53,636 nt of DNA. Source: Gemmiger formicilis (GTDB lineage: Bacteria; Bacillota; Clostridia; Oscillospirales; Ruminococcaceae). The DNA lies in contig NZ_FUYF01000014.1 of NCBI RefSeq assembly GCF_900167555.1, forward strand, positions 1 through 53,636, in the 5' to 3' direction. Below the pieces are notes generated by a model, which searched no databases, was not told where the DNA came from, and was given only the letters and a program-made list of their open reading frames with translations. Numbering within the stretch: the first letter of the stretch is position 1; each line of letters begins with the position of its first letter. The translations under genes and the position numbers were made by a program. Positions 1 through 53,636 of this stretch are shown here, piece by piece.

Positions 1-442
1 CGGCAGACATTTGGATCTCAGTTCTCACTATACCTCCCATGCGAAGGACGGTACAGAGCGCAAAATCTCTGTTTACCGCTGCGAGGACTGCTCCGGCTGC
101 CCTTACCGTACAGCCTGCTGCAAGGCTAAAGACAGCGAAAAGCGCAAAGAAATTTCTGTCTGCTGGGAATTTCGGAATCTGCGCAAGAATTCGTATCACA
201 ACATTACCACCGAGGAAGGAAAGTTGCTGCGCTGCAACCGTTCCATTCAGGCAGAGGGTGCCTTCGGACAGCTAAAGCACAATCGGAATTTCAAGCGTTT
301 CCTTACCGGCGGCAAGGTCAAAGTGCTGGCGGAGCTTCTGTTTTTGGGGCTTTCCCAAAACATTGCTCACCTGCTGGCAAAGTGCAACAGTGGACTGCAA
401 AATCTGCATTTGATTCAGCCTAAAGCATACCTGAATTTCTGA
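1..442 (+). CDS. IS1182-family transposase, C-terminal part (continues from the window end)
   Basis: This carries the C-terminal 146 or so residues of a DDE transposase. It has a Cys-rich knuckle (CEDCSGCPYRTACC) and then IQAEGAFGQLKH, whose Glu is the third catalytic acidic residue. The reading frame is already open at base 2 with no start codon or ribosome site in front. It matches in frame the end of the reading frame at 52423-53636. The two pieces share 60 bases and join into one protein of about 531 residues. It is therefore the second half of an intact gene cut by linearisation, not a truncated gene. Confidence 0.9.
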   Translation, partial: GRHLDLSSHYTSHAKDGTERKISVYRCEDCSGCPYRTACCKAKDSEKRKEISVCWEFRNLRKNSYHNITTEEGKLLRCNRSIQAEGAFGQLKHNRNFKRFLTGGKVKVLAELLFLGLSQNIAHLLAKCNSGLQNLHLIQPKAYLNF

Positions 443-619
443 TTCTTGAAGAATCGGAAAACAGGCTCCTCTGGAAAACAATCGTTATTCAGAAGGGCCT
501 GTTTGAGTTATCTGTTTTTTGGAAATTAGGGGGTCTATGGCGAGTGTTTTTGTGCTTCTGGAAACATTTAACCGTAAAGGGGCTGCTGCACTTGGAAATT
601 TTCCTTGTGCAACAGCCGC
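1..619 (+). mobile_element. IS1182-family insertion sequence, right part
   Basis: This is the 3' part of an IS whose 5' part lies at 52331-53636; the two halves are contiguous if the window is circular. The transposase stops at 442. An imperfect hairpin at about 463-505 can act as its terminator. The right end is placed at about 603-619, whose reverse complement (GCGGCTGTTGCACA) matches the left end (GGGGCTGTTTCACA) at 12 of 14 positions. A second copy of the end motif at 581-598 pairs with it to make a subterminal hairpin. Total IS length would be about 1.86 kb, which fits the family. The exact terminal base and the target duplication could not be fixed. Confidence 0.8.
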
Positions 620-1179
620 TTCGGAAAATTAAGGGAAGGCAAACGTAGAGCACTCGATCGGGTTGAATGAAATACTAATACAATATACAAGCAAGGGAAA
701 TCTTGTGATCGCTTATTTCATAAGGGTTTCCCTGCTTGTTACGCTACAAATACAATATGACCCTATCCTTATACGAATCAAGTAGTGCAAGAAAGAAGGA
801 AATCTATTTATAAAGTTACTGGATTTTTTGTTCATTGGGCTTATCGCGGGATGGGCGGCTCTGGCTGCGGAAAAAACGGTGCCGCAGCGGTCCGAAGGGG
901 TAACGTGAGCGAAAGCGAACGTTAGCAAGCATTGCATGTGTTTATACACACAAGCATATCAGGGACACCCTGAAACCCATTCTCAAAGGAATATCCATCA
1001 ACAATTTCGAAAATGGTGCAGCTATACTATGGATAATCGATGCATCTATGCAGGACTTTAATAGAGTACTGGATAGAATAAAAAAATAAAATCATCGTAT
1101 TGCGACGGGGAAAAGACCGCCATTGATATCGGCAAAAACAGAAAATAAATGAATAAGACTTAGATTTTTTGCCGATAAT
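620..1179. other. Gene-poor stretch with remnants
   Basis: No intact gene was found. A short open stretch at about 955-1089 on the plus strand (reading RDTLKPILKGISINNF and ending DRIKK-stop) looks like the C-terminal tail of a lost protein of unknown family. An inverted repeat, ATCGGCAAAAA near 1128 with TTTTTTGCCGAT near 1166, sits just before the Fic gene. It could be a terminator for upstream transcription or an operator. The region separates the IS from the Fic/recombinase block and has the look of debris left by insertions and deletions. Confidence 0.4.
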
Positions 1180-2037
1180 GTGCTATACTATATTGCGCGG
1201 TCTGTCCGGAATTATTGCGCTATAGGCAAAATTCATGGGACAATTCTTGCCGGAAAGACTTGGAAAATCCCGGAAACAGCGGAAAAGCCAAAACGCAAGA
1301 ACGCAAAAATAAAAAACGACCTGCTGTCTGTTCTGCGGGAGGAAAAAAGGAAGCAGAGGAAGGGCGGAATCTACCACAAAGTTCAAATCGATTTGACGTA
1401 CAATTCCAATCATATCGAGGGAAGTCGCCTGACGCATGAACAGACCCGCTATATTTTTGAGACGAATACAATTGGAATGGAAAATAGTGTGGTGAATGTT
1501 GATGACACTATAGAAACCACCAACCACTTTCGATGCGTTGATTTTGTTATTGAAAACGCGATGCAGCCGTTATCAGAGACATTCCTCAAACGGCTGCATT
1601 TCACATTGAAAAATGGGACAAGTGACTCCAGAAAAGACTGGTTTGCGGTCGGTGAATATAAGCGCGTACCGAACGAAGTTGGCGGGCGTGCCATAGCTGA
1701 GCCGGAAGAGGTAGCGTCTCAGATCAAAGCCTTGTTGGCTGCGTATAATGGATCCAAAACGCATTCTCTGGAACAAATTGTGGCATTTCACCATGACTTC
1801 GAATGTATTCACCCGTTTCAAGACGGGAATGGGCGTGTAGGGCGGCTGATCCTTTTTAAAGAGTGCCTGAAAAACAATATTGTACCGTTTATTATAGAAG
1901 ATGATTCAAAACTGTACTATTATCGCGGCCTGCACGAATGGAATCAAGAACATGGGTATCTGATGGATACCTGCCTTGCAGCACAAGATCGGTTCAAAGC
2001 GTATTTGGACTATTTCAGGATTCCATATTCCGAGTGA
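1180..2037 (+). CDS. Fic-family protein (probable AMP transferase)
   Basis: The Fic active-site motif HPFQDGNGRVGR is complete at about residues 211-222, with the catalytic His and the phosphate-binding GNGR loop. Fic enzymes usually move AMP from ATP onto a target protein hydroxyl. An inhibitory helix motif of the S-x-x-x-E-G type (SNHIEG) lies upstream near residues 76-81, marking a self-inhibited enzyme with the inhibitory helix on the N-terminal side of the Fic core. The start is uncertain: the frame opens at GTG 1180 after a hairpin, and the first 45 residues or so are unlike usual Fic N-termini, so translation may begin later at a non-ATG codon. No antitoxin gene is adjacent. The 3' end overlaps the convergent recombinase gene by 23 bp. 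The target is unknown. Confidence 0.85.
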   Translation: MLYYIARSVRNYCAIGKIHGTILAGKTWKIPETAEKPKRKNAKIKNDLLSVLREEKRKQRKGGIYHKVQIDLTYNSNHIEGSRLTHEQTRYIFETNTIGMENSVVNVDDTIETTNHFRCVDFVIENAMQPLSETFLKRLHFTLKNGTSDSRKDWFAVGEYKRVPNEVGGRAIAEPEEVASQIKALLAAYNGSKTHSLEQIVAFHHDFECIHPFQDGNGRVGRLILFKECLKNNIVPFIIEDDSKLYYYRGLHEWNQEHGYLMDTCLAAQDRFKAYLDYFRIPYSE

Positions 2038-2740
2038 GTTCTTCCCGCAGCTCCCGCTTATACTTGTAATACGTATTCCGTGCGATGCCAATCAGCTTGA
2101 TGCAGTCGGCATCAGTGAGAGTTCCATCGAAATCACGGCTGTATTTTTTGATCTGCTCCTTACAGGGGGCAGATTTTTTTATGGTAAGCTTTCGCCCCGG
2201 TGTCTGGCCAATCTGCTTGCCGTTCAGGCGCGCCGTCAGGATGCCCTCGCGGGTACGCTGGTGCAGGTCGTCCACCTCTTTCTGTGCCTGGGCAAAGGCA
2301 AGACGAATCTGCTCCTTGGCAAGGTCGGCGGTGTAGCGGTTCAATGCGTCCATAATGCCGGAAACAAAACGGTCCGTTGCGGCGCTGCCGGTCTCCGGCG
2401 AGGAACTGACCTGCCGCTGCAAAGCCTGCTTGTAGGTGTCCGTATTGATGTGCGGCTCCTTCAAAAAGCAGAGCGTCACACCGCGGTTGTACAGTGTTTC
2501 ATAGAGTGCACAGCCTTCCTCGGCGCTGCGGCTCATGCGGGAAACACTGTCAAACACAATGGTATCCCCGGGCTGTACACAGTGCAGCAGCTTGTCCAGC
2601 TCCTGCCGTCCGCGGCAGGCCGTTCCGGTATAGACCTCGCGGACGATATGCGCCGCAGGGTAGGCAGCGGCAATGTTGCGCACCTGGCGTTCGATATTTT
2701 GCTGCGGTGTGGAAATGCGGCAGTAGCCGTACACGGGCAT
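2015..2740 (-). CDS. Small serine recombinase (resolvase/invertase type)
   Basis: The protein has 241 residues. The N-terminal resolvase domain opens with VYGYCRISTPQQN, whose Ser10 is the expected nucleophile, followed by conserved FDSVSRMSRS near residues 63-72. A C-terminal HTH segment (DADCIKLIGIARNTYYKYKREL) is like the Hin/resolvase DNA-binding domain. AGGAGTG lies 8-9 bases upstream of the ATG, supporting this start. On a plasmid-like replicon it most likely resolves multimers or inverts a short segment. Two copies of ATTTGATAC upstream of the gene, at 2766-2774 and 2813-2821, could be part of its crossover site. There is no large-recombinase C-terminal region, so it is not an integrase of the phiC31 kind. 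Confidence 0.9.
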   Translation of the reverse strand: MPVYGYCRISTPQQNIERQVRNIAAAYPAAHIVREVYTGTACRGRQELDKLLHCVQPGDTIVFDSVSRMSRSAEEGCALYETLYNRGVTLCFLKEPHINTDTYKQALQRQVSSSPETGSAATDRFVSGIMDALNRYTADLAKEQIRLAFAQAQKEVDDLHQRTREGILTARLNGKQIGQTPGRKLTIKKSAPCKEQIKKYSRDFDGTLTDADCIKLIGIARNTYYKYKRELREELTRNMES

Positions 2741-2765
2741 GGTGGTATCACTCCTGACGTTCGGT

Positions 2766-2821
2766 TAATTTGATACGATCATTATACCGTGCAAACCGGA
2801 TGTCTGTCAATGAGATTTGAT
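2766..2821. promoter_or_regulatory. Possible res/operator region of the recombinase
   Basis: Two direct copies of ATTTGATAC lie about 47 bp apart in the gap upstream of the recombinase start. A resolvase site or autoregulatory operator normally occupies this position. No full set of three inverted subsites could be made out, so the assignment is tentative. Confidence 0.3.
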
Positions 2822-2893
2822 ACTTTTTTCTATAACCTTACTTTTGCTACTACCTTCCCAAATAAACAGGCGGCATATAAATATAGAGTCGAA

Positions 2894-3046
2894 ATGAACA
2901 GGATATTAGGTCATGATGACATAATATCTCGCCAGGAAAGAGGCCCGACGCAAAAGCAGTTTTCCGAGCGCACGGGCATCGCACAGACGGATATAAGCAA
3001 GCCGGAGTGCGGAAACGCAAACCCGTCTCTGCGCACGCGGCACTAA
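2894..3046 (+). pseudogene. Remnant of an XRE-type (HigA-like) antitoxin gene
   Basis: The frame encodes an HTH core, PTQKQFSERTGIAQTDISKPE then CGNANPSLRT, typical of the XRE antitoxins that pair with RelE/HigB toxins. It then stops abruptly (RTRH-stop), where family members continue with a leucine-rich helix. A Pro and a Cys replace usually conserved residues (the family tends to read KLERGNANPS). The upstream half is disrupted by a 25-bp palindrome at 2903-2927. No toxin gene lies beside it. It is best read as a decayed toxin-antitoxin locus, though a short DNA-binding peptide cannot be excluded. Confidence 0.55.
2903..2927. repeat. Palindrome copy 1 (GATATTATGTCA type)
   Basis: The left arm GATATTAGGTCA and right arm TGACATAATATC flank a short centre, with one mismatch between arms. 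The same palindrome recurs at 3326-3352 and 4857-4893. The three copies bracket the mini HTH gene and the first DUF4143 ATPase gene. Confidence 0.75.
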
Positions 3047-3054
3047 AAATAAAG

Positions 3055-3084
3055 CAGCAGGAACTGTCCGGACAGTTCCTGCTG
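3055..3084 (-). terminator. Perfect 30-bp palindromic terminator
   Basis: The arms are CAGCAGGAACTGTCC and its exact complement, with no spacer. It lies 3 bp past the stop of the minus-strand gene at 3087-3263. A-rich sequence on its left gives a U-tract for minus-strand transcripts; T-rich sequence on its right could serve the plus strand too. Confidence 0.75.
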
Positions 3085-3086
3085 TT

Positions 3087-3263
3087 CTATTTTTCCAGCA
3101 AGTCCTCCATCGCGCAGCCAAGCACTTTGGAAATCTTATACAACCTCTCCGCGCTTGCCTTGTTGATATAGATGCCGTCTGTCTCATCGTCCATCATTTC
3201 CAGATAGGTTTGATACTCTATGATTTTTTCCGAGCCGTGAAACAGGGTAATTTTCTTTTCCAT
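3087..3263 (-). CDS. 58-residue protein, apparent DUF3990-head / XRE-tail chimera
   Basis: The product starts ITLFHGSEKIIE, which resembles the first strand of DUF3990 proteins (ADP-ribosyltransferase-like, often encoded beside small HTH proteins). It ends INKASAERLYKISKVLGCAMEDLLEK, which resembles the last helices of an XRE repressor. Neither domain is complete, so it looks like an in-frame deletion that fused neighbouring genes. A strong ribosome site (AAAGGAGGGCGG) precedes the ATG at 3263. A perfect 16-bp palindrome lies just upstream, and a strong terminator follows, so it may still be expressed. Domain assignments are from memory of sequence style only. Confidence 0.5.
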   Translation of the reverse strand: MEKKITLFHGSEKIIEYQTYLEMMDDETDGIYINKASAERLYKISKVLGCAMEDLLEK

Positions 3264-3289
3264 ATTGCCGCCCTCCTTTTTTATAAGTA

Positions 3290-3305
3290 TATCACCATGG
3301 TGATA
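3290..3305. promoter_or_regulatory. 16-bp perfect palindrome, candidate operator
   Basis: TATCACCATGGTGATA lies about 27 bp upstream of the mini HTH gene start, overlapping its likely promoter. A palindrome here is what one expects for autoregulation by a small HTH repressor. Confidence 0.5.
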
Positions 3306-3325
3306 CAAAAGAAGGCGGCGAAAAA

Positions 3326-3352
3326 GATATTATGTCACCATGTCATAATATC
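3326..3352. repeat. Palindrome copy 2
   Basis: Perfect 9-bp outer arms GATATTATG and CATAATATC surround a 9-bp centre. It lies between the promoter side of the mini HTH gene and the 3' end of the first ATPase gene, so it could also stop transcription from the ATPase gene. Confidence 0.75.
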
Positions 3353-3384
3353 TCCCCCGAACCATCGATACACCGTACTATCGT

Positions 3385-4764
3385 TTACCCCATCAGCACC
3401 CCGAAATCCGGGGTATAGGTCAGATCCTGCGCCAGCTCCGGCTCACGCAGGAACATCATCATATAGATGGGGTAATAGGTGATTTTCTCCTTCACACTCA
3501 CGTTTCCGCCGTGGAAAACAAACGCAGCCGGGATGTGGTAATCCGGGTTTGCCATCACGCCGGAAAGCGCATTATGCCGGGTGTAGTCTTTCCCGCTCTT
3601 GATTTCAAGGGGCAGCACATTGCCCTCGTGCTCGATGACGAAGTCCAGTTCTCCCTGCTTTTTGCTGTTGAAGTAGTACAGCGCATAGCCGTGGGCGGCC
3701 AGCTCCTGGGCGGCGGCGTTCTCAAACACTGCGCCGAAGTTGATGTTCTTTTCGCCGTTCAGCAGCGCCAGCTGGATGCCGTTGGCGTAGGTGGCCGCCA
3801 GCAGCCCCACATCGCAGAGGAACAGCTTGAACAGGTTGCTCTGCCGATTCAGCCGCAGCGGCAGCGTCGGTTCCTCCACGTTGTAGGTCTGCAGCGCCAC
3901 GCCTGCATTGGCCAGCCACAGAAAACTATTGTGGTAGCGGCTTAACTTAAAGTCCTGATGCAGGTCCTTTAAAATAAACCGCTTGTTCTTGGCGTTCAGC
4001 TCGCTTGGGATCAGGTCAAAAATATCCTCGAGATAGAGCTTTTCCTTCGGGTCATAGCGGGCAATATCCTTTTTGTACAGCGTCAGAATGGACTGCTGCA
4101 CCTGGGCGACTTCATACAGATTATGCGTTTGCAGGTAGCAAGCCACAGCCGCCGGCATACCACCCACGATCAAGTACAGGCGGAAAAGCTCCATCATCTT
4201 CTGATGCACCAGCGGGTCAACTTCCTGCTTTTTGTCATAGCAGCTGCGCAGATGGTCAAAGATGCGATCCGACACGCCGTTGGCGCGGGCAAATTCCTCT
4301 ATATCCATCGGGAACATTTCCAGTACGTCAAGATAGCCGACCGGTGCGCTGCGAATGTCTTTAAGCTCCACGCCCAGCAGCGACCCGCTTAAAATATAGC
4401 GGTAGCTGCCTTCCTCCACCAAAAACTTGATGGCGGTCACGATTTCCTTGCACTCCTGCACTTCATCCAAAAAGATAAGCGTCTTGCCGGGGACCAGCTT
4501 TTCCCCCACCAGCGCAGAGAGCCGCAGCAGGAAATCGCTGCTGTCGGTGGCTGTTTCAAACAGCTGCCGCGCGGCTGTGTTTTCCAAAAAATTCAGTTCC
4601 ACAAAATTCGGGAAGGCTTCCTGCCCCTGCTGGCGGATCAGGGTCGTTTTGCCGACCTGCCGCGCCCCTGTAACAAGCAGCGCCTTGTGCGTATTGCTCT
4701 GCAAAAAAACCTGTATCTTTTTCGCAGCGGTTCGTTGTAACGTACTATTGCTGCTGTTTTCCAT
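3385..4764 (-). CDS. AAA ATPase with DUF4143-type C-terminal nuclease-like domain
   Basis: The protein has 459 residues. The N-terminal ATPase domain shows Walker A GARQVGKTT (about 32-40) and Walker B LIFLDEVQ (about 96-103). The C-terminal part has a PD-(D/E)XK-like signature, GELDFVIEHEG then LPLEIKSGK (about 373-395), as in the DUF4143 family. These proteins are common in gut anaerobes, often in accessory regions, and their function is not established; DNA binding or defence-related roles have been suggested. The start follows a 90-bp leader after palindrome copy 3. The gene is bracketed by palindrome copies 2 and 3 about 1.5 kb apart. Confidence 0.85.
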   Translation of the reverse strand: MENSSNSTLQRTAAKKIQVFLQSNTHKALLVTGARQVGKTTLIRQQGQEAFPNFVELNFLENTAARQLFETATDSSDFLLRLSALVGEKLVPGKTLIFLDEVQECKEIVTAIKFLVEEGSYRYILSGSLLGVELKDIRSAPVGYLDVLEMFPMDIEEFARANGVSDRIFDHLRSCYDKKQEVDPLVHQKMMELFRLYLIVGGMPAAVACYLQTHNLYEVAQVQQSILTLYKKDIARYDPKEKLYLEDIFDLIPSELNAKNKRFILKDLHQDFKLSRYHNSFLWLANAGVALQTYNVEEPTLPLRLNRQSNLFKLFLCDVGLLAATYANGIQLALLNGEKNINFGAVFENAAAQELAAHGYALYYFNSKKQGELDFVIEHEGNVLPLEIKSGKDYTRHNALSGVMANPDYHIPAAFVFHGGNVSVKEKITYYPIYMMMFLREPELAQDLTYTPDFGVLMG

Positions 4765-4856
4765 GCCGGATGCCCCCCTAGAAAAATCGTTTTGTCCGTT
4801 TACGCAACATATTTGTCTGCTGTTTTGTCCTGTTTTCGTTTATAGTTACCGCAAAT

Positions 4857-4893
4857 GGGGAGATATTATGTCATCATGACATAATATCTCCCC
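4857..4893. repeat. Palindrome copy 3, perfect 17-bp arms
   Basis: This is the best copy. Arms of 17 bp (beginning GGGGAGATATTATG and ending CATAATATCTCCCC) flank a 3-base loop. It lies between the stop of the second ATPase gene and the start of the first. It has no T-tract of terminator type, so an operator or a recombination-related hairpin is possible. Confidence 0.8.
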
Positions 4894-4906
4894 TGCGTTT
4901 TATAAT

Positions 4907-6199
4907 TTAATATGCTGCACCGTATTTTCCGCTTTCCAGCTCCAGCAAAAACTTATACAGCGGTACGGCCTCGATGGTCACGCCGTCCTCGATGATGGTT
5001 TCTTCTTCCTCGTAGGTCACGATGACGAGCCGCGCGGCCCCCTGCGAATTCTGCGCCAGCTTTTTCAGGTTGCCGACTTCGCGTTCGCGGGCATCCCCGG
5101 CAATGGAATAGGCTGCCTGTACGGCCAGACCGATGGAGGGCACATAGAAATCAATGTCGATTCCCGTCTTTGCGGATTTCAGATAATACACATCGCCCGG
5201 ATAGGCACGTGTAAGCGCTACAGCCACCATATTTTCCAGCTGCACCGACTCTTTCCGGTCCAGAAACAGGCTTACAATGCCGTTGTCGGAGAAATAAAAC
5301 TTCGGGTAGCTCTCCTTCTCGACGAGGTTTGCGTAATAGTTCTGCAGATGGAACAGCAGATAGGCATCCTCCGCATAACGGATGTAGTCGGAGATCGTAT
5401 CCTTGGCCAGCGATACATTGACGGCGCGCAGGGTCTTTTGCAGCTTGGAATAGGAAATCTCACTGCGGACGGACTCCGCTATTTTTTTTATCAGAATCTT
5501 TACCGCATAGTCGTTGCGGATGCTGTTCCGCGTGATGATGTCGCCCAGCAGCACTTTTTGGTAAACGCCTGAAATATACTCCCGCTTGGCCTTGTACAGC
5601 AGCGATTCCGGCAGGCCGCCGTATTGCAGATACTGCGCGCAGGCGGCGCGGATCTTCCCGTTTGTTTTGGTGCCCAGCAGTGCCGGTTCATCGTGGGGAA
5701 CCTCGCAGGCGGTCAGGTACTCGCCGAAGGCATAGGGCGTAATATGCTTGGCAAAAAAGCGTCCGCCCAGCGTGGTTTCTATCTCTCGGCTCAGCATTTT
5801 GGCGTTGCTGCCCGTGATGTAGATGTGCTCCTTGGCGTCGGCCATGCGGCGGGCAAACTTCTCCCAGCCGTCAATGTTCTGCACCTCATCCAGAAAGAAA
5901 TAGCCTTTTTTGTCGCTCATCTCGCTCTGCACCGACAGCAGGTCGTTGAAGTCTGCAACGGTGAACTCGGAAAGGCGCTCGTCCTCAAAGTTGATGTAGA
6001 TGATCTGTTCCCAGTCCACACCGGACGCCACCAGATCCAGCACGATTTTATACAGCAGCGTGGATTTTCCCGCGCGGCGCAGACCCACCAGCACATAATT
6101 GCCGTTTTCCTCAAATTCGTAGTCGCGCGGCACGATTTGAAAATCACGGATAAATTCATGTTGGTCGTAGATGACGGATTTTAAAAGTGCATGGTTCAT
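4907..6199 (-). CDS. AAA ATPase of the DUF4143 family (second copy)
   Basis: The protein has 430 residues. It shows Walker A GLRRAGKST (about 38-46), Walker B YFFLDEVQN (about 99-107) and the sensor motif ITGSNAKML. The C-terminal half contains a nuclease-like fold region (TGIDIDFYVPSIGLAVQAAYS) with a less typical acidic set than the neighbouring ATPase. It is clearly a diverged relative of 3385-4764, not a recent duplicate. Two copies of a TATACTYGACAAAA element lie upstream and probably form its promoter and operator. No partner gene was seen and the function is not known. Confidence 0.85.
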   Translation of the reverse strand: MNHALLKSVIYDQHEFIRDFQIVPRDYEFEENGNYVLVGLRRAGKSTLLYKIVLDLVASGVDWEQIIYINFEDERLSEFTVADFNDLLSVQSEMSDKKGYFFLDEVQNIDGWEKFARRMADAKEHIYITGSNAKMLSREIETTLGGRFFAKHITPYAFGEYLTACEVPHDEPALLGTKTNGKIRAACAQYLQYGGLPESLLYKAKREYISGVYQKVLLGDIITRNSIRNDYAVKILIKKIAESVRSEISYSKLQKTLRAVNVSLAKDTISDYIRYAEDAYLLFHLQNYYANLVEKESYPKFYFSDNGIVSLFLDRKESVQLENMVAVALTRAYPGDVYYLKSAKTGIDIDFYVPSIGLAVQAAYSIAGDAREREVGNLKKLAQNSQGAARLVIVTYEEEETIIEDGVTIEAVPLYKFLLELESGKYGAAY

Positions 6200-6225
6200 A
6201 GCGTGTGCCTCCGAGGAACGCAGCT

Positions 6226-6281
6226 TGTTTTGTCAAGTATAGTTTATCATATTCTTGCGTTTTTGTCGAGTATAGTTGACA
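6226..6281 (-). promoter_or_regulatory. Repeated promoter/operator element upstream of the second ATPase gene
   Basis: On the minus strand AACTATACTYGACAAAA occurs twice about 34 bp apart. Each contains a -35-like TTGACA/TCGACA and TATACT, and the left copy forms part of an imperfect palindrome (TTGTC ... GACAA). This looks like a regulated promoter with paired sites. From 6286 to 6464 no further gene or clear signal was found. Confidence 0.45.
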
Positions 6282-6464
6282 ATATTACATTGCGCTTGTA
6301 AATTATACTAAGTTCCGTCACAAACAGCGCTTCCCCTGACGCACGTTCCATAGCAGCACCGTTCCAAAGCTGCATCGCCCCGCGGCTGTTCTTATTTTTG
6401 ACGCTCTCAAACAGGTGTGCCCGGCATTGCCGCCCCGGTAAAGAAAAGCCGCAAAGGCCGTTAT

Positions 6465-7247
6465 TCAGTGTCCCAGCGTTTTCAGCACACTTGTCACGTC
6501 ATCGATCTGCGTGGCAAACTCTGCCTTTAAATCGGCAGGCGCAATGCGCATCAGATAGGGGTGCGCCGCCGCACGGAGCATGGGGGCATCGTTGTAGCTG
6601 TCACCGAAGGCGTATGTGTTTTCCTGCGGGATACCGAAATGCGCGCACAGCAGATGCAGCCCCTTATCCTTGCCCGCTGCGGTGAAATCCAGCCAGTGCT
6701 CGCCCGTGATGGCGGCACCGATGCGGTCTTGCCAGAGGGGCAGGATTTCCTTGGCCGGAATGTTCATATCCCCTGCGGAGATGGCGGAAATTTGGGTCAC
6801 ATCTCCTTTTACCTCGCTGAAGTCCTTCACAATACGGCAGTTCCCGAACTCAACGCCCACCGCGTCCAGATTCGCTTGGGCGGCAGCGGTTGGCACAAAA
6901 TAATAGCGGCCTGTCGTAGTGCAGGCACGGGATACACAGTCCGTGCGCGTTCCCAGATAGGCGACCAGCTCGGCGCAAAGCGCCCGCGGCATGGGTATCG
7001 TATGCAGCAGCTCACGGCCATAGCAGACATAGGCGGCATTCTCGGACATATAGGCAATTTTGTCCGCCACGGGGGCAAACAACTCCCGCAAGGCGTCAAG
7101 GGGGCGGCCGCTGGCAGCACAGAACAACACCCCGCAGTCATGCAGGCGGCGTATCTCGTCAAACACGGCGCAGGACAGTTCGGTCTGCCCCTCCGGCAGC
7201 AGGGTGCCGTCCAGATCGCTGGCAACTAAGGTGTGAAACTGTATCAT
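6465..7247 (-). CDS. HAD-superfamily phosphatase, Cof type
   Basis: The protein has 260 residues. HAD motif I is VASDLDGTLL (Asp nucleophile near residue 9) and motif II is AASGRP; a Lys (TAAGKDKG) forms motif III and FGDSYNDAPML motif IV. The large cap between motifs II and III marks the Cof/IIB subclass, which hydrolyses sugar phosphates, FMN or similar small phosphates in the cytoplasm. The start at 7247 is chosen because GGAAAGAA precedes it. It follows the LicR-type regulator on the same strand by 60 bp, so it may help clear phosphosugars made by the PTS nearby. The substrate is not known. Confidence 0.85.
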   Translation of the reverse strand: MIQFHTLVASDLDGTLLPEGQTELSCAVFDEIRRLHDCGVLFCAASGRPLDALRELFAPVADKIAYMSENAAYVCYGRELLHTIPMPRALCAELVAYLGTRTDCVSRACTTTGRYYFVPTAAAQANLDAVGVEFGNCRIVKDFSEVKGDVTQISAISAGDMNIPAKEILPLWQDRIGAAITGEHWLDFTAAGKDKGLHLLCAHFGIPQENTYAFGDSYNDAPMLRAAAHPYLMRIAPADLKAEFATQIDDVTSVLKTLGH

Positions 7248-7307
7248 CCAAGTTCTTTCCTTTCCCGATTGGTCAATGCCATGCAATATGATGGCTGCAC
7301 AGCGAAA

Positions 7308-9218
7308 TCATTCCATACGCTCCACCAAAAAATCAATAAAGGCGGTGTAATCCCTGCACAGAAGGGCACCCTTCAAATTGTTGCTGTCCAGCAGAATCAT
7401 GGACAGCGGCTCAAAAATATCGTAAAAAATCTTGCGGTCATTGGGGTTGAAGCTCAGCATGATCACAAGGTTGACAGCCGTGTCGTCCCAGCAGATGGGG
7501 GTGCGGCTGACATATACAGCCATACAGGTGCGCGGGCTGCACATTTTCAGCGTGTGGGGTATCGCAAACTGCCCGAACGCCGTGGACGAAATGCTCTCCC
7601 GTTCCATGACGGCGGCCTCGAACGCCGGGGTCGTGCAGCCCAGCGCCAGCAGGCGGCTGCACATGTGGTGGACTACTTCCTCCCGCGTAGTACAATGGGA
7701 GCCTGTTTCAAACAGCTCCGGCGTCAGGATAGCCGACAGGCTGCGGCGGAAGTTTTCACGCCGCGCCTGCGTGTTGATTTCCTCCACCTTGCGGTTCAGC
7801 GCCATAATGTCGGAGTTCGTCAAAAAAGGCGAGATAAGCACAAGCGGCATATCCAATACTCTGTGGGGCCGCACGGTGGAGATGACCAGCGCACTGCCGG
7901 TAAGCTGGTCAAGCAGGCTCTCTTTTGTAAATACGTTGGTAAGCAGGATTTTACCCTGCATGCGGCGGCTGATGCGGTCCGCAAGGCTGCTGTCCATATT
8001 GTAGTAGCTGGGGCAGTACAGTACGGCGGGCACACGGTTTGCCAGTTCCTTCTGCGTTTCCAGCGCACCGCCCAGATGCAGCGCGATGTAGGCAATCTCA
8101 TCCTCATCGAGCGTGATGCCTGTCTTTTCGCGGATGATGCCCGAAAGCTGCACGGACACATCGTAAATCAGCGGGCAACTCTGGCGTATCTCACTGACCA
8201 GCGGATTCTTGCAGAAGCTCCTGTTCTGCGCGCGCACCAACAGATTGTGGGTATGCAGCGCAAAGCGGATGAAAAACTCCGGCTCGTCCAGATTGATGTC
8301 GTAAAAGTCCTTTACGGTGTTGATGAGCTGGTGTACAAGGTCGGTGCAGTCGCTGCCGATATAGTCAGCAATATTGTCGGGCGTGATGGCCGCATAGTCC
8401 AGCATCGAGGTACGGGAGACGAGCAGCAGCGCCATTTCATACTGTTCGGCTGCAGAGAAGCGAATGTTGAAATTACGGGCCAATCTCTCGGTCAGCTCCT
8501 GCGCAAGCCTTTCATTCTGCGGGTCCAGCGGGTGCATAGTACTGGGGGCTTCCGTGTAAACGCAGCCGTTCTGTACACGGTTTATGGCGATGGCAATGTG
8601 CAAAAGCAGATTCAGCAGTGAATAGTCATTGATGAAGTAGTGGTTTTCGTTCAGCACATCCATGACATCCGCGCGTATTTTTTCAATGTCAATGCTGGGA
8701 AATGCTGCCTGCAGGGAGTCCGTGCTTGTAAACGCGCTGGCGGATTCATGGTACAAAAGTCCGCTGAGCAGGCGGCGCTTGTTGCGCTCACTGCCCGTCA
8801 GTGTCACTGTGTCCCCGCTGACGGCAAGGCTCAGGTCGTATTCCCGCGTCAGGCGGCGCATCTTGCCCATCAGGCCGTGAAAGGTCGTTGCGCTGATATA
8901 AATTTCATCGCACAGGTCGTACAGGTTCAGGCTGCCGCCCTTCTGTACAAGGCGGTTCAAGATGTAGGTGCAGCGGTCCTGCGCGTTCTGGGGGATGTCG
9001 CTCGGGCTTTGGTGCAGCATCTGCTGCGCCATAGCGGGCGCAATGCGGTATCCTGTCGGCGTCGAGACGATGGCATCCTGGTATTGCGCATTGACTGCAT
9101 TGATATAGTTATGTACCGTGCGCACCGATACCCCCAGCGAATTGGCAAGCTGGGTGGCGTTGAGCTGCTGGTTCTGATCCAGCAATGTCTGCACGAGCTG
9201 GTTTTGCTTGCTAGCTAT
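7308..9218 (-). CDS. licR: LicR/BglG-family PTS-regulated transcriptional activator
   Basis: About 636 residues show the layout of LicR/MtlR regulators. An N-terminal HTH (ATQLANSLGVSVRTVHNYIN) comes first, then a second HTH region and two PRDs (His-bearing IRFALHTHNL and EIAYIALHLGG). A IIB-like segment (VPAVLYCPSYYN) and a C-terminal EIIA domain with active His in FAIPHTLK follow. PTS phosphorylation of these histidines normally tunes activity. It is divergent from the PTS operon it probably activates. The start is unusual: no ATG/GTG/TTG lies at the expected place. ATA at 9218 has AAAGGA ten bases upstream, while the nearest GTG (9194) would trim the HTH and lacks a ribosome site. Confidence 0.85.
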   Translation of the reverse strand: MASKQNQLVQTLLDQNQQLNATQLANSLGVSVRTVHNYINAVNAQYQDAIVSTPTGYRIAPAMAQQMLHQSPSDIPQNAQDRCTYILNRLVQKGGSLNLYDLCDEIYISATTFHGLMGKMRRLTREYDLSLAVSGDTVTLTGSERNKRRLLSGLLYHESASAFTSTDSLQAAFPSIDIEKIRADVMDVLNENHYFINDYSLLNLLLHIAIAINRVQNGCVYTEAPSTMHPLDPQNERLAQELTERLARNFNIRFSAAEQYEMALLLVSRTSMLDYAAITPDNIADYIGSDCTDLVHQLINTVKDFYDINLDEPEFFIRFALHTHNLLVRAQNRSFCKNPLVSEIRQSCPLIYDVSVQLSGIIREKTGITLDEDEIAYIALHLGGALETQKELANRVPAVLYCPSYYNMDSSLADRISRRMQGKILLTNVFTKESLLDQLTGSALVISTVRPHRVLDMPLVLISPFLTNSDIMALNRKVEEINTQARRENFRRSLSAILTPELFETGSHCTTREEVVHHMCSRLLALGCTTPAFEAAVMERESISSTAFGQFAIPHTLKMCSPRTCMAVYVSRTPICWDDTAVNLVIMLSFNPNDRKIFYDIFEPLSMILLDSNNLKGALLCRDYTAFIDFLVERME

Positions 9219-9471
9219 GAACGGTGGGTCCTTTCGTTTCGTTGAATGTGTGGCATAAATCGGCTTTTTCTCTCCGGGCGGGGCGCTGCTGTAACTGCCG
9301 TATTGCAGGGTGGGGCACCCTGCCTTACTTTTATATTCATAGTATACCCCAACCCTGCCCCAAAAGAAAAGCGGCAATTTTCACAGGGGGTCTGCAAAAA
9401 GCCGTACAAAATGCCAAAAAGTATGCTTTTTCTGTTGCAAAAATCTGTAAAAGCTGCTTTTTTAAGCAGAG

Positions 9472-9567
9472 TGCACAACTTTGGTGTGCAATTATTTTGC
9501 ACATTGACAGATTGCACCAACGGTGTGCAAAAGTCGGGTTGCACTATGCAAAAAATTGCAGTATGCT
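9472..9567 (+). promoter_or_regulatory. Promoter and two candidate LicR operators for the PTS operon
   Basis: Two palindrome-like sites, TGCACAACTTTGGTGTGCA (9472-9490) and TTGCACCAACGGTGTGCAA (9512-9530), lie 40 bp apart centre to centre. Downstream is a promoter with TTGCAC (9539-9544), a 17-bp spacer and TATGCT (9562-9567), giving a start near 9574. Placement directly upstream of a weak -35 suits an activator. The rest of 9219-9643 holds only the divergent leader of the regulator and a small hairpin near 9451-9470. Confidence 0.6.
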
Positions 9568-9643
9568 GAAAACACAGAAAGGGTCCTGGGTATGAAGACC
9601 CGCAAAAATATGAGGAATTTAACACGAAAGAGGTAAACAACTT

Positions 9644-9961
9644 ATGAAAAAGCACAATGTTCTGCTCGTCTGCGGTTCCGGCGCATCTTCCGGCTTTATG
9701 GCTGCCAACATCCGCAAGGCTGCCGCAGCCCGCGGCCTGTCCATCACTGTCAATGCACGCAGCGAGTCCACTGTTGAGGATTATGTCGATGAGATCGACT
9801 GCCTGATGATCGGACCTCACCTCGCCTCTACCCTGCCCGAGATGGAGGAGATCTGCGAGGGTTATGATATCAAGGTCGGCGTCATTGAGCAGGCTGCCTA
9901 CGCACGCCTGAACGGCGATGCTGCGCTGGATCAGATCCTTGCCATGTTCGGCGAGGCCTGA
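9644..9961 (+). CDS. licB: PTS lactose/cellobiose-family IIB component
   Basis: This 105-residue cytoplasmic protein has the phospho-Cys loop LLVCGSGASSGFMA near residues 7-20, typical of IIB of the Lac family. It takes phosphate from IIA and passes it to the sugar bound to IIC. It is the first gene of a IIB-IIC-IIA-glycosidase operon, the same content as the Bacillus licBCAH operon. The gene symbol is given by that analogy. Confidence 0.9.
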   Translation: MKKHNVLLVCGSGASSGFMAANIRKAAAARGLSITVNARSESTVEDYVDEIDCLMIGPHLASTLPEMEEICEGYDIKVGVIEQAAYARLNGDAALDQILAMFGEA

Positions 9962-10043
9962 TACTCTACGGTACCAAGCAAGGAAGCGGCCCTGCACTAA
10001 ATAGTGCTGCCGACCATCGGCAGCATAAATGAGGAGGAAACCA

Positions 10044-11294
10044 ATGGATAAACTCATTAAATGGCTCGAAAATTCTTTCGCGCCGAAACTGCAAAAGATC
10101 ACGAACCTGACTTGGATCGTGGTCATCAAGGACTCGGTGATGCAGCTGCTGCCCTTCATTCTGGCAGGCTCTATCTTCTGCGTCGGCACCATCCTGAACG
10201 ACTACATTCCCGCTCTGCCCAGCTTCTGGACTCCCTTCGGCTGGACGATGAGCAAAATCGGCCTGATGGCCTCCTTCCTGATCCCCTTTAACTACTGCGA
10301 GAAAAAGCGCTTCCGTAAGCAGCGCATCCTCGCGGGCTTCACGGGCATGATGCTCTTTATGATCTGCATCGACCCGCAGTCTGCTGAGGAAATGGGCCAG
10401 GGCCACTCCCTGTACGGTGCCAACGGTATGTTCGTTGCCATCTTCACCGGCATTATCGTTGGTCTGGTCTTTGGTGCGTTCGCTAAGTTCTCTTTCTTCA
10501 AAGAGGATTCCGCCATTCCCGACTTCGTTCGTCAGTGGTTTGACTCCCTGCTGCCCATCATGCTTGTGATCGCGGGCGGCTGGCTGATCGTTCAGGTCGC
10601 CGGTGTCGATGTTGCCGGTGCTGTGCAGGCCGTCTTTATGCCGCTGCAGAGTGCTTTGACTTCTCCTGTCGGCTTCGTGTTCTTCTTATTCCTGAAGTGC
10701 TTCATCTACTCCATGGGTATCTCCACTTGGGTGCTTACCCCTGTTGATGAGCCTGTCAAGCTGGCTGTTATCACCGCCAACCTTGAGCTGGTCGCTGCCG
10801 GTGTTGCCACCTACCAGAACCTGGGCATCTTTACCGAGACCTTCATGTTCTGCACCTATCTGTGGATCGGCGGTGTCGGCTGCACGCTGTCCCTCTGCCT
10901 GTTGATGATGGTTATCTGCAAGTCCAGCGAGCTGAAGGCCCTTGGCCGTGCCTGCATCGTGCCCGGCATCTTCAACATCAACGAGCCCATCATCTTCGGT
11001 GCCATCGCTTGGAACCCCCTGTTGATGCTGCCTATGTGGCTTCAGGGCATCATCCTTCCCATCGTGACCTACATCTTCACGAAGGTCATCCCGTTTGCCC
11101 CCATCCCGCGCATCCAGTTCGACCTGTGGTACTGCCCGTACCCCATCAGCACCTTTATCGCTACGCAGGGCAGCATCACCGGCGTGATCTTCGCCATCCT
11201 GACCTTTGTTCTCTCTGCCGTCATCTGGTTCCCGTTCCTGAAGGCCTATGACGACCAGAAGGTCAAGGAAGAGGCTGCCGCCATCAAGGCCTGA
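10044..11294 (+). CDS. licC: PTS lactose/cellobiose-family IIC permease
   Basis: This 416-residue membrane protein with about ten hydrophobic segments carries the family motif FNINEPIIFG (about 312-321) at the sugar site. It moves a beta-glucoside such as cellobiose inward and phosphorylates it together with IIB. The start at 10044 is preferred over the upstream ATG because GAGGAGG lies in front. Highly acidic C-terminal tail (KVKEEAAAIKA). Confidence 0.9.
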   Translation: MDKLIKWLENSFAPKLQKITNLTWIVVIKDSVMQLLPFILAGSIFCVGTILNDYIPALPSFWTPFGWTMSKIGLMASFLIPFNYCEKKRFRKQRILAGFTGMMLFMICIDPQSAEEMGQGHSLYGANGMFVAIFTGIIVGLVFGAFAKFSFFKEDSAIPDFVRQWFDSLLPIMLVIAGGWLIVQVAGVDVAGAVQAVFMPLQSALTSPVGFVFFLFLKCFIYSMGISTWVLTPVDEPVKLAVITANLELVAAGVATYQNLGIFTETFMFCTYLWIGGVGCTLSLCLLMMVICKSSELKALGRACIVPGIFNINEPIIFGAIAWNPLLMLPMWLQGIILPIVTYIFTKVIPFAPIPRIQFDLWYCPYPISTFIATQGSITGVIFAILTFVLSAVIWFPFLKAYDDQKVKEEAAAIKA

Positions 11295-11459
11295 TAGCCG
11301 CAAAACGCTTACAGGTGCCGCTTGATCTGTAAGTTGAAAGTGAAAAAAGTACCGTCCGGCCGGCTCTACTCGACCAGGCGGTATTTTCATCAGGGCGCAG
11401 TCACACAACATCCTATAAGTCACACGATTTAACCATAACGAATACAAAGGAGCATTTTT
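11295..11459 (+). other. Intercistronic gap with imperfect hairpin
   Basis: The gap between IIC and IIA contains an imperfect stem at about 11348-11386 (ACCGTCCGG pairing with CCAGGCGGT) followed by a short T run. It could be a partial terminator or an RNA-processing site that sets different levels of IIC and IIA. A ribosome site (AAAGGAG) precedes IIA. Confidence 0.35.
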
Positions 11460-11858
11460 ATGGAAGAGGAAAAGAGCCCGATGACGGGTATGACCCAGGA
11501 AGAAAAAGATGAATATGTCATGGGCAAGGCCATGGATATCATCATGGGCTCCGGTGACGCTCGCCTGCACGCCAGCAAGGCTATGGACCACATTGCCAAG
11601 GGTGAGCTGGACGAGGCCAAGGCTGAGCTGAAGGAGGCTGACAAGCTGCAGGCCGAGGCCCACAATGTTCAGACCGAGATGATCCAGGGCGACATTCGCG
11701 GCGGTGATGAGAAGATGGGCTACTATGTCCTGTTTGCCCACGCACAGGATACCCTTATGACGATCCAGGTCGAGATCAACATGACCAAGAGTATGCTGAA
11801 AATCGCCAAAAACTATGAAAAGCGTCTTGCTGACCTTGAGGCCAAGGTGCAGGGCTGA
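11460..11858 (+). CDS. licA: PTS lactose/cellobiose-family IIA component
   Basis: This 132-residue helical protein has the phosphorylated His in LFAHAQDTLMT (about residues 97-107), plus the conserved GDAR...A-KAMD and HN-QT segments. It is a little longer than the usual 100-110 residues owing to an acidic N-terminal extension (MEEEKSPMTGMTQEEK). It hands phosphate from HPr to IIB. The spacing of 22 bp to the next gene supports co-translation. Confidence 0.88.
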   Translation: MEEEKSPMTGMTQEEKDEYVMGKAMDIIMGSGDARLHASKAMDHIAKGELDEAKAELKEADKLQAEAHNVQTEMIQGDIRGGDEKMGYYVLFAHAQDTLMTIQVEINMTKSMLKIAKNYEKRLADLEAKVQG

Positions 11859-11865
11859 TTTTTGA

Positions 11866-13332
<1,467 letters not shown>

Positions 13333-13382
13333 GGAAGCTTTTTGACAAAAGCAAAATATCCGATTACAATGGAGTACGGACT

Positions 13383-14285
13383 GTGAAACAAAAGGAAACA
13401 GCAGCAGTGCTGATGGTGCTGTTGGCAGCGGCCTGCTGGGGCGCAAACGGTATCTTTATCAATATCCTGACGGCCTACGGCGTCAACGGCACCCAAATGA
13501 CTCTCGTGCGTATGGCCTCGATGGCCATTCTGACAGGCATCTGGCTGGCGGCGAAAAACCCCGCCGCGCTGAAGATCGACCTGCGGGACCTTGTCTGGTT
13601 CGTCCCGGCAGGTGCATTGGGGCTGTTTATGTTCGGCCTGTTCTACACCTACTCCATCCAGCTTGTGGGTATGGGCACGGCTGCCGTGCTCATCTACCTT
13701 ATGCCGTCCCTTGTCATGCTGTTCAGCGTCGTGTTCCTGCATGAAAAGTTCACCCCCGGCAAGGGGCTGTGCCTTGTGCTCAGCCTGCTGGGCTGTGCGT
13801 TAGTCAGCGGCGTGGCAGGCGGCGTAACGCTGGATGCGGGCGGTGTGGCCTACGGTCTCGGTGCCGCGCTGTGCTACACGCTGCAGAATATTCTGCTGGC
13901 CACCAAGCTGAAAAAGTACAGCCCGATGACAAATCTGTTTTACATGTTCCTTTTCAGTGCAGCGGCAAGCCTTGTGTTTACCGCCGCCGCAGGTGAGCTG
14001 CCGGGCGTTGCCTATATCCTGACAACGCCCGGTGCGCTGGCCGCCAACCTCGGGTTGGGGCTGGTGTGCTCTTTAGCGGCGCAGTGGCTGTACACCGCCG
14101 CGCTGAAAACCATCCCCGCCAGCCGTGCGTCCATTGCCGCCACCTTTGAGCCTGTGGCCGCCGCGCTGTTCGGGCTGGTATTGTTCGGGCAGAAGATGGA
14201 TGGATTCGGCGTAGCCGGCATTGTGTGCGAGGTCGCCGCGCTGGTGCTTTTGCAGCTGCCGGCCCCCGCAAAACGGAAAGGATAA
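13383..14285 (+). CDS. EamA/DMT-family transporter
   Basis: The protein has 300 residues and ten predicted membrane segments in two repeated five-helix halves. The second half carries the usual (A/V)ASIAATFEPVAAALFG-like signature near residues 240-255. DMT proteins export amino acids, nucleobases or sugars; the substrate cannot be told here. A GTG start follows GGAGT. It begins 50 bp after the GH1 gene and could be read through from that operon. Confidence 0.85.
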   Translation: MKQKETAAVLMVLLAAACWGANGIFINILTAYGVNGTQMTLVRMASMAILTGIWLAAKNPAALKIDLRDLVWFVPAGALGLFMFGLFYTYSIQLVGMGTAAVLIYLMPSLVMLFSVVFLHEKFTPGKGLCLVLSLLGCALVSGVAGGVTLDAGGVAYGLGAALCYTLQNILLATKLKKYSPMTNLFYMFLFSAAASLVFTAAAGELPGVAYILTTPGALAANLGLGLVCSLAAQWLYTAALKTIPASRASIAATFEPVAAALFGLVLFGQKMDGFGVAGIVCEVAALVLLQLPAPAKRKG

Positions 14286-14289
14286 GCAA

Positions 14290-14727
14290 ATGGCAAAGAA
14301 ACAGACCCCCACGGTACAGGATTACCACAAGAGTGAGACCTACAAGAACGCTGATGCCGAGACCCGCCGCAATCTGCACCGCTATAAATCCGAGCTGAAC
14401 ATCACAGACGAGCAGATGAACTGGCTGATGGCCTTGGAGGACGTGCGCCTGACCCCGAAGGAGCAGCGCCGCAAGGGCAATGCCACCGCGGAAATGATGG
14501 TGATCGGCTCGACAGTCACCTTTTTGCTGGCCGCCAATGTGGGGCAGCGTGCGTTTATGCTGATTGCCAGCGTATTTTTCATCTTTGCCGCGGGGCTGTA
14601 CCTGTCCGGCGCCCTGAACCCCTACAGCATTGCCATCCGCAAAATGAAAAAGCAACTGAAAGCTTACCCAAAAGTTCCGTCCTTTAAAGAGTGGAGCAAA
14701 CCAGCCGACAAGGACGACAACGAATAA
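14290..14727 (+). CDS. Small two-helix membrane protein of unknown function
   Basis: The 145 residues comprise a charged N-terminal half (about 1-70), two hydrophobic segments near 78-95 and 100-118, and a basic C-terminus. It starts 4 bp after the stop of the EamA gene with AAAGGA in front, so the two are probably translated together and it may be an accessory subunit. No known domain was recognised. Confidence 0.65.
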   Translation: MAKKQTPTVQDYHKSETYKNADAETRRNLHRYKSELNITDEQMNWLMALEDVRLTPKEQRRKGNATAEMMVIGSTVTFLLAANVGQRAFMLIASVFFIFAAGLYLSGALNPYSIAIRKMKKQLKAYPKVPSFKEWSKPADKDDNE

Positions 14728-14765
14728 GCCATTCCCTTGCTGAGTTACACAGCATTCCTCATATT

Positions 14766-14804
14766 ACACAAAGCCCCTGCCGCAGCACTGCGGCAGGGGC
14801 TTTG
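14766..14804 (+). terminator. Strong hairpin terminator
   Basis: A perfect GC-rich stem (ACAAAGCCCCTGCCGCAG and its complement) with a tiny loop lies 39 bp past the small membrane protein gene. AACA/TTGT flanks give weak U-tracts in both directions. Confidence 0.7.
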
Positions 14805-14811
14805 TGCTGCG

Positions 14812-14977
14812 TGTCGAAAAACCTCCCTCTGCGAGGGAGGTGCCCCGAAGGGGCAGAGGGAGAGAACCTTGCCATAGCCCGAAATATTTCGGGCAACCGT
14901 ACAGTTTTCTCCCCCACCGCCTGCGGGCGGAGCCCCCTCGCAGAGGGGGCCAAGGGGTGAGCACACCTTTTTCGACA
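14812..14977. repeat. MITE-like palindromic element A
   Basis: The element is bounded by inverted ends TGTCGAAAAA (14812-14821) and TTTTTCGACA (14968-14977). Inside are CCTCCCTCTGCGAGGGAGG and CCCCCTCGCAGAGGGGG palindromes and a central CCCGAAATATTTCGGG. There is no coding capacity. The same end motif bounds elements at 41066 and 52315. Confidence 0.7.
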
Positions 14978-15058
14978 GTCTGTTAAATTTATACCATGTG
15001 TATTCCCATTCGGAAACAATGCACAAATCCAGCCTTGCAAGGTTGTGAAGTCTGCGAA

Positions 15059-15087
15059 TAGACGAAAGGCCGGGGCTGTGCTATAGT
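15059..15087 (+). promoter_or_regulatory. Promoter of the large orphan RNA
   Basis: TAGACG (15059-15064), a 17-bp spacer and TATAGT (15082-15087) predict a start near 15094. No ribosome site or reading frame of useful length follows before the terminator. Confidence 0.6.
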
Positions 15088-15093
15088 ATAGTT

Positions 15094-15656
15094 ACAGAAA
15101 GAAAACAGCCGAAGCTAAAAAGCCAAAAGTTCCCAGGGAGCGGATTTCTCAACAGAGAAACAGAAAGACTGATCGGCAGGATTTCGCAAGGAAGGAGGCT
15201 CAAGTCCAATGGTAAACTTCAAGGATCCTATTTATCACCGGCGGGCGTGGGCCTGCTGACAGAATAAGACTGCATCCAAAAGCCGCAGAGTATTCTCTGT
15301 AAAAGATCAATAAAAATGTGATGTACGGTATTTTACAAAATTGCTAGCAGACACACGGGCCCGTCAAAACAGACCCCCGCGTGAATATAGATTAGGCTGA
15401 AAGAAGGCTGGCAGCGATGACTACCACCACTCCACCCAACAGATCCTATCTGAACTTCACCTGATCATCAAGGAGAAACTCCCATGTACCAGAGTTAAGA
15501 GGGCAACACCTCTGCATCAGACCCGAAACAAAAAAAACAGGGATGATTCCTATGACCAAACGGAAACAGACCGAAAAATAAGGCAAAGGGTTATGAGGCT
15601 ATGACTCCAATCATCTGATACCACCGGGGCGGACGCAAGGTTCCGCCCCGGTTTTG
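15094..15656 (+). ncRNA. Candidate large structured non-coding RNA, about 560 nt
   Basis: This is a free-standing unit with its own promoter, no open frame of note on either strand, and a strong terminator (ACCGGGGCGGA 15623-15633 paired with 15642-15652, then TTTTGTT). The body is purine-rich and full of short stems with small A-rich loops: TTTCTC/GAGAAA (15145-15160), GCGGGC/GCCTGC (15241-15256), CAGAG/CTCTG (15286-15299), GTAAAA/TTTTAC (15299-15336), CAGAT/ATCTG (15440-15452), GGAG/CTCC (15472-15482) and AGAGG/CCTCT (15498-15513). It is not tmRNA, RNase P RNA, 6S or SRP RNA by any motif seen. Size and extrachromosomal setting recall ROOL-, GOLLD- or OLE-type ornate RNAs; ROOL is the closest guess by length, but no family signature was matched. 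Confidence 0.6.
15623..15656 (+). terminator. Terminator of the large RNA
   Basis: An 11-bp perfect stem, ACCGGGGCGGA with TCCGCCCCGGT, has an 8-base loop and is followed by TTTTGTT. It cleanly separates the RNA unit from the glycerate kinase gene. Confidence 0.85.
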
Positions 15657-15728
15657 TTATGTCTGCCGGCAAAAAGCAGAGGGCCGGGCGGCTGTCCCCT
15701 GCTTTTACGAAAGGAAAGGAGCAACACA

Positions 15729-16958
15729 ATGGAGCAGCTCTTGCGCCAACGCGCAGAATCGATTTGGACAGCGGCCATCCGGTCCGTTTTGCCGGATGAG
15801 GCGGTGCGCCGCGCTTTGGAGCGTTTTCACCCGCAGGGGCGTGTATTTCTCGTGGCAGCGGGCAAGGCCGCGTGGCAGATGGCCCACGCGGCGCTGGCCG
15901 TGCTGGGCCGTGTGGACGGCGGGATCGTCATCACAAAATACGGCCATGTCAGGGGGCCGCTGCCCGGCGTGACCTGCTGCGAGGCAGGGCATCCGGTGCC
16001 GGACGACAACAGCTTTGCGGCCACCCAGCGGGCGCTGGCGCTTGTCAGCGGTCTGCGGGCGGACGACACCGTGCTGTTTCTGCTCTCCGGCGGCGGCAGC
16101 GCGCTGTTTGAAAAACCGCTGCTGCCCGCTGAGGAGCTGCAGGCCATCACACAGGCGCTTTTGGCCTGCGGTGCGGATATTGTTGAGATCAACACGATCC
16201 GCAAGCGGCTGTCTGCCGTCAAGGGCGGGCGGTTCGCGCTGGCCTGTGCGCCCGCCGCGGTGTACAGCGTGGTGCTCAGCGACATTCTCGGCGACCCGCT
16301 CGATATGATCGCCAGCGGCCCGGCCTGTCCGGACAGCTCGACCTGCGCGCAGGCTGCTGCCATTGCGGAAAAATACCGGCTGGCGCTCTCCCCTGCTGCT
16401 GCGGCCCTGCTGCGGCAGGAAACGCCCAAAACGCTGCCCAACGTGACCACAAAAATCACCGGCAGCGTGCGGGAGCTGTGCCGCGCCGCTGCGGACGCCT
16501 GCCGCGCCGAAGGGTACGAGCCGGTTTTGCTGACAGACTGCCTTTGCTGTGAGGCCCGGGAGGCCGGCAGCCTTCTGGGAAGCATTGCCCGCACCCACGC
16601 AGGGCATGGCCGCAAGCGGGCCTTTATCGCGGGCGGCGAGACCGTTGTGCATCTGACAGGCCATGGGCTGGGCGGGCGCAATCAGGAGCTTGCCTTAGCC
16701 GCAGCCCCGGCGCTGGCTGGGCTGTGCGGGTGCTGTGTTTTCTCGGTGGGCAGCGACGGCACCGACGGTCCCACCGATGCCGCGGGCGGCTACACGGACG
16801 GCGAAGCCTTAGCCGCCCTCACTGCGGCGGGCCTGGACGTGCCCCGTGCGCTGGCCGACAACGACGCCTACCACGCCTTACAGGCCGTTGGCGGTCTGAT
16901 CATGACCGGCCCCACCGGCACAAACGTCAACGACGTGGCAGTTGTGCTGACGGAATGA
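15729..16958 (+). CDS. gckA: Glycerate 2-kinase, GckA/MOFRL type
   Basis: This 409-residue cytoplasmic kinase phosphorylates D-glycerate to 2-phosphoglycerate, feeding lower glycolysis. Family signatures are [12 protein letters not shown] (about 116-127), [29 protein letters not shown] and [12 protein letters not shown] (about 318-329). [13 protein letters not shown] and [10 protein letters not shown] complete the C-terminal MOFRL domain. GAAAGGAAAGGAG precedes the ATG at 15729. It stands alone between the orphan RNA terminator and a bidirectional terminator at 17022. Confidence 0.92.
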
Positions 16959-17021
16959 CAAAAAGCAGACCGCTCAAAAACGCCATCCTCTGTTTGCTTC
17001 TATATTTTTCTTTTGGACGGG

Positions 17022-17066
17022 AAAGCCCCGCCGCTCTCATGGTGAGGGAGCGGCGGGGCCTTTTCC
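17022..17066. terminator. Bidirectional terminator between convergent genes
   Basis: A GC-rich stem of GGCCCCGCCGCT type with flanking AAAG/CTTTT serves both the glycerate kinase gene and the convergent adenosyltransferase gene. Confidence 0.75.
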
Positions 17067-17073
17067 GTATGTA

Positions 17074-17571
17074 TCAGTATTCAACGCCCTCGCGCGCGGC
17101 GATGCCCCGGGTGTAGGGGTGCTTGACGGCGCGCAGCTCGGTGGAGTAGTCGGCGGCGTCCTGCATCCAGGCAGCGGGCTCACGCCCGGTCAGCACGACC
17201 TCTGCCCCCTGTTCGGCGCGGGCGGCGGCCTCCCGCAGCAGAGCTTCCTCCACAAGGTCATTTTTGCAGGCGGCACAGGCTTCGTCCAGCACCAGCAGGT
17301 CAAAGCTGCCCTGTAAAATCGTCTGTAACGTCCGGGTGTTCGTCCGGCGTGCCTCGGCGCGCTCTGCGTCGGTCATAAGCCAGGTGAATTTCGCGTTGGG
17401 GCAGGCGTAGACGACTGCCCCGCAGCGGCGCAGCATTTCAATTTCGCCGCTGGAGCCGTCTTTTAAAAATTGCAGGATGACCACCCTGCGGCCATGGCCC
17501 AGCGCCCGCAGCGCCAGCCCCATGGCGGCGGTAGTCTTGCCCTTGCCGTCGCCCCAGTACAGATGCAGCAT
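17074..17571 (-). CDS. btuR: Corrinoid adenosyltransferase, CobA/BtuR type
   Basis: The 165 residues include the P-loop WGDGKGKTTAAMG near the N-terminus and the LLVLDEACA segment near residue 85. The enzyme adds the 5'-deoxyadenosyl group from ATP to reduced corrinoids to give coenzyme B12, used in salvage or synthesis. The start at 17571 is set by GGGGAGGGG six bases upstream. No other cobalamin gene is near, so it probably serves B12 salvage for the cell as a whole. Confidence 0.9.
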   Translation of the reverse strand: MLHLYWGDGKGKTTAAMGLALRALGHGRRVVILQFLKDGSSGEIEMLRRCGAVVYACPNAKFTWLMTDAERAEARRTNTRTLQTILQGSFDLLVLDEACAACKNDLVEEALLREAAARAEQGAEVVLTGREPAAWMQDAADYSTELRAVKHPYTRGIAAREGVEY

Positions 17572-17644
17572 GGCTGCCCCTCCCCTTGCAGTAATTTCCA
17601 TCTTATTATAGCACACCCTCCGCGCCGCTTGCAAATACCGGCAG

Positions 17645-17715
17645 TTGACAAAGGCACGTCGGTTATGCTAAACTAACCTCTGCTGTGAACACCATGTACA
17701 GGCATGGTGCTTTTT
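17645..17715 (+). promoter_or_regulatory. Promoter and leader hairpin of the ECF transporter operon
   Basis: TTGACA (17645-17650) with an 18-bp spacer and TAAACT (17669-17674) forms a promoter. A stem CACCATG/CATGGTG (17690-17709) followed by CTTTTT comes about ten bases after the predicted start. It looks like a small leader terminator, or the operator of a repressor. A second short hairpin, GTTAG/CTAAC, lies at about 17727-17742 before the ribosome site CAGGAGG. Confidence 0.5.
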
Positions 17716-17762
17716 ATGCTATACGAGTTAGAATAAGCTAACACAAGTCAGGAGGAATCCCC

Positions 17763-18365
17763 ATGAACCAGAAGTTCAACAAGCTGACCGTGCCCGATCT
17801 GATCTCTGTCGGCGTCTTTACCGCGCTGTACTTTGTGCTTGTCACCGTGGCGACCTTCGCCTGTGCACTGCTGCCGGGCGTGGGCAACATTCTGCTGCCC
17901 GCCGTGGCCGCGCTGATCTCCGGCAGCGTCTATATGCTGCTGGCCGCCAAGCTGCAAAAATTCGGCGGCATCACGATCATGGGCCTTGTGATGGGCCTGT
18001 TCTTCTTCGTCTCCGGCCATTTTGTGCTGTCGTTCGCGGCCAACATCATCTGCGGCGTCGCGGCAGACCTGGTGGCCGCTGCGGGCAAATACCGCAGCAA
18101 AAAGCTGCTGCTGGCCAGCTACGTCGTGTTTTCCTATGGCCTGACCGGCCCGATTTTGCCGCTGTGGTTCATGAAATCCGCCTACATAGCCAACCTGACG
18201 GCCCGCGGCAAGGACGCCGCCTACATCGACACGCTGTTTGCACCCATTAACAGCGGCAGCTTTGTGGTCAGCATACTGGCAATTTTGATTTGCGCCCTTG
18301 TGGGCGGCTTCTTCGGCCAGAAGATGCTGAAGAAGCACTTTGAAAAGGCGGGGATCGTTGCATGA
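17763..18365 (+). CDS. ECF transporter S component, MptE/Trep_Strep type
   Basis: This 200-residue protein has about six membrane helices and a conserved N-terminus (LTVPDLISVGVFTALYFVL) as in the Trep_Strep family of substrate-binding S components. It is followed without gap by T and A genes, which fits a group I (dedicated) ECF transporter. The substrate of this family is not established. The stop overlaps the next start by 4 bp. Confidence 0.8.
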   Translation: MNQKFNKLTVPDLISVGVFTALYFVLVTVATFACALLPGVGNILLPAVAALISGSVYMLLAAKLQKFGGITIMGLVMGLFFFVSGHFVLSFAANIICGVAADLVAAAGKYRSKKLLLASYVVFSYGLTGPILPLWFMKSAYIANLTARGKDAAYIDTLFAPINSGSFVVSILAILICALVGGFFGQKMLKKHFEKAGIVA

Positions 18366-19057
18366 CCTTCCGCATGGACCCGCGCGCCAAGCTCTACCTG
18401 CTGCTGCTTGCCAACCTGATGCTTCTCTTTCACGTCGGCACCGGGGCGGAGGCCGCTGCCACGGCGCTGTGCCTGCTGCTGTTCTTCCTGTCGGGCAAAG
18501 CCCGCGCGGGGGTACGGCTGTCGGTGCTGTACTTTGGTCTGCTGGCCGTGGACCTCTTTGTCGTGCCCCGCGTCGGGGAGAGCGTGCTGCTGAACCTGCT
18601 CTCCCTCGTCTCGGTCGGCGTGCGGATGATGCTGCCCTGCATCATCACCGGCGCCTATGCGTTTTCAACGACGACAGTCGGGGAGCTGACCGCCGCGCTG
18701 CGCCGGATGCACCTGCCGGAGAGCATCATCATCCCCTGTGCCGTCGTCGTGCGGTTCTTTCCCACCGTGGGCGAGGATTACCGCCACATCCGCGCGGCCA
18801 TGGCCCTGCGGGGCATTGCCGCGGGCCGCGGCGCGCTGCTGCGCCATCCCGTGCAGTCGCTGGAATACATCCTGATGCCGCTTTTGATGAACAGCAACAA
18901 TGTGGCGCAGGATCTTTCCGCCGCCGCGCTGACCAAGGGCATCGGCCTACCGGGGCGGCATACCTGCATGACCGAGCTGCGGCTGACCGCGTGGGATTTC
19001 CTCTATCCCGCGCTCTGCACGCTGCCCCTGCTCTGGAAGGTGGTGACGCTGCTATGA
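18362..19057 (+). CDS. ECF transporter transmembrane T component
   Basis: The 231-residue protein has several membrane helices and a cytoplasmic coupling region with the ARG-like signature MALRGIAAGRGA (about 156-167) characteristic of CbiQ/EcfT proteins. It couples the S component to the ATPase. Its start overlaps the S gene stop and its stop (ATGA) overlaps the ATPase start. Confidence 0.85.
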   Translation: MTFRMDPRAKLYLLLLANLMLLFHVGTGAEAAATALCLLLFFLSGKARAGVRLSVLYFGLLAVDLFVVPRVGESVLLNLLSLVSVGVRMMLPCIITGAYAFSTTTVGELTAALRRMHLPESIIIPCAVVVRFFPTVGEDYRHIRAAMALRGIAAGRGALLRHPVQSLEYILMPLLMNSNNVAQDLSAAALTKGIGLPGRHTCMTELRLTAWDFLYPALCTLPLLWKVVTLL

Positions 19058-20460
19058 TCGAAGCCGAAAACGCAAGCTTTACCTATCAAAGTGCCCCCTC
19101 CCCCGCCCTGCAGGACGTCACGCTGACGGTGCAGCCCGGGGAATGCGTCGTCCTCTGTGGCCGGAGCGGCTGCGGCAAGACGACGTTCACCCATCTGCTG
19201 AACGGCCTTTCCCCGGAATTTTATCCCGGCACCCTGACAGGCCGCTGCACGGCGGCGGGGCTGGCCGCGGGCGAGGCCGCCATCGAAGCCTATGTGCCGC
19301 AGGTCGGCAGCGTGTTCCAGAACCCCAAGACCCAGTATTTCAACGTGGACACGACGGCGGAGCTGGCCTTCCCCTGTGAGAACGCCGGCATGGAGCCGCA
19401 GGCCATCCGCCGCCGCGTGGACGAGGTCGTCGAACAGTTCCGGCTCGGCCCGCTGATGGACCGCAGCGTTTTCAAGCTGTCGGGCGGGGAAAAGCAGCGC
19501 GTCGCGTTCGCGGCGGCCTGTATGCTCGGCCCGCGGCTGTTGGTGCTGGACGAGCCGACGAGCAACCTGGACGCCGCCGCCATCGCGCAGCTGCACGATA
19601 TGATCGCCGTGATGAAGCGGCAGGGCGTGACCGTTGTGCTGGCGGAGCACCGCCTTGCCTGGATCACCGATCTGGCGGACAGGTATTTCTTCTTTGCGGC
19701 GGGCCGCCTGGCCGCGCAGTGGTCCGCTGCGGAGTTTGCCGCGCTGCCTGCGGACACATTGGCCGGGTACGGTCTGCGCGCCCGCACGCTGGACGACTGC
19801 CGCGCCGGAATCCGCGCAAAGCAGAGCGCCCGATGCCCCGGTACGCCGGTGCTCACGCTGGAGGGCGTCACGCTGGGCTGCGACAAAAAGCACCCGCTGC
19901 GCACCCTGCCCGATATGAGCTTTGCCGCCGGTGAGATCGTCGGCCTGATGGGGCGCAACGGCATCGGCAAATCGACGATGGCCCGCACGCTCTGCGGCCT
20001 GCTGGAGCCGGTCAGCGGCAAAATCTGCCGGAACGGCAGACCCGCCAACGCAAGCGAGCGGCTCAGGAGCAGCTTCCTTGTCATGCAGGATGTGAACTAT
20101 CAGCTGTTCAGTGACAGCGTGCGGGAGGAGGTGCTGCTCGGCGCAGCCCACCCGGAGCGGTGCGACGCCGTTTTGCAGGCGCTGGGGCTGGACGGTCTGG
20201 CGGACCGCCACCCGATGAGCCTTTCCGGCGGGCAGAAGCAGCGGGTCGTCGTAGCGGCGGCCATGCTGTCCGACAAGCCGCTGATCTTACTGGACGAGCC
20301 GACGAGCGGCCTTGACCTGGGCAGTATGCAGCAGGTCGGGCAGCTTTTGCAGGAATGGAAGGCGCAGGGCAAGACCCTGCTTGTCATCACCCACGATGAG
20401 GAGCTGGCCGCCAACTGGTGTGACCGCGTCATACGCTGGGACGATACGGAAGGAGTGTGA
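19054..20460 (+). CDS. ECF transporter ATPase with two fused ABC domains
   Basis: This 468-residue protein carries two ABC ATPase domains in tandem. The first has Walker A GRSGCGKTT, signature LSGGEKQR and Walker B LLVLDEPTS. The second has GRNGIGKST, LSGGQKQR and LILLDEPTS. Fusion of the two A subunits into one chain is typical of transporters that go with Trep_Strep/MptE S components. The start at 19054 overlaps the T gene stop. Confidence 0.9.
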   Translation: MIEAENASFTYQSAPSPALQDVTLTVQPGECVVLCGRSGCGKTTFTHLLNGLSPEFYPGTLTGRCTAAGLAAGEAAIEAYVPQVGSVFQNPKTQYFNVDTTAELAFPCENAGMEPQAIRRRVDEVVEQFRLGPLMDRSVFKLSGGEKQRVAFAAACMLGPRLLVLDEPTSNLDAAAIAQLHDMIAVMKRQGVTVVLAEHRLAWITDLADRYFFFAAGRLAAQWSAAEFAALPADTLAGYGLRARTLDDCRAGIRAKQSARCPGTPVLTLEGVTLGCDKKHPLRTLPDMSFAAGEIVGLMGRNGIGKSTMARTLCGLLEPVSGKICRNGRPANASERLRSSFLVMQDVNYQLFSDSVREEVLLGAAHPERCDAVLQALGLDGLADRHPMSLSGGQKQRVVVAAAMLSDKPLILLDEPTSGLDLGSMQQVGQLLQEWKAQGKTLLVITHDEELAANWCDRVIRWDDTEGV

Positions 20461-20465
20461 CCCCC

Positions 20466-21086
20466 ATGGAATTTCACCCGAACAACTGGCTGGGCCGCTG
20501 GCAGAATTTTGAGAGCTATATCACCAGCACTGACCCGTATTTGCAGCTTGCCTGGCAGGAGGCCGAGGCCGCCGCTGCTGCGCTGCCGATGTTTAAAAGT
20601 GGCGCGAAGCAGTTCTGGCAGACGGCCTGCGTGACGACGAGCATCGGCAACCCGCACACGCTGGGCGGCTGGACTATCACCCCCGCCGACGGCGGCAAGC
20701 TCTGCATCGCGTGGACGGACGCCGACGGGAACACCCTCGGCCGGGCGGTCTATCATCTGGACCACGTTTTGGAGCGCGGGCTTGAGGGCAAGGAGAACGC
20801 CCTTTTCGTCGCCGAGGACGTCCCCGCCGACTGGCCGTTCCGCTGCCTGCTGGCAATGGAGCCGATGCCGCCCCGCGCGGCCCGGCTGCAGGGCGGGCTT
20901 TTAAGCCACCTGCATTTCCAGTACGCCAGCGGTCCCGAGCACCTGTTTGACCCCGACACCCACGCCCTGTGCAGCCCGCTGTGGTACGCTACGATGTGCG
21001 ACGGCGACGGCACGCTGTTAGAGCAGTGCAACATTGTCCGCGCTCTGCACCGCCTGCCTGTGTGGGAGGAACTGCCGGAGCTGTGA
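20466..21086 (+). CDS. Uncharacterised protein encoded with the ECF transporter
   Basis: This 206-residue soluble protein without a signal peptide is Trp-rich near its start (NNWLGRWQNFESYI). That opening is loosely reminiscent of ZinT-like lipocalins, but the match is weak and is not claimed. It has Cys at several positions and ends with VWEELPEL. The ATG at 20466 has GGAG upstream; an alternative GTG at 20457 overlaps the ATPase stop. As the last gene of a four-gene operon it may bind or modify the transported substrate. Confidence 0.65.
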   Translation: MEFHPNNWLGRWQNFESYITSTDPYLQLAWQEAEAAAAALPMFKSGAKQFWQTACVTTSIGNPHTLGGWTITPADGGKLCIAWTDADGNTLGRAVYHLDHVLERGLEGKENALFVAEDVPADWPFRCLLAMEPMPPRAARLQGGLLSHLHFQYASGPEHLFDPDTHALCSPLWYATMCDGDGTLLEQCNIVRALHRLPVWEELPEL

Positions 21087-21091
21087 GAGAA

Positions 21092-21140
21092 AAAGAAAGA
21101 AACGGGATGCCCGCAAAAGTGACATCCCGTTTCTTTCTTT
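21092..21140 (+). terminator. Terminator of the ECF operon
   Basis: Perfect 18-bp arms (AAAGAAAGAAACGGGATG and its complement) with a 13-base loop and a run of T lie 5 bp past the last gene of the operon. Confidence 0.85.
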
Positions 21141-21148
21141 TATTGCTC

Positions 21149-21238
21149 AGTAGGGGCCGGGCATGCCCGGCCTGGCTGTGTAAGGAATACAAGCGCCTTT
21201 CGGTAAGCTGCGGGCCGCACGTGTGCGGCCCCTACCGC
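21149..21238. repeat. GTAGGGGC-type palindromic element B
   Basis: The outer GTAGGGGCCGGGCATGCCCG and inner-end GGGCCGCACGTGTGCGGCCC with terminal CCTAC form a paired-hairpin unit of about 90 bp, without coding capacity. Confidence 0.6.
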
Positions 21239-21250
21239 TCTGCTTCCCGG

Positions 21251-22735
21251 TTATTCCTCGTCCTCGGTCTTGATCGTAATGTTTCGGTCCGTCTTGGCCT
21301 CGATGCTGTTGGCGCGGACAATGTCGCGCATGTCGATGCCGGTGGCCTCCTTCATGGCCTCCATCGTCTGGGCCATCAGCACCGGCACATTGCCGGAGAC
21401 ACCCGACACGCCAGACGCATCGCCGCCGATGATGGACACCTTGTCGATGCTGGACAGGGGCTGCGCGACGCTCCTGGCAATTTCAGGCAGGACCTTGATC
21501 ATCATTTCGGCCACAGCGGCGTCGTTGTACTGCTTGTAGGCTTCGGCCTTCTGCTTCATCGCTTCGGCCTCTGCCAGGCCCTTCTGGCGGATGGCCTCCG
21601 CCTCGGCCTTGCCGACCAGCGCGATGCCCTCGGCCTCCTGCTGCTTGGCAAACTTCGCGGCCTCGGCGGCACGCTCGGCCTCATACTTCTGGGCCTCGGC
21701 CTCCTTCTGGCGGCGGTACAGCTCGGCGTCGGCCTGCTTGCGGACCTCGGCATCCAGCTTGCGCTGCTGGACCTCGGCCTCCTGAGCGGCCAGGTCGACC
21801 ATCTTCTTCTGGCGGGCGATCTCGGCGTCGGCCTCGGACTCCTTGACCTCCTTGGCGCGCAGGTTCGTCTGGATCATACCGGCGGCGTTCGCGTCGGCGG
21901 CGGCCTTGTCAGCCTCGGCCTTCAGCTTGGACTTTGCCAGCTCCAGCTCGTTGTTGCGCTGGGCAATGGCGGTCTGGGCTTCGATCTCCTTCTCGTTCGC
22001 GGCCATGGCGGCGGCAGCCTTCGCGCAGGAGACGTCGCGCTCGGCCTCGGCCTTGGCGATGGAGGCACGCTTTTTCACAAGCTCCTCCTGCTCGACGCCG
22101 ATGGCTTCAATAACGCCGTGGTTGTGGCCCATGGCGTCCACGGCGTCCTTGACGTCCTGCACGTTGAAGGTCACGACCTCCAAGCCCATCTTGGCCAGGT
22201 CGGGGCGTGCGTTCTCCACGACGCTGACGGCCATCTGCTTGCGGTTTGTCAGGATCTGGTCCACGGTCATCTCGGACACGATCTCACGCAGGTTGCCCTG
22301 CAGCACATCGTTGATCTTTTCATTGATGTGCGCCTCGTCCATGCCGAGGAAGTTCGAGATCGCGGCCTGCTGGCGGGAATTGATGTACTTGCGGATGTCG
22401 TCATATCCGGCGTTGCGGACCTCCTCGTCTGAGACGGTGGAGTTCTCGCTGTAGACCTGGACGGTGACGACGCTGTCGAGCCAGAGGGAGACGCCCTCCT
22501 TGGTTTTAACGCCCGTTTCCGGCGTTTTCACGTCGATTTTCAACAGGCGCATGTTCAGGCGGTCTGCGCGCTGCACAATGGGCAGCACAAAGACGCCGCG
22601 CCCGCAGACGACCTTCGGGCGGGAGAGGCCGAAGCCTGTCACGACGATGGCCTGGGTCGGCGGGGCCTTCTTGTAGCAGAGAAAGCAGAAGGCAATGATG
22701 GCCGCGGCAACAGCGGCAGCAATAATGAATCCCAT
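21251..22735 (-). CDS. Flotillin-like SPFH protein
   Basis: The 494 residues start with a single N-terminal membrane helix (about 2-20), then an SPFH/band 7 domain (about 25-200). A long Ala/Glu/Lys-rich coiled coil (about 215-400) with many A-E-A repeats follows, then a Gly-rich linker and an acidic tail. Flotillins scaffold ordered membrane microdomains and affect signalling and secretion. No NfeD-like partner, commonly found next to floT genes, is present here. GGAGGAAC precedes the ATG. Confidence 0.88.
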   Translation of the reverse strand: MGFIIAAAVAAAIIAFCFLCYKKAPPTQAIVVTGFGLSRPKVVCGRGVFVLPIVQRADRLNMRLLKIDVKTPETGVKTKEGVSLWLDSVVTVQVYSENSTVSDEEVRNAGYDDIRKYINSRQQAAISNFLGMDEAHINEKINDVLQGNLREIVSEMTVDQILTNRKQMAVSVVENARPDLAKMGLEVVTFNVQDVKDAVDAMGHNHGVIEAIGVEQEELVKKRASIAKAEAERDVSCAKAAAAMAANEKEIEAQTAIAQRNNELELAKSKLKAEADKAAADANAAGMIQTNLRAKEVKESEADAEIARQKKMVDLAAQEAEVQQRKLDAEVRKQADAELYRRQKEAEAQKYEAERAAEAAKFAKQQEAEGIALVGKAEAEAIRQKGLAEAEAMKQKAEAYKQYNDAAVAEMMIKVLPEIARSVAQPLSSIDKVSIIGGDASGVSGVSGNVPVLMAQTMEAMKEATGIDMRDIVRANSIEAKTDRNITIKTEDEE

Positions 22736-22945
22736 ACTCTTGTTCCTCCTTCAGAACACATTGGGCCGCAAAAAAAGCGGCAGCGATAAGGGTCGTCATC
22801 AGCGGGTTTTCTTGCTGATGATGCTACCATTATAGCTGCCGCCCGTGCTCCAAAACAGGACAGGTTTCGCAAAATACAGGGTGCTATTTTGCTGTTTACA
22901 GCGCGTCCTTCGCGCTTTTACGCAGGCGTCGTTATCTCCGCCTCG

Positions 22946-24115
22946 TTACATTTGCTTGGTAGGTTTTGCTTTTTCGGCCAGCAGGCACAGCACTACGGTC
23001 AGCACCATGTCGGGCAGCGTGTAGCCCACCGGCGTGTCAACGCCCATCAGCAGGCGGTAGGCGATAAAGCCCACGAGCCAGATAACAAGGTTGCGCGCGT
23101 CGGCAGCCACGGCAAAGCGGTCCCGGTGCAAAATAAAGTGGTCTGCGATCTGCACGGCGATCATCGGCGCGAACACCGAGCCGATCAGGTACAGAAAGCC
23201 CGTGATGTCGTCCATCGGGAAAAGGATGGCCGCCGCCGTGCCGATGACCGTCACGGCAATGGCGGTCTTTTTGCCGTTGAGCTTTGCGGACAGGCTCTCG
23301 GCAGAGATGCCCGCGCTCCACGCATCGAGGAAGGTCGTCGTGACCGTGGAGAAAACCAGAATGATCAGCGCGGCAATGCCGAGCCCGGCCTTGACCATGA
23401 TGACGGCAATGTCATACTCGCCGGTAAAGATGGCCGCGCCCATGCCGATGACGTACATCCAGCAGGATACCGCGCCGTAGACCAGCACGCTGACCCAGGT
23501 CGCCTGGGTCGGCTTCTCGGCGTCGCGGGTGTAGTCGCTGATGAGCGGCAGCCAGGACAGCGGCATCGCCACGGCCAGCTCCACCGCCGCACCGAAGGTC
23601 AGGCTCTCGCCGTCAATGCCGACCATGGCGTTGCCGGAGAAGAAGATGACCTTGCACAACACCAGCGTCAGAATAAACAAAGCAGCCATCGTAATTTTGT
23701 TGATCCAGCCTAAATCGGTCACGCCGACGGCGATCCACACGATAATCAGCGCACCGATGACAAGGCACCAGACCCAGCGGCCAATCGCAAAAATACCGCC
23801 GACGGCCAGTGCACCGTCATAGATCATGATGGCCGTCCAGCCGACGAGCTGCAAAACGTTCAGGAACGCAAACAGCAGGCCGCCCTTCTGGCCGAAGCTC
23901 ATTTTTACGGTCTCCATAGCGCTGCGGCCCGTGCGCCCGCCGATGAGGCCCGCCAGCAGCATCATGGCGCAGCCGATGATATGCCCGAGCAGAATGGCCG
24001 CAAAGCCCTTTGCCATGCCCAGCGGCGCAAAGGCGGTGCCGGTCAGGATCTCGGCCAGCGAGACGCCCGCGCCGAACCAGATCAGGCCGTTCTGAAAGGT
24101 AGAAGTCTTTTTCAT
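22946..24115 (-). CDS. cytX: Hydroxymethylpyrimidine permease, CytX type
   Basis: The 389-residue protein has about twelve membrane helices of the NCS1 family, opening FQNGLIWFGAGVSLAEILTG, a CytX-like N-terminus. In thiamine loci under TPP riboswitches CytX is predicted to import hydroxymethylpyrimidine, the substrate of ThiD. It is the last gene of the thi operon, and its ATG overlaps the thiD stop by 4 bp (ATGA). Confidence 0.85.
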   Translation of the reverse strand: MKKTSTFQNGLIWFGAGVSLAEILTGTAFAPLGMAKGFAAILLGHIIGCAMMLLAGLIGGRTGRSAMETVKMSFGQKGGLLFAFLNVLQLVGWTAIMIYDGALAVGGIFAIGRWVWCLVIGALIIVWIAVGVTDLGWINKITMAALFILTLVLCKVIFFSGNAMVGIDGESLTFGAAVELAVAMPLSWLPLISDYTRDAEKPTQATWVSVLVYGAVSCWMYVIGMGAAIFTGEYDIAVIMVKAGLGIAALIILVFSTVTTTFLDAWSAGISAESLSAKLNGKKTAIAVTVIGTAAAILFPMDDITGFLYLIGSVFAPMIAVQIADHFILHRDRFAVAADARNLVIWLVGFIAYRLLMGVDTPVGYTLPDMVLTVVLCLLAEKAKPTKQM

Positions 24116-24909
24116 TCGACAAAATCCCCCTTCAGTGCGAACATGTGGTTCATCGGGCCGGAGCCGTGGCCGAGGTCAAGCATAGCGGCCAGCGCACCGG
24201 AGATGTACGCCTTTGCGCGCTCCACCGACGTGTCAAGGTCATAGCCCTTCGCGAGATTCGACGCAATGGCGCTGGACAGCGTGCAGCCGGTGCCGTGGGT
24301 GTTGGGGTTGTCGATGCGGCGTCCCTTGAACCACTTACCCGCGCCGTCGCGCCAAAGCAGGTCGTCGGCGTCGTTGATCTGGTGCCCGCCCTTGCAGAGC
24401 ACCGCACAGCCGTACTTTTCGCTGATGGTCTGTGCGGCCCGCTCCATATCGGCGGCGTTTTGAATGGTCATGCCGGAGAGGATCTCCGCCTCGGGGATGT
24501 TCGGCGTCAGGACCTCGGCCAGCGGCAGGAGCTTTTCGCACAGCGCGGTCACGGCGTCGTCGCGCAACAGCTTTGCGCCGGATGTTGCGACCATGACGGG
24601 GTCCACGACGATGTGCTTTGCGCCGTATTCCTTCAATTTTGCCGCAATCGTTTCGATCAGCTCTGCCGAGGATACCATGCCGATCTTGACGGCATCGGGG
24701 AAGATGTCGGTAAACACTGCGTCGAGCTGCTCCGCCAGAAAATGCGGGGTCGAGTCAAAAATGTCGGTCACGCCGGTGGTGTTCTGGGCGGTCAGGGCCG
24801 TGACTGCGCACAGGGCAAAAACGCCGTTGGCGGTCATGGTCTTGATGTCTGCCTGGATACCGGCGCCTCCGCTGGAATCACTTCCGGCAATGGTCAATGC
24901 TGTTCTCAT
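24112..24909 (-). CDS. thiD: Hydroxymethylpyrimidine (phospho)kinase ThiD
   Basis: The 265 residues show TIAGSDSSGGAGIQADIKT at the N-terminus (substrate loop), VDPVMVATSG in the middle and the ribokinase-type HGTGCTLSSAIA anion hole near residue 210. It phosphorylates HMP to HMP-PP for coupling by ThiE. The start at 24909 follows GGAAAGGAAG. It is separated from the upstream HAD gene by an inserted palindromic element. Confidence 0.93.
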   Translation of the reverse strand: MRTALTIAGSDSSGGAGIQADIKTMTANGVFALCAVTALTAQNTTGVTDIFDSTPHFLAEQLDAVFTDIFPDAVKIGMVSSAELIETIAAKLKEYGAKHIVVDPVMVATSGAKLLRDDAVTALCEKLLPLAEVLTPNIPEAEILSGMTIQNAADMERAAQTISEKYGCAVLCKGGHQINDADDLLWRDGAGKWFKGRRIDNPNTHGTGCTLSSAIASNLAKGYDLDTSVERAKAYISGALAAMLDLGHGSGPMNHMFALKGDFVE

Positions 24910-24959
24910 GGTGATAACTTCCTTTCCTTTTTGTATACAGCAAGGTTTTATAAAGCGGT

Positions 24960-25137
24960 ACAAGGTGGTGCCCCCGGTGTACCGCTGTGGGGGGCTTTTT
25001 TGCAGCAGCAGGGGTCGGCGTCCTCGACGACCTGCGGAGGGGTCAAGACCCCTCCCTACGATGCAATTTTTCAAGGGGCTTTGTAGGGAGCGGTCTTGAC
25101 CGCTCCGTGCCGTGCGGCGGCAGTGGTACGCCGCCCC
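24960..25137. repeat. Palindromic element C inside the thi operon
   Basis: The element contains GGAGGGGTCAAGACCCCTCC and AGGGAGCGGTCTTGACCGCT palindromes, with GTACGCCGCCCCCTAC at the end. It separates thiD from the HAD gene without introducing an obvious terminator, so polycistronic transcription may continue. Confidence 0.6.
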
Positions 25138-25785
25138 CTACAGGAGTGCTGCTTTCGCTTCGTGCAAATCTCTCACATACAGATCCGCTGCCATTTGCAG
25201 CCCGGCCTGGTCGGTCTCGCCGTCGGCATCGTAGACGCCGATTGTGTAAAAGCCCGCGGCCTTCGCGGTTTTCAGGGCGTAGAGACTATCCTCAAAGACG
25301 AGCGTTTCCGCCGGCGCGGCGTGCAGGGCCTCGGCGGCCAGCAGGTAAATTGTCGGCTCATGCTTGCTGACGCCGACCTCGGCCGTAGTGAAAAGCCGGG
25401 TGAAATACCCGAGCAGCCCCAGCCGTTCCAGCGCCCGCGTGACGTGCTCCCGCGGGCTGGACGTGGCCGCCGCCAGCTTCACGCCGCGGGCGGTCAGGGC
25501 GGCCAGCAGTGCCGCCGCGCCGTCCTTGGCGGGGACCTCATAAAAATAGAAGTCCCGCAGCATGTCCGCAATGCCCGCGCCGACCTCGGCGGCAGACTGC
25601 GGCAGTGCATAGTGCGTGTGCAGATACTCCGCACCCTGCTCCATGCTCATCGAGAACAAAATCTCGTTGAGTCCTTCCTCCGGCGTGACGCCCAGGCTGC
25701 GCAGATACCGCGCGCCAAGGTCGTTCCAGATGCCCATGGAGTCGAGCAGCACGCCGTCCAGATCAAAAACAGCAGCCTTAGTCAT
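25138..25785 (-). CDS. HAD phosphatase in the thiamine operon
   Basis: The 215-residue HAD has motif I FDLDGVLLDS, a small helical cap, motif II AATSSPREH and motif IV LVFEDSLYALKTAKAAG, i.e. the beta-phosphoglucomutase/phosphatase branch. Encoded between thiE and thiD, with its start overlapping the thiE stop, it is a candidate thiamine-monophosphate, TPP or HMP-phosphate phosphatase. The link to thiamine rests on position only. Confidence 0.85.
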   Translation of the reverse strand: MTKAAVFDLDGVLLDSMGIWNDLGARYLRSLGVTPEEGLNEILFSMSMEQGAEYLHTHYALPQSAAEVGAGIADMLRDFYFYEVPAKDGAAALLAALTARGVKLAAATSSPREHVTRALERLGLLGYFTRLFTTAEVGVSKHEPTIYLLAAEALHAAPAETLVFEDSLYALKTAKAAGFYTIGVYDADGETDQAGLQMAADLYVRDLHEAKAALL

Positions 25786-26419
25786 GCAGCATTTTCTCCG
25801 TGGCGGCCTTCAGGTCGGCGGATGCCTGTTGGATGTTCTTTGCTGCGTAAATCGCGCTGATGACCGCGACGCCGCAGATGCCGCTGCCCGCGAGCTTCGC
25901 GACATTTTCCTGCGTGATGCCGCCGATGGCGACAACGGGGATGGACACGGCCCCGCAGATGGCCTTGAGCGTCTCATAGCTCACATCGTCGGCGTCGTCC
26001 TTCGAGCCGGTCGGGAACACCGCGCCGACGCCGAGGTAATCCGCGCCGTGCTTTTCGGCCAGGACGGCTTGCTCCACGGTCTGGGCGGAGACGCCCAGAA
26101 TCTTGTCTGGGCCCAAAATCGCGCGGACGTCCTGCGCCTCCATATCGCTCTGGCCGACATGCACGCCGTCTGCGTTCATCTCGCGGGCGATCTCGACGTT
26201 GTCATTCACAAGAAACGGCACACCGCGCTCGCGGCAGAGCGTTTGCAGCTCCTTCGCTTCCTCGAGGAACTTCCCCTCCTCCAGCGTCTTTTCGCGCAGC
26301 TGGACCATCGTCACACCGCCGTCAAGGCTTTCGCGCACAACGTCGATAAGCCTGCGCCCGTCCAGCCAGTGGCGGTCCGTGACGGCATAGAGCAGCAGAT
26401 CATTTTTATCGCAGTTCAT
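25778..26419 (-). CDS. thiE: Thiamine-phosphate synthase ThiE
   Basis: This 213-residue TIM barrel joins HMP-PP and THZ-P to thiamine phosphate. It shows LLLYAVTDRHWLDG at the start, MVQLREKTLEE, VPFLVNDNVEIA and GADYLGVGAVFPTGSKDDA. VVAIGGITQENV binds phosphate. The start at 26419 lies within the thiM 3' end, so the genes are translationally coupled. Confidence 0.93.
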   Translation of the reverse strand: MNCDKNDLLLYAVTDRHWLDGRRLIDVVRESLDGGVTMVQLREKTLEEGKFLEEAKELQTLCRERGVPFLVNDNVEIAREMNADGVHVGQSDMEAQDVRAILGPDKILGVSAQTVEQAVLAEKHGADYLGVGAVFPTGSKDDADDVSYETLKAICGAVSIPVVAIGGITQENVAKLAGSGICGVAVISAIYAAKNIQQASADLKAATEKMLHD

Positions 26420-27227
26420 ACTTGGCGCCCCCATTCAGCGTTGCACCGTCCATATTGTAGATGGCATCAATGATGCGGTTGCGGTAGGTGGAGTTGCCGT
26501 CGCCCTCGGCCATACGGCTCCAGCCGATCTCGCCCGCCAGACCCATGGCGCAGACCGCCGCGGCGGCAGCCTCGAGTTTATTGTCGGGGTTCGCAACGAC
26601 GAAGGCCGTCATCATGCCGGAGAGCTGGCAGCCCGTGCCGGTGATCTTGCCCATCTCGGGGCGTCCGTTGCGGATGACATAGCAGTCCGTGCCGTCGCTG
26701 ACAAGGTCGATGGCACCGGTGACGGCGACGATAGCGCCGCTTTTGGCCGCAAAGTCCTTGACAAATTTGACGGCACTGTCCAGATTTGCGTCGGTCACGG
26801 CGTCCGCAACGTCAGCGTCAACGCCCTTCGTCGTGCCGCTGCCCAGCGCCAGCGTCTTGATCTCGGAGATATTGCCGCGGATGACGGTGAATTTGATCTT
26901 CTCCATCAGCTCGACGGCGGTGTTCGTGCGCAGGGCCGACGCACCCGCGCCGACGGGGTCGAGCAGCACGACATGGCCGAGGGCATTCGCCTTTGCGCCC
27001 GCGCGGAACATGCCCTCGATGCTGCGCTGGTTCAGCGTGCCGATGTTGATGTTCAGGCCGCCGCAGATCGACGTGATGTCCTCGACGTCCTCCGGCTCAT
27101 CGGACATGATCGGGCTGCCGCCGCAGGCCAGCAGAATGTTGGCCACGTCGTTGACCGTGACATAGTTCGTGATATTGTGCACCAGCGGCACAGTGTTGCG
27201 CACATTTTCAAGACAGGTTCCCAGCAT
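26406..27227 (-). CDS. thiM: Hydroxyethylthiazole kinase ThiM
   Basis: This 273-residue ribokinase-fold enzyme phosphorylates THZ for salvage. It shows VHNITNYVTVNDVANILLACGGSP at the N-terminus, LDPVGAGAS, RGNISEI and ITGTGCQLSG. It is the first gene after the TPP riboswitch; AAGGAGCG precedes the ATG. With ThiE, ThiD and CytX, and with no thiC or thiG seen, the operon serves salvage of both thiamine halves. Confidence 0.94.
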   Translation of the reverse strand: MLGTCLENVRNTVPLVHNITNYVTVNDVANILLACGGSPIMSDEPEDVEDITSICGGLNINIGTLNQRSIEGMFRAGAKANALGHVVLLDPVGAGASALRTNTAVELMEKIKFTVIRGNISEIKTLALGSGTTKGVDADVADAVTDANLDSAVKFVKDFAAKSGAIVAVTGAIDLVSDGTDCYVIRNGRPEMGKITGTGCQLSGMMTAFVVANPDNKLEAAAAAVCAMGLAGEIGWSRMAEGDGNSTYRNRIIDAIYNMDGATLNGGAKYELR

Positions 27228-27247
27228 ACAAAACGCTCCTTATAAGT

Positions 27248-27282
27248 AAAAATGCGGATACGCCTGCAAAGACATATCCGCA
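27248..27282 (-). terminator. Riboswitch expression-platform terminator
   Basis: On the minus strand, TGCGGATA pairs with TATCCGCA and is followed by TTTTT, just upstream of thiM. Position and form fit termination when TPP is bound. Confidence 0.8.
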
Positions 27283-27299
27283 CAAAAGCTCACAAGAAG

Positions 27300-27430
27300 C
27301 GCAGTGCTACGGTATCTCCCTACGTTGGCATTATCCAAATCAGGTTCAGGCAGCACCGCGGCGGCGCTGCCTTTTGGGTCAGGGCGATACAGCCCACTCT
27401 CAGCCCGCTTTACGCAAGCTCCCCTTTTGT
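27300..27430 (-). ncRNA. TPP riboswitch (THI element)
   Basis: On the minus strand the leader carries GCGGGCTGAGAGTGG (pyrimidine-sensing arm) and ACCTGATTTGGATAATGCC then AACGTAGGGA (pyrophosphate arm), the conserved core of the TPP aptamer, with a variable GC-rich P3 extension. It controls thiM and the genes behind it by the terminator at 27248-27282. Confidence 0.95.
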
Positions 27431-27438
27431 ACAAATTT

Positions 27439-27467
27439 ACAGTAGCACAGTTTGTCGTGTTTTGCAA
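27439..27467 (-). promoter_or_regulatory. Promoter of the thi operon
   Basis: On the minus strand, TTGCAA (27467-27462), a 17-bp spacer and TACTGT (27444-27439) place the start just upstream of the TPP aptamer. Confidence 0.6.
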
Positions 27468-27496
27468 GGCTTTTGCTTCATTTTTTGCAAAACCAC

Positions 27497-27527
27497 TTGA
27501 CATTAAACCCGGCTTTCATGCTATGCT
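27497..27527 (+). promoter_or_regulatory. Promoter candidate for the DUF362 gene
   Basis: TTGACA (27497-27502) and TATGCT (27522-27527) with a 19-bp spacer point right, away from the thi promoter. Palindromic element D lies between it and the gene. Confidence 0.45.
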
Positions 27528-27585
27528 AGAGACAGCAGAAAGGCAAAAATGCGGGTGCGAACCGGAGCTGCCGCTGCGGTTTCAA

Positions 27586-27737
27586 TAGCCTTCCCCCGAG
27601 GGGGAAGGTGGCCGAGGCCCCGACCGAGGCCGGATGAGGGGCAGCCCTCCGTTGGCCACCCGTGAACAGGCAGCAATCGCATGCTTTGCCCTCATCAGTC
27701 CGCTCCGCGGACAGCTTCCCCCGAGGGGGAAGCCTTT
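27586..27737. repeat. CTTCCCCC-type palindromic element D
   Basis: The element is flanked by CCTTCCCCCGAGGGGGAAGG and TTCCCCCGAGGGGGAAGCC, with GGATGAGGGGC and GCCCTCATC arms inside. It resembles the abundant non-autonomous intergenic elements of Faecalibacterium relatives and encodes nothing. Confidence 0.65.
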
Positions 27738-27772
27738 TATCACGTTACTATTTTAAACGGAGGTCTCCTATT

Positions 27773-28654
27773 ATGGCTAAATCCACAGTCTATTTCACCA
27801 ACGAACTCACCCCCGAAGCCGTTGTGAAGATGTACCGCCAGCTGGGCATCGAGCTGCCCGGCAAGGTGGCCGTCAAGGTCCATAGCGGTGAGGACGGCAA
27901 CCAGAACTACCTGCACCCCGAGTTTATGAAGCCCGTCATCGACGCCGTCAACGGCACCGTTGTTGAGTGCAACACAGCCTACGGCGGCGCGCGCAACGAG
28001 ACGCCTAAGCACATCGAGCTGATGAAGAAGCATCATTGGAGCGACCTGTTTGATGTTGACATCATGGACGCCGAGGGTCCGGACGTCGAATGGCCCGTCG
28101 AGAACGGCAATGTCCTCAAGGTCAACTATCTGGGCAAGAACATCGAGAATTATGACAGTATGCTCGTGCTCATCCACTTCAAGGGTCACCCGATGGGCGG
28201 CTACGGCGGTGCGCTCAAGCAGCTGTCCATCGGCTGCGCGTCCAGCGCCGGCAAGACGTACATCCATACCGGCGGCAAGGTCACCGATCAGAACATCCTG
28301 TGGGAGAACTGCGCCGAGCAGGACACCTTCCTTGAAGCCATGGCAGACGCCGCCTCCACCGTGGCAAAGCACTTTGCGGGCAAGATCGCCTATGTCGCCA
28401 TCATGAAGAACCTTTCCGTTGACTGCGACTGCTGCGCCGTGGCCGAGGACCCCTGCATGAACGATGTTGGCATCCTCTCGAGCCTTGACCCCGTCGCGCT
28501 GGACCGCGCCTGCATTGATCTGGTCATAAACAGCAATGACCCGGGCCGCGACCACTTTATGGAGCGCGTCAACAGCCGCCACGGCACCCACACCATCGAC
28601 AGCGCCGAGACCCTTGGCATCGGCACGCAGGCGTATGAGCTGGTGAAGGTGTAA
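27773..28654 (+). CDS. DUF362-domain protein
   Basis: This 293-residue protein opens with the DUF362 pattern (VAVKVHSGEDGNQNYLHP) and has GHPMGGYGGALKQLSIGCAS in its middle. CDCCAVAEDPCMNDVGI shows Cys residues that could bind metal. ILSSLDPVALDRACIDLV is near the C-terminus. Some relatives carry a ferredoxin domain; this one does not have the full CxxCxxCxxxC pair. The biochemical role is unknown. GGAGGTCT precedes the ATG. Confidence 0.85.
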   Translation: MAKSTVYFTNELTPEAVVKMYRQLGIELPGKVAVKVHSGEDGNQNYLHPEFMKPVIDAVNGTVVECNTAYGGARNETPKHIELMKKHHWSDLFDVDIMDAEGPDVEWPVENGNVLKVNYLGKNIENYDSMLVLIHFKGHPMGGYGGALKQLSIGCASSAGKTYIHTGGKVTDQNILWENCAEQDTFLEAMADAASTVAKHFAGKIAYVAIMKNLSVDCDCCAVAEDPCMNDVGILSSLDPVALDRACIDLVINSNDPGRDHFMERVNSRHGTHTIDSAETLGIGTQAYELVKV

Positions 28655-28691
28655 ACGCCCATTTGCCTGAAGAAGCCAAAAGCCGCAAAAA

Positions 28692-28734
28692 AGCATCCGC
28701 CGTGCAGAGAGGCGTCTCTCTGCACGGCGGATGT
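28692..28734. terminator. Bidirectional terminator
   Basis: A long stem, CATCCGCCGTGCAGAGA with its complement, between A-rich and T-rich flanks ends both the DUF362 gene and the convergent hybrid cluster protein gene. Confidence 0.8.
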
Positions 28735-28736
28735 TG

Positions 28737-30305
28737 TTATTGTCGGTTCAGTATCTTTTCCAAGTCTGTTTTCGGGTCGCCCGTGGGCGTCAGGTTGTAC
28801 TGCTTAACGAGAAAGTCCAGTACATTCGGTGAGACGAACGCCGGGAGCGTGGGGCCAAGGTAGATATTGCGCAGCCCCAGATACAGCAGCGTCAGCAAAA
28901 TGCAGACAGCCTTCTGCTCATACCACGACAGCACCAGCGTAAGCGGCAGGTCGTTGACGCCGCAGCCAAACGCCTCGGCCAGCGCCAGCGCAATGCGAAT
29001 GGCGCTGTAGGCGTCGTTGCACTGCCCGCAATCCAGAACGCGCGGGATGCCTTCGATGCTGCCCAGATCCATATCGTTCAGCCGGTACTTGCCGCAGGCC
29101 AGCGTCAGAATCAGCGTGTCGGGCGGCGTCATCCGTGCAAAGTCCGTGTAGTAGCTGCGCGTCGGTGCTGCACCGTCGCAGCCGCCGATCAGGAAAAAGT
29201 GGCGTATCTTCCCCTCCCGGACCAGCCAGACGATCTGCTCTGCGTGGGACAGCACCGCATTGCGGGCAAAGCCGGTCATGACCGTGCTGCCGCCGTTCAT
29301 CCCGGTCATCGGGTGATCCTCGGGGTAGCCGCCGCATTCCAGCGCCTTTTCAATGACCGGGGTGAAATCCTTGTCGTCCCCGATGTGGGTCAGCTCCGGG
29401 TAGGACACCACCGACGTCGTGAACACACGGTCACTGTAGCTCTGCCGCACCGGCATCAGACAGTTCGTTGTGAACAGGATGGGCGCGGGGATGTTGTGGA
29501 ACTCTGACTGCTGGTTCTGCCAGCCCGTGCCGAAGTTGCCTTTGAGGTGCGGATATTTTTTCAGTTCCGGGTAGCCGTGGGCGGGCAGCATCTCACTGTG
29601 GGTGTAGATGTTGATGCCCCTGCCCGCGGTCTGGTCCAGCAGCAGCTTCAGATCGTGCAGGTCGTGGCCGCTGACCACGATGAAGGGGCCCTTCTCAATC
29701 GTCAGCGGCACCGTGACCGGCACGGGGTCACCGTATGCGCCGGTGTTGGCTGCGTCCAGCAGCGCCATACAGGCCAGATTGACTTCTCCGGTTTTCAGCA
29801 CCAGCGCCAGCAGCTCGTCAGGCGTTTTCTCTGCGCCGATGGCCTCGAGTGCCTCATAGAAAAAGGCGTTCACAGCGGGGTCTGTTCTCCCCAGTGCGCG
29901 GGCGTGGTACGCATAGGCCGCCATGCCTTTGAGCCCAAAGAGGATCAGCGATTTCAACGAGCGCACGTCCTCCCCCGCCGCCCAAAGCGCGGCAAGGTCG
30001 TAATCGTCAAGCTGCCCGGGGCCGACGGCAGCCTTTTCCTTTTCGATTTCCGTCTTGCATTGCAGGATAGTTTCGTTGTTGAAGTTCACGTTCGTGATCG
30101 TCGTGAACAGGCCCTTCAAAATCAATTCATCGGTGTGCGGTGTCGGTGTCCCAGCCCGCGCCGCCCGCGCCAGCCCGATAAGTGCCCCGATCAGCTCATC
30201 CTGATAGTTGGCGGTGTCGGCCTTTTTGCCGCAGACACCGGCCTTGCCGTCGCAGCCGGTGTTATGCGCCGTTTGTTGGCACTGAAAGCAGAACATTTCT
30301 CGCAT
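28737..30305 (-). CDS. hcp: Hybrid cluster protein (hydroxylamine/NO reductase)
   Basis: The 522-residue protein has the N-terminal cluster motif MFCFQCQQTAHNTGC then GVC, and the hybrid-cluster ligands in TNCLMP, LIGGCDG and DCGQCNDAYSAI. Hcp removes nitric oxide and hydroxylamine, and in some species drives protein S-nitrosylation. The start at 30305 has ACAGGAGG upstream. It lacks an hcr reductase gene beside it, so electrons must come from another donor. Confidence 0.95.
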   Translation of the reverse strand: MREMFCFQCQQTAHNTGCDGKAGVCGKKADTANYQDELIGALIGLARAARAGTPTPHTDELILKGLFTTITNVNFNNETILQCKTEIEKEKAAVGPGQLDDYDLAALWAAGEDVRSLKSLILFGLKGMAAYAYHARALGRTDPAVNAFFYEALEAIGAEKTPDELLALVLKTGEVNLACMALLDAANTGAYGDPVPVTVPLTIEKGPFIVVSGHDLHDLKLLLDQTAGRGINIYTHSEMLPAHGYPELKKYPHLKGNFGTGWQNQQSEFHNIPAPILFTTNCLMPVRQSYSDRVFTTSVVSYPELTHIGDDKDFTPVIEKALECGGYPEDHPMTGMNGGSTVMTGFARNAVLSHAEQIVWLVREGKIRHFFLIGGCDGAAPTRSYYTDFARMTPPDTLILTLACGKYRLNDMDLGSIEGIPRVLDCGQCNDAYSAIRIALALAEAFGCGVNDLPLTLVLSWYEQKAVCILLTLLYLGLRNIYLGPTLPAFVSPNVLDFLVKQYNLTPTGDPKTDLEKILNRQ

Positions 30306-30374
30306 TTGGTTTCCTCCTGTCGGCAGAATCATCACCTTCTATTCTGCCCGCCAGGAGGATTTTTTATACCGTTC

Positions 30375-30953
30375 TCACGGCTGCGGTGTCGCGCCCTCCT
30401 GCTCCATCTTGCGCAGCGTTTCCTGCCGGATGGCCTCCCGCAGCGCCTGCATATAGGGCGAGAACTGCGACTGCTCCACGCCGTAGGTCAGGTTCAGCGC
30501 ATACTCCTGCGGCTCCCAGGTCGCAATCGCGGACTCGTTGTGCTGGACGACGGCCTCCATTTTATCCAGCGCCTTGTAGATTTTGGCCTCCGTCGTCTGC
30601 AAGGCAGCCATCTCCGCGTACAGCGTCCGCATCTCGGTGCAGACCGGCTCGGGCAGTGAATCGACCCAGCGGGAAAGCAGTGCTTCCTCGGCGGCCTCAT
30701 CGGCGGCGGTCTTGTCAAACGCCGGGATGTCCCCGGTAAAGCACTCGCCCAGATCGTGGATCAGGCACATGCGGATGACCTTGTCCATGTCCGCCTGCGG
30801 AAATTCATCCCGCAGCCAGAACGCCATCAGCGCAATGCGCCAGCTGTGCTCGGCCACGCTCTCATGCCGTCCCTTCGATGTATAGCAATGCCGCGTTGTG
30901 TCCTTGAGTTTTTCCGCTGTGTGCAGCGCCTCCAACAGCTTTTCCGGTTCCAT
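30375..30953 (-). CDS. HD-domain phosphohydrolase, YfbR-like
   Basis: This 192-residue HD protein has ESVAEHSWRIALMA, MCLIHDLGECFTGDIPAF and a later conserved Asp/Glu region, the pattern of 5'-deoxynucleotidase-like HD enzymes that clip dNMPs. The start at 30953 is supported by GGAGG in the leader (GGGGAGGTCTGCAC). Substrate is inferred from family only. Confidence 0.85.
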   Translation of the reverse strand: MEPEKLLEALHTAEKLKDTTRHCYTSKGRHESVAEHSWRIALMAFWLRDEFPQADMDKVIRMCLIHDLGECFTGDIPAFDKTAADEAAEEALLSRWVDSLPEPVCTEMRTLYAEMAALQTTEAKIYKALDKMEAVVQHNESAIATWEPQEYALNLTYGVEQSQFSPYMQALREAIRQETLRKMEQEGATPQP

Positions 30954-31042
30954 GTGCAGACCTCCCCTATTTTTACCGCTATTGTAGCAGATATAAAACG
31001 CAGTTGCAAGGCGGAGATTTTTTCTGATTTTTTCTTTTTTTT

Positions 31043-31389
31043 GCAGAAAGTCTCTCGCAATACAGGGCATTAAAAGTACAATTTGGAAACATTTAATTTA
31101 CTATTACGGTTTGTAAATCATTCTGCCGTTATAAAACTCTGTAGGGGCGAGCAATGCTCGCCCGTGCCCGCGCGCTATGTGCAAGGCCTTCCCGGAAAAG
31201 CCTTGCTGCACCAGGTTGGCGGGCGAACAATGTTCGCCCCTACATTCTCTCTATAACAAAGCAGGTGCTTTTTCTTACTTTTTCTCATTTTTTTCAAGAA
31301 ATTCTCTCGCAATACTCCTTTCTCTCCCCTGCCCTGCCACAAACTTCCTATAAAAAAAGACTCGCAAATCCATTGCGAGTCCTTTTCTG
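31043..31389. repeat. Second iteron cluster, beside the par operon
   Basis: Four copies of the origin iteron (TTGCGAG-N5/6-TTCTG) lie here. Minus-strand copies are at 31043-31061 (TTGCGAGAGACTTTCTGC) and 31296-31313. A facing pair at 31352-31367 and 31373-31389 also serves as the terminator hairpin of the par operon. Palindromic element E sits between the first two. About 4.5 kb separate this cluster from the origin cluster, so it may titrate Rep or take part in handcuffing. Confidence 0.65.
31139..31247. repeat. GTAGGGGCG-type palindromic element E
   Basis: The left hairpin is TGTAGGGGCGAGCAATGCTC, the right GGCGGGCGAACAATGTTCGC then CCCTACA. It is homologous over its length to elements at 41063-41186 and 52200-52330 (the last inverted), with diverged centres. 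Confidence 0.7.
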
Positions 31390-31395
31390 TAACAA

Positions 31396-31878
31396 TTATT
31401 GCTTCTGTAACTCCTGCAGCAAGGGATTGTGCAGCAGCAGCCCCACGATTTGATAGCGGTAGCTTTTGACCGTCTGCCCCTGGGATTCCGAGTAAAGCCC
31501 GCGGACACAGCCGCTTTCCCGGTCAAACAGCGCGTCGATCAGCTGCAGCTGCTCCGCTGTGACCAGCAGCGTGACCTGTCCCTTCGTGTCAAGGCCGCGG
31601 CCATGGGTCGGCATGTACTTTTCGCGGCAGTCAAACGACGACAGCACGTAATAGCTCTCGGGGTGCTTCTCTGCCTCGATGCGCCGCGCGGATGCTGCGT
31701 CCTCATCCCCGCACACGCAGTGGTCCAGGCCGACCTGCCGGAGCTTGGCCAGCTCCTCCTGCAAAATGCGGTTGGCCAGCGTACCGATCTTACTGTCCTG
31801 CCACAATGCTTCCATCTCAAGCAGGTCGTAAATTTTGCGGTGCAGGCGGATACGCAGCCTATACTTCCTGGGCTTCAT
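31396..31878 (-). CDS. Third gene of the partition operon, probable ribbon-helix-helix protein
   Basis: This is a 160-residue basic protein. Its N-terminus (RKYRLRIRLHRKIYDLLEMEA) resembles a ribbon-helix-helix DNA-binding segment; the rest has no recognised domain. The start at 31878 lies inside the end of parB, so translation is coupled, and the operon terminator follows at 31352-31389. A role in centromere binding or par autoregulation is inferred from position. Confidence 0.65.
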   Translation of the reverse strand: MKPRKYRLRIRLHRKIYDLLEMEALWQDSKIGTLANRILQEELAKLRQVGLDHCVCGDEDAASARRIEAEKHPESYYVLSSFDCREKYMPTHGRGLDTKGQVTLLVTAEQLQLIDALFDRESGCVRGLYSESQGQTVKSYRYQIVGLLLHNPLLQELQKQ

Positions 31879-33121
31879 CGGCGCTGCGCTCCACCTTTGC
31901 AATTATTTCCCGCAGCCGCGTGGCCGTGGCGATCATCTCGTCCAGCTCCTTCATGGCCTGCCGGCGCTCCTCGTGGGTATATTTTTCTGCAAGGCGCTTC
32001 TCGGGGTTTTTCCTGCGCAGCATCGTTTCCAGGCGGCTTGTCTGGCTGGACAGCTTGCCCGTAATTTTGCTCTGTGCCTTGGCGCCGGCGGTCTTTTCCC
32101 TGACCTCCCGGATGACCTCTGTCTGCTCGACCTGCGCGGCGGGCTGCTCCGGCGGGATGGTCTTGACCTTTCGGATGGTCTCCTTCAGACACGCCATCTC
32201 CTTCTGGACCGTGAACACCGCAGCGACCAACGCCTCGTGGGCATCCTGCATGCTGCTGGTGTCGGCCACCGTCCGCAGTGCATCCACGAACCGCCCGCGA
32301 ATCGCTTTTTTCTCGTCCTCAATGGCTGCGCTGCCCGGGCCGTTGTACGCAATAGCATAGAGCTGCTGCAGCATTTGGGCAGCGATTCTCTGTTCCTCGG
32401 GCGTCATCCGCAAAAAACTCTCCGCCTCGCTGCGCAGCACAAAGCCACGATCCAGCAGATCCTTGAGACCTTCATTCAGATTTTTTTCAATGCTCAGATC
32501 CTTATCGATCTGCCGCCCGTTGATGGGCGTTGCCTCCTTGATGGCCTTTTTTGCCTCGGCTGCTGTCAGGTTGTACGGCTCTGCCTGCAGGCAGGACACC
32601 AGCTCGGCAACCGCCTTGCGGCGGATCATCTCGTTGGCAAAGCCGCCGCGCACCTGCAGATTGGCGCTCAGCAGCATGACCTTTTTCTCGTTGTCGCTGA
32701 GCGGTGTTGTGACAACACGGCAGTTTTTGACTGTGTTCCACTTTGCGTCGCCGCGCGCCTGCAAATAATTCAATGCCTTATAGCGGCGCTCGCCGGAGAG
32801 CAGAACGTACTTCGTCTGTTTGCCATCCGTCCGCGGATATACGACCAGATTGTGCATCAGGCCGTTACGGTCAATGTCGTTGGCCAGTGTTTCCACATCC
32901 TCGTCGGTGTCCAGCTGGCGGAAAATCGCATTGTCCGGGTTCAGCTCGATGTCCTGCAAGGCAATTTCCCGCAGCTCATAGGCAAGCTCGGCGCGGTTCT
33001 GCGTGGCCAGGTTGGCAATCAGGCTGCCGGAGGCGTTGTTGTTTCCGGCGCTGAAAACCGCCTCGGTGGACGGAATACCCACCTCGACCTTGGATCTGCC
33101 GGGCTTCTTTTTCATAGCCAT
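31859..33121 (-). CDS. parB: ParB-like partition protein
   Basis: The 420 residues contain the ParB/Spo0J N-terminal domain (IALQDIELNPDNAIFR) with the CTP-binding box LLSGERRYKAL near residues 107-117 and a central helical DNA-binding region. A long C-terminal extension rich in charged and Ala residues (about 320-420) follows. It should bind the centromere and stimulate ParA. It starts 1 bp after the parA stop. Confidence 0.85.
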   Translation of the reverse strand: MAMKKKPGRSKVEVGIPSTEAVFSAGNNNASGSLIANLATQNRAELAYELREIALQDIELNPDNAIFRQLDTDEDVETLANDIDRNGLMHNLVVYPRTDGKQTKYVLLSGERRYKALNYLQARGDAKWNTVKNCRVVTTPLSDNEKKVMLLSANLQVRGGFANEMIRRKAVAELVSCLQAEPYNLTAAEAKKAIKEATPINGRQIDKDLSIEKNLNEGLKDLLDRGFVLRSEAESFLRMTPEEQRIAAQMLQQLYAIAYNGPGSAAIEDEKKAIRGRFVDALRTVADTSSMQDAHEALVAAVFTVQKEMACLKETIRKVKTIPPEQPAAQVEQTEVIREVREKTAGAKAQSKITGKLSSQTSRLETMLRRKNPEKRLAEKYTHEERRQAMKELDEMIATATRLREIIAKVERSADEAQEV

Positions 33122-33122
33122 C

Positions 33123-33977
33123 TTACTTTTCCTCCAATTCCGCCAGGCGCTTTTTCAGCTCCTCATACGCCGCCACATAGCTTTTGGCCGGGGGCTGCGT
33201 GCGGGCCGAGTAGCAGACCGGCACGCAGCGGTTGATGCTGTTATCCACACTCTTGCCAAAGGCGATTTCCGCGTTGAACAGCGTTGCGCCGAGCTTGGCC
33301 CGGCAGTCACTGCGGATGTCCTGCGAGGCTGCACTTTTCTGCACCATCGTCAGCATCACGCCGACGCCCTTGATGCGGGAGGTCTTGCTCTTGCGCATCT
33401 CATTGCAGAGCACATAGGTGCGGAACGCCGAGTCCTCCGAGAAGGAATCGCACTTCAGCGGGATCAGCACATAGTCCGCCGCGGCAATTGCGTTGGAGAG
33501 CAGCAGGCTGTCCCGGCTTGGCTGGGTGTCGATCAGGATATAATCGTACTCGTCCTTGACCTGGCGCAGGAAATAGTCCAGCACGTCGGTATCGCTGGCC
33601 AGATACTTCGGGTCGCCACGGTCATAGTCCCGCTGGGCGTCCGTGTACAGATCCTCCAGCCGCTTGGACAGGCGCGGCGTCTGGTCGTTGGCCGGGATCA
33701 GGTCCACGTTTTCATATTCCGACTCGACGATAAAATCTCTGGTCTGTGTGTTGTAGCGGAAGCCGTCGATCATATCATACAGACTGCGGTTGGCAAAGGC
33801 CTTGCTGGTAATGGCGTTGCCGCCTGTCAGGGCAAACGTCAGGTTGCCCTGCGGGTCGGTGTCCAGGCAAAGCACCTTTTTGCCCTCGTCGCCCATCAGA
33901 TAGGCAAGGTTAGAGGTCGTTACGGTTTTTCCGCAGCCGCCCTTTTCCACCGCAATGGTTATTACTGTTGCAGCCAT
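33123..33977 (-). CDS. parA: ParA partition ATPase
   Basis: The 284-residue P-loop ATPase has deviant Walker A VEKGGCGKTVTTSNLA at the very N-terminus, VLCLDTDPQGN (A') and YILIDTQPSRD (Walker B). There is no N-terminal HTH, so it is of the small type (Ib-like or chromosomal-like). It segregates plasmid copies over the nucleoid. The start at 33977 is preferred since GGGG lies 9 bases upstream; an ATG at 33992 is possible. Its leader holds the first centromere-like repeat. Confidence 0.92.
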   Translation of the reverse strand: MAATVITIAVEKGGCGKTVTTSNLAYLMGDEGKKVLCLDTDPQGNLTFALTGGNAITSKAFANRSLYDMIDGFRYNTQTRDFIVESEYENVDLIPANDQTPRLSKRLEDLYTDAQRDYDRGDPKYLASDTDVLDYFLRQVKDEYDYILIDTQPSRDSLLLSNAIAAADYVLIPLKCDSFSEDSAFRTYVLCNEMRKSKTSRIKGVGVMLTMVQKSAASQDIRSDCRAKLGATLFNAEIAFGKSVDNSINRCVPVCYSARTQPPAKSYVAAYEELKKRLAELEEK

Positions 33978-34004
33978 TCGCTTGTTCCCCATTTCATTAT
34001 GTAG

Positions 34005-34257
34005 TTATAACACCGTGGCAAATTATTTTTTATGTCGTTTTCATCTATGTATAGTATACCACATTTGCCAGCATCGTCAACAGCACTTTTGCAGTTTTGG
34101 CAGGGCTTTTCTGCGGCAGAGAAGTCTTATAACTCCGTGGCAAACTTTTATATAAAGAAAAAAGCATATAGACACGCCCATGCCGCAGCTTTTGCGGAGC
34201 GGGTATCCATACGCTTTTTGTTATGCTTTTTGGTCTTATAACTCCGTGGCAAATTTA
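34005..34257. repeat. Candidate centromere: three TTATAACTCCGTGGCAAA repeats
   Basis: Direct copies lie at 34005-34024 (one base changed), 34127-34147 and 34236-34257, all in the same orientation, between rep and parA. The third overlaps the rep stop codon. Spacing is roughly 122 and 109 bp. A fourth copy is at 39474-39495. Regular direct repeats beside parA are the usual form of a plasmid partition site (or of a par operator). Hairpins CCGCA/TGCGG and AAAAAGCATA/TATGCTTTTT between copies 2 and 3 may end rep transcription. Confidence 0.65.
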
Positions 34258-35790
34258 TTCATCAAAGACGGACAGATCTGCCTTGAAATGATCCGTTGCA
34301 CCAGCGCTGCGCAGCTCGTCCCTGCCGCTCGGGATGATCGTAATATCCTCCATCGCGTTGTATACAATGGTCGCGTTGTACTGCGGCGACTTGAGCTGGC
34401 CGTGCTCCTTTTTGGTCAGCATCATCCGCGCCATGCCCAGCACCCAGCAGGTCAAATCGTGCTGCTGGGCCAGGATGCGGTTCAGCGCGTCGCGGGTTTC
34501 CTGCGCCTGCTTTGCCCTTTTCTCGCTGTTGGTGTTGGTCAGCAGACGCGCCGTGTATACCAGCACCGAGGACACCGCACTGTACAGCTCCGGTGAAATT
34601 TTTTCCTGCAGGGTCTGGCTGCGCGCCCTGCTTTCCAGCACGCGAACAGCCCGCGTCACCGTCATAGTAAACAGCTCGTCCCCCAGCGGCTCTGCCACGG
34701 ACACAGCTGCCGCGCTTCGTTCCGGCTCGGTGGTTTTCCGCGTCCTTCTGCGGCGCGGGACTTCCTCATTGCGAGCGCTTTTCTGCGCGTGCAGCTGGCG
34801 CACTGCGTCCATCTCCTGCGCGGATTTGTAGCGGATGAACAGGTACAGCCGCTCGTATTTTCTGCCGCCGCGGATGCGGACCGGGATATAGTCAAACCAG
34901 AGGTCGGTCATCTGGTTGATCTCGTCCCTGGCCTTGGTCAGGACGTAGCGCTCAAAATCGTGGAAGTTGCTGTACTTTTCGGTCAGCGGCTTTTCCTTGT
35001 CCTTTTTGCGCTTTTCCGGCGGGGGAGAGAGCTGCTCCTTCAGCTCCTGAATGTCAAACACCTTGTACTTGAAGCCGCGGATGTCCTGCGCCTTGTCCGG
35101 GAAACGGTCCAGTATCTCTTTTGTGACCGGCTGAAACACCAGGCCGTTCGTGTAGCCGTAATCGGTGTCTCCGTTGTCGTAGGAAAGCAAAATTTCGTAA
35201 AAACGCATGGAGTAGGTGCTGTTCATCGTCAGCAGATATTCCACGTTGTAGGAGGTATAGTTGCTTTTCAGCTGGGAAAGATAGGGGAGTATCTCCGGAT
35301 TGAAGCGCACGCGAATCTGCTTGTCCCGGTCATTCACGGTGGAGCCGCGCTGCAGCCAGGACAGGACCTTGTACTGGTGGCCGTCGCTGGCCGGGTCCAG
35401 GCTCCAGAAGGAGCGGTCCTCCAAACTTTTGACGGTGTCCTTCAGGTATTCCAGATAGGTGTTGTCGTGCATGTTGACCCCGGCCAGCCGCCCGAAGTCG
35501 GAAAAGCTCAACGAATAAACGCGGTCCGCATCCGGGGTCTCCTTGGGGTTGATCTGTGCCATCATCGCCAGCAGCACCTTTTGCTCCAGCTTTGGCAGGG
35601 CATATTTTGTCTTTTGGATCAGGTCATTACTCTTGGTGATGATCGATTCCGACGCCGGATTGTACTTGGGTACATTGCCTGCAGAGCGGGTGCGGCGGTG
35701 CTTTTGTGGCGGTGTGTTTTCCTGCGCAGGGAGGTCTGGGTCATAGTATTCGCCTTCAATGATGGTGTCATTTTTCCGCTTTTCAGACAT
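34255..35790 (-). CDS. rep: Rep_3-family replication initiator with long C-terminal extension
   Basis: The 511-residue protein carries a Rep_3/RepB winged-helix initiator in residues about 45-330, shown by NDLIQKTKYALPKLEQKVLL, NSTYSMRFYEILLSY, FDIQELKE and a second winged helix ending RLYLFIRYK. The remaining 180 residues form an extension beginning with a basic linker (RRRRTRK), absent from usual 220-330-residue members. A second domain here could contact host replication proteins. GGAGGTG precedes the ATG at 35790. An iteron half-site at 35855-35863 in the leader suggests autoregulation. Confidence 0.9.
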   Translation of the reverse strand: MSEKRKNDTIIEGEYYDPDLPAQENTPPQKHRRTRSAGNVPKYNPASESIITKSNDLIQKTKYALPKLEQKVLLAMMAQINPKETPDADRVYSLSFSDFGRLAGVNMHDNTYLEYLKDTVKSLEDRSFWSLDPASDGHQYKVLSWLQRGSTVNDRDKQIRVRFNPEILPYLSQLKSNYTSYNVEYLLTMNSTYSMRFYEILLSYDNGDTDYGYTNGLVFQPVTKEILDRFPDKAQDIRGFKYKVFDIQELKEQLSPPPEKRKKDKEKPLTEKYSNFHDFERYVLTKARDEINQMTDLWFDYIPVRIRGGRKYERLYLFIRYKSAQEMDAVRQLHAQKSARNEEVPRRRRTRKTTEPERSAAAVSVAEPLGDELFTMTVTRAVRVLESRARSQTLQEKISPELYSAVSSVLVYTARLLTNTNSEKRAKQAQETRDALNRILAQQHDLTCWVLGMARMMLTKKEHGQLKSPQYNATIVYNAMEDITIIPSGRDELRSAGATDHFKADLSVFDE

Positions 35791-35852
35791 AGACCTACAC
35801 CTCCACAAATACAGTACATTAAGCATACACGCAATTGCGGAAAATGTCAACG

Positions 35853-36667
35853 GCTTCTCGCAATAAAAAATAAATGTGCCATTTGTATTTTTTTCTTATA
35901 ATTATTATTTATTATTTTATAAATTTATCTCTTTATATATAATAAGTAGATTGCGAGTTTTCTTCTGCTGAATTGAGAGTAAAATTCCTGTGAAAAAAGA
36001 GTTTTCTTCCCACGAAAAAAGAGAAATATTCTGCTGTGCTGAGAGTTCTATTCTGCTGATTTTGCCAGAATAAAACTCTCAATTCGGCAGAAAAAAACTC
36101 TCAGTACGCAAGCGGCTGCGGGCAAAGCAGACAGCGAAATGCGAGTTTTCTTCTGCGCTGTTGAGAGAAAAATGCTGCGCAGTGAAAAAATCAGTTCGCG
36201 GCTTTTCCGGCGGAGCAGGGGAGAGTACAGTGACAAAAAAGAGAGGGCAGAAGAGAAAAAGGCTTATTGAGAGAAATTTTCTGACAACAGAAGAAAAAAA
36301 CAGAAAAATTCTCCTTTTTGTATTGCGAGTTTTATTCTGAGCAAAAAAATCTCCCGGAATCTTCGATAGTACGTAAAAGTATACGAAAAAAGCAAAAAGT
36401 ATTGCGAGAAATCTTCTCCACTGCAAAAATAGCACAAAAGAAACAAAGTGTAATAGTTTATATATAATATACAAAACGGCAAATAAATTCATGCGCATCC
36501 GGGGAAACTGGCAGGGAAGGGGAGAGGGCCGGCAGGAGAAACACAGCTTTTCCAAAATGCAGACTGCCAAAAGGCGACGCAGAGCCGAAGGTAATTATTT
36601 TTATAAAAATGCAGAAAAAAACTCTCAATAGTCCCACCGCGGGCGTCTATTGAGAGTTTTTTTCTGC
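35853..36667. other. Replication origin with iterons and AT-rich segment
   Basis: No gene lies in 35791-36727. At least ten copies of an iteron of form TTGMGAG-N5/6-TTCTG occur: plus strand at 35951, 35973, 36039, 36139, 36161, 36267, 36323 and 36402; minus strand at 36066-36082 and 36088-36104. A perfect 21-bp inverted pair lies at 36611-36631/36647-36667. The best copy reads TTGCGAGTTTTCTTCTGC. An AT-only tract at about 35885-35950 next to rep is a likely melting site; a second AT-rich tract is at 36440-36490. This is the textbook layout of an iteron plasmid origin. The last pair may also end transcription of the convergent gene at 36728. Confidence 0.85.
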
Positions 36668-36727
36668 AAAAGAATAAAAAAATTCAGAAAAATGCAGCCG
36701 CCCGCAAGGGCCGTCTGCACCCCCTTA

Positions 36728-37693
36728 TTATCGGGAGCAGGTCACAGCATCTGTTGCCGTATAGTCAAACAGGCCGTCGTTTTTCTCCTCCAGAGCCTTG
36801 ATCATGTGGTAGGTGTATTCGTTGTAGGGCGTCGGGATGCCTAACTCGCGCCCCATGCGCATGAGCGCACCGGAGAACATATCGATTTCTGTGTGCCGCC
36901 CGGCGTCGAGGTCCTGCAGGGTGGAGTAGCGCGCGGTTGGCGGCACGGTGCTGCCGTGGGTGGAGGCCGCAGCTGCCTTGGAGAGGTCGATCCCCTTGGC
37001 GGCGGCAATGGCCTCCAGCTCGCGGCGCAGGCCGTCGCTGATGGCCTTTATATGGGCACTGTCGCTGTAGCAGCCGACGCCTGCGCCGAGGATCGCCTGC
37101 GGCAGATTGTTGCAGACGTTCAGCCGGAACTTGGACCAGATCTCCTCGCGGATATGCTCGGTCACACAGAAATGAATGCCCGTGTCCGCAAACAGCGCCC
37201 GCACCGCCTGCACCCGGTCACTGTCAAACGGTGCGGTCAGCTCCCCGTAGATGATGCCGATGGTCGTCTCAGGGTCAAACCGCACACCGTCCTCGGTGCG
37301 GTGGGAGGCCACCTTGATAAGCGCGGGCAGCACATGAGCCGCGCCGATCTGTGCGGCGATGAGCTCCTCGCTGTCAACGCCGTTCATCAGGCTCATGACA
37401 ACGGTGCGTTCGCTCACAATGGTGCGGATGCTGTCCAGCGCGCCGGGCAGTGCGCCGTATTTCAGCGCGACGATCAGCAGATCGACGCCGTGGGCCTGCT
37501 GCGGGGTCCAGACCTGCGGGTGATAGACCTGCCCGTTGATCGTGCAGCCGTTTTGCCGCAGCCGCTCGGCGCGGGAACCCTCCGCCACGACGCCAAGCTG
37601 CAGGGTGTTGGCAGCGGCCTTGTCGGCCAGGCCCCACAGCACATAGCAGCCGACGGCTCCGGCCCCCAAAATAGCAACAGATTGAATTTTCAT
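36728..37693 (-). CDS. Ketopantoate reductase-like dehydrogenase (PanE/ApbA family)
   Basis: The 321 residues have the Rossmann motif VAILGAGAVGCYV at the N-terminus, LKYGALPGAL (with the family Lys) near residue 77, and IWSKFRLNVCNNLPQAILG in the helical C-terminal domain. ApbA/PanE enzymes reduce 2-dehydropantoate with NADPH in coenzyme A synthesis; paralogues act on other 2-keto acids. No pan genes are adjacent, so the exact substrate stays open. Confidence 0.88.
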   Translation of the reverse strand: MKIQSVAILGAGAVGCYVLWGLADKAAANTLQLGVVAEGSRAERLRQNGCTINGQVYHPQVWTPQQAHGVDLLIVALKYGALPGALDSIRTIVSERTVVMSLMNGVDSEELIAAQIGAAHVLPALIKVASHRTEDGVRFDPETTIGIIYGELTAPFDSDRVQAVRALFADTGIHFCVTEHIREEIWSKFRLNVCNNLPQAILGAGVGCYSDSAHIKAISDGLRRELEAIAAAKGIDLSKAAAASTHGSTVPPTARYSTLQDLDAGRHTEIDMFSGALMRMGRELGIPTPYNEYTYHMIKALEEKNDGLFDYTATDAVTCSR

Positions 37694-37709
37694 CGTCTAC
37701 ATCCTCCCG

Positions 37710-38126
37710 TCAGCCGGCACGGCCCGGCTGGATGATGCGGATCAGCTCCTTATCCAGCTGCAGGGTGCAGTGCCACGGATTTACAATAATGCCCGCAATT
37801 TCCGGTGTCGAGAGCGCTGCGGCAAACAGCTTGTCAATGTCTGCAAGGAAGGTCGATTTCACCGTGTCAGGGCTTTTCATCTGCTCCTCAAACGAGGTAA
37901 AGGCGTACCACCAGCTTGCGCCGTCCGCCGTCGTCACGACCCGGGGCTGCACCTGCCCGCCACCGGGGACAGGCTCGACGGCCACGATCCACTGCCCGCC
38001 TGCCTGCATACAGCGGCGGACGACGGTCAGTGTGTGGGCCAGCTGCTCCGGGGTAGGGGACTGCTGCAGCTGCAAAATGGCAGTTTCGATGGTTTGATTC
38101 ATCTGTAAGGATTTATCTTGCGGCAT
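37710..38126 (-). CDS. SseB N-terminal-domain protein
   Basis: The 138-residue soluble protein has the SseB-like layout: an N-terminal helical part, then WIVAVEP, WWYAFTSFEEQ and IAGIIVNPW and a final helix. This domain is common in Firmicutes and of unknown role. The start at 38126 is placed by GGAAAGG upstream. It is followed by the PanE-like gene 16 bp later on the same strand, so the two probably form an operon. Confidence 0.7.
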   Translation of the reverse strand: MPQDKSLQMNQTIETAILQLQQSPTPEQLAHTLTVVRRCMQAGGQWIVAVEPVPGGGQVQPRVVTTADGASWWYAFTSFEEQMKSPDTVKSTFLADIDKLFAAALSTPEIAGIIVNPWHCTLQLDKELIRIIQPGRAG

Positions 38127-38213
38127 CGGGAACATCCTTTCCGATTTACGATTTGTCTGTTTCCTTTATTATACCAGCGATTTTCCAAAATGCAAAATTT
38201 CCGCGGAACGGCA

Positions 38214-38242
38214 TTGACGAACCCGCGCTGCCGCGGTACAAT
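38214..38242 (+). promoter_or_regulatory. Promoter of the aminotransferase gene
   Basis: TTGACG (38214-38219), a 17-bp spacer and TACAAT (38237-38242) make a near-consensus promoter facing the gene at 38294. Confidence 0.7.
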
Positions 38243-38293
38243 GCAAAGTAACCAAGCAAACAGATAGGAATAAACAACAGGGGTGATCTACCA

Positions 38294-39469
38294 ATGCAGC
38301 CGCTTTCTGACCGTACCGCAGGCTTTACCGATTCCGTCATCCGCCGCATGACCCGTATCTCCAACCAATACGGCGCGGTGAACCTTTCCCAGGGCTTCCC
38401 GGATTTTGACCCGCCCAAAGCAATTCTGGACCGTCTGGCCGAGGTCGCGCACGAGGACTACCACCAGTACTCCATCACCTGGGGCGCGCAGAACTTCCGC
38501 GAGGCGCTGGCCGCCAAGCAGACCCGCTATATGGGCCGGACAATTGACCCCAACAGTGAGATCGTTGTGACCTGCGGCAGCACCGAGGCGATGATGACCG
38601 CCATGATGACCGTGACGAACCCGGGGGACAAGGTCGTTATCTTCTCGCCGTTTTACGAGAACTACGGCGCGGACACGATCCTGACCGGGGCGGAGCCAAT
38701 TTATGTGCCGCTGACGCCGCCGGAATTTACCTTTGACCCCGAGGTGTTGGAGAATGCCTTCCGCCAACACCCGAAGGCGCTGATCCTGTGCAACCCCTCG
38801 AACCCCTGCGGCAAGGTGTTCACCCGGGACGAGCTGGAGCTGATTGCGGGCCTTGCCAAAAAGTATGATGTCTATGTTATCACCGACGAGGTGTATGAGC
38901 ACATCGTCTACGCGCCGCACACCCACACCTATTTTGCTGCGCTGCCCGATATGTGGGAGCGGACGATCTCCTGCTCGTCGCTGTCCAAGACCTACTCGGT
39001 CACGGGCTGGCGGCTGGGCTACGTCATTGCGCCCGCGCCCATCATTGAGCGCGCCAAGAAGGTACACGACTTTCTGACCGTCGGCGCGGCGGCTCCCCTG
39101 CAGGAGGCCATCATCCCGGGACTGCGATTCGGCCAGGACTATTACGATGACCTGCTGGCAAAATACACGCACAAGCGCGATTTGTTCTGCAAGGGCCTGG
39201 ACGCTCTGGGCCTTGTCCACAACGTACCGCAGGGTGCGTATTATGTGATGATGGACATTTCCGAATTCGGCTATGACAGCGATTTGAAGTTCTGCGAGGA
39301 GTTGGCCGCTAAGGTCGGTGTCGGCGCGGTGCCGGGCTCGAGCTTCTTCCGGGAGCCTGTCAACCACCTGATCCGCTTCCACTTTGCCAAGAAGGACGAG
39401 ACGCTGAACGACGCGCTGAACCGCCTTGAGACGCTGCGCGGCAAAATTCCGGCAAGAGCAGCGCGGTAA
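38294..39469 (+). CDS. PLP-dependent class I aminotransferase
   Basis: The 391-residue fold-type I enzyme opens NLSQGFPDFDPPK, with CNPSNPCGKVFTRDEL, VITDEVYEH, the Schiff-base Lys in SLSKTYSVTGWRLGY and a C-terminal Arg (HLIRFHFAK). It closely follows the YbdL/kynurenine aminotransferase-like group that acts on methionine, glutamine or aromatic amino acids. It is transcribed alone from the promoter at 38214 and ended by the hairpin at 39508. Confidence 0.9.
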   Translation: MQPLSDRTAGFTDSVIRRMTRISNQYGAVNLSQGFPDFDPPKAILDRLAEVAHEDYHQYSITWGAQNFREALAAKQTRYMGRTIDPNSEIVVTCGSTEAMMTAMMTVTNPGDKVVIFSPFYENYGADTILTGAEPIYVPLTPPEFTFDPEVLENAFRQHPKALILCNPSNPCGKVFTRDELELIAGLAKKYDVYVITDEVYEHIVYAPHTHTYFAALPDMWERTISCSSLSKTYSVTGWRLGYVIAPAPIIERAKKVHDFLTVGAAAPLQEAIIPGLRFGQDYYDDLLAKYTHKRDLFCKGLDALGLVHNVPQGAYYVMMDISEFGYDSDLKFCEELAAKVGVGAVPGSSFFREPVNHLIRFHFAKKDETLNDALNRLETLRGKIPARAAR

Positions 39470-39473
39470 GGCT

Positions 39474-39495
39474 TTATAACTCCGTGGCAAATTTA
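39474..39495. repeat. Fourth copy of the centromere-like repeat
   Basis: TTATAACTCCGTGGCAAA, identical to copies at 34127 and 34236, lies 5 bp past the aminotransferase stop and 5.2 kb from the main cluster, in the same orientation. Confidence 0.7.
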
Positions 39496-39507
39496 AAATG
39501 TAAAAGA

Positions 39508-39553
39508 GCAGCCGACCCGCTGACAGAGCTACAGCGGGTCGGCTGCCTTTTTT
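39508..39553. terminator. Terminator between convergent genes
   Basis: A perfect 15-bp stem, GCAGCCGACCCGCTG and its complement, is followed by CTTTTTT on the plus strand and preceded by A-rich sequence for the minus strand. Confidence 0.85.
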
Positions 39554-40193
39554 ATCGTGCGGTTTTCGGTTTATAATCACGCATTTCCGGAATCGCTCCG
39601 CCTGCCACGGCCCACAGGTACAGGCTGGCCACGCTGCAATAGGGGCTGAACCTGCGGCGGTACTTTTCAAACAGCTTGCGGTCAATTTTGCGGTGGTGGT
39701 AGACCATCCGCAGACCGCGCTGGATGGCAAGGTCGTCGTAGCTGAAAATGTTGGGCCGCTGCATACAGAACAGCAAAATCATCTCCGCCGTCCAAACACC
39801 GATGCCCTTCAGGGCGCTCAATTCGCGGATGGCGTCCTCGTCGCTTTTCTGCCGGATGCCCTCCGGATCGAACGCACCGCTGTGGACGCGCTCGGCAAAA
39901 TCGGTGATGTATTCCGCCTTGCGAAAGGTCATGCCCAGCGCCTGCAATTTGGGAACACCGGCAGCCAGGATCGTCTCGGCGTTCACGGTGCCCAGTGCGT
40001 CCTGCATCCGCTGCCAGATCGTGGCCTGCGCCTTCGTCGAGATCTGCTGGCCGATGATGTGGTGTACCACCGCCGAAAACAAATCGGTATCGACGACGCG
40101 GTCCACATGCCCGATTTTGTCGATGACCTCACACAGCCGCTTATCCCTGGCACGCAGGTAGGCAAGCTCGGCTTCCCCGTAGGCAAAAAACAT
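39552..40193 (-). CDS. DNA-3-methyladenine glycosylase II (AlkA-like)
   Basis: The 213-residue HhH-GPD glycosylase has IIGQQISTKAQATIW, the hairpin LKGIGVWTAEMILLF, and catalytic Asp in FSYDDLAIQRGL. It removes 3-methyladenine and related alkylated bases. It lacks the N-terminal AlkA_N domain of E. coli AlkA, like short bacterial forms. It is the third gene of an operon with the NifX-like and C_GCAxxG genes; an alkylguanine transferase gene lies 1.2 kb away. Confidence 0.9.
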   Translation of the reverse strand: MFFAYGEAELAYLRARDKRLCEVIDKIGHVDRVVDTDLFSAVVHHIIGQQISTKAQATIWQRMQDALGTVNAETILAAGVPKLQALGMTFRKAEYITDFAERVHSGAFDPEGIRQKSDEDAIRELSALKGIGVWTAEMILLFCMQRPNIFSYDDLAIQRGLRMVYHHRKIDRKLFEKYRRRFSPYCSVASLYLWAVAGGAIPEMRDYKPKTAR

Positions 40194-40199
40194 CGGCGC

Positions 40200-40601
40200 T
40201 CACTCCTTTACGGCGTCGGGCAGTACGTCGCCCAGCGCCAGCACGGCATTGCGCACGCATTCGGGGCAGGGGCAGAGCGGCACGCCGGTGGCAACGCCCT
40301 TCAGCTCCTTGCAGATAGTCGCGCCGCACCGCTGTTCAAAGCTCCGGACCAGTGCGCGTGCCACAGCGGGCGTGCCGCGGCCCTCCGTCAGGATGCCGGC
40401 CACCATCACAGCGCCGATCAGTGCGCCGCAGGTGCTCTCCAGGCAGCCCATACCGGCAGCGTAGCCTGCTGCCAGCATCCGCAGGGTGTCGCCCTCCACG
40501 GGCAGCTTGTCCTCAAATACCTTTACAACAGACTGGGTGCAGTTGCACTGCCCGGTGGTTTTTAATTCTGCAGCTGCGGCTGCACGTTCGGTAAGGGTCA
40601 T
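40200..40601 (-). CDS. C_GCAxxG_C_C-family redox protein
   Basis: The 133 residues carry the Cys pattern of the family: CNCTQSV near the N-terminus, AAGMGCLESTCGALIGAVM in the middle (the GCxxxxCGA core), CGATICKEL and CPCPECV at the end. Members are thought to bind a metal or metal cluster. It lies 16 bp after the NifX-like gene and 6 bp before alkA. Confidence 0.85.
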   Translation of the reverse strand: MTLTERAAAAAELKTTGQCNCTQSVVKVFEDKLPVEGDTLRMLAAGYAAGMGCLESTCGALIGAVMVAGILTEGRGTPAVARALVRSFEQRCGATICKELKGVATGVPLCPCPECVRNAVLALGDVLPDAVKE

Positions 40602-40617
40602 GGTGCAAGCCTCCTTG

Positions 40618-40992
40618 TCAGTGGCAGTGATGCCCGCCGCAGTGGTGCTCGCCGTCGTGGTGGCCGCAGTGAACAGCAGTGGGGTCATGGACGAGCTTTC
40701 CGGCCAGCAGCGCCAGCACGGCCTTGTCAGCGTCGCCGCTGACACCGGCGTACAGCCTGATGTTGGCCCCGGCTACGGCAGTCTGTGCGCCCGCGCCGAT
40801 GCTGCCGCAGATCAGCGTGTCAACGCCGCCGCGCATCAGAAAGGCCGTCACAGCGCTGTGGCCGCTGCCCGCGGTCTCGACGACCTCGGTGTGTAAAATC
40901 ATGCCGCTCTCGATGGTGTAGAATTTAAACTGCGGTGCATGGCCGAAGTGTGGGAAAACCTGGCCGTTTTGATAGGGTATTGCAATTTTCAT
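40618..40992 (-). CDS. NifX/NifB-type metal-cofactor-binding protein with His-rich tail
   Basis: The 124 residues match the dinitrogenase iron-molybdenum cofactor domain (IAIPYQNGQVFPHFGHAPQF, then GVDTLICGSIGAGAQTAV). The last 17 residues are mostly His, Cys and Gly (HCGHHDGEHHCGGHHCH), a clear metal-binding tail. Without nif genes these proteins act in other metal-cluster or redox contexts. First gene of the operon. Confidence 0.88.
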   Translation of the reverse strand: MKIAIPYQNGQVFPHFGHAPQFKFYTIESGMILHTEVVETAGSGHSAVTAFLMRGGVDTLICGSIGAGAQTAVAGANIRLYAGVSGDADKAVLALLAGKLVHDPTAVHCGHHDGEHHCGGHHCH

Positions 40993-41062
40993 GGTAGTGC
41001 TCCTTTATTTGTCATTACCCATGATTATAGGGGATTGGCGGGAAAAAGGCAACAGTCTTGCA

Positions 41063-41186
41063 GACTGTCGAAAAACTTTTGTAGGGGCGAGCATTGCTCG
41101 CCCGCGTCCGTTTGCTTTGCCAGAAAACTATCCCGAAAAATGCGCTGCGGCGGTAGGCTGGCGGGCGACCATTGGTCGCCCCTACA
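41063..41186. repeat. GTAGGGGCG-type palindromic element F
   Basis: It begins CAGACTGTCGAAAAA and GTAGGGGCGAGCATTGCTCG and ends GGCGACCATTGGTCGCCCCT. It is alignable, inverted, with 52200-52330. It fills most of the 350-bp gap between the NifX-like gene and the alkyltransferase gene. Confidence 0.75.
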
Positions 41187-41283
41187 CACGCAATAAGGCG
41201 AGAGTGCAATTTTTAGACGGTCTGAAAGGCAACCACCTTGGATATTTTGCAAAATACGGATAGAGCTTTGCAGCGGAATGCGG

Positions 41284-41289
41284 TATAAT
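41284..41289 (+). promoter_or_regulatory. -10 element for the alkyltransferase gene
   Basis: A consensus TATAAT lies 58 bp before the ATG. The -35 region is poor. Confidence 0.4.
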
Positions 41290-41346
41290 GATAAAAAGGC
41301 TGCGGGCCGTTACGGCCTGTTTTTCAGCCGGTGAGGTGCATATACG

Positions 41347-41883
41347 ATGACATATATTCAACATTATGACGCCCCGTTGGGCCGTATCCTGCTGGCGGCG
41401 GACGAGGTCGGGCTGACCGGGCTGTGGTTCGACGGCGCGAAATATTTTGCCGACGGACTGCCCGCCGAGCATACCGAACGGGAAACGCCGGTCCTTTCCG
41501 AGGCCCGGCGCTGGCTGGACCTTTACTTTGCGGGGCGGGAGCCGAGCTTTCTGCCGCCGCTGCACCCGGCTGGCTCGGCGTTTCAGCAGGCGGTGTGGGC
41601 GCTGCTGCTGCAAATTCCCTACGGGCAGACCGTGACCTACGGTGAACTCGCGCGGCAGCTTGCGGAAAAGCAGGGAAGGCCCCGGATGTCTGCGCAGGCC
41701 GTGGGCGGCGCTGTCGGGCATAACAAAATTTCTATTATCATTCCGTGCCATCGCGTGGTCGGCACCGGCGGCAGCCTGACCGGATATGCCGGAGGCATTG
41801 ACAGAAAGGTAAAGCTGCTGGCGCTGGAGCAGACCGACATGACCCGCTTTTTTGTGCCCAAAACGGGCACGGCACTGCTATAA
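41347..41883 (+). CDS. ogt: Methylated-DNA-protein cysteine methyltransferase
   Basis: The 178-residue protein has the acceptor Cys in IIPCHRVVG (about residues 135-143), preceded by FQQAVWALLLQIPYGQTVTYGELA. It repairs O6-alkylguanine by suicide transfer. No AdaA-type regulatory domain is fused. It is followed 52 bp later by the NAD(P)HX epimerase gene. Confidence 0.93.
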   Translation: MTYIQHYDAPLGRILLAADEVGLTGLWFDGAKYFADGLPAEHTERETPVLSEARRWLDLYFAGREPSFLPPLHPAGSAFQQAVWALLLQIPYGQTVTYGELARQLAEKQGRPRMSAQAVGGAVGHNKISIIIPCHRVVGTGGSLTGYAGGIDRKVKLLALEQTDMTRFFVPKTGTALL

Positions 41884-41935
41884 TTTGTACAGTTGATTAC
41901 AAAATGTTATACCGTGATAAAGGAAGGCACAAATT

Positions 41936-42601
41936 ATGAAGCACCGCATTGTGACCGCTGCGCAGATGAAGGAGATCGAGCGTGCAGGCAACGCCCACGG
42001 CCTGCCCTATCTGCAAATGATGGAAAACGCCGGGCTGGCCGCCTACACCCAGCTGCGGGCGCGCCTTCCGCAGGGTGGGGCATTGCTCATCGTCTGCGGC
42101 AAGGGCAACAACGGCGGAGACGGCCTTGTGATGGCCCGCGCCGCCGCCAAAGATGGCTGGCGCGTGGTCGTCCTGCTGGCCGAGGGCGACCCTAAAACGC
42201 CCGATGCCATGACGAACTATGCACGCCTGGCAGACCTGCCGGTCACCAAATGCCGCGATGCGGCAGCGCTGGCAGCACAGCCCTTTGACGCCGTCGTGGA
42301 TGCTTTGTATGGCACCGGGTTTCACGGCAGCCTTCGCCCGGCCGGGCTGGCTGCCTGTACGCTGATGAATCGTCAGCGGGAAAGCGGCGCATTCGTGCTG
42401 GCCGTCGATCTGCCCAGCGGCATCAACACCGATACGGGTGAGGCCGCCGAGGGAGCCGTCCGCGCAGACCTGACCGTGACGTTTGACAGCTGCAAGCCTC
42501 TGCACACAGCTCCAAGCTCCGCACCCTTCTGCGGTGAGATCGTCTGTGCCGACATCGGCATCCGGGACGAATGGCACCCGGCAGGTCTTGCACAGCTTTA
42601 A
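41936..42601 (+). CDS. nnrE: NAD(P)H-hydrate epimerase (YjeF N-terminal type)
   Basis: This 221-residue stand-alone epimerase domain has VTAAQMKEIERAG, CGKGNNGGDGLVMARAA, VVDALYGTGFHG and VDLPSGINTDTG. It epimerises damaged NAD(P)HX for repair. The dehydratase half (NnrD) is not fused and not nearby, so it must be encoded elsewhere. Confidence 0.93.
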   Translation: MKHRIVTAAQMKEIERAGNAHGLPYLQMMENAGLAAYTQLRARLPQGGALLIVCGKGNNGGDGLVMARAAAKDGWRVVVLLAEGDPKTPDAMTNYARLADLPVTKCRDAAALAAQPFDAVVDALYGTGFHGSLRPAGLAACTLMNRQRESGAFVLAVDLPSGINTDTGEAAEGAVRADLTVTFDSCKPLHTAPSSAPFCGEIVCADIGIRDEWHPAGLAQL

Positions 42602-42622
42602 ACGCGGAATTTTGCCCTTACC

Positions 42623-42672
42623 AAAAAGCACTTTCCCTTATATTTGCATTGCAAATAAGGGAAAGTGCTTTT
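42623..42672 (+). terminator. Terminator after nnrE
   Basis: A long stem, AGCACTTTCCCTTA pairing with TAAGGGAAAGTGCT plus an inner ATTTGC/GCAAAT, ends in CTTTTG. Confidence 0.85.
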
Positions 42673-42747
42673 GTCTTGCTCACTAGGGGGGACTATAGCA
42701 ACCGCTGCGATTCCAAAATCGATAGGGTAAAAGCCCTCCATACACAA

Positions 42748-42773
42748 CTTCGCTAAATCAAAGTTTAGCGAAG
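42748..42773. terminator. Hairpin downstream of kdpE-like gene
   Basis: CTTCGCTAAA and TTTAGCGAAG flank a 6-base loop, about 70 bp past the end of the minus-strand response regulator gene. No long T run, so a modest terminator or RNA-stabilising hairpin. Confidence 0.4.
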
Positions 42774-42843
42774 GATAGGGGGAGGCTCCATACTTTTCCG
42801 CAATTTTGCGAGTTTTTATTATACCTCTTTCGGCTAAATCTCT

Positions 42844-43536
42844 TTACACCTTCAGCATCCTGTATCCAATGCCGATATGCGTCTGGATATACTGCGGCGA
42901 ATCCGGCTCGGATTCCAGCTTTTTGCGCAGCGTAGCCATAAAAACACGCAGCGAGGCCACGTCATTGTCCCAGGAACTGCCCCAGACTTCGTGGGTGATA
43001 TAAGTATGGGTCAGCACTTTGCCGCAATTCTTGGCCATGACGCAGAGTAGCTTGTACTCGATGGGCGTCAGGTGCAGTTCCTGCCCTTTCAAGGTGGCAC
43101 AGCCAGCCGCAAAATCAATTTGCAGATCACCGTTGGTAAAAACCGAACAACCGGCGGCGTTTTGCAGCATCGAGATGCGGCGGAACGTTACCCGCAGCCG
43201 CGCCAGCAGCTCCTCTACCGAGAACGGTTTCGTCAGGTAGTCGTCGGCGCCGCTGTCCAAGGCTTCGATTTTATCGCTGTCCTCGCTGCGGGCACTGATA
43301 ACGATGATGGGCATCGCAGACCAACTGCGAATACGGCGAATCACCTCGATACCGTCCAGATCAGGCAGACCAAGATCCAACAGCATCACATCCGGTGCAT
43401 GGATCGTTGCCTGTTGGAGTGCTTCGGACGCAGTAGCCGCCGCAATGTACTTGTAATCCTGCGTTTTCAGTGTCGTGGTAATCAGGTTGCGGATAGGCGC
43501 ATCGTCCTCCACAACCAGAATCAAGGGTTTATTCAT
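42844..43536 (-). CDS. kdpE: KdpE-like OmpR-family response regulator
   Basis: The 230 residues comprise a receiver (VVEDDAPIRN; phospho-Asp in MLLDLGLPDLDG; Thr/Lys YLTKPF) and a C-terminal winged helix (LTPIEYKLLCVMA through IGIGYRML). Closest in style to KdpE. The start at 43536 overlaps the kinase stop by 8 bp with GGGGAGG upstream. It likely controls its own operon, whose promoter has TTAA direct repeats, in response to potassium or turgor. Confidence 0.88.
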   Translation of the reverse strand: MNKPLILVVEDDAPIRNLITTTLKTQDYKYIAAATASEALQQATIHAPDVMLLDLGLPDLDGIEVIRRIRSWSAMPIIVISARSEDSDKIEALDSGADDYLTKPFSVEELLARLRVTFRRISMLQNAAGCSVFTNGDLQIDFAAGCATLKGQELHLTPIEYKLLCVMAKNCGKVLTHTYITHEVWGSSWDNDVASLRVFMATLRKKLESEPDSPQYIQTHIGIGYRMLKV

Positions 43537-44632
43537 GCAAAGAAACCTCCCCAAGGGGCAGTGTAAAAGTAAAGATGCAGCCGTGCGGCTTATTGTCGGA
43601 CAGTGTAATGGTGCCGCCGTGGGCTGCGATGATCGTGCGGCATAAGGCCAGTCCCAGCCCAAGGCTGCGGCGGCTGTCCGAAATGCGTTTTTCCCCGGTG
43701 GAGAACATTTCAAAGACCTTTTCTTTTGCTTCGTCGGGAATACCGGGGCCGTCATCGCTTACCCGAATTACGGCGCTTTCCCCCTGCGCCGCAGCGGAAA
43801 GGACAATGTGCGACCCGGCAGGCGTGTATTTGATGGCATTATCCACCAGATTGATCAGGACCTGCACAACCAGCTTGGCATCCATGTGCGCCAGCAGCAG
43901 ATCATCGTCCATCTGTACAGTAATCGTGTGCTGCCCGCTGTGCCGGTTGGTATGGCGCAGGGCTTCTTCAAACACTTCACTTACTAACTCTGTAGAGATG
44001 GACAGATTCATCCGCCCATCCTCAATGCGGGAGATGGAAAGAATGTTCTCCACCAGATTGATGAGCCACATAGAGTCGTCGTAGATGTCCAGAAACGTTT
44101 GCTTGCGGGTGGGGTCGTCCATCTTCTCATAGTTGCTGATGAGGTTGGAGGCATTGCCGGAAATGGATGTCAGCGGGGTACGCAGGTCGTGGGAAATCGT
44201 GCGCAGCAAATCGGCGCGCAGTTGTTCATTCTTGGCGCGGACGGCAGCGCGCTCTTTTTCCTCGGCATTGCGGATATTCTGAATCGCCAATGTGACCGTA
44301 ATGATGGAAACGATCAGCATAATGGCAAAGGTGACAGGGTAGCCGCGCTCGTATGCGTGCAGCGTCAGGCGGGGCTCTGTAAAGCAAAAATTGAAAAGAA
44401 GCACGCTGGAAAACGAGCTTAAAAAGCCGTAGAAATAGCTTTTGGTAAAAAGCGAGGTCAGCAATGTCCCCAGAATATACACCGATATGATATTTTTGGT
44501 AAAAGAGAAATACCAGAAAATATTGCCGATGCCGGTTGCAGCGGTCAGAATCAGCACCGTGATCAAAAGATCCTTTGCCTGTCGGACGGCCTGTTCTTTC
44601 ATTGTATCAGGAGATGGCTTTTTAATATTCAC
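43529..44632 (-). CDS. KdpD-like sensor kinase lacking the KdpD/USP sensor part
   Basis: The 367-residue histidine kinase has a DUF4118-type membrane region of four helices (about 20-115), HisKA with TISHDLRTPLTSISGNASN and an HATPase with N box LVDNAIKYTPAG and G boxes DDGPGIPDEA and SLGLGLALCR. This is the C-terminal half of KdpD; the cytoplasmic KdpD and USP domains are missing. The GTG at 44632 has GGGAGG in front. It lies downstream of a Ktr/Trk-type uptake system and not kdpFABC. Confidence 0.88.
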   Translation of the reverse strand: MNIKKPSPDTMKEQAVRQAKDLLITVLILTAATGIGNIFWYFSFTKNIISVYILGTLLTSLFTKSYFYGFLSSFSSVLLFNFCFTEPRLTLHAYERGYPVTFAIMLIVSIITVTLAIQNIRNAEEKERAAVRAKNEQLRADLLRTISHDLRTPLTSISGNASNLISNYEKMDDPTRKQTFLDIYDDSMWLINLVENILSISRIEDGRMNLSISTELVSEVFEEALRHTNRHSGQHTITVQMDDDLLLAHMDAKLVVQVLINLVDNAIKYTPAGSHIVLSAAAQGESAVIRVSDDGPGIPDEAKEKVFEMFSTGEKRISDSRRSLGLGLALCRTIIAAHGGTITLSDNKPHGCIFTFTLPLGEVSLHE

Positions 44633-44679
44633 AGCAAATCCTCCCTTCTGAAGGGTATCATACCATATTTCGGGCGGCA

Positions 44680-44817
44680 TTACCAGCGCCGGAAGCCTTC
44701 ACGCCGCTCAAATTGTGCGCGGCGAACGCTGCGCCAGAACGCATCACATTGGACACCGATAAAAACAAGAAAAAGTCCTGCGGCCAGAAACAGCAAAATC
44801 AGCAGTGCCGTTCTCAA
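44680..44817 (-). CDS. 45-residue single-helix membrane protein in the potassium operon
   Basis: This is a short frame between the TrkA-like gene and the kinase gene. It starts at TTG (44817) with GGGAAG 8 bases upstream; a GTG three codons earlier overlaps the ribosome site. The product has one hydrophobic helix (ALLILLFLAAGLFLVFIGV) and a strongly basic, aromatic tail (RRAQFERREGFRRW). Like KdpF, it might stabilise or tune the transporter or the kinase. Its tight fit in the operon (25 bp after trkA, 48 bp before the kinase) argues it is real. Confidence 0.6.
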   Translation of the reverse strand: MRTALLILLFLAAGLFLVFIGVQCDAFWRSVRRAQFERREGFRRW

Positions 44818-44841
44818 ATGAACCACTTCCCTTGCAAACGA

Positions 44842-45489
44842 TCAGATATGAAAGCACCGGCTCAGGGCCTTGCCCTCGCCCAGCACCAGCAATGTGCCGT
44901 CACCGGGCAGAACCGTGTCCGAGTCAATGTTGACATCGGCAATCCCGTTGCGCTTGATGCCCAGAATGTTGATGCTGTATTTCTTGCGGATATTGATGTC
45001 GCCAACGGTCTTTCCGATCCACGCGGACGGCACAGCTACTTCCAGAATGGCGTGGTCGTGGTCCAGCTCGATATAATCCAGCACATGGTCGGACCCGTAG
45101 CGGATGGCCGCCCACTTGGCCAGCTGCTTTTCCGGGTAAAGCACCTCATCCGCACCGTTGCGCAGCAGAAATTTAGCCTGCACATCCCGTTCCGCACGGG
45201 AGACGACCATTTTTGCGCCCAGCTCTTTCAGCAGAGAAGTGGTTTCGAGCGAGCTCTGAAAATTTCCGCTGATCGCCACAATACAGACATCAAAATTGCG
45301 GACGCCCAACGCCTCCAAGAATTCCGCGTTGGTGCTGTCGCCGATTTGGGCGTTGGTCACAATGCTCAGAACGGCGTTGACACGGTCCTCGTTTTCGTCC
45401 ACCGCCATGACCTCATGGCCGAGCTTGTTCAGCTCCTCTGCGATGTGGCGGCCAAATCGACCCAACCCGATCAGTAAAATAGATTTCAT
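44842..45489 (-). CDS. TrkA/KtrA-type potassium gating subunit
   Basis: The 215-residue RCK protein has the nucleotide-binding Rossmann motif LLIGLGRFGRHIAEEL, then the RCK_N and RCK_C domains (C-terminal from about residue 135). It binds ATP/ADP or NAD and c-di-AMP in relatives, gating the partner channel encoded 15 bp upstream. Single RCK unit of KtrA length, half the size of E. coli TrkA. Confidence 0.92.
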   Translation of the reverse strand: MKSILLIGLGRFGRHIAEELNKLGHEVMAVDENEDRVNAVLSIVTNAQIGDSTNAEFLEALGVRNFDVCIVAISGNFQSSLETTSLLKELGAKMVVSRAERDVQAKFLLRNGADEVLYPEKQLAKWAAIRYGSDHVLDYIELDHDHAILEVAVPSAWIGKTVGDINIRKKYSINILGIKRNGIADVNIDSDTVLPGDGTLLVLGEGKALSRCFHI

Positions 45490-45504
45490 GGTATGTACCT
45501 TTCT

Positions 45505-46842
45505 TTATCCTACGGTGATGCGTTCCTGCGGCAGCCGTGCAACGCTGCTTTTGCTGCCGGAGAGCGCTGCATAAATCATAGTCAGTCCGCCGACGCGCCC
45601 AATGAACATCAAGAAAATTAAAATCCCCTGTGAGACGATTCCAAGATGCGGTGTCAACCCCAGAGACAGCCCTACGGTAGCAATGGCCGAGGTCGTTTCA
45701 AACAGACATTCGGACAGCGGCAGCGTCTCCACCGTGCTGATGACAAACGCTCCCGTCAGCGAAAGGACGAGATACAGTGTAAAAATAGCTGCGGCATCAT
45801 GGACCGCTTTTTCTTCCATCCGCCGCCCGAACATTTCGGGGCTTTTCTGCCTGTGGAATACAGCAAACGCATTGGCGACAAGCACTGCCGCCGTTGTTGT
45901 CTTGATGCCGCCCGCCGTAGAACCCGGTGAACCGCCGATGAACATCAGCAGAATGGTAAGGCCGCGCCCGCTGCTGGACAGTGACGTATAGTCTGCCGTA
46001 TTGAATCCCGCTGTTCGGGGCGTTACGGACTGGAACAGCGAGAGCAGCAGCCGCTCCCGCAGTGTGCTGCCTTTGAATTCAAAGCAGAAAAAGTATAGCG
46101 TTGGCAGCAAAATTAAGAGCGCTGTTGCCGCCAGAATCACTTTGCTCTGCAGCCGATAGCGATGAAAGCAAAGCCGATTGGTCCGCACGTCATCCCATGT
46201 CAGAAAGCCGACGCCGCCCACAACGATCAGGGCGGAAATCGTCAGGTTGATAACCGGGTCTGCGCGATATGCGGTCAGCGAGACAAAAGGCATGTCGGGG
46301 GTACCCATCAAATCAAAGCCCGCATTGCAGAAAGCGGAGACGGAATGAAAAACGGCTTTCCATATCCCGGAAACGCCGAAATCCCGGCAGAAAACCGGGA
46401 GCATACAAAGCGCGCCGATTCCTTCTATCATCAAAGAGGTACGGATCACAAAGCCTGTCAGCCGTACAATGCCGCCGACTTTTGGAGCAGACATGGCCTC
46501 CTGCATCCGCCCGCGCTGGGACAGGGAAATGCGCCGACCTGATAAAAGCGAGAAAGACGCGCCGACTGTGATCACACCCAAGCCGCCGATTTGGATCAGC
46601 ACCATCAACACGGCCTGACCGAACGCTGACCAGTGAGAAGCCGTATCCCGCACAACCAGCCCTGTGACACAGACGGCGGAGGTTGCTGTGAATAATGCCT
46701 CATGGAAAGGGGTGACGGTGCGCTCCTGCGCAGAAATCGGCAGCATCAGAAGTGCCGCCCCGATAAGGATAACCGCTGCAAACATCAGAATTATGGACTG
46801 AAAGTAATTGAGCTTACAGGCTAAACGCCGATGAAATGGCAA
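45505..46842 (-). CDS. TrkH/KtrB-type potassium uptake channel
   Basis: This 445-residue membrane protein with four M1-P-M2 repeats shows filter-like loops TATSAVCVTGL, SVSAFCNAGFDL, VTPRTAGFNTADY and TTSAIATVGLSLG. With the RCK subunit it forms a Ktr system for K+ uptake. TTG start at 46842 with GGAG 12 bases upstream. It heads the operon ktrB-ktrA-small ORF-kinase-regulator, an unusual joining of Ktr transport with Kdp-type signalling. Confidence 0.92.
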   Translation of the reverse strand: MPFHRRLACKLNYFQSIILMFAAVILIGAALLMLPISAQERTVTPFHEALFTATSAVCVTGLVVRDTASHWSAFGQAVLMVLIQIGGLGVITVGASFSLLSGRRISLSQRGRMQEAMSAPKVGGIVRLTGFVIRTSLMIEGIGALCMLPVFCRDFGVSGIWKAVFHSVSAFCNAGFDLMGTPDMPFVSLTAYRADPVINLTISALIVVGGVGFLTWDDVRTNRLCFHRYRLQSKVILAATALLILLPTLYFFCFEFKGSTLRERLLLSLFQSVTPRTAGFNTADYTSLSSSGRGLTILLMFIGGSPGSTAGGIKTTTAAVLVANAFAVFHRQKSPEMFGRRMEEKAVHDAAAIFTLYLVLSLTGAFVISTVETLPLSECLFETTSAIATVGLSLGLTPHLGIVSQGILIFLMFIGRVGGLTMIYAALSGSKSSVARLPQERITVG

Positions 46843-46863
46843 GAGAAATCACACTCCAGCAGA

Positions 46864-46952
46864 ATTTTCGTACAATACAGTATAGCGCCGCCCGTTTAAA
46901 GATGGTGTTAAGCTTTTCTGCCGGAATATTAAGATTGCGTTAAGATTGCATT
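46864..46952 (-). promoter_or_regulatory. Promoter and TTAA direct repeats of the potassium operon
   Basis: A -10-like TATACT lies upstream of the ktrB-like gene on the minus strand. Further up, TTAAAGATGGTGTTAA (about 46896-46911) and the tandem TTAAGATTGC TTAAGATTGC-like pair (about 46929-46950) have 11-12-bp periodicity, typical for OmpR-family regulators such as KdpE. The remaining 46953-47158 holds only the hairpin at 47009-47036. Confidence 0.5.
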
Positions 46953-47008
46953 GCATCCGATGCTTCGGAGAGGATCGTGCATTGGCTGTTTCTTCTTTGC
47001 ACGAAAAA

Positions 47009-47036
47009 TTCGCCGTTTCCTTGTGGAAACGGCGAA
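47009..47036 (-). terminator. Terminator of the lipoprotein operon
   Basis: TTCGCCGTTTCC pairs with GGAAACGGCGAA around a 4-base loop; on the minus strand it is followed by TTTTTC. Confidence 0.8.
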
Positions 47037-47158
47037 CGATAACGAATACTGTTTTTCTGTCTGCTTGACGGTGTGAACCTCCAAGCATTTTATGGCTTTT
47101 ACTTCGGTCTTTTTGGGGTCTTTTTGGGAGGAATGTGCAGCAGCCTCTCAAAACCCAC

Positions 47159-49276
47159 TTATTTTCCAAGCACAACGGACAGCTTGATTTCCTTTTCCGT
47201 CTCGCTCAGGTCGAAATCGCCGCCGTCGGCGACGGTCACGCGCAGCTCATAGAGCGCGCCGTCCGTCAGCTCCGTCGCAGCCGCGCCGGTCTCGTCGGTG
47301 ATCGACCACAGCTCGGGGGCAACCTTTACAAGCTTGCCGTCTGCACCATAGGCGTAGAGCGTCAAATCGGAGGTGCTGCCGGACAGGTTGTTCATGCGGA
47401 AGGCAACCGTGGTATTGGGGTGCACATTGCGGATGGTTGCGGTATTGCGCCAGCTTGCAACCGTACCTTCGCCGCCGTCCTGTGCAAACTGATCCTGCGC
47501 AAGCACATTTCTTGCCGCCTGATCGAGATCGACTTCGCGGTACGGAAGCTCGGGCAGGTAGACAAAGCGGTCCTGCAGGCGGAGCAGCTCCAGATAGCCG
47601 GTTGGGCAGTAGAGTGCATTTCCGCTGTTGCCGGTGTACATGCCGATGGCCATATTATTGTAGCCGTACTTGTTGGATACATCCATCGTAAAGACAGTCT
47701 CGCCGGTTTCAAAGTCGAGAATGATGTACTGCCACATACCCGTGGTCAGATCCTGCACATAGCCGTAGATATAGCCCGTTGCGGTGGAGAGCTTCATGAT
47801 CGCGGTGTCGCTCAGATCGTTTCGGGTCCAGATGCTCTTCATCTCGTAGCCGCTGTCGGTTTTCACGGTGTCCACGCGCTCGACGCCGGGGGCGATCATG
47901 GCATTGCCCTTCATCAGCCAGTTCTGGTCATAAATGTTGGCGTAGCTCTGGATCGAAGAATCGTTGTTGGGGTCGGCAAGGCCTGCGTTGCCCGCGCCGA
48001 ACCAGTTGCAGACAATCGTGCTGACCGTGCCCGCGCCGTCATCGTAGACGATTGCAGAGTTCTCGATTGCCACCTGATAGCCATCGGGCAGATCATCGAG
48101 CACCGGCGTTTTTGCCACGACCTCACCGGTTTTCATGTCGAGCGCAAGAAGATTCACGGGGTCTGCATTGTCGGTGAACATCACAAGGTTCGGCGTCAGC
48201 GTCGGCGAGCAGCCGCCGCCCCACGCAAGACCGCCGCCGGTGGTCTTGTCGCCTTCACCGCTGACCTTCGCGCCGACGCTCTCATACGGCGTACACCAGA
48301 CAGCCTCGACACCGTTGTTGGCGCGCAGCAGATAGCAATTCTTATTGGTCAGAATGACCGCGCCGTCCTTGGAGGCGGCAATGCCGTTCTCCGCGCCCTC
48401 GCCGGGCGCCAGCTCGTAGACGAAAACCGCCTTCGACAGGTCTGTCTGCTCACCGTTGAGGATCGCTTCGATTGCCGAGTGGGCGATATAGCCGAGAACG
48501 CCCTGCTGCTGGCGCTCGGGATAGATGCGGAAGCCGCCGGTGGCGAACCAGAGGTTCCCGTCGTAGTCAAATACCACGGAAAGAAGATTCTGCGTCAGCT
48601 CCTTGCCGAGCGCGGCCTCTGCCGCCGCCTTGATGTCGATGTCAAGCACCTTTTCAAACTCGGGAAGGACATTGCCCTCCTCGTCCGTTGCGCGGAGCAT
48701 CAGTACATGGTTGTTGCTGGTCGGGCAGACGATGCGGTTTTCAGCGTCCAGGAAGGTGTAGGAGCTTTGGATCAGGTAGCTGCCGCCGTCATGCTGCTTC
48801 GGGGAAAAATAACCGAGCGTCTTTGTCTCCTCCGCATTCAGATCGCGGATGGCGATGCCGCCGAGCAGCGGAACGACTGCATGGCCGTAGCTGTCAAAGT
48901 AAATGGCAGGAGACGCATTCGCGTTTGTCGTCTCATAGGAGACATGGATCTCCGGATAGATGCCGAGCGGCAGGATCTCGTCGGTTGAATCGGTGTTATA
49001 GCCGTCGTGATGGATGTTCGCATCACTCTTTGCCATGTAGGGGTTTTCGTCGACCTGCTTGGGCTGCAAGGCCTTCACGGGGAGTGCGCCGGATACCGGC
49101 GCGGAAGGGGTCGTTTCCTCGACAGGTGCGGCTGTGGCAGCCGGTGTTGCTGTGGCGGAAGGCGTCTGCGTGGCCTCCGCCGGTGCCTGTGCTCCGCTGC
49201 AGGCTGCCATCGACAGGGTCAATGCTCCTGCCAGCAGGAAGCTGCCTGCAGTATAAATCGGGTTTCTCTTTTTCAT
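47159..49276 (-). CDS. Large secreted lipoprotein, probable beta-propeller, unknown function
   Basis: The 705-residue precursor has a lipoprotein signal (basic KKRN, hydrophobic stretch, lipobox SMAAC with Cys near residue 26) and a Thr/Ala/Pro-rich linker (about 27-65). Repeated beta-rich units of PQQ/WD-like style follow (for example DYDGNLWFATGG, DGAVILTNKNCYLLR, NLLALDMKTGEVVAKTPV, WQYIILDFETGETVFT), and the last 90 residues form a separate beta domain. It should sit on the outer face of the membrane. Quinoprotein cofactor residues could not be assigned. Its ATG overlaps the stop of the pseudo-receiver gene (ATGA). Possibly a sensor or sulfotransferase-like binding protein; no function is claimed. 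Confidence 0.75.
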   Translation of the reverse strand: MKKRNPIYTAGSFLLAGALTLSMAACSGAQAPAEATQTPSATATPAATAAPVEETTPSAPVSGALPVKALQPKQVDENPYMAKSDANIHHDGYNTDSTDEILPLGIYPEIHVSYETTNANASPAIYFDSYGHAVVPLLGGIAIRDLNAEETKTLGYFSPKQHDGGSYLIQSSYTFLDAENRIVCPTSNNHVLMLRATDEEGNVLPEFEKVLDIDIKAAAEAALGKELTQNLLSVVFDYDGNLWFATGGFRIYPERQQQGVLGYIAHSAIEAILNGEQTDLSKAVFVYELAPGEGAENGIAASKDGAVILTNKNCYLLRANNGVEAVWCTPYESVGAKVSGEGDKTTGGGLAWGGGCSPTLTPNLVMFTDNADPVNLLALDMKTGEVVAKTPVLDDLPDGYQVAIENSAIVYDDGAGTVSTIVCNWFGAGNAGLADPNNDSSIQSYANIYDQNWLMKGNAMIAPGVERVDTVKTDSGYEMKSIWTRNDLSDTAIMKLSTATGYIYGYVQDLTTGMWQYIILDFETGETVFTMDVSNKYGYNNMAIGMYTGNSGNALYCPTGYLELLRLQDRFVYLPELPYREVDLDQAARNVLAQDQFAQDGGEGTVASWRNTATIRNVHPNTTVAFRMNNLSGSTSDLTLYAYGADGKLVKVAPELWSITDETGAAATELTDGALYELRVTVADGGDFDLSETEKEIKLSVVLGK

Positions 49277-49695
49277 CGGTGATCCTCCTTGCTGTGTTGG
49301 TTGTGATCCGCTCGGGGCGAAGCAGACGGTTGTTTTTCCTCTACCCATACATAAAGCCCCTGCCGGAATGCTTCTTCCGTTATCGGCTCCAGCAGAAAGT
49401 AGTCTACGCGCAGCCGGAACGCATGCAGGGAAAAATCCAGCTCGCTGCACCAGATGATGCGCGTTTCCGGGAAAAGCGCCCGCAGGTGCTCCACTGCATT
49501 CAGCCCATCCACGCCCGGAAGGGAAATTACAGCGTTGGTCGGCGCATTTTTGCGCGCGACCTCAAAGAATACCTCCTGCCCGCGGTAGCAGTCCACCCTG
49601 GGAAACAGACCGCGCTCTGCGCAGAACCGTGAAAGTTGTTCTCTGTAAAAGGTCTCTTGCGTTTCGCTCTTTGTCAGCACGGCAATGTGGTACAT
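49273..49695 (-). CDS. Receiver-like protein without a phospho-acceptor Asp
   Basis: The 140-residue single-domain protein has the shape of a LytTR-class receiver (IAVLTKSETQETFYREQLSRF, then AVEHLR and FRLRVDYFLLEPITEEAF). The acceptor segment reads AVISLPGVDG, where LD(I/V).MPG.G is expected: Ser replaces Asp, and the KPF lysine is lost (EPI). The N-terminal acidic pair is also missing. It is probably an unphosphorylated protein-protein adaptor, translationally coupled to the lipoprotein. Confidence 0.7.
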   Translation of the reverse strand: MYHIAVLTKSETQETFYREQLSRFCAERGLFPRVDCYRGQEVFFEVARKNAPTNAVISLPGVDGLNAVEHLRALFPETRIIWCSELDFSLHAFRLRVDYFLLEPITEEAFRQGLYVWVEEKQPSASPRADHNQHSKEDHR

Positions 49696-49774
49696 AGCGC
49701 TCCGCCTCCTTTCTGCCGTCGTCGACTGTTTCTGCTTTCAGTATACGGAACGGTGCAGGCTTTTCAAGCCTTTT

Positions 49775-49847
49775 GGCACGAAAGCCCCAATTCCGGCACG
49801 AAATCGGGTTTTTCCGCCGTGCCGGAGTCGGACAGTTGTGGTATAAT
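49775..49847. promoter_or_regulatory. Divergent control region with GGCACGAAA direct repeats
   Basis: GGCACGAAA occurs at 49775-49783 and 49795-49803 (20-bp period). An inverted CCGTGCCGG lies at 49817-49825. LytTR regulators bind pairs of about 9-bp direct repeats about two helical turns apart, so these are candidate sites for the adjacent regulator. TATAAT (49842-49847) faces the regulator gene with no good -35, fitting activator control. Confidence 0.55.
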
Positions 49848-49882
49848 TAACATAGAATCTTTTCCGAAGGAGCCAGTCCGGC

Positions 49883-50605
49883 ATGAGAATAGCAATTGTG
49901 GATGATCTTGAGACCGAGCGCGCGCAGCTGAAAACGCGCCTTGCGCGGCAGCTGCGCCTGTGCGGCGCCGAGGCGGAGCTATTGGAATTTGAAAGCGGCG
50001 AGAGCTTTCTCGCCGCAGAAAAAGAGCAGCGCTTTACCGCCGCGTTTCTGGATATTTACATGCACGGGATGAGCGGCATGGACGCTGCAAAGGAGCTGCG
50101 CAAAACGGATGCAGACTGCCTTCTGGTTTTTACCACGACCTCAACCGACCACGCGCTGGAGGGCTTTCAGGTCCGTGCGCTCCACTATCTCGTGAAGCCC
50201 TTTTCCGAGGAGGAGCTTTCCGCCCTGCTTGCCGAGATGCTTGCAAGACTCCCCCGCCCCGAGCCGGTCCTGACGGTGAAGGTCAGCGGCAGCGATGTCC
50301 GTCTTTGCTACCGGGACATTATCTCGGCAGAGCATTTTGCACATCTGATCAACATCCGCACGACTGCCCTGAAAACGCTGGTCACCCGCCAGAGCTTTAA
50401 GGTGTTCACCGAGCCTCTGAAAAAAGATCCCCGCTTTTTCGTCTGCGGCAGAGGCATGATCGTCAATTTAGAGCACGCCGCAGATTTTCGGGACGGTGCC
50501 TTCTGCATGACAGACGGCAGCAGCGTCTATGTCAGTCAGGAGCTTTTAAAGCCTGCCCGGCAGGCGTTTATGGAATTTCTGCTGCAAAGGGAGCGTATGA
50601 AATGA
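49883..50605 (+). CDS. LytTR-family response regulator
   Basis: The 240 residues consist of a receiver with IAIVDDLETER, phospho-Asp in AAFLDIYMHGMSGMD and Lys in YLVKPF, then a LytTR DNA-binding domain (about 130-235). AgrA/VirR-like. AAGGAG precedes the ATG. Coupled to the kinase gene by a 4-bp overlap. Confidence 0.9.
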   Translation: MRIAIVDDLETERAQLKTRLARQLRLCGAEAELLEFESGESFLAAEKEQRFTAAFLDIYMHGMSGMDAAKELRKTDADCLLVFTTTSTDHALEGFQVRALHYLVKPFSEEELSALLAEMLARLPRPEPVLTVKVSGSDVRLCYRDIISAEHFAHLINIRTTALKTLVTRQSFKVFTEPLKKDPRFFVCGRGMIVNLEHAADFRDGAFCMTDGSSVYVSQELLKPARQAFMEFLLQRERMK

Positions 50606-51921
50606 AGGATATTCTGCGTCCGATTTTGGAGCTTCTCGTCGTACTCCCCGGCCTTTTGCTTGGATATTTCCCTGTAAAAACCTATCTGAAGCAGTCCCCC
50701 GGAAGGCTGGCCGCCTGGCTTTTTCCCTTGATGGCGTGCCTGTGCATCGGCAGCGGGCTTGCCTGCTATCGGCTTCATGCTTCCACGGTCTTTGCCCTTG
50801 CGGGGGTCGCGCTGGCTGCGGTCTGCCTGTATACCAGAACGCTTACCATCTCCCTCTGGAAATCCGGCACGATTGCGCTGTCCGTCTGCGCGGTGTTCGC
50901 GTGCGTGAACAGCCTGTCCCGTGCCGTCAGCGCCGCGATCATCCGGAATCTGCAGCTGCCGCCGGACGGACCGTGGCTCTGCCTGGGCGCCTGTGTGTTC
51001 TATAATGCCGTTTGCTGGGTCATCGTGCTGGCCGCGTATTATCCTGCGACACATACGGTGCGTGCGATGGTCGAGGACGACAATTTTGCGCAGACCTGGT
51101 ATGTGTTCTGGGTCCTGCCGCTGGCGTTCATTCTTTTGAACCTTTTCATGATCCCGCGCTATCAGTCAACGCTCCAGACAAGCCGCGTACTGCAGGGCTA
51201 TATTGTGCTGAGCAGTGCGCTTCTGGTCTTTATGTTCTGCTTCAATGCAGTTTTCCTGCTGATGGCAACCAGTCTCAACCGCAATGCGAAGCTGCAGCAG
51301 GAAAACCAGTTTCTTTCGATGCAGCAGCAGCGCTATGAAAACCTCAGGACCGCCATCGAGGAAGCGCGGCAGGCACGGCACGATATGCGCCACCAATTAA
51401 ATCAAATTTCTGCGCTGGCCGAGGCAGGTGACCTGGAGAACCTGAAAAGCTACCTTGCAAAAACCGTCTCCCGCATCCCGAATCTTGATATGTGCTTCTG
51501 TGAAAACCGTGCGGCTGACAGTGTTGTCGGCTATTATTGCGCCATGGCAAAGCGCGATGAGATCCCCTTCCGCGCCAGACTCGACCTGCCGGAAACACTG
51601 CCGGTTGACGAGATCGATATGTGTCTCGTGCTTTCCAACCTGCTGGAAAATGCGCTGGAGGCAAGCCTTCGCACCGCACCGGGCAGGCGGCATATCGAAT
51701 TGACCGCTTGTGTTCACGCCGACCGGATTCTGCTGATCGAGGTTGAAAATGCGTTTGACGGCGAGATCAACGAAAAGAACGGCGTTTTCCGCTCCTCCAA
51801 GCGGAGGGAAAACGGGATCGGTATCCAGTCCGTCACCCGTATTGCGGAGAAAACCGGCGGCACCAGTACCTTTACCCATCAGAACGGCACCTTCACCGCC
51901 AAGGTCATGCTCTGCGGATAA
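50602..51921 (+). CDS. GHKL-family sensor histidine kinase
   Basis: The 439-residue kinase has about seven N-terminal membrane helices (1-225) and a coiled segment. The phospho-acceptor His is in QARHDMRHQLNQI (about 256-268), and the HATPase has N box LSNLLENALEAS and RENGIGIQSV. It is of the AgrC/quorum type but no peptide precursor or processing protease gene lies nearby. The signal is unknown; the lipoprotein across the divergent promoter is a plausible partner or output. Confidence 0.9.
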   Translation: MKDILRPILELLVVLPGLLLGYFPVKTYLKQSPGRLAAWLFPLMACLCIGSGLACYRLHASTVFALAGVALAAVCLYTRTLTISLWKSGTIALSVCAVFACVNSLSRAVSAAIIRNLQLPPDGPWLCLGACVFYNAVCWVIVLAAYYPATHTVRAMVEDDNFAQTWYVFWVLPLAFILLNLFMIPRYQSTLQTSRVLQGYIVLSSALLVFMFCFNAVFLLMATSLNRNAKLQQENQFLSMQQQRYENLRTAIEEARQARHDMRHQLNQISALAEAGDLENLKSYLAKTVSRIPNLDMCFCENRAADSVVGYYCAMAKRDEIPFRARLDLPETLPVDEIDMCLVLSNLLENALEASLRTAPGRRHIELTACVHADRILLIEVENAFDGEINEKNGVFRSSKRRENGIGIQSVTRIAEKTGGTSTFTHQNGTFTAKVMLCG

Positions 51922-52010
51922 GAGAATGACTGTCCAAAAATTGCATTCCTGCCTTATTGCGTATGTAGTAGCGTGGTAATTCTAAAGCTTTACTTTTAGT
52001 TTTAATGGAC

Positions 52011-52330
52011 TAGTAGGGGCAGGGCACGCCCCGCCCGCGACCATATACTATAATGAATATAATGGGTTGGCTTGTAGGGGCGGCATATATGCCGCCCGCC
52101 GCAGCCGTCCCGATAATGCGGTATAACGGGTAAACCGCACGGGACGCATATATGCGTCCCCTACAAACCTGCCGGAAAAGGCGAAGTTTTAATTTTAACG
52201 GGCTAGTAGGGGCGACCATTGGTCGCCCGCCAACTTACCGCAGCAACGCATTTTCCGGGACAGTTTCCTGCAAGGCAAACGGGCACGGGCGAGCAATGCT
52301 CGCCCCTACAAGAGTTTTTCGACAGTCTGA
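52011..52330. repeat. Three nested palindromic elements G
   Basis: The gap 51922-52330 holds a mosaic. A GTAGGGGCAGGGCACGCCC start comes first. A unit TGTAGGGGCGGCATATATGC to ACGCATATATGCGTCCCCTA (52072-52166) follows, and a unit from TAGTAGGGGCGACCATTGGT to TTTTTCGACAGTCTG (52203-52330) is homologous to element F in inverse orientation. The IS begins 1-2 bp past its GACAGTCTG end. Confidence 0.7.
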
Positions 52331-52422
52331 GGGGCTGTTTCACATCCCCCAAAAAGAAAGACCGAAGTTGTAAAGCCTTTTTTGGCTTTACAACTTCGGT
52401 CTTTTGCTTTAAGTTAATAGTT

Positions 52423-53636
52423 GTGAACAAAAAAACTCAAAAGCAAAAACAGCATATCGAAATTTTGGAAAAAAGTCAACAGTTAAAATTTCGGATGCCG
52501 ACAGAAATAAGAATATCGAAACACAACGCACTCTATCAGGCAAGCATCCAGCTTGAGGGACTGGATTATACAAAGTTGTATAGAGCTTATTCGGGAATCC
52601 GAAAATCGCAGATAGAGCCGCGTGTGTTATTTAAAGTACCGGTGTGCGCCTATATGAAGGGCGTATATTCCAGCCGTAAAATAGAGGAATTGTGCAGGGA
52701 GAATCTGGTATTCCGCTGGCTGCTGGAGGATCAGAAAACACTGGATCACTGCACTATAGCAAGATTTCGGGGCAACCGTAACCTGCAGGAAGCGTTTGAG
52801 GATTTGTTCTTTCAATATGTAAAGAAGCTGGAGAATAAAGGGTATACCGAGTACTCCGAGGTGTTTGTGGACGGAACCAAAATCGAAAGCAAAGCAAATC
52901 GGTATACATTCGTATGGCTAAAGCAGGTAAGCAAACAGCTTGAGAAAATCAAGGCACGGTTGAAAGAACTGGTATGTTCGCAAGGAAATCTGACCTCGAC
53001 TAAGGTTGAGAAAAGACTGGAACAACTCAATACGGAAATCGAGGCACAGGGCATTGAAGTGAAAAAAGGCCGCGGGCACCATAAGCCGGAAATCGTTCGG
53101 GAGCGGGATGAACTGGCTCTCTTGTATCGCCGCTGGATGGAGTATAACAGAAAGAAGGCAATTTGCGGGGAGAATCGCAACAGCTATTCCAAGACAGACA
53201 CAGATGCCACTTTTATGCATATGAAAGACGACCATATGCGCAATGGCCAGCTAAAACCCGGATATAATGTTCAGTTTGCTGTCAATAGCGGTTTCATAAC
53301 CGGCATTGGCGTATTCAGCAACAGAGCGGCCTTCGGCACGCTGATTCCGTTTTTGACCTATTTATGGCATAAGCACGGAAAATCCTATCGCAATGTCGTG
53401 GCGGATTCCGGCTATGAAAGTCTTGCCAATTACCGCTGGCTGTTTGAAAATGGCCAGACTGCATTTATTAAGCCCGCCAACTATGAATCGGGGAAAAAGC
53501 GTTCTTCAAAGGAACAGGTTGGCAGAATGGAAAACATGGGTTATTACGAACCGGATGACTGCTTTATCTGCAAGAACGGCAGACATTTGGATCTCAGTTC
53601 TCACTATACCTCCCATGCGAAGGACGGTACAGAGCG
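52423..53636 (+). CDS. IS1182-family transposase, N-terminal part
   Basis: The open frame starts at GTG 52423 (or ATG 52495). It encodes the DUF772-like N-terminal domain (LCRENLVFRWLLEDQKTLDH, RFRGN) and the DDE core, with first Asp in VFVDGTKIESKANRY and second in NVVADSGYESLANY. A long coiled insert lies between. The third acidic residue is at bases 1-442 after joining. Full length would be 531 residues (507 from the ATG). No frameshift or stop, so the IS may be active. Confidence 0.92.
   Translation, partial: MNKKTQKQKQHIEILEKSQQLKFRMPTEIRISKHNALYQASIQLEGLDYTKLYRAYSGIRKSQIEPRVLFKVPVCAYMKGVYSSRKIEELCRENLVFRWLLEDQKTLDHCTIARFRGNRNLQEAFEDLFFQYVKKLENKGYTEYSEVFVDGTKIESKANRYTFVWLKQVSKQLEKIKARLKELVCSQGNLTSTKVEKRLEQLNTEIEAQGIEVKKGRGHHKPEIVRERDELALLYRRWMEYNRKKAICGENRNSYSKTDTDATFMHMKDDHMRNGQLKPGYNVQFAVNSGFITGIGVFSNRAAFGTLIPFLTYLWHKHGKSYRNVVADSGYESLANYRWLFENGQTAFIKPANYESGKKRSSKEQVGRMENMGYYEPDDCFICKNGRHLDLSSHYTSHAKDGTE
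53577..53636. repeat. Terminal overlap with bases 1-60
   Basis: These 60 bases are identical to bases 1-60, lie inside the transposase gene, and keep the frame when the ends are merged. This is the usual mark of a circular sequence written out linearly by an assembler. Confidence 0.9.

Follow-up and report, generated by a model that had tools for sequence, protein, structure and literature searches.

The DNA at positions 15059 to 15656 of a contig from Gemmiger formicilis (the whole 53,636-nt stretch analyzed is called the window) belongs to a family of bacterial RNA genes with its own promoter and terminator, a conserved structure, and a series of micro-ORFs whose frames are kept while the constraint on their peptides is uneven. 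Based on these features we lean, tentatively, toward an RNA that is conserved, transcribed separately and folded, in which each micro-ORF of the series has its own initiation and which acts by engaging ribosomes. What matters may be that ribosomes visit the RNA, and not which peptides they make.

Distribution of the RNA family

The source genome carries three copies of the RNA. The copy in the window (about 0.56 kb) is among the shorter family members, a second (C38:7740-8357) has 72% identity to it across nearly the whole query, and a third (C40:6782-7645) is longer and was matched in three pieces. A search of 100 genomes with the window copy matched 35 of them: 33 of the 35 Gemmiger genomes (its own included), a Fournierella genome (G046), and one genome with a 36-base match (G093), which was set aside since its locus (L071) lacks all seven motifs tested.

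Using a sequence-only model of the last 70 nt of the RNA (R1), we found it in 32 of 35 Gemmiger genomes (18 of 19 high-quality genomes) and in 28 of 31 Faecalibacterium genomes (22 of 22 high-quality genomes). Each positive genome of these genera has one R1 match, apart from the source genome with three and G027 with two. The RNA is present as a tandem pair in Fournierella massiliensis and as a single copy in the genus g86. With stricter filters, R1 gave no match at E 0.001 in 39 of 41 further genomes and no credible further genus among 394 genomes of the order. The latter search returned 14 genomes at E 0.01 or better. The five below 1e-14 are from the source genome and Faecalibacterium (G153, G242, G306 and G356), and the nine weak ones (E 2e-4 to 8e-3, loci L168-L176) were taken as chance because, by eye, the other modules are absent in all of them. 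An earlier homologue search had returned ten genomes from other genera than the window's, five of them chance hits. In the GTDB species collection, 32 contigs contain the terminal motif, and 31 of them were accepted on inspection of the sequence; the Faecalicatena hit (L135) was rejected, the other modules being absent. Promoter-like patterns also occur at G026:C1:195911 (L097) and G397:C98:274741 (L160). At L160 a short stretch with hairpins and no Rfam match comes next, and coding-looking sequence after it. Three loci with the promoter-like pattern but without the terminal motif (L093, L139 and L160) were dropped. A phage or plasmid origin was rejected, given no matches in phage records, in plasmid records (Faecalibacterium query only), or in viral contigs searched by exact motif.

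The distance from promoter to terminator is 623-641 or 1103-1144 nt in Faecalibacterium, about 0.5 kb in Fournierella, and about 0.5 to 1.55 kb in Gemmiger (589-1616 nt for stretches with flanks). By eye, the 1.1-kb Faecalibacterium class repeats a module that runs from ATTCAAATA through an ORF ending in FE to a two-codon ORF. At L058, L061 and other Gemmiger loci a variable insert of up to several hundred nucleotides lies between the 5' end and micro-ORF 1; these 5'-half inserts appear purine-rich by eye and contain small hairpins.

Promoter, terminator and body of the window copy

The sequence-only reading had described an independent RNA with a 17-bp-spaced promoter, a gene-free body and a strong terminator. 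Both signals are present as described (Table 1), the TAGACG-17-TATAGT promoter at 15059-15087. A scan of 14700-15800 alone finds one promoter-like site compared to 0.6 in shuffled sequence, and two terminator-like sites compared to 1.9, neither above chance; the significance of both signals comes from their recurrence in homologues. In the window's genus the promoter block has the form TGCGAATAGAC-N18-TATAGTATAGTCACAGAAAG. The block recurs across homologues and is kept at Gemmiger, Fournierella and Faecalibacterium loci, and the terminal hairpin with its T tract recurs likewise. On the -35 side, conservation at 15050-15087 and in homologues takes the form TGCGAATAGAC or TGCGAATGGAC (some Faecalibacterium have TGCCAATAGAC), which exceeds the width of a -35 hexamer. 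In Gemmiger a further ATGCACAAAT-like block lies upstream, and a regulator site is possible.

No ORF of at least 60 amino acids with an ATG, GTG or TTG start overlaps 15094-15650. The body is nonetheless not gene-free, as it holds five AUG micro-ORFs with Shine-Dalgarno sequences. The fold of 15093-15656 has a free energy of -158 kcal/mol (z = -3.52), which none of 100 shuffled sequences equaled, and a Faecalibacterium RNA (L141) gave a z of -4.56 (20 shuffles). Together with the conserved promoter and terminator and the compensatory base changes described below, this supports the proposal of an independent structured RNA.

Table 1 Features of the RNA copy in the window
Feature	Positions	Strand	Description
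Promoter	15054..15087	+	GCGAATAGACG; -35 hexamer 15059-15064; -10 TATAGT 15082-15087; probable transcript start about 15094
Micro-ORF 1	15209..15259	+	16 codons, MVNFKDPIYHRRAWAC, stop TGA; Shine-Dalgarno GAAGGAGG upstream
Long-range helix, 5' strand	15240..15245	+	GGCGGG, inside micro-ORF 1; derived from alignment columns 32-37
Hairpin	15286..15299	+	CAGAG-TATT-CTCTG; two pairs compensatory in the window copy; CAGGT...ACCTG in 27 of 31 other aligned Gemmiger sequences
Long-range helix, 3' strand	15360..15365	+	CCCGTC
Micro-ORF 2	15417..15464	+	15 codons, MTTTTPPNRSYLNFT, stop TGA
Shine-Dalgarno of micro-ORF 3	15472..15482	+	possible hairpin GGAG-AAA-CTCC right before the AUG
Micro-ORF 3	15484..15498	+	MYQS, four codons, stop TAA; two-codon AUG-UAC-stop in many homologues
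Micro-ORF 4	15552..15581	+	MTKRKQTEK, 9 codons, stop TAA
Micro-ORF 5	15601..15618	+	MTPII, 5 codons, stop TGA; within the most conserved motif, ATGAGGCTATGACTCC
Rho-independent terminator	15623..15656	+	11-bp stem (9 G-C pairs, 15623-15652), then T tract

Genomic context

The usual home of the RNA is downstream of argS. Of 65 transcripts, 40 have the argS gene upstream in the same orientation (42 of 70 when counted by locus), and none has it on the opposite strand. Three of the 65 (L073, L088 and L200) were absent from the database searched; at L073, argS was seen upstream by eye. From argS to the promoter the distance is 122-357 nt in 34 transcripts and 927-1141 nt in six, two of which are second tandem copies. 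The 25 transcripts without argS differ in the upstream sequence examined, from 0 nt to 15 kb. No argS was found within 7-15 kb upstream of three Gemmiger copies (the window copy, L035 and L038), in 1500 nt upstream of twelve Faecalibacterium loci of the 600-nt class, in 906 nt upstream of L198, L200 and L201, in 817 nt upstream of L064, or in the 0-552 nt upstream of L056, L069, L088, L190 and L191. In L070 (7170-7730 and 7980-8530; Fournierella massiliensis) and in L113, from a related genome, tandem pairs of the RNA gene lie downstream of argS, and each copy in L070 has its own promoter block.

On the other side of the RNA, the 2.5 kb downstream was compared by protein similarity for 36 transcripts, which gave 11 groups: three with 15, 9 and 4 members and eight with a single one. 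The largest comprises 14 Gemmiger loci and one from Faecalibacterium (L126). Because a protein-similar segment is thus shared across two genera, the wider argS neighborhood is conserved. The next gene at the argS locus is common within groups, and the genes downstream of the window copy, L035 and L038 are unlike all others.

In the window, the RNA lies between an EamA transporter gene (13383-14285) and a DUF4147/MOFRL gene (15732-16958), which we take to be glycerate-kinase-like. Given that the usual home is downstream of argS, the window copy is most simply seen as a duplicate that moved. Directly upstream of it is a 145-codon ORF (14290-14724) without a Pfam match. A GC-rich palindromic repeat at 14815-14965, also upstream, has 77 matches in its own genome at 71-100% identity. 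Many of these are double hits, one per strand at a single site, so that by eye there are about 40 sites. It looks like a miniature interspersed repeat.

Structure and covariation

Homologues were collected and covariation was examined, as the sequence-only reading had proposed, in an alignment of 23 Faecalibacterium sequences (A3) and an alignment of 32 Gemmiger sequences (A4). Compensatory changes are found in both, in the long-range helix of each genus. In A3, 98.0% of cells in the tested structure are paired, compared to 26-45% when the structure is slid along the alignment, and 29 cells are changed on both sides, compared to 10.3 in shuffles (0 of 500 shuffles as high). Two of the five covariation measures are unexceptional in A3, namely the pairs with two-sided change (4; 99 of 500 shuffles) and the further pair types (12; 489 of 500). 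The same two measures are unexceptional in the test of the alternative ORF 1 hairpin (411 and 468 of 500 shuffles). In A4, 12 cells are changed on both sides, compared to 2.7 in shuffles, and five pairs have two-sided change, compared to 1.1 (0 of 500 in each case). RNAalifold gave two-sided changes in only 3 of 51 pairs.

The long-range helix of A3 is a 9-bp helix between columns 108-116 of ORF 1 and columns 240-248, with GC/CG at 108/248 and AU/GC at 113/243; in 7 of 23 sequences the bases at 114/242 are mismatched. An alternative hairpin within ORF 1 (columns 95-104 with 113-121) has all cells paired, with UA/CG/UG at 104/113. The two are mutually exclusive, since both need columns 113-116. 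The corresponding helix of A4 has GC in 22, AU in 8 and GU in 2 sequences at columns 35/161, and one of its six pairs (37/159) is unpaired in 7 of 32. The helix can be drawn, partly by eye, also in Fournierella, L073, L126, L190 and L191. The pattern search for the 3' strand partly presupposes the pairing, and for this reason the aligned counts from A3 and A4 are used here.

Several amino-acid changes in micro-ORF 1 retain these pairs. In A3, where the column pairs concerned are 104/113, 108/248 and 113/243, the changes are F/Q (codon 9), G/A (codon 10) and T/A (codon 12), which retain helix or hairpin pairs, and in A4 R/Q at codon 12 follows the partner of column 35 at column 161. A Gemmiger hairpin (A4 columns 79-83/88-92; Table 1) has 98.1% of its cells paired. 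Four of its pairs are changed on both sides, two of them in the window copy and one each in L036 and L064. The hairpin of Shine-Dalgarno and CUCC sequence before micro-ORF 3 has no covariation in A3 (pairs 350-353/357-360), where one pair is broken in 7 of 23.

Micro-ORFs and their start sites

Four of the five micro-ORFs of the window copy have a Shine-Dalgarno match of at least 4 nt; micro-ORF 4, at 15552, has one only under a looser rule. Counterparts occur in homologues, although not all in each. The micro-ORF 1 frame is present in all 33 Gemmiger transcripts, with the peptide MANFKDPIHHRRAWAC in 17. Other Gemmiger members mostly have MANFKDPIHHRRAWAC or near variants, then MxxxTPPNR... 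with 13-17 residues (lacking in some), MY or a form of 3-4 residues, a peptide ending in SEK (also lacking in some), and MTPKK or MTPIK. Micro-ORF 2 was not seen in several longer Gemmiger RNAs, and micro-ORF 4 is absent from 11 of 65 transcripts, 10 of them Gemmiger. The Faecalibacterium series consists of MVDMEPAQFGQTVGIR and variants, MK...FE (10-12 residues), MY or MI, MKFIFRISVPQSNS or others, and MY, followed by MKRPVQTEK, MKRLLRK or MKGEVNSEK and then MTPKK. In Fournierella the peptides are MFSDTTPAQNGRLGSC, MYRILKYLLEF (in one copy), MY, MKMPFGTDRK, and MTPII or MTPIG. In the diverged Faecalibacterium loci L190 and L191, two-codon ORFs such as ATG-ATT-TAG recur, by eye, within modules of the type GAGGCTTTGAAACCAATG; these modules look similar to the terminal one, GAGGCTATGACTCC. 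An overlapping frame, MRL (ATGAGGCTATGA), was rejected; it is not conserved, and most Faecalibacterium sequences viewed have no ATG there. A single interrupted protein was excluded because the frames differ in phase and have stops between them.

We counted AUGs preceded at a spacing of 3-13 nt by a Shine-Dalgarno match of at least 6 nt (or of 4 nt), with 60 shuffles per set. Under the 6-nt rule the 33 Gemmiger transcripts contain 58, where shuffles average 6.6 and reach at most 11, and 20 Faecalibacterium transcripts contain 64, where shuffles average 4.8 and reach at most 10. Such starts are about 9-13 times commoner than in shuffles, with the caveat that the sequences are related and the shuffles treat them as independent. 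On the reverse strand of the same transcripts there are none. Of these frames 121 of 122 close within 2-17 codons (57 of 58 in Gemmiger and 64 of 64 in Faecalibacterium), compared to about half in shuffles. Under the 4-nt rule the counts are 229 compared to 98 in shuffles (Gemmiger) and 172 compared to 66 (Faecalibacterium). The window copy alone has a small excess, 2 compared to 0.2 (6 nt) and 5 compared to 2.1 (4 nt).

The frames are also kept through changes in length. In micro-ORF 4 the length of an A run varies jointly with the distance from the AUG to CCGAAAA. Among 54 transcripts, 34 combine five A with phase 1 and 16 combine four A with phase 2, with an immediate TAA, TAG or TGA; for the remaining four, scoring had begun at an upstream AUG, and when read by eye from the following AUG they fit as well. 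The four-A form is found in Fournierella, g86 and several Faecalibacterium. Micro-ORF 4 thereby switches between frames ending in SEK and in RK and retains its stop. By eye, the FE-ending ORF differs in length only by 3 and 6 nt among the 23 sequences of A3, where the stretches between ORFs also have gaps of other lengths.

Two-codon ORFs account for 93 of the 273 AUGs that directly follow CC or CCN (34%; 64 transcripts; 67 + 4 + 22), compared to 37 of 581 AUGs without CC or a Shine-Dalgarno sequence (6%). Their stops are TAG (52), TAA (34) and TGA (7), and their second codons UAC (62), AUU (19), AUC (3), UUC (3) and others (6). Many consist of a Shine-Dalgarno sequence, AUG, one sense codon and a stop, as minigenes do. 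The pattern used for the terminal motif permitted TGG, which occurred in none of its 32 hits (L135 included).

The sequence-only reading had named codon-like substitution in place of compensatory change as a sign against a structured RNA. Codon-like behavior is partly seen, in conserved start and stop positions, the interchange of three stop codons, whole-codon length changes and phase-compensated A runs, but it is seen together with compensatory changes, and the plain codon-position and pN/pS tests give a mixed outcome.

Comparison with known RNAs

At gathering thresholds, Rfam release 15 has no match to the window copy or to L097, L160, L140, L126, L058 and L070, in agreement with the earlier impression that no known class was recognizable. 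With E values up to 10, parts of the window copy, L141 and L061 gave 14, 2 and 4 hits, all below gathering and none to a large bacterial RNA class. ROOL, GOLLD, OLE and the other large classes named earlier presumably have models in this library. The proposal had been either a new family or a diverged member of a known one. The first is supported, as a new structured RNA family, and the second, a diverged member of a known large RNA, was rejected on the Rfam scans. ARAGORN found no tRNA or tmRNA in the window copy. Nor does the RNA look like a type I toxin-antitoxin RNA, in which a hydrophobic membrane peptide is paired with an antisense RNA: the recurrent peptides, of 2-17 residues, are by eye too short for a membrane span.

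Like the Gemmiger RNA, ROOL, GOLLD and OLE are stand-alone structured bacterial RNAs of several hundred nucleotides. RNAs of this kind are expected to lack conserved translated frames; the Gemmiger RNA holds a series of frame-kept, putatively translated micro-ORFs and matches no Rfam family. The likeness to these giant RNAs suggested by the sequence-only reading is not supported. The insect tarsal-less/mille-pattes RNAs likewise carry several very short ORFs on one RNA, but repeat one conserved peptide motif, whereas the peptides of the Gemmiger RNA differ and the RNA is structured. ROOL/GOLLD/OLE-like RNAs form homo-oligomeric RNA-only complexes (PMC12286853, excerpt). Peptide-encoding bacterial sRNAs are similarly regulatory-looking RNAs with short ORFs, in that case of 10-50 residues and under selection for coding (PMC5521070, excerpt), whereas here at least five serial frames, mostly of 2-16 codons, have uneven peptide conservation. 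We found no description of this RNA in the open-access literature searched.

Peptide constraint and alternative explanations

The pN/pS ratio of ORF 1 is 0.87 in Faecalibacterium and 0.24 in Gemmiger, and the latter could reflect a conserved peptide. Other values are 0.44 for the MKFI ORF and 0.67 for the FE ORF, both of Faecalibacterium, and 0.85 for Gemmiger ORF 2 (a set of 14, of which one or more are false). By codon position, ORF 1 has 6/6/8 variable sites in Faecalibacterium, which is not coding-like, and 2/6/9 in Gemmiger. These figures are hard to read as selection on the peptide because ORF 1 sites are also under pairing constraint, and neither the codon-position test nor pN/pS alone establishes a conserved peptide.

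It is unlikely, on this evidence, that the gene is a polycistronic micropeptide gene whose di- to hexadecapeptides themselves act, for example as leaderless signals. Besides the Gemmiger ORF 1 ratio, such a gene would fit the size of micro-ORF 1, which among the members read is 15-16 residues everywhere but in L126, where it is 22, and the pair MKRVTPHIH and MKREIRPHIH of L190 and L191, which by eye reach the same end residues through silent changes and with different stops. Leaderless communication peptides have been reported in Firmicutes (PMC10518010, excerpt). However, the peptides differ between genera and drift within Faecalibacterium (pN/pS 0.87 and 0.67 in two of three sets, 0.44 in the third), a two-codon ORF has little room for information, a number of substitutions go along with RNA pairing, and micro-ORF 4 alters its frame while its stop is kept.

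Reading the locus as a large non-translated structured RNA, broadly in the manner of ROOL, GOLLD or OLE, with the AUG frames as by-products of conserved motifs, would explain the compensatory helices, the folding z scores of both genera and the long variable inserts in Gemmiger. It gives no reason, however, for the excess of Shine-Dalgarno and AUG combinations with prompt stops, for the interchange of stop codons, for phase-compensated A runs or for whole-codon indels, and we consider it quite unlikely.

Improbable, too, is a dual-function RNA that regulates mRNAs by base pairing and uses its micro-ORF sites as protective docking points for ribosomes. The promoter and terminator of its own would suit such an RNA, but much of the conserved sequence sits in and around the micro-ORFs. 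The two-codon minigenes of lambda bar, which act by tRNA depletion, and of axe-txe (mg2) have the same arrangement of Shine-Dalgarno sequence, AUG, one codon and stop as the two-codon ORFs here. The axe-txe minigene, a possible precedent for docking, raises expression of txe in cis, possibly by protecting the mRNA (PMC8708949, excerpt). Unlike minigenes that act in cis on a following gene or deplete tRNA, those of the Gemmiger RNA occur several in one conserved RNA, beside frames of 9-16 codons and with a terminator behind.

A cis-acting leader or attenuator for a neighbor, either argS upstream or the downstream gene, is very improbable despite the same-strand argS in most transcripts and the downstream group that spans two genera, as the RNA, where it follows argS, has a separate promoter and is closed by a terminator, argS is missing near the window copy, L035 and L038 (7-15 kb upstream) and the 600-nt Faecalibacterium class (0.9-1.5 kb), and the genes downstream of the first three are unlike any others.

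Discussion

An RNA selected for the visits of ribosomes is the simplest account of these observations, because start, stop and phase are kept while many residues drift, in a gene with a promoter, a terminator and compensatory helices. We infer that the RNA is transcribed and translated in the cell, that selection acts on ribosome passage and not on a peptide, and, because it has its own terminator and copies at unrelated loci, that it acts in trans; the last is the less sure because the downstream gene at the argS locus is common within groups.

Ribosomes would load at about five to ten Shine-Dalgarno/AUG sites on the RNA, make products of mostly 2-16 residues, and stop at once. In passing, they would open the helices situated within the reading frames, and micro-ORF 1 would alternate between its internal hairpin and the long-range helix, whose partner strand lies some 120 nt farther downstream. 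The RNA could then act in trans, for example as a sensor of the state of translation or as a sink for initiating ribosomes. Going further, one may think of a new class of bacterial RNA that is translated without a product that matters, a scaffold of minimal frames that would load, move and release ribosomes, whose passage would switch mutually exclusive helices and so report or buffer the capacity for translation initiation. At present this larger claim is doubtful.

Gemmiger and Faecalibacterium are common in the gut, and the RNA is a near-universal gene of the two genera, present in 22 of 22 high-quality Faecalibacterium and 18 of 19 high-quality Gemmiger genomes examined, with frames too short for the usual gene finders. 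If the micro-ORFs are translated, the RNA would offer a natural system for the behavior of ribosomes on minimal ORFs, and a test of whether translation can be selected without selection on a peptide.
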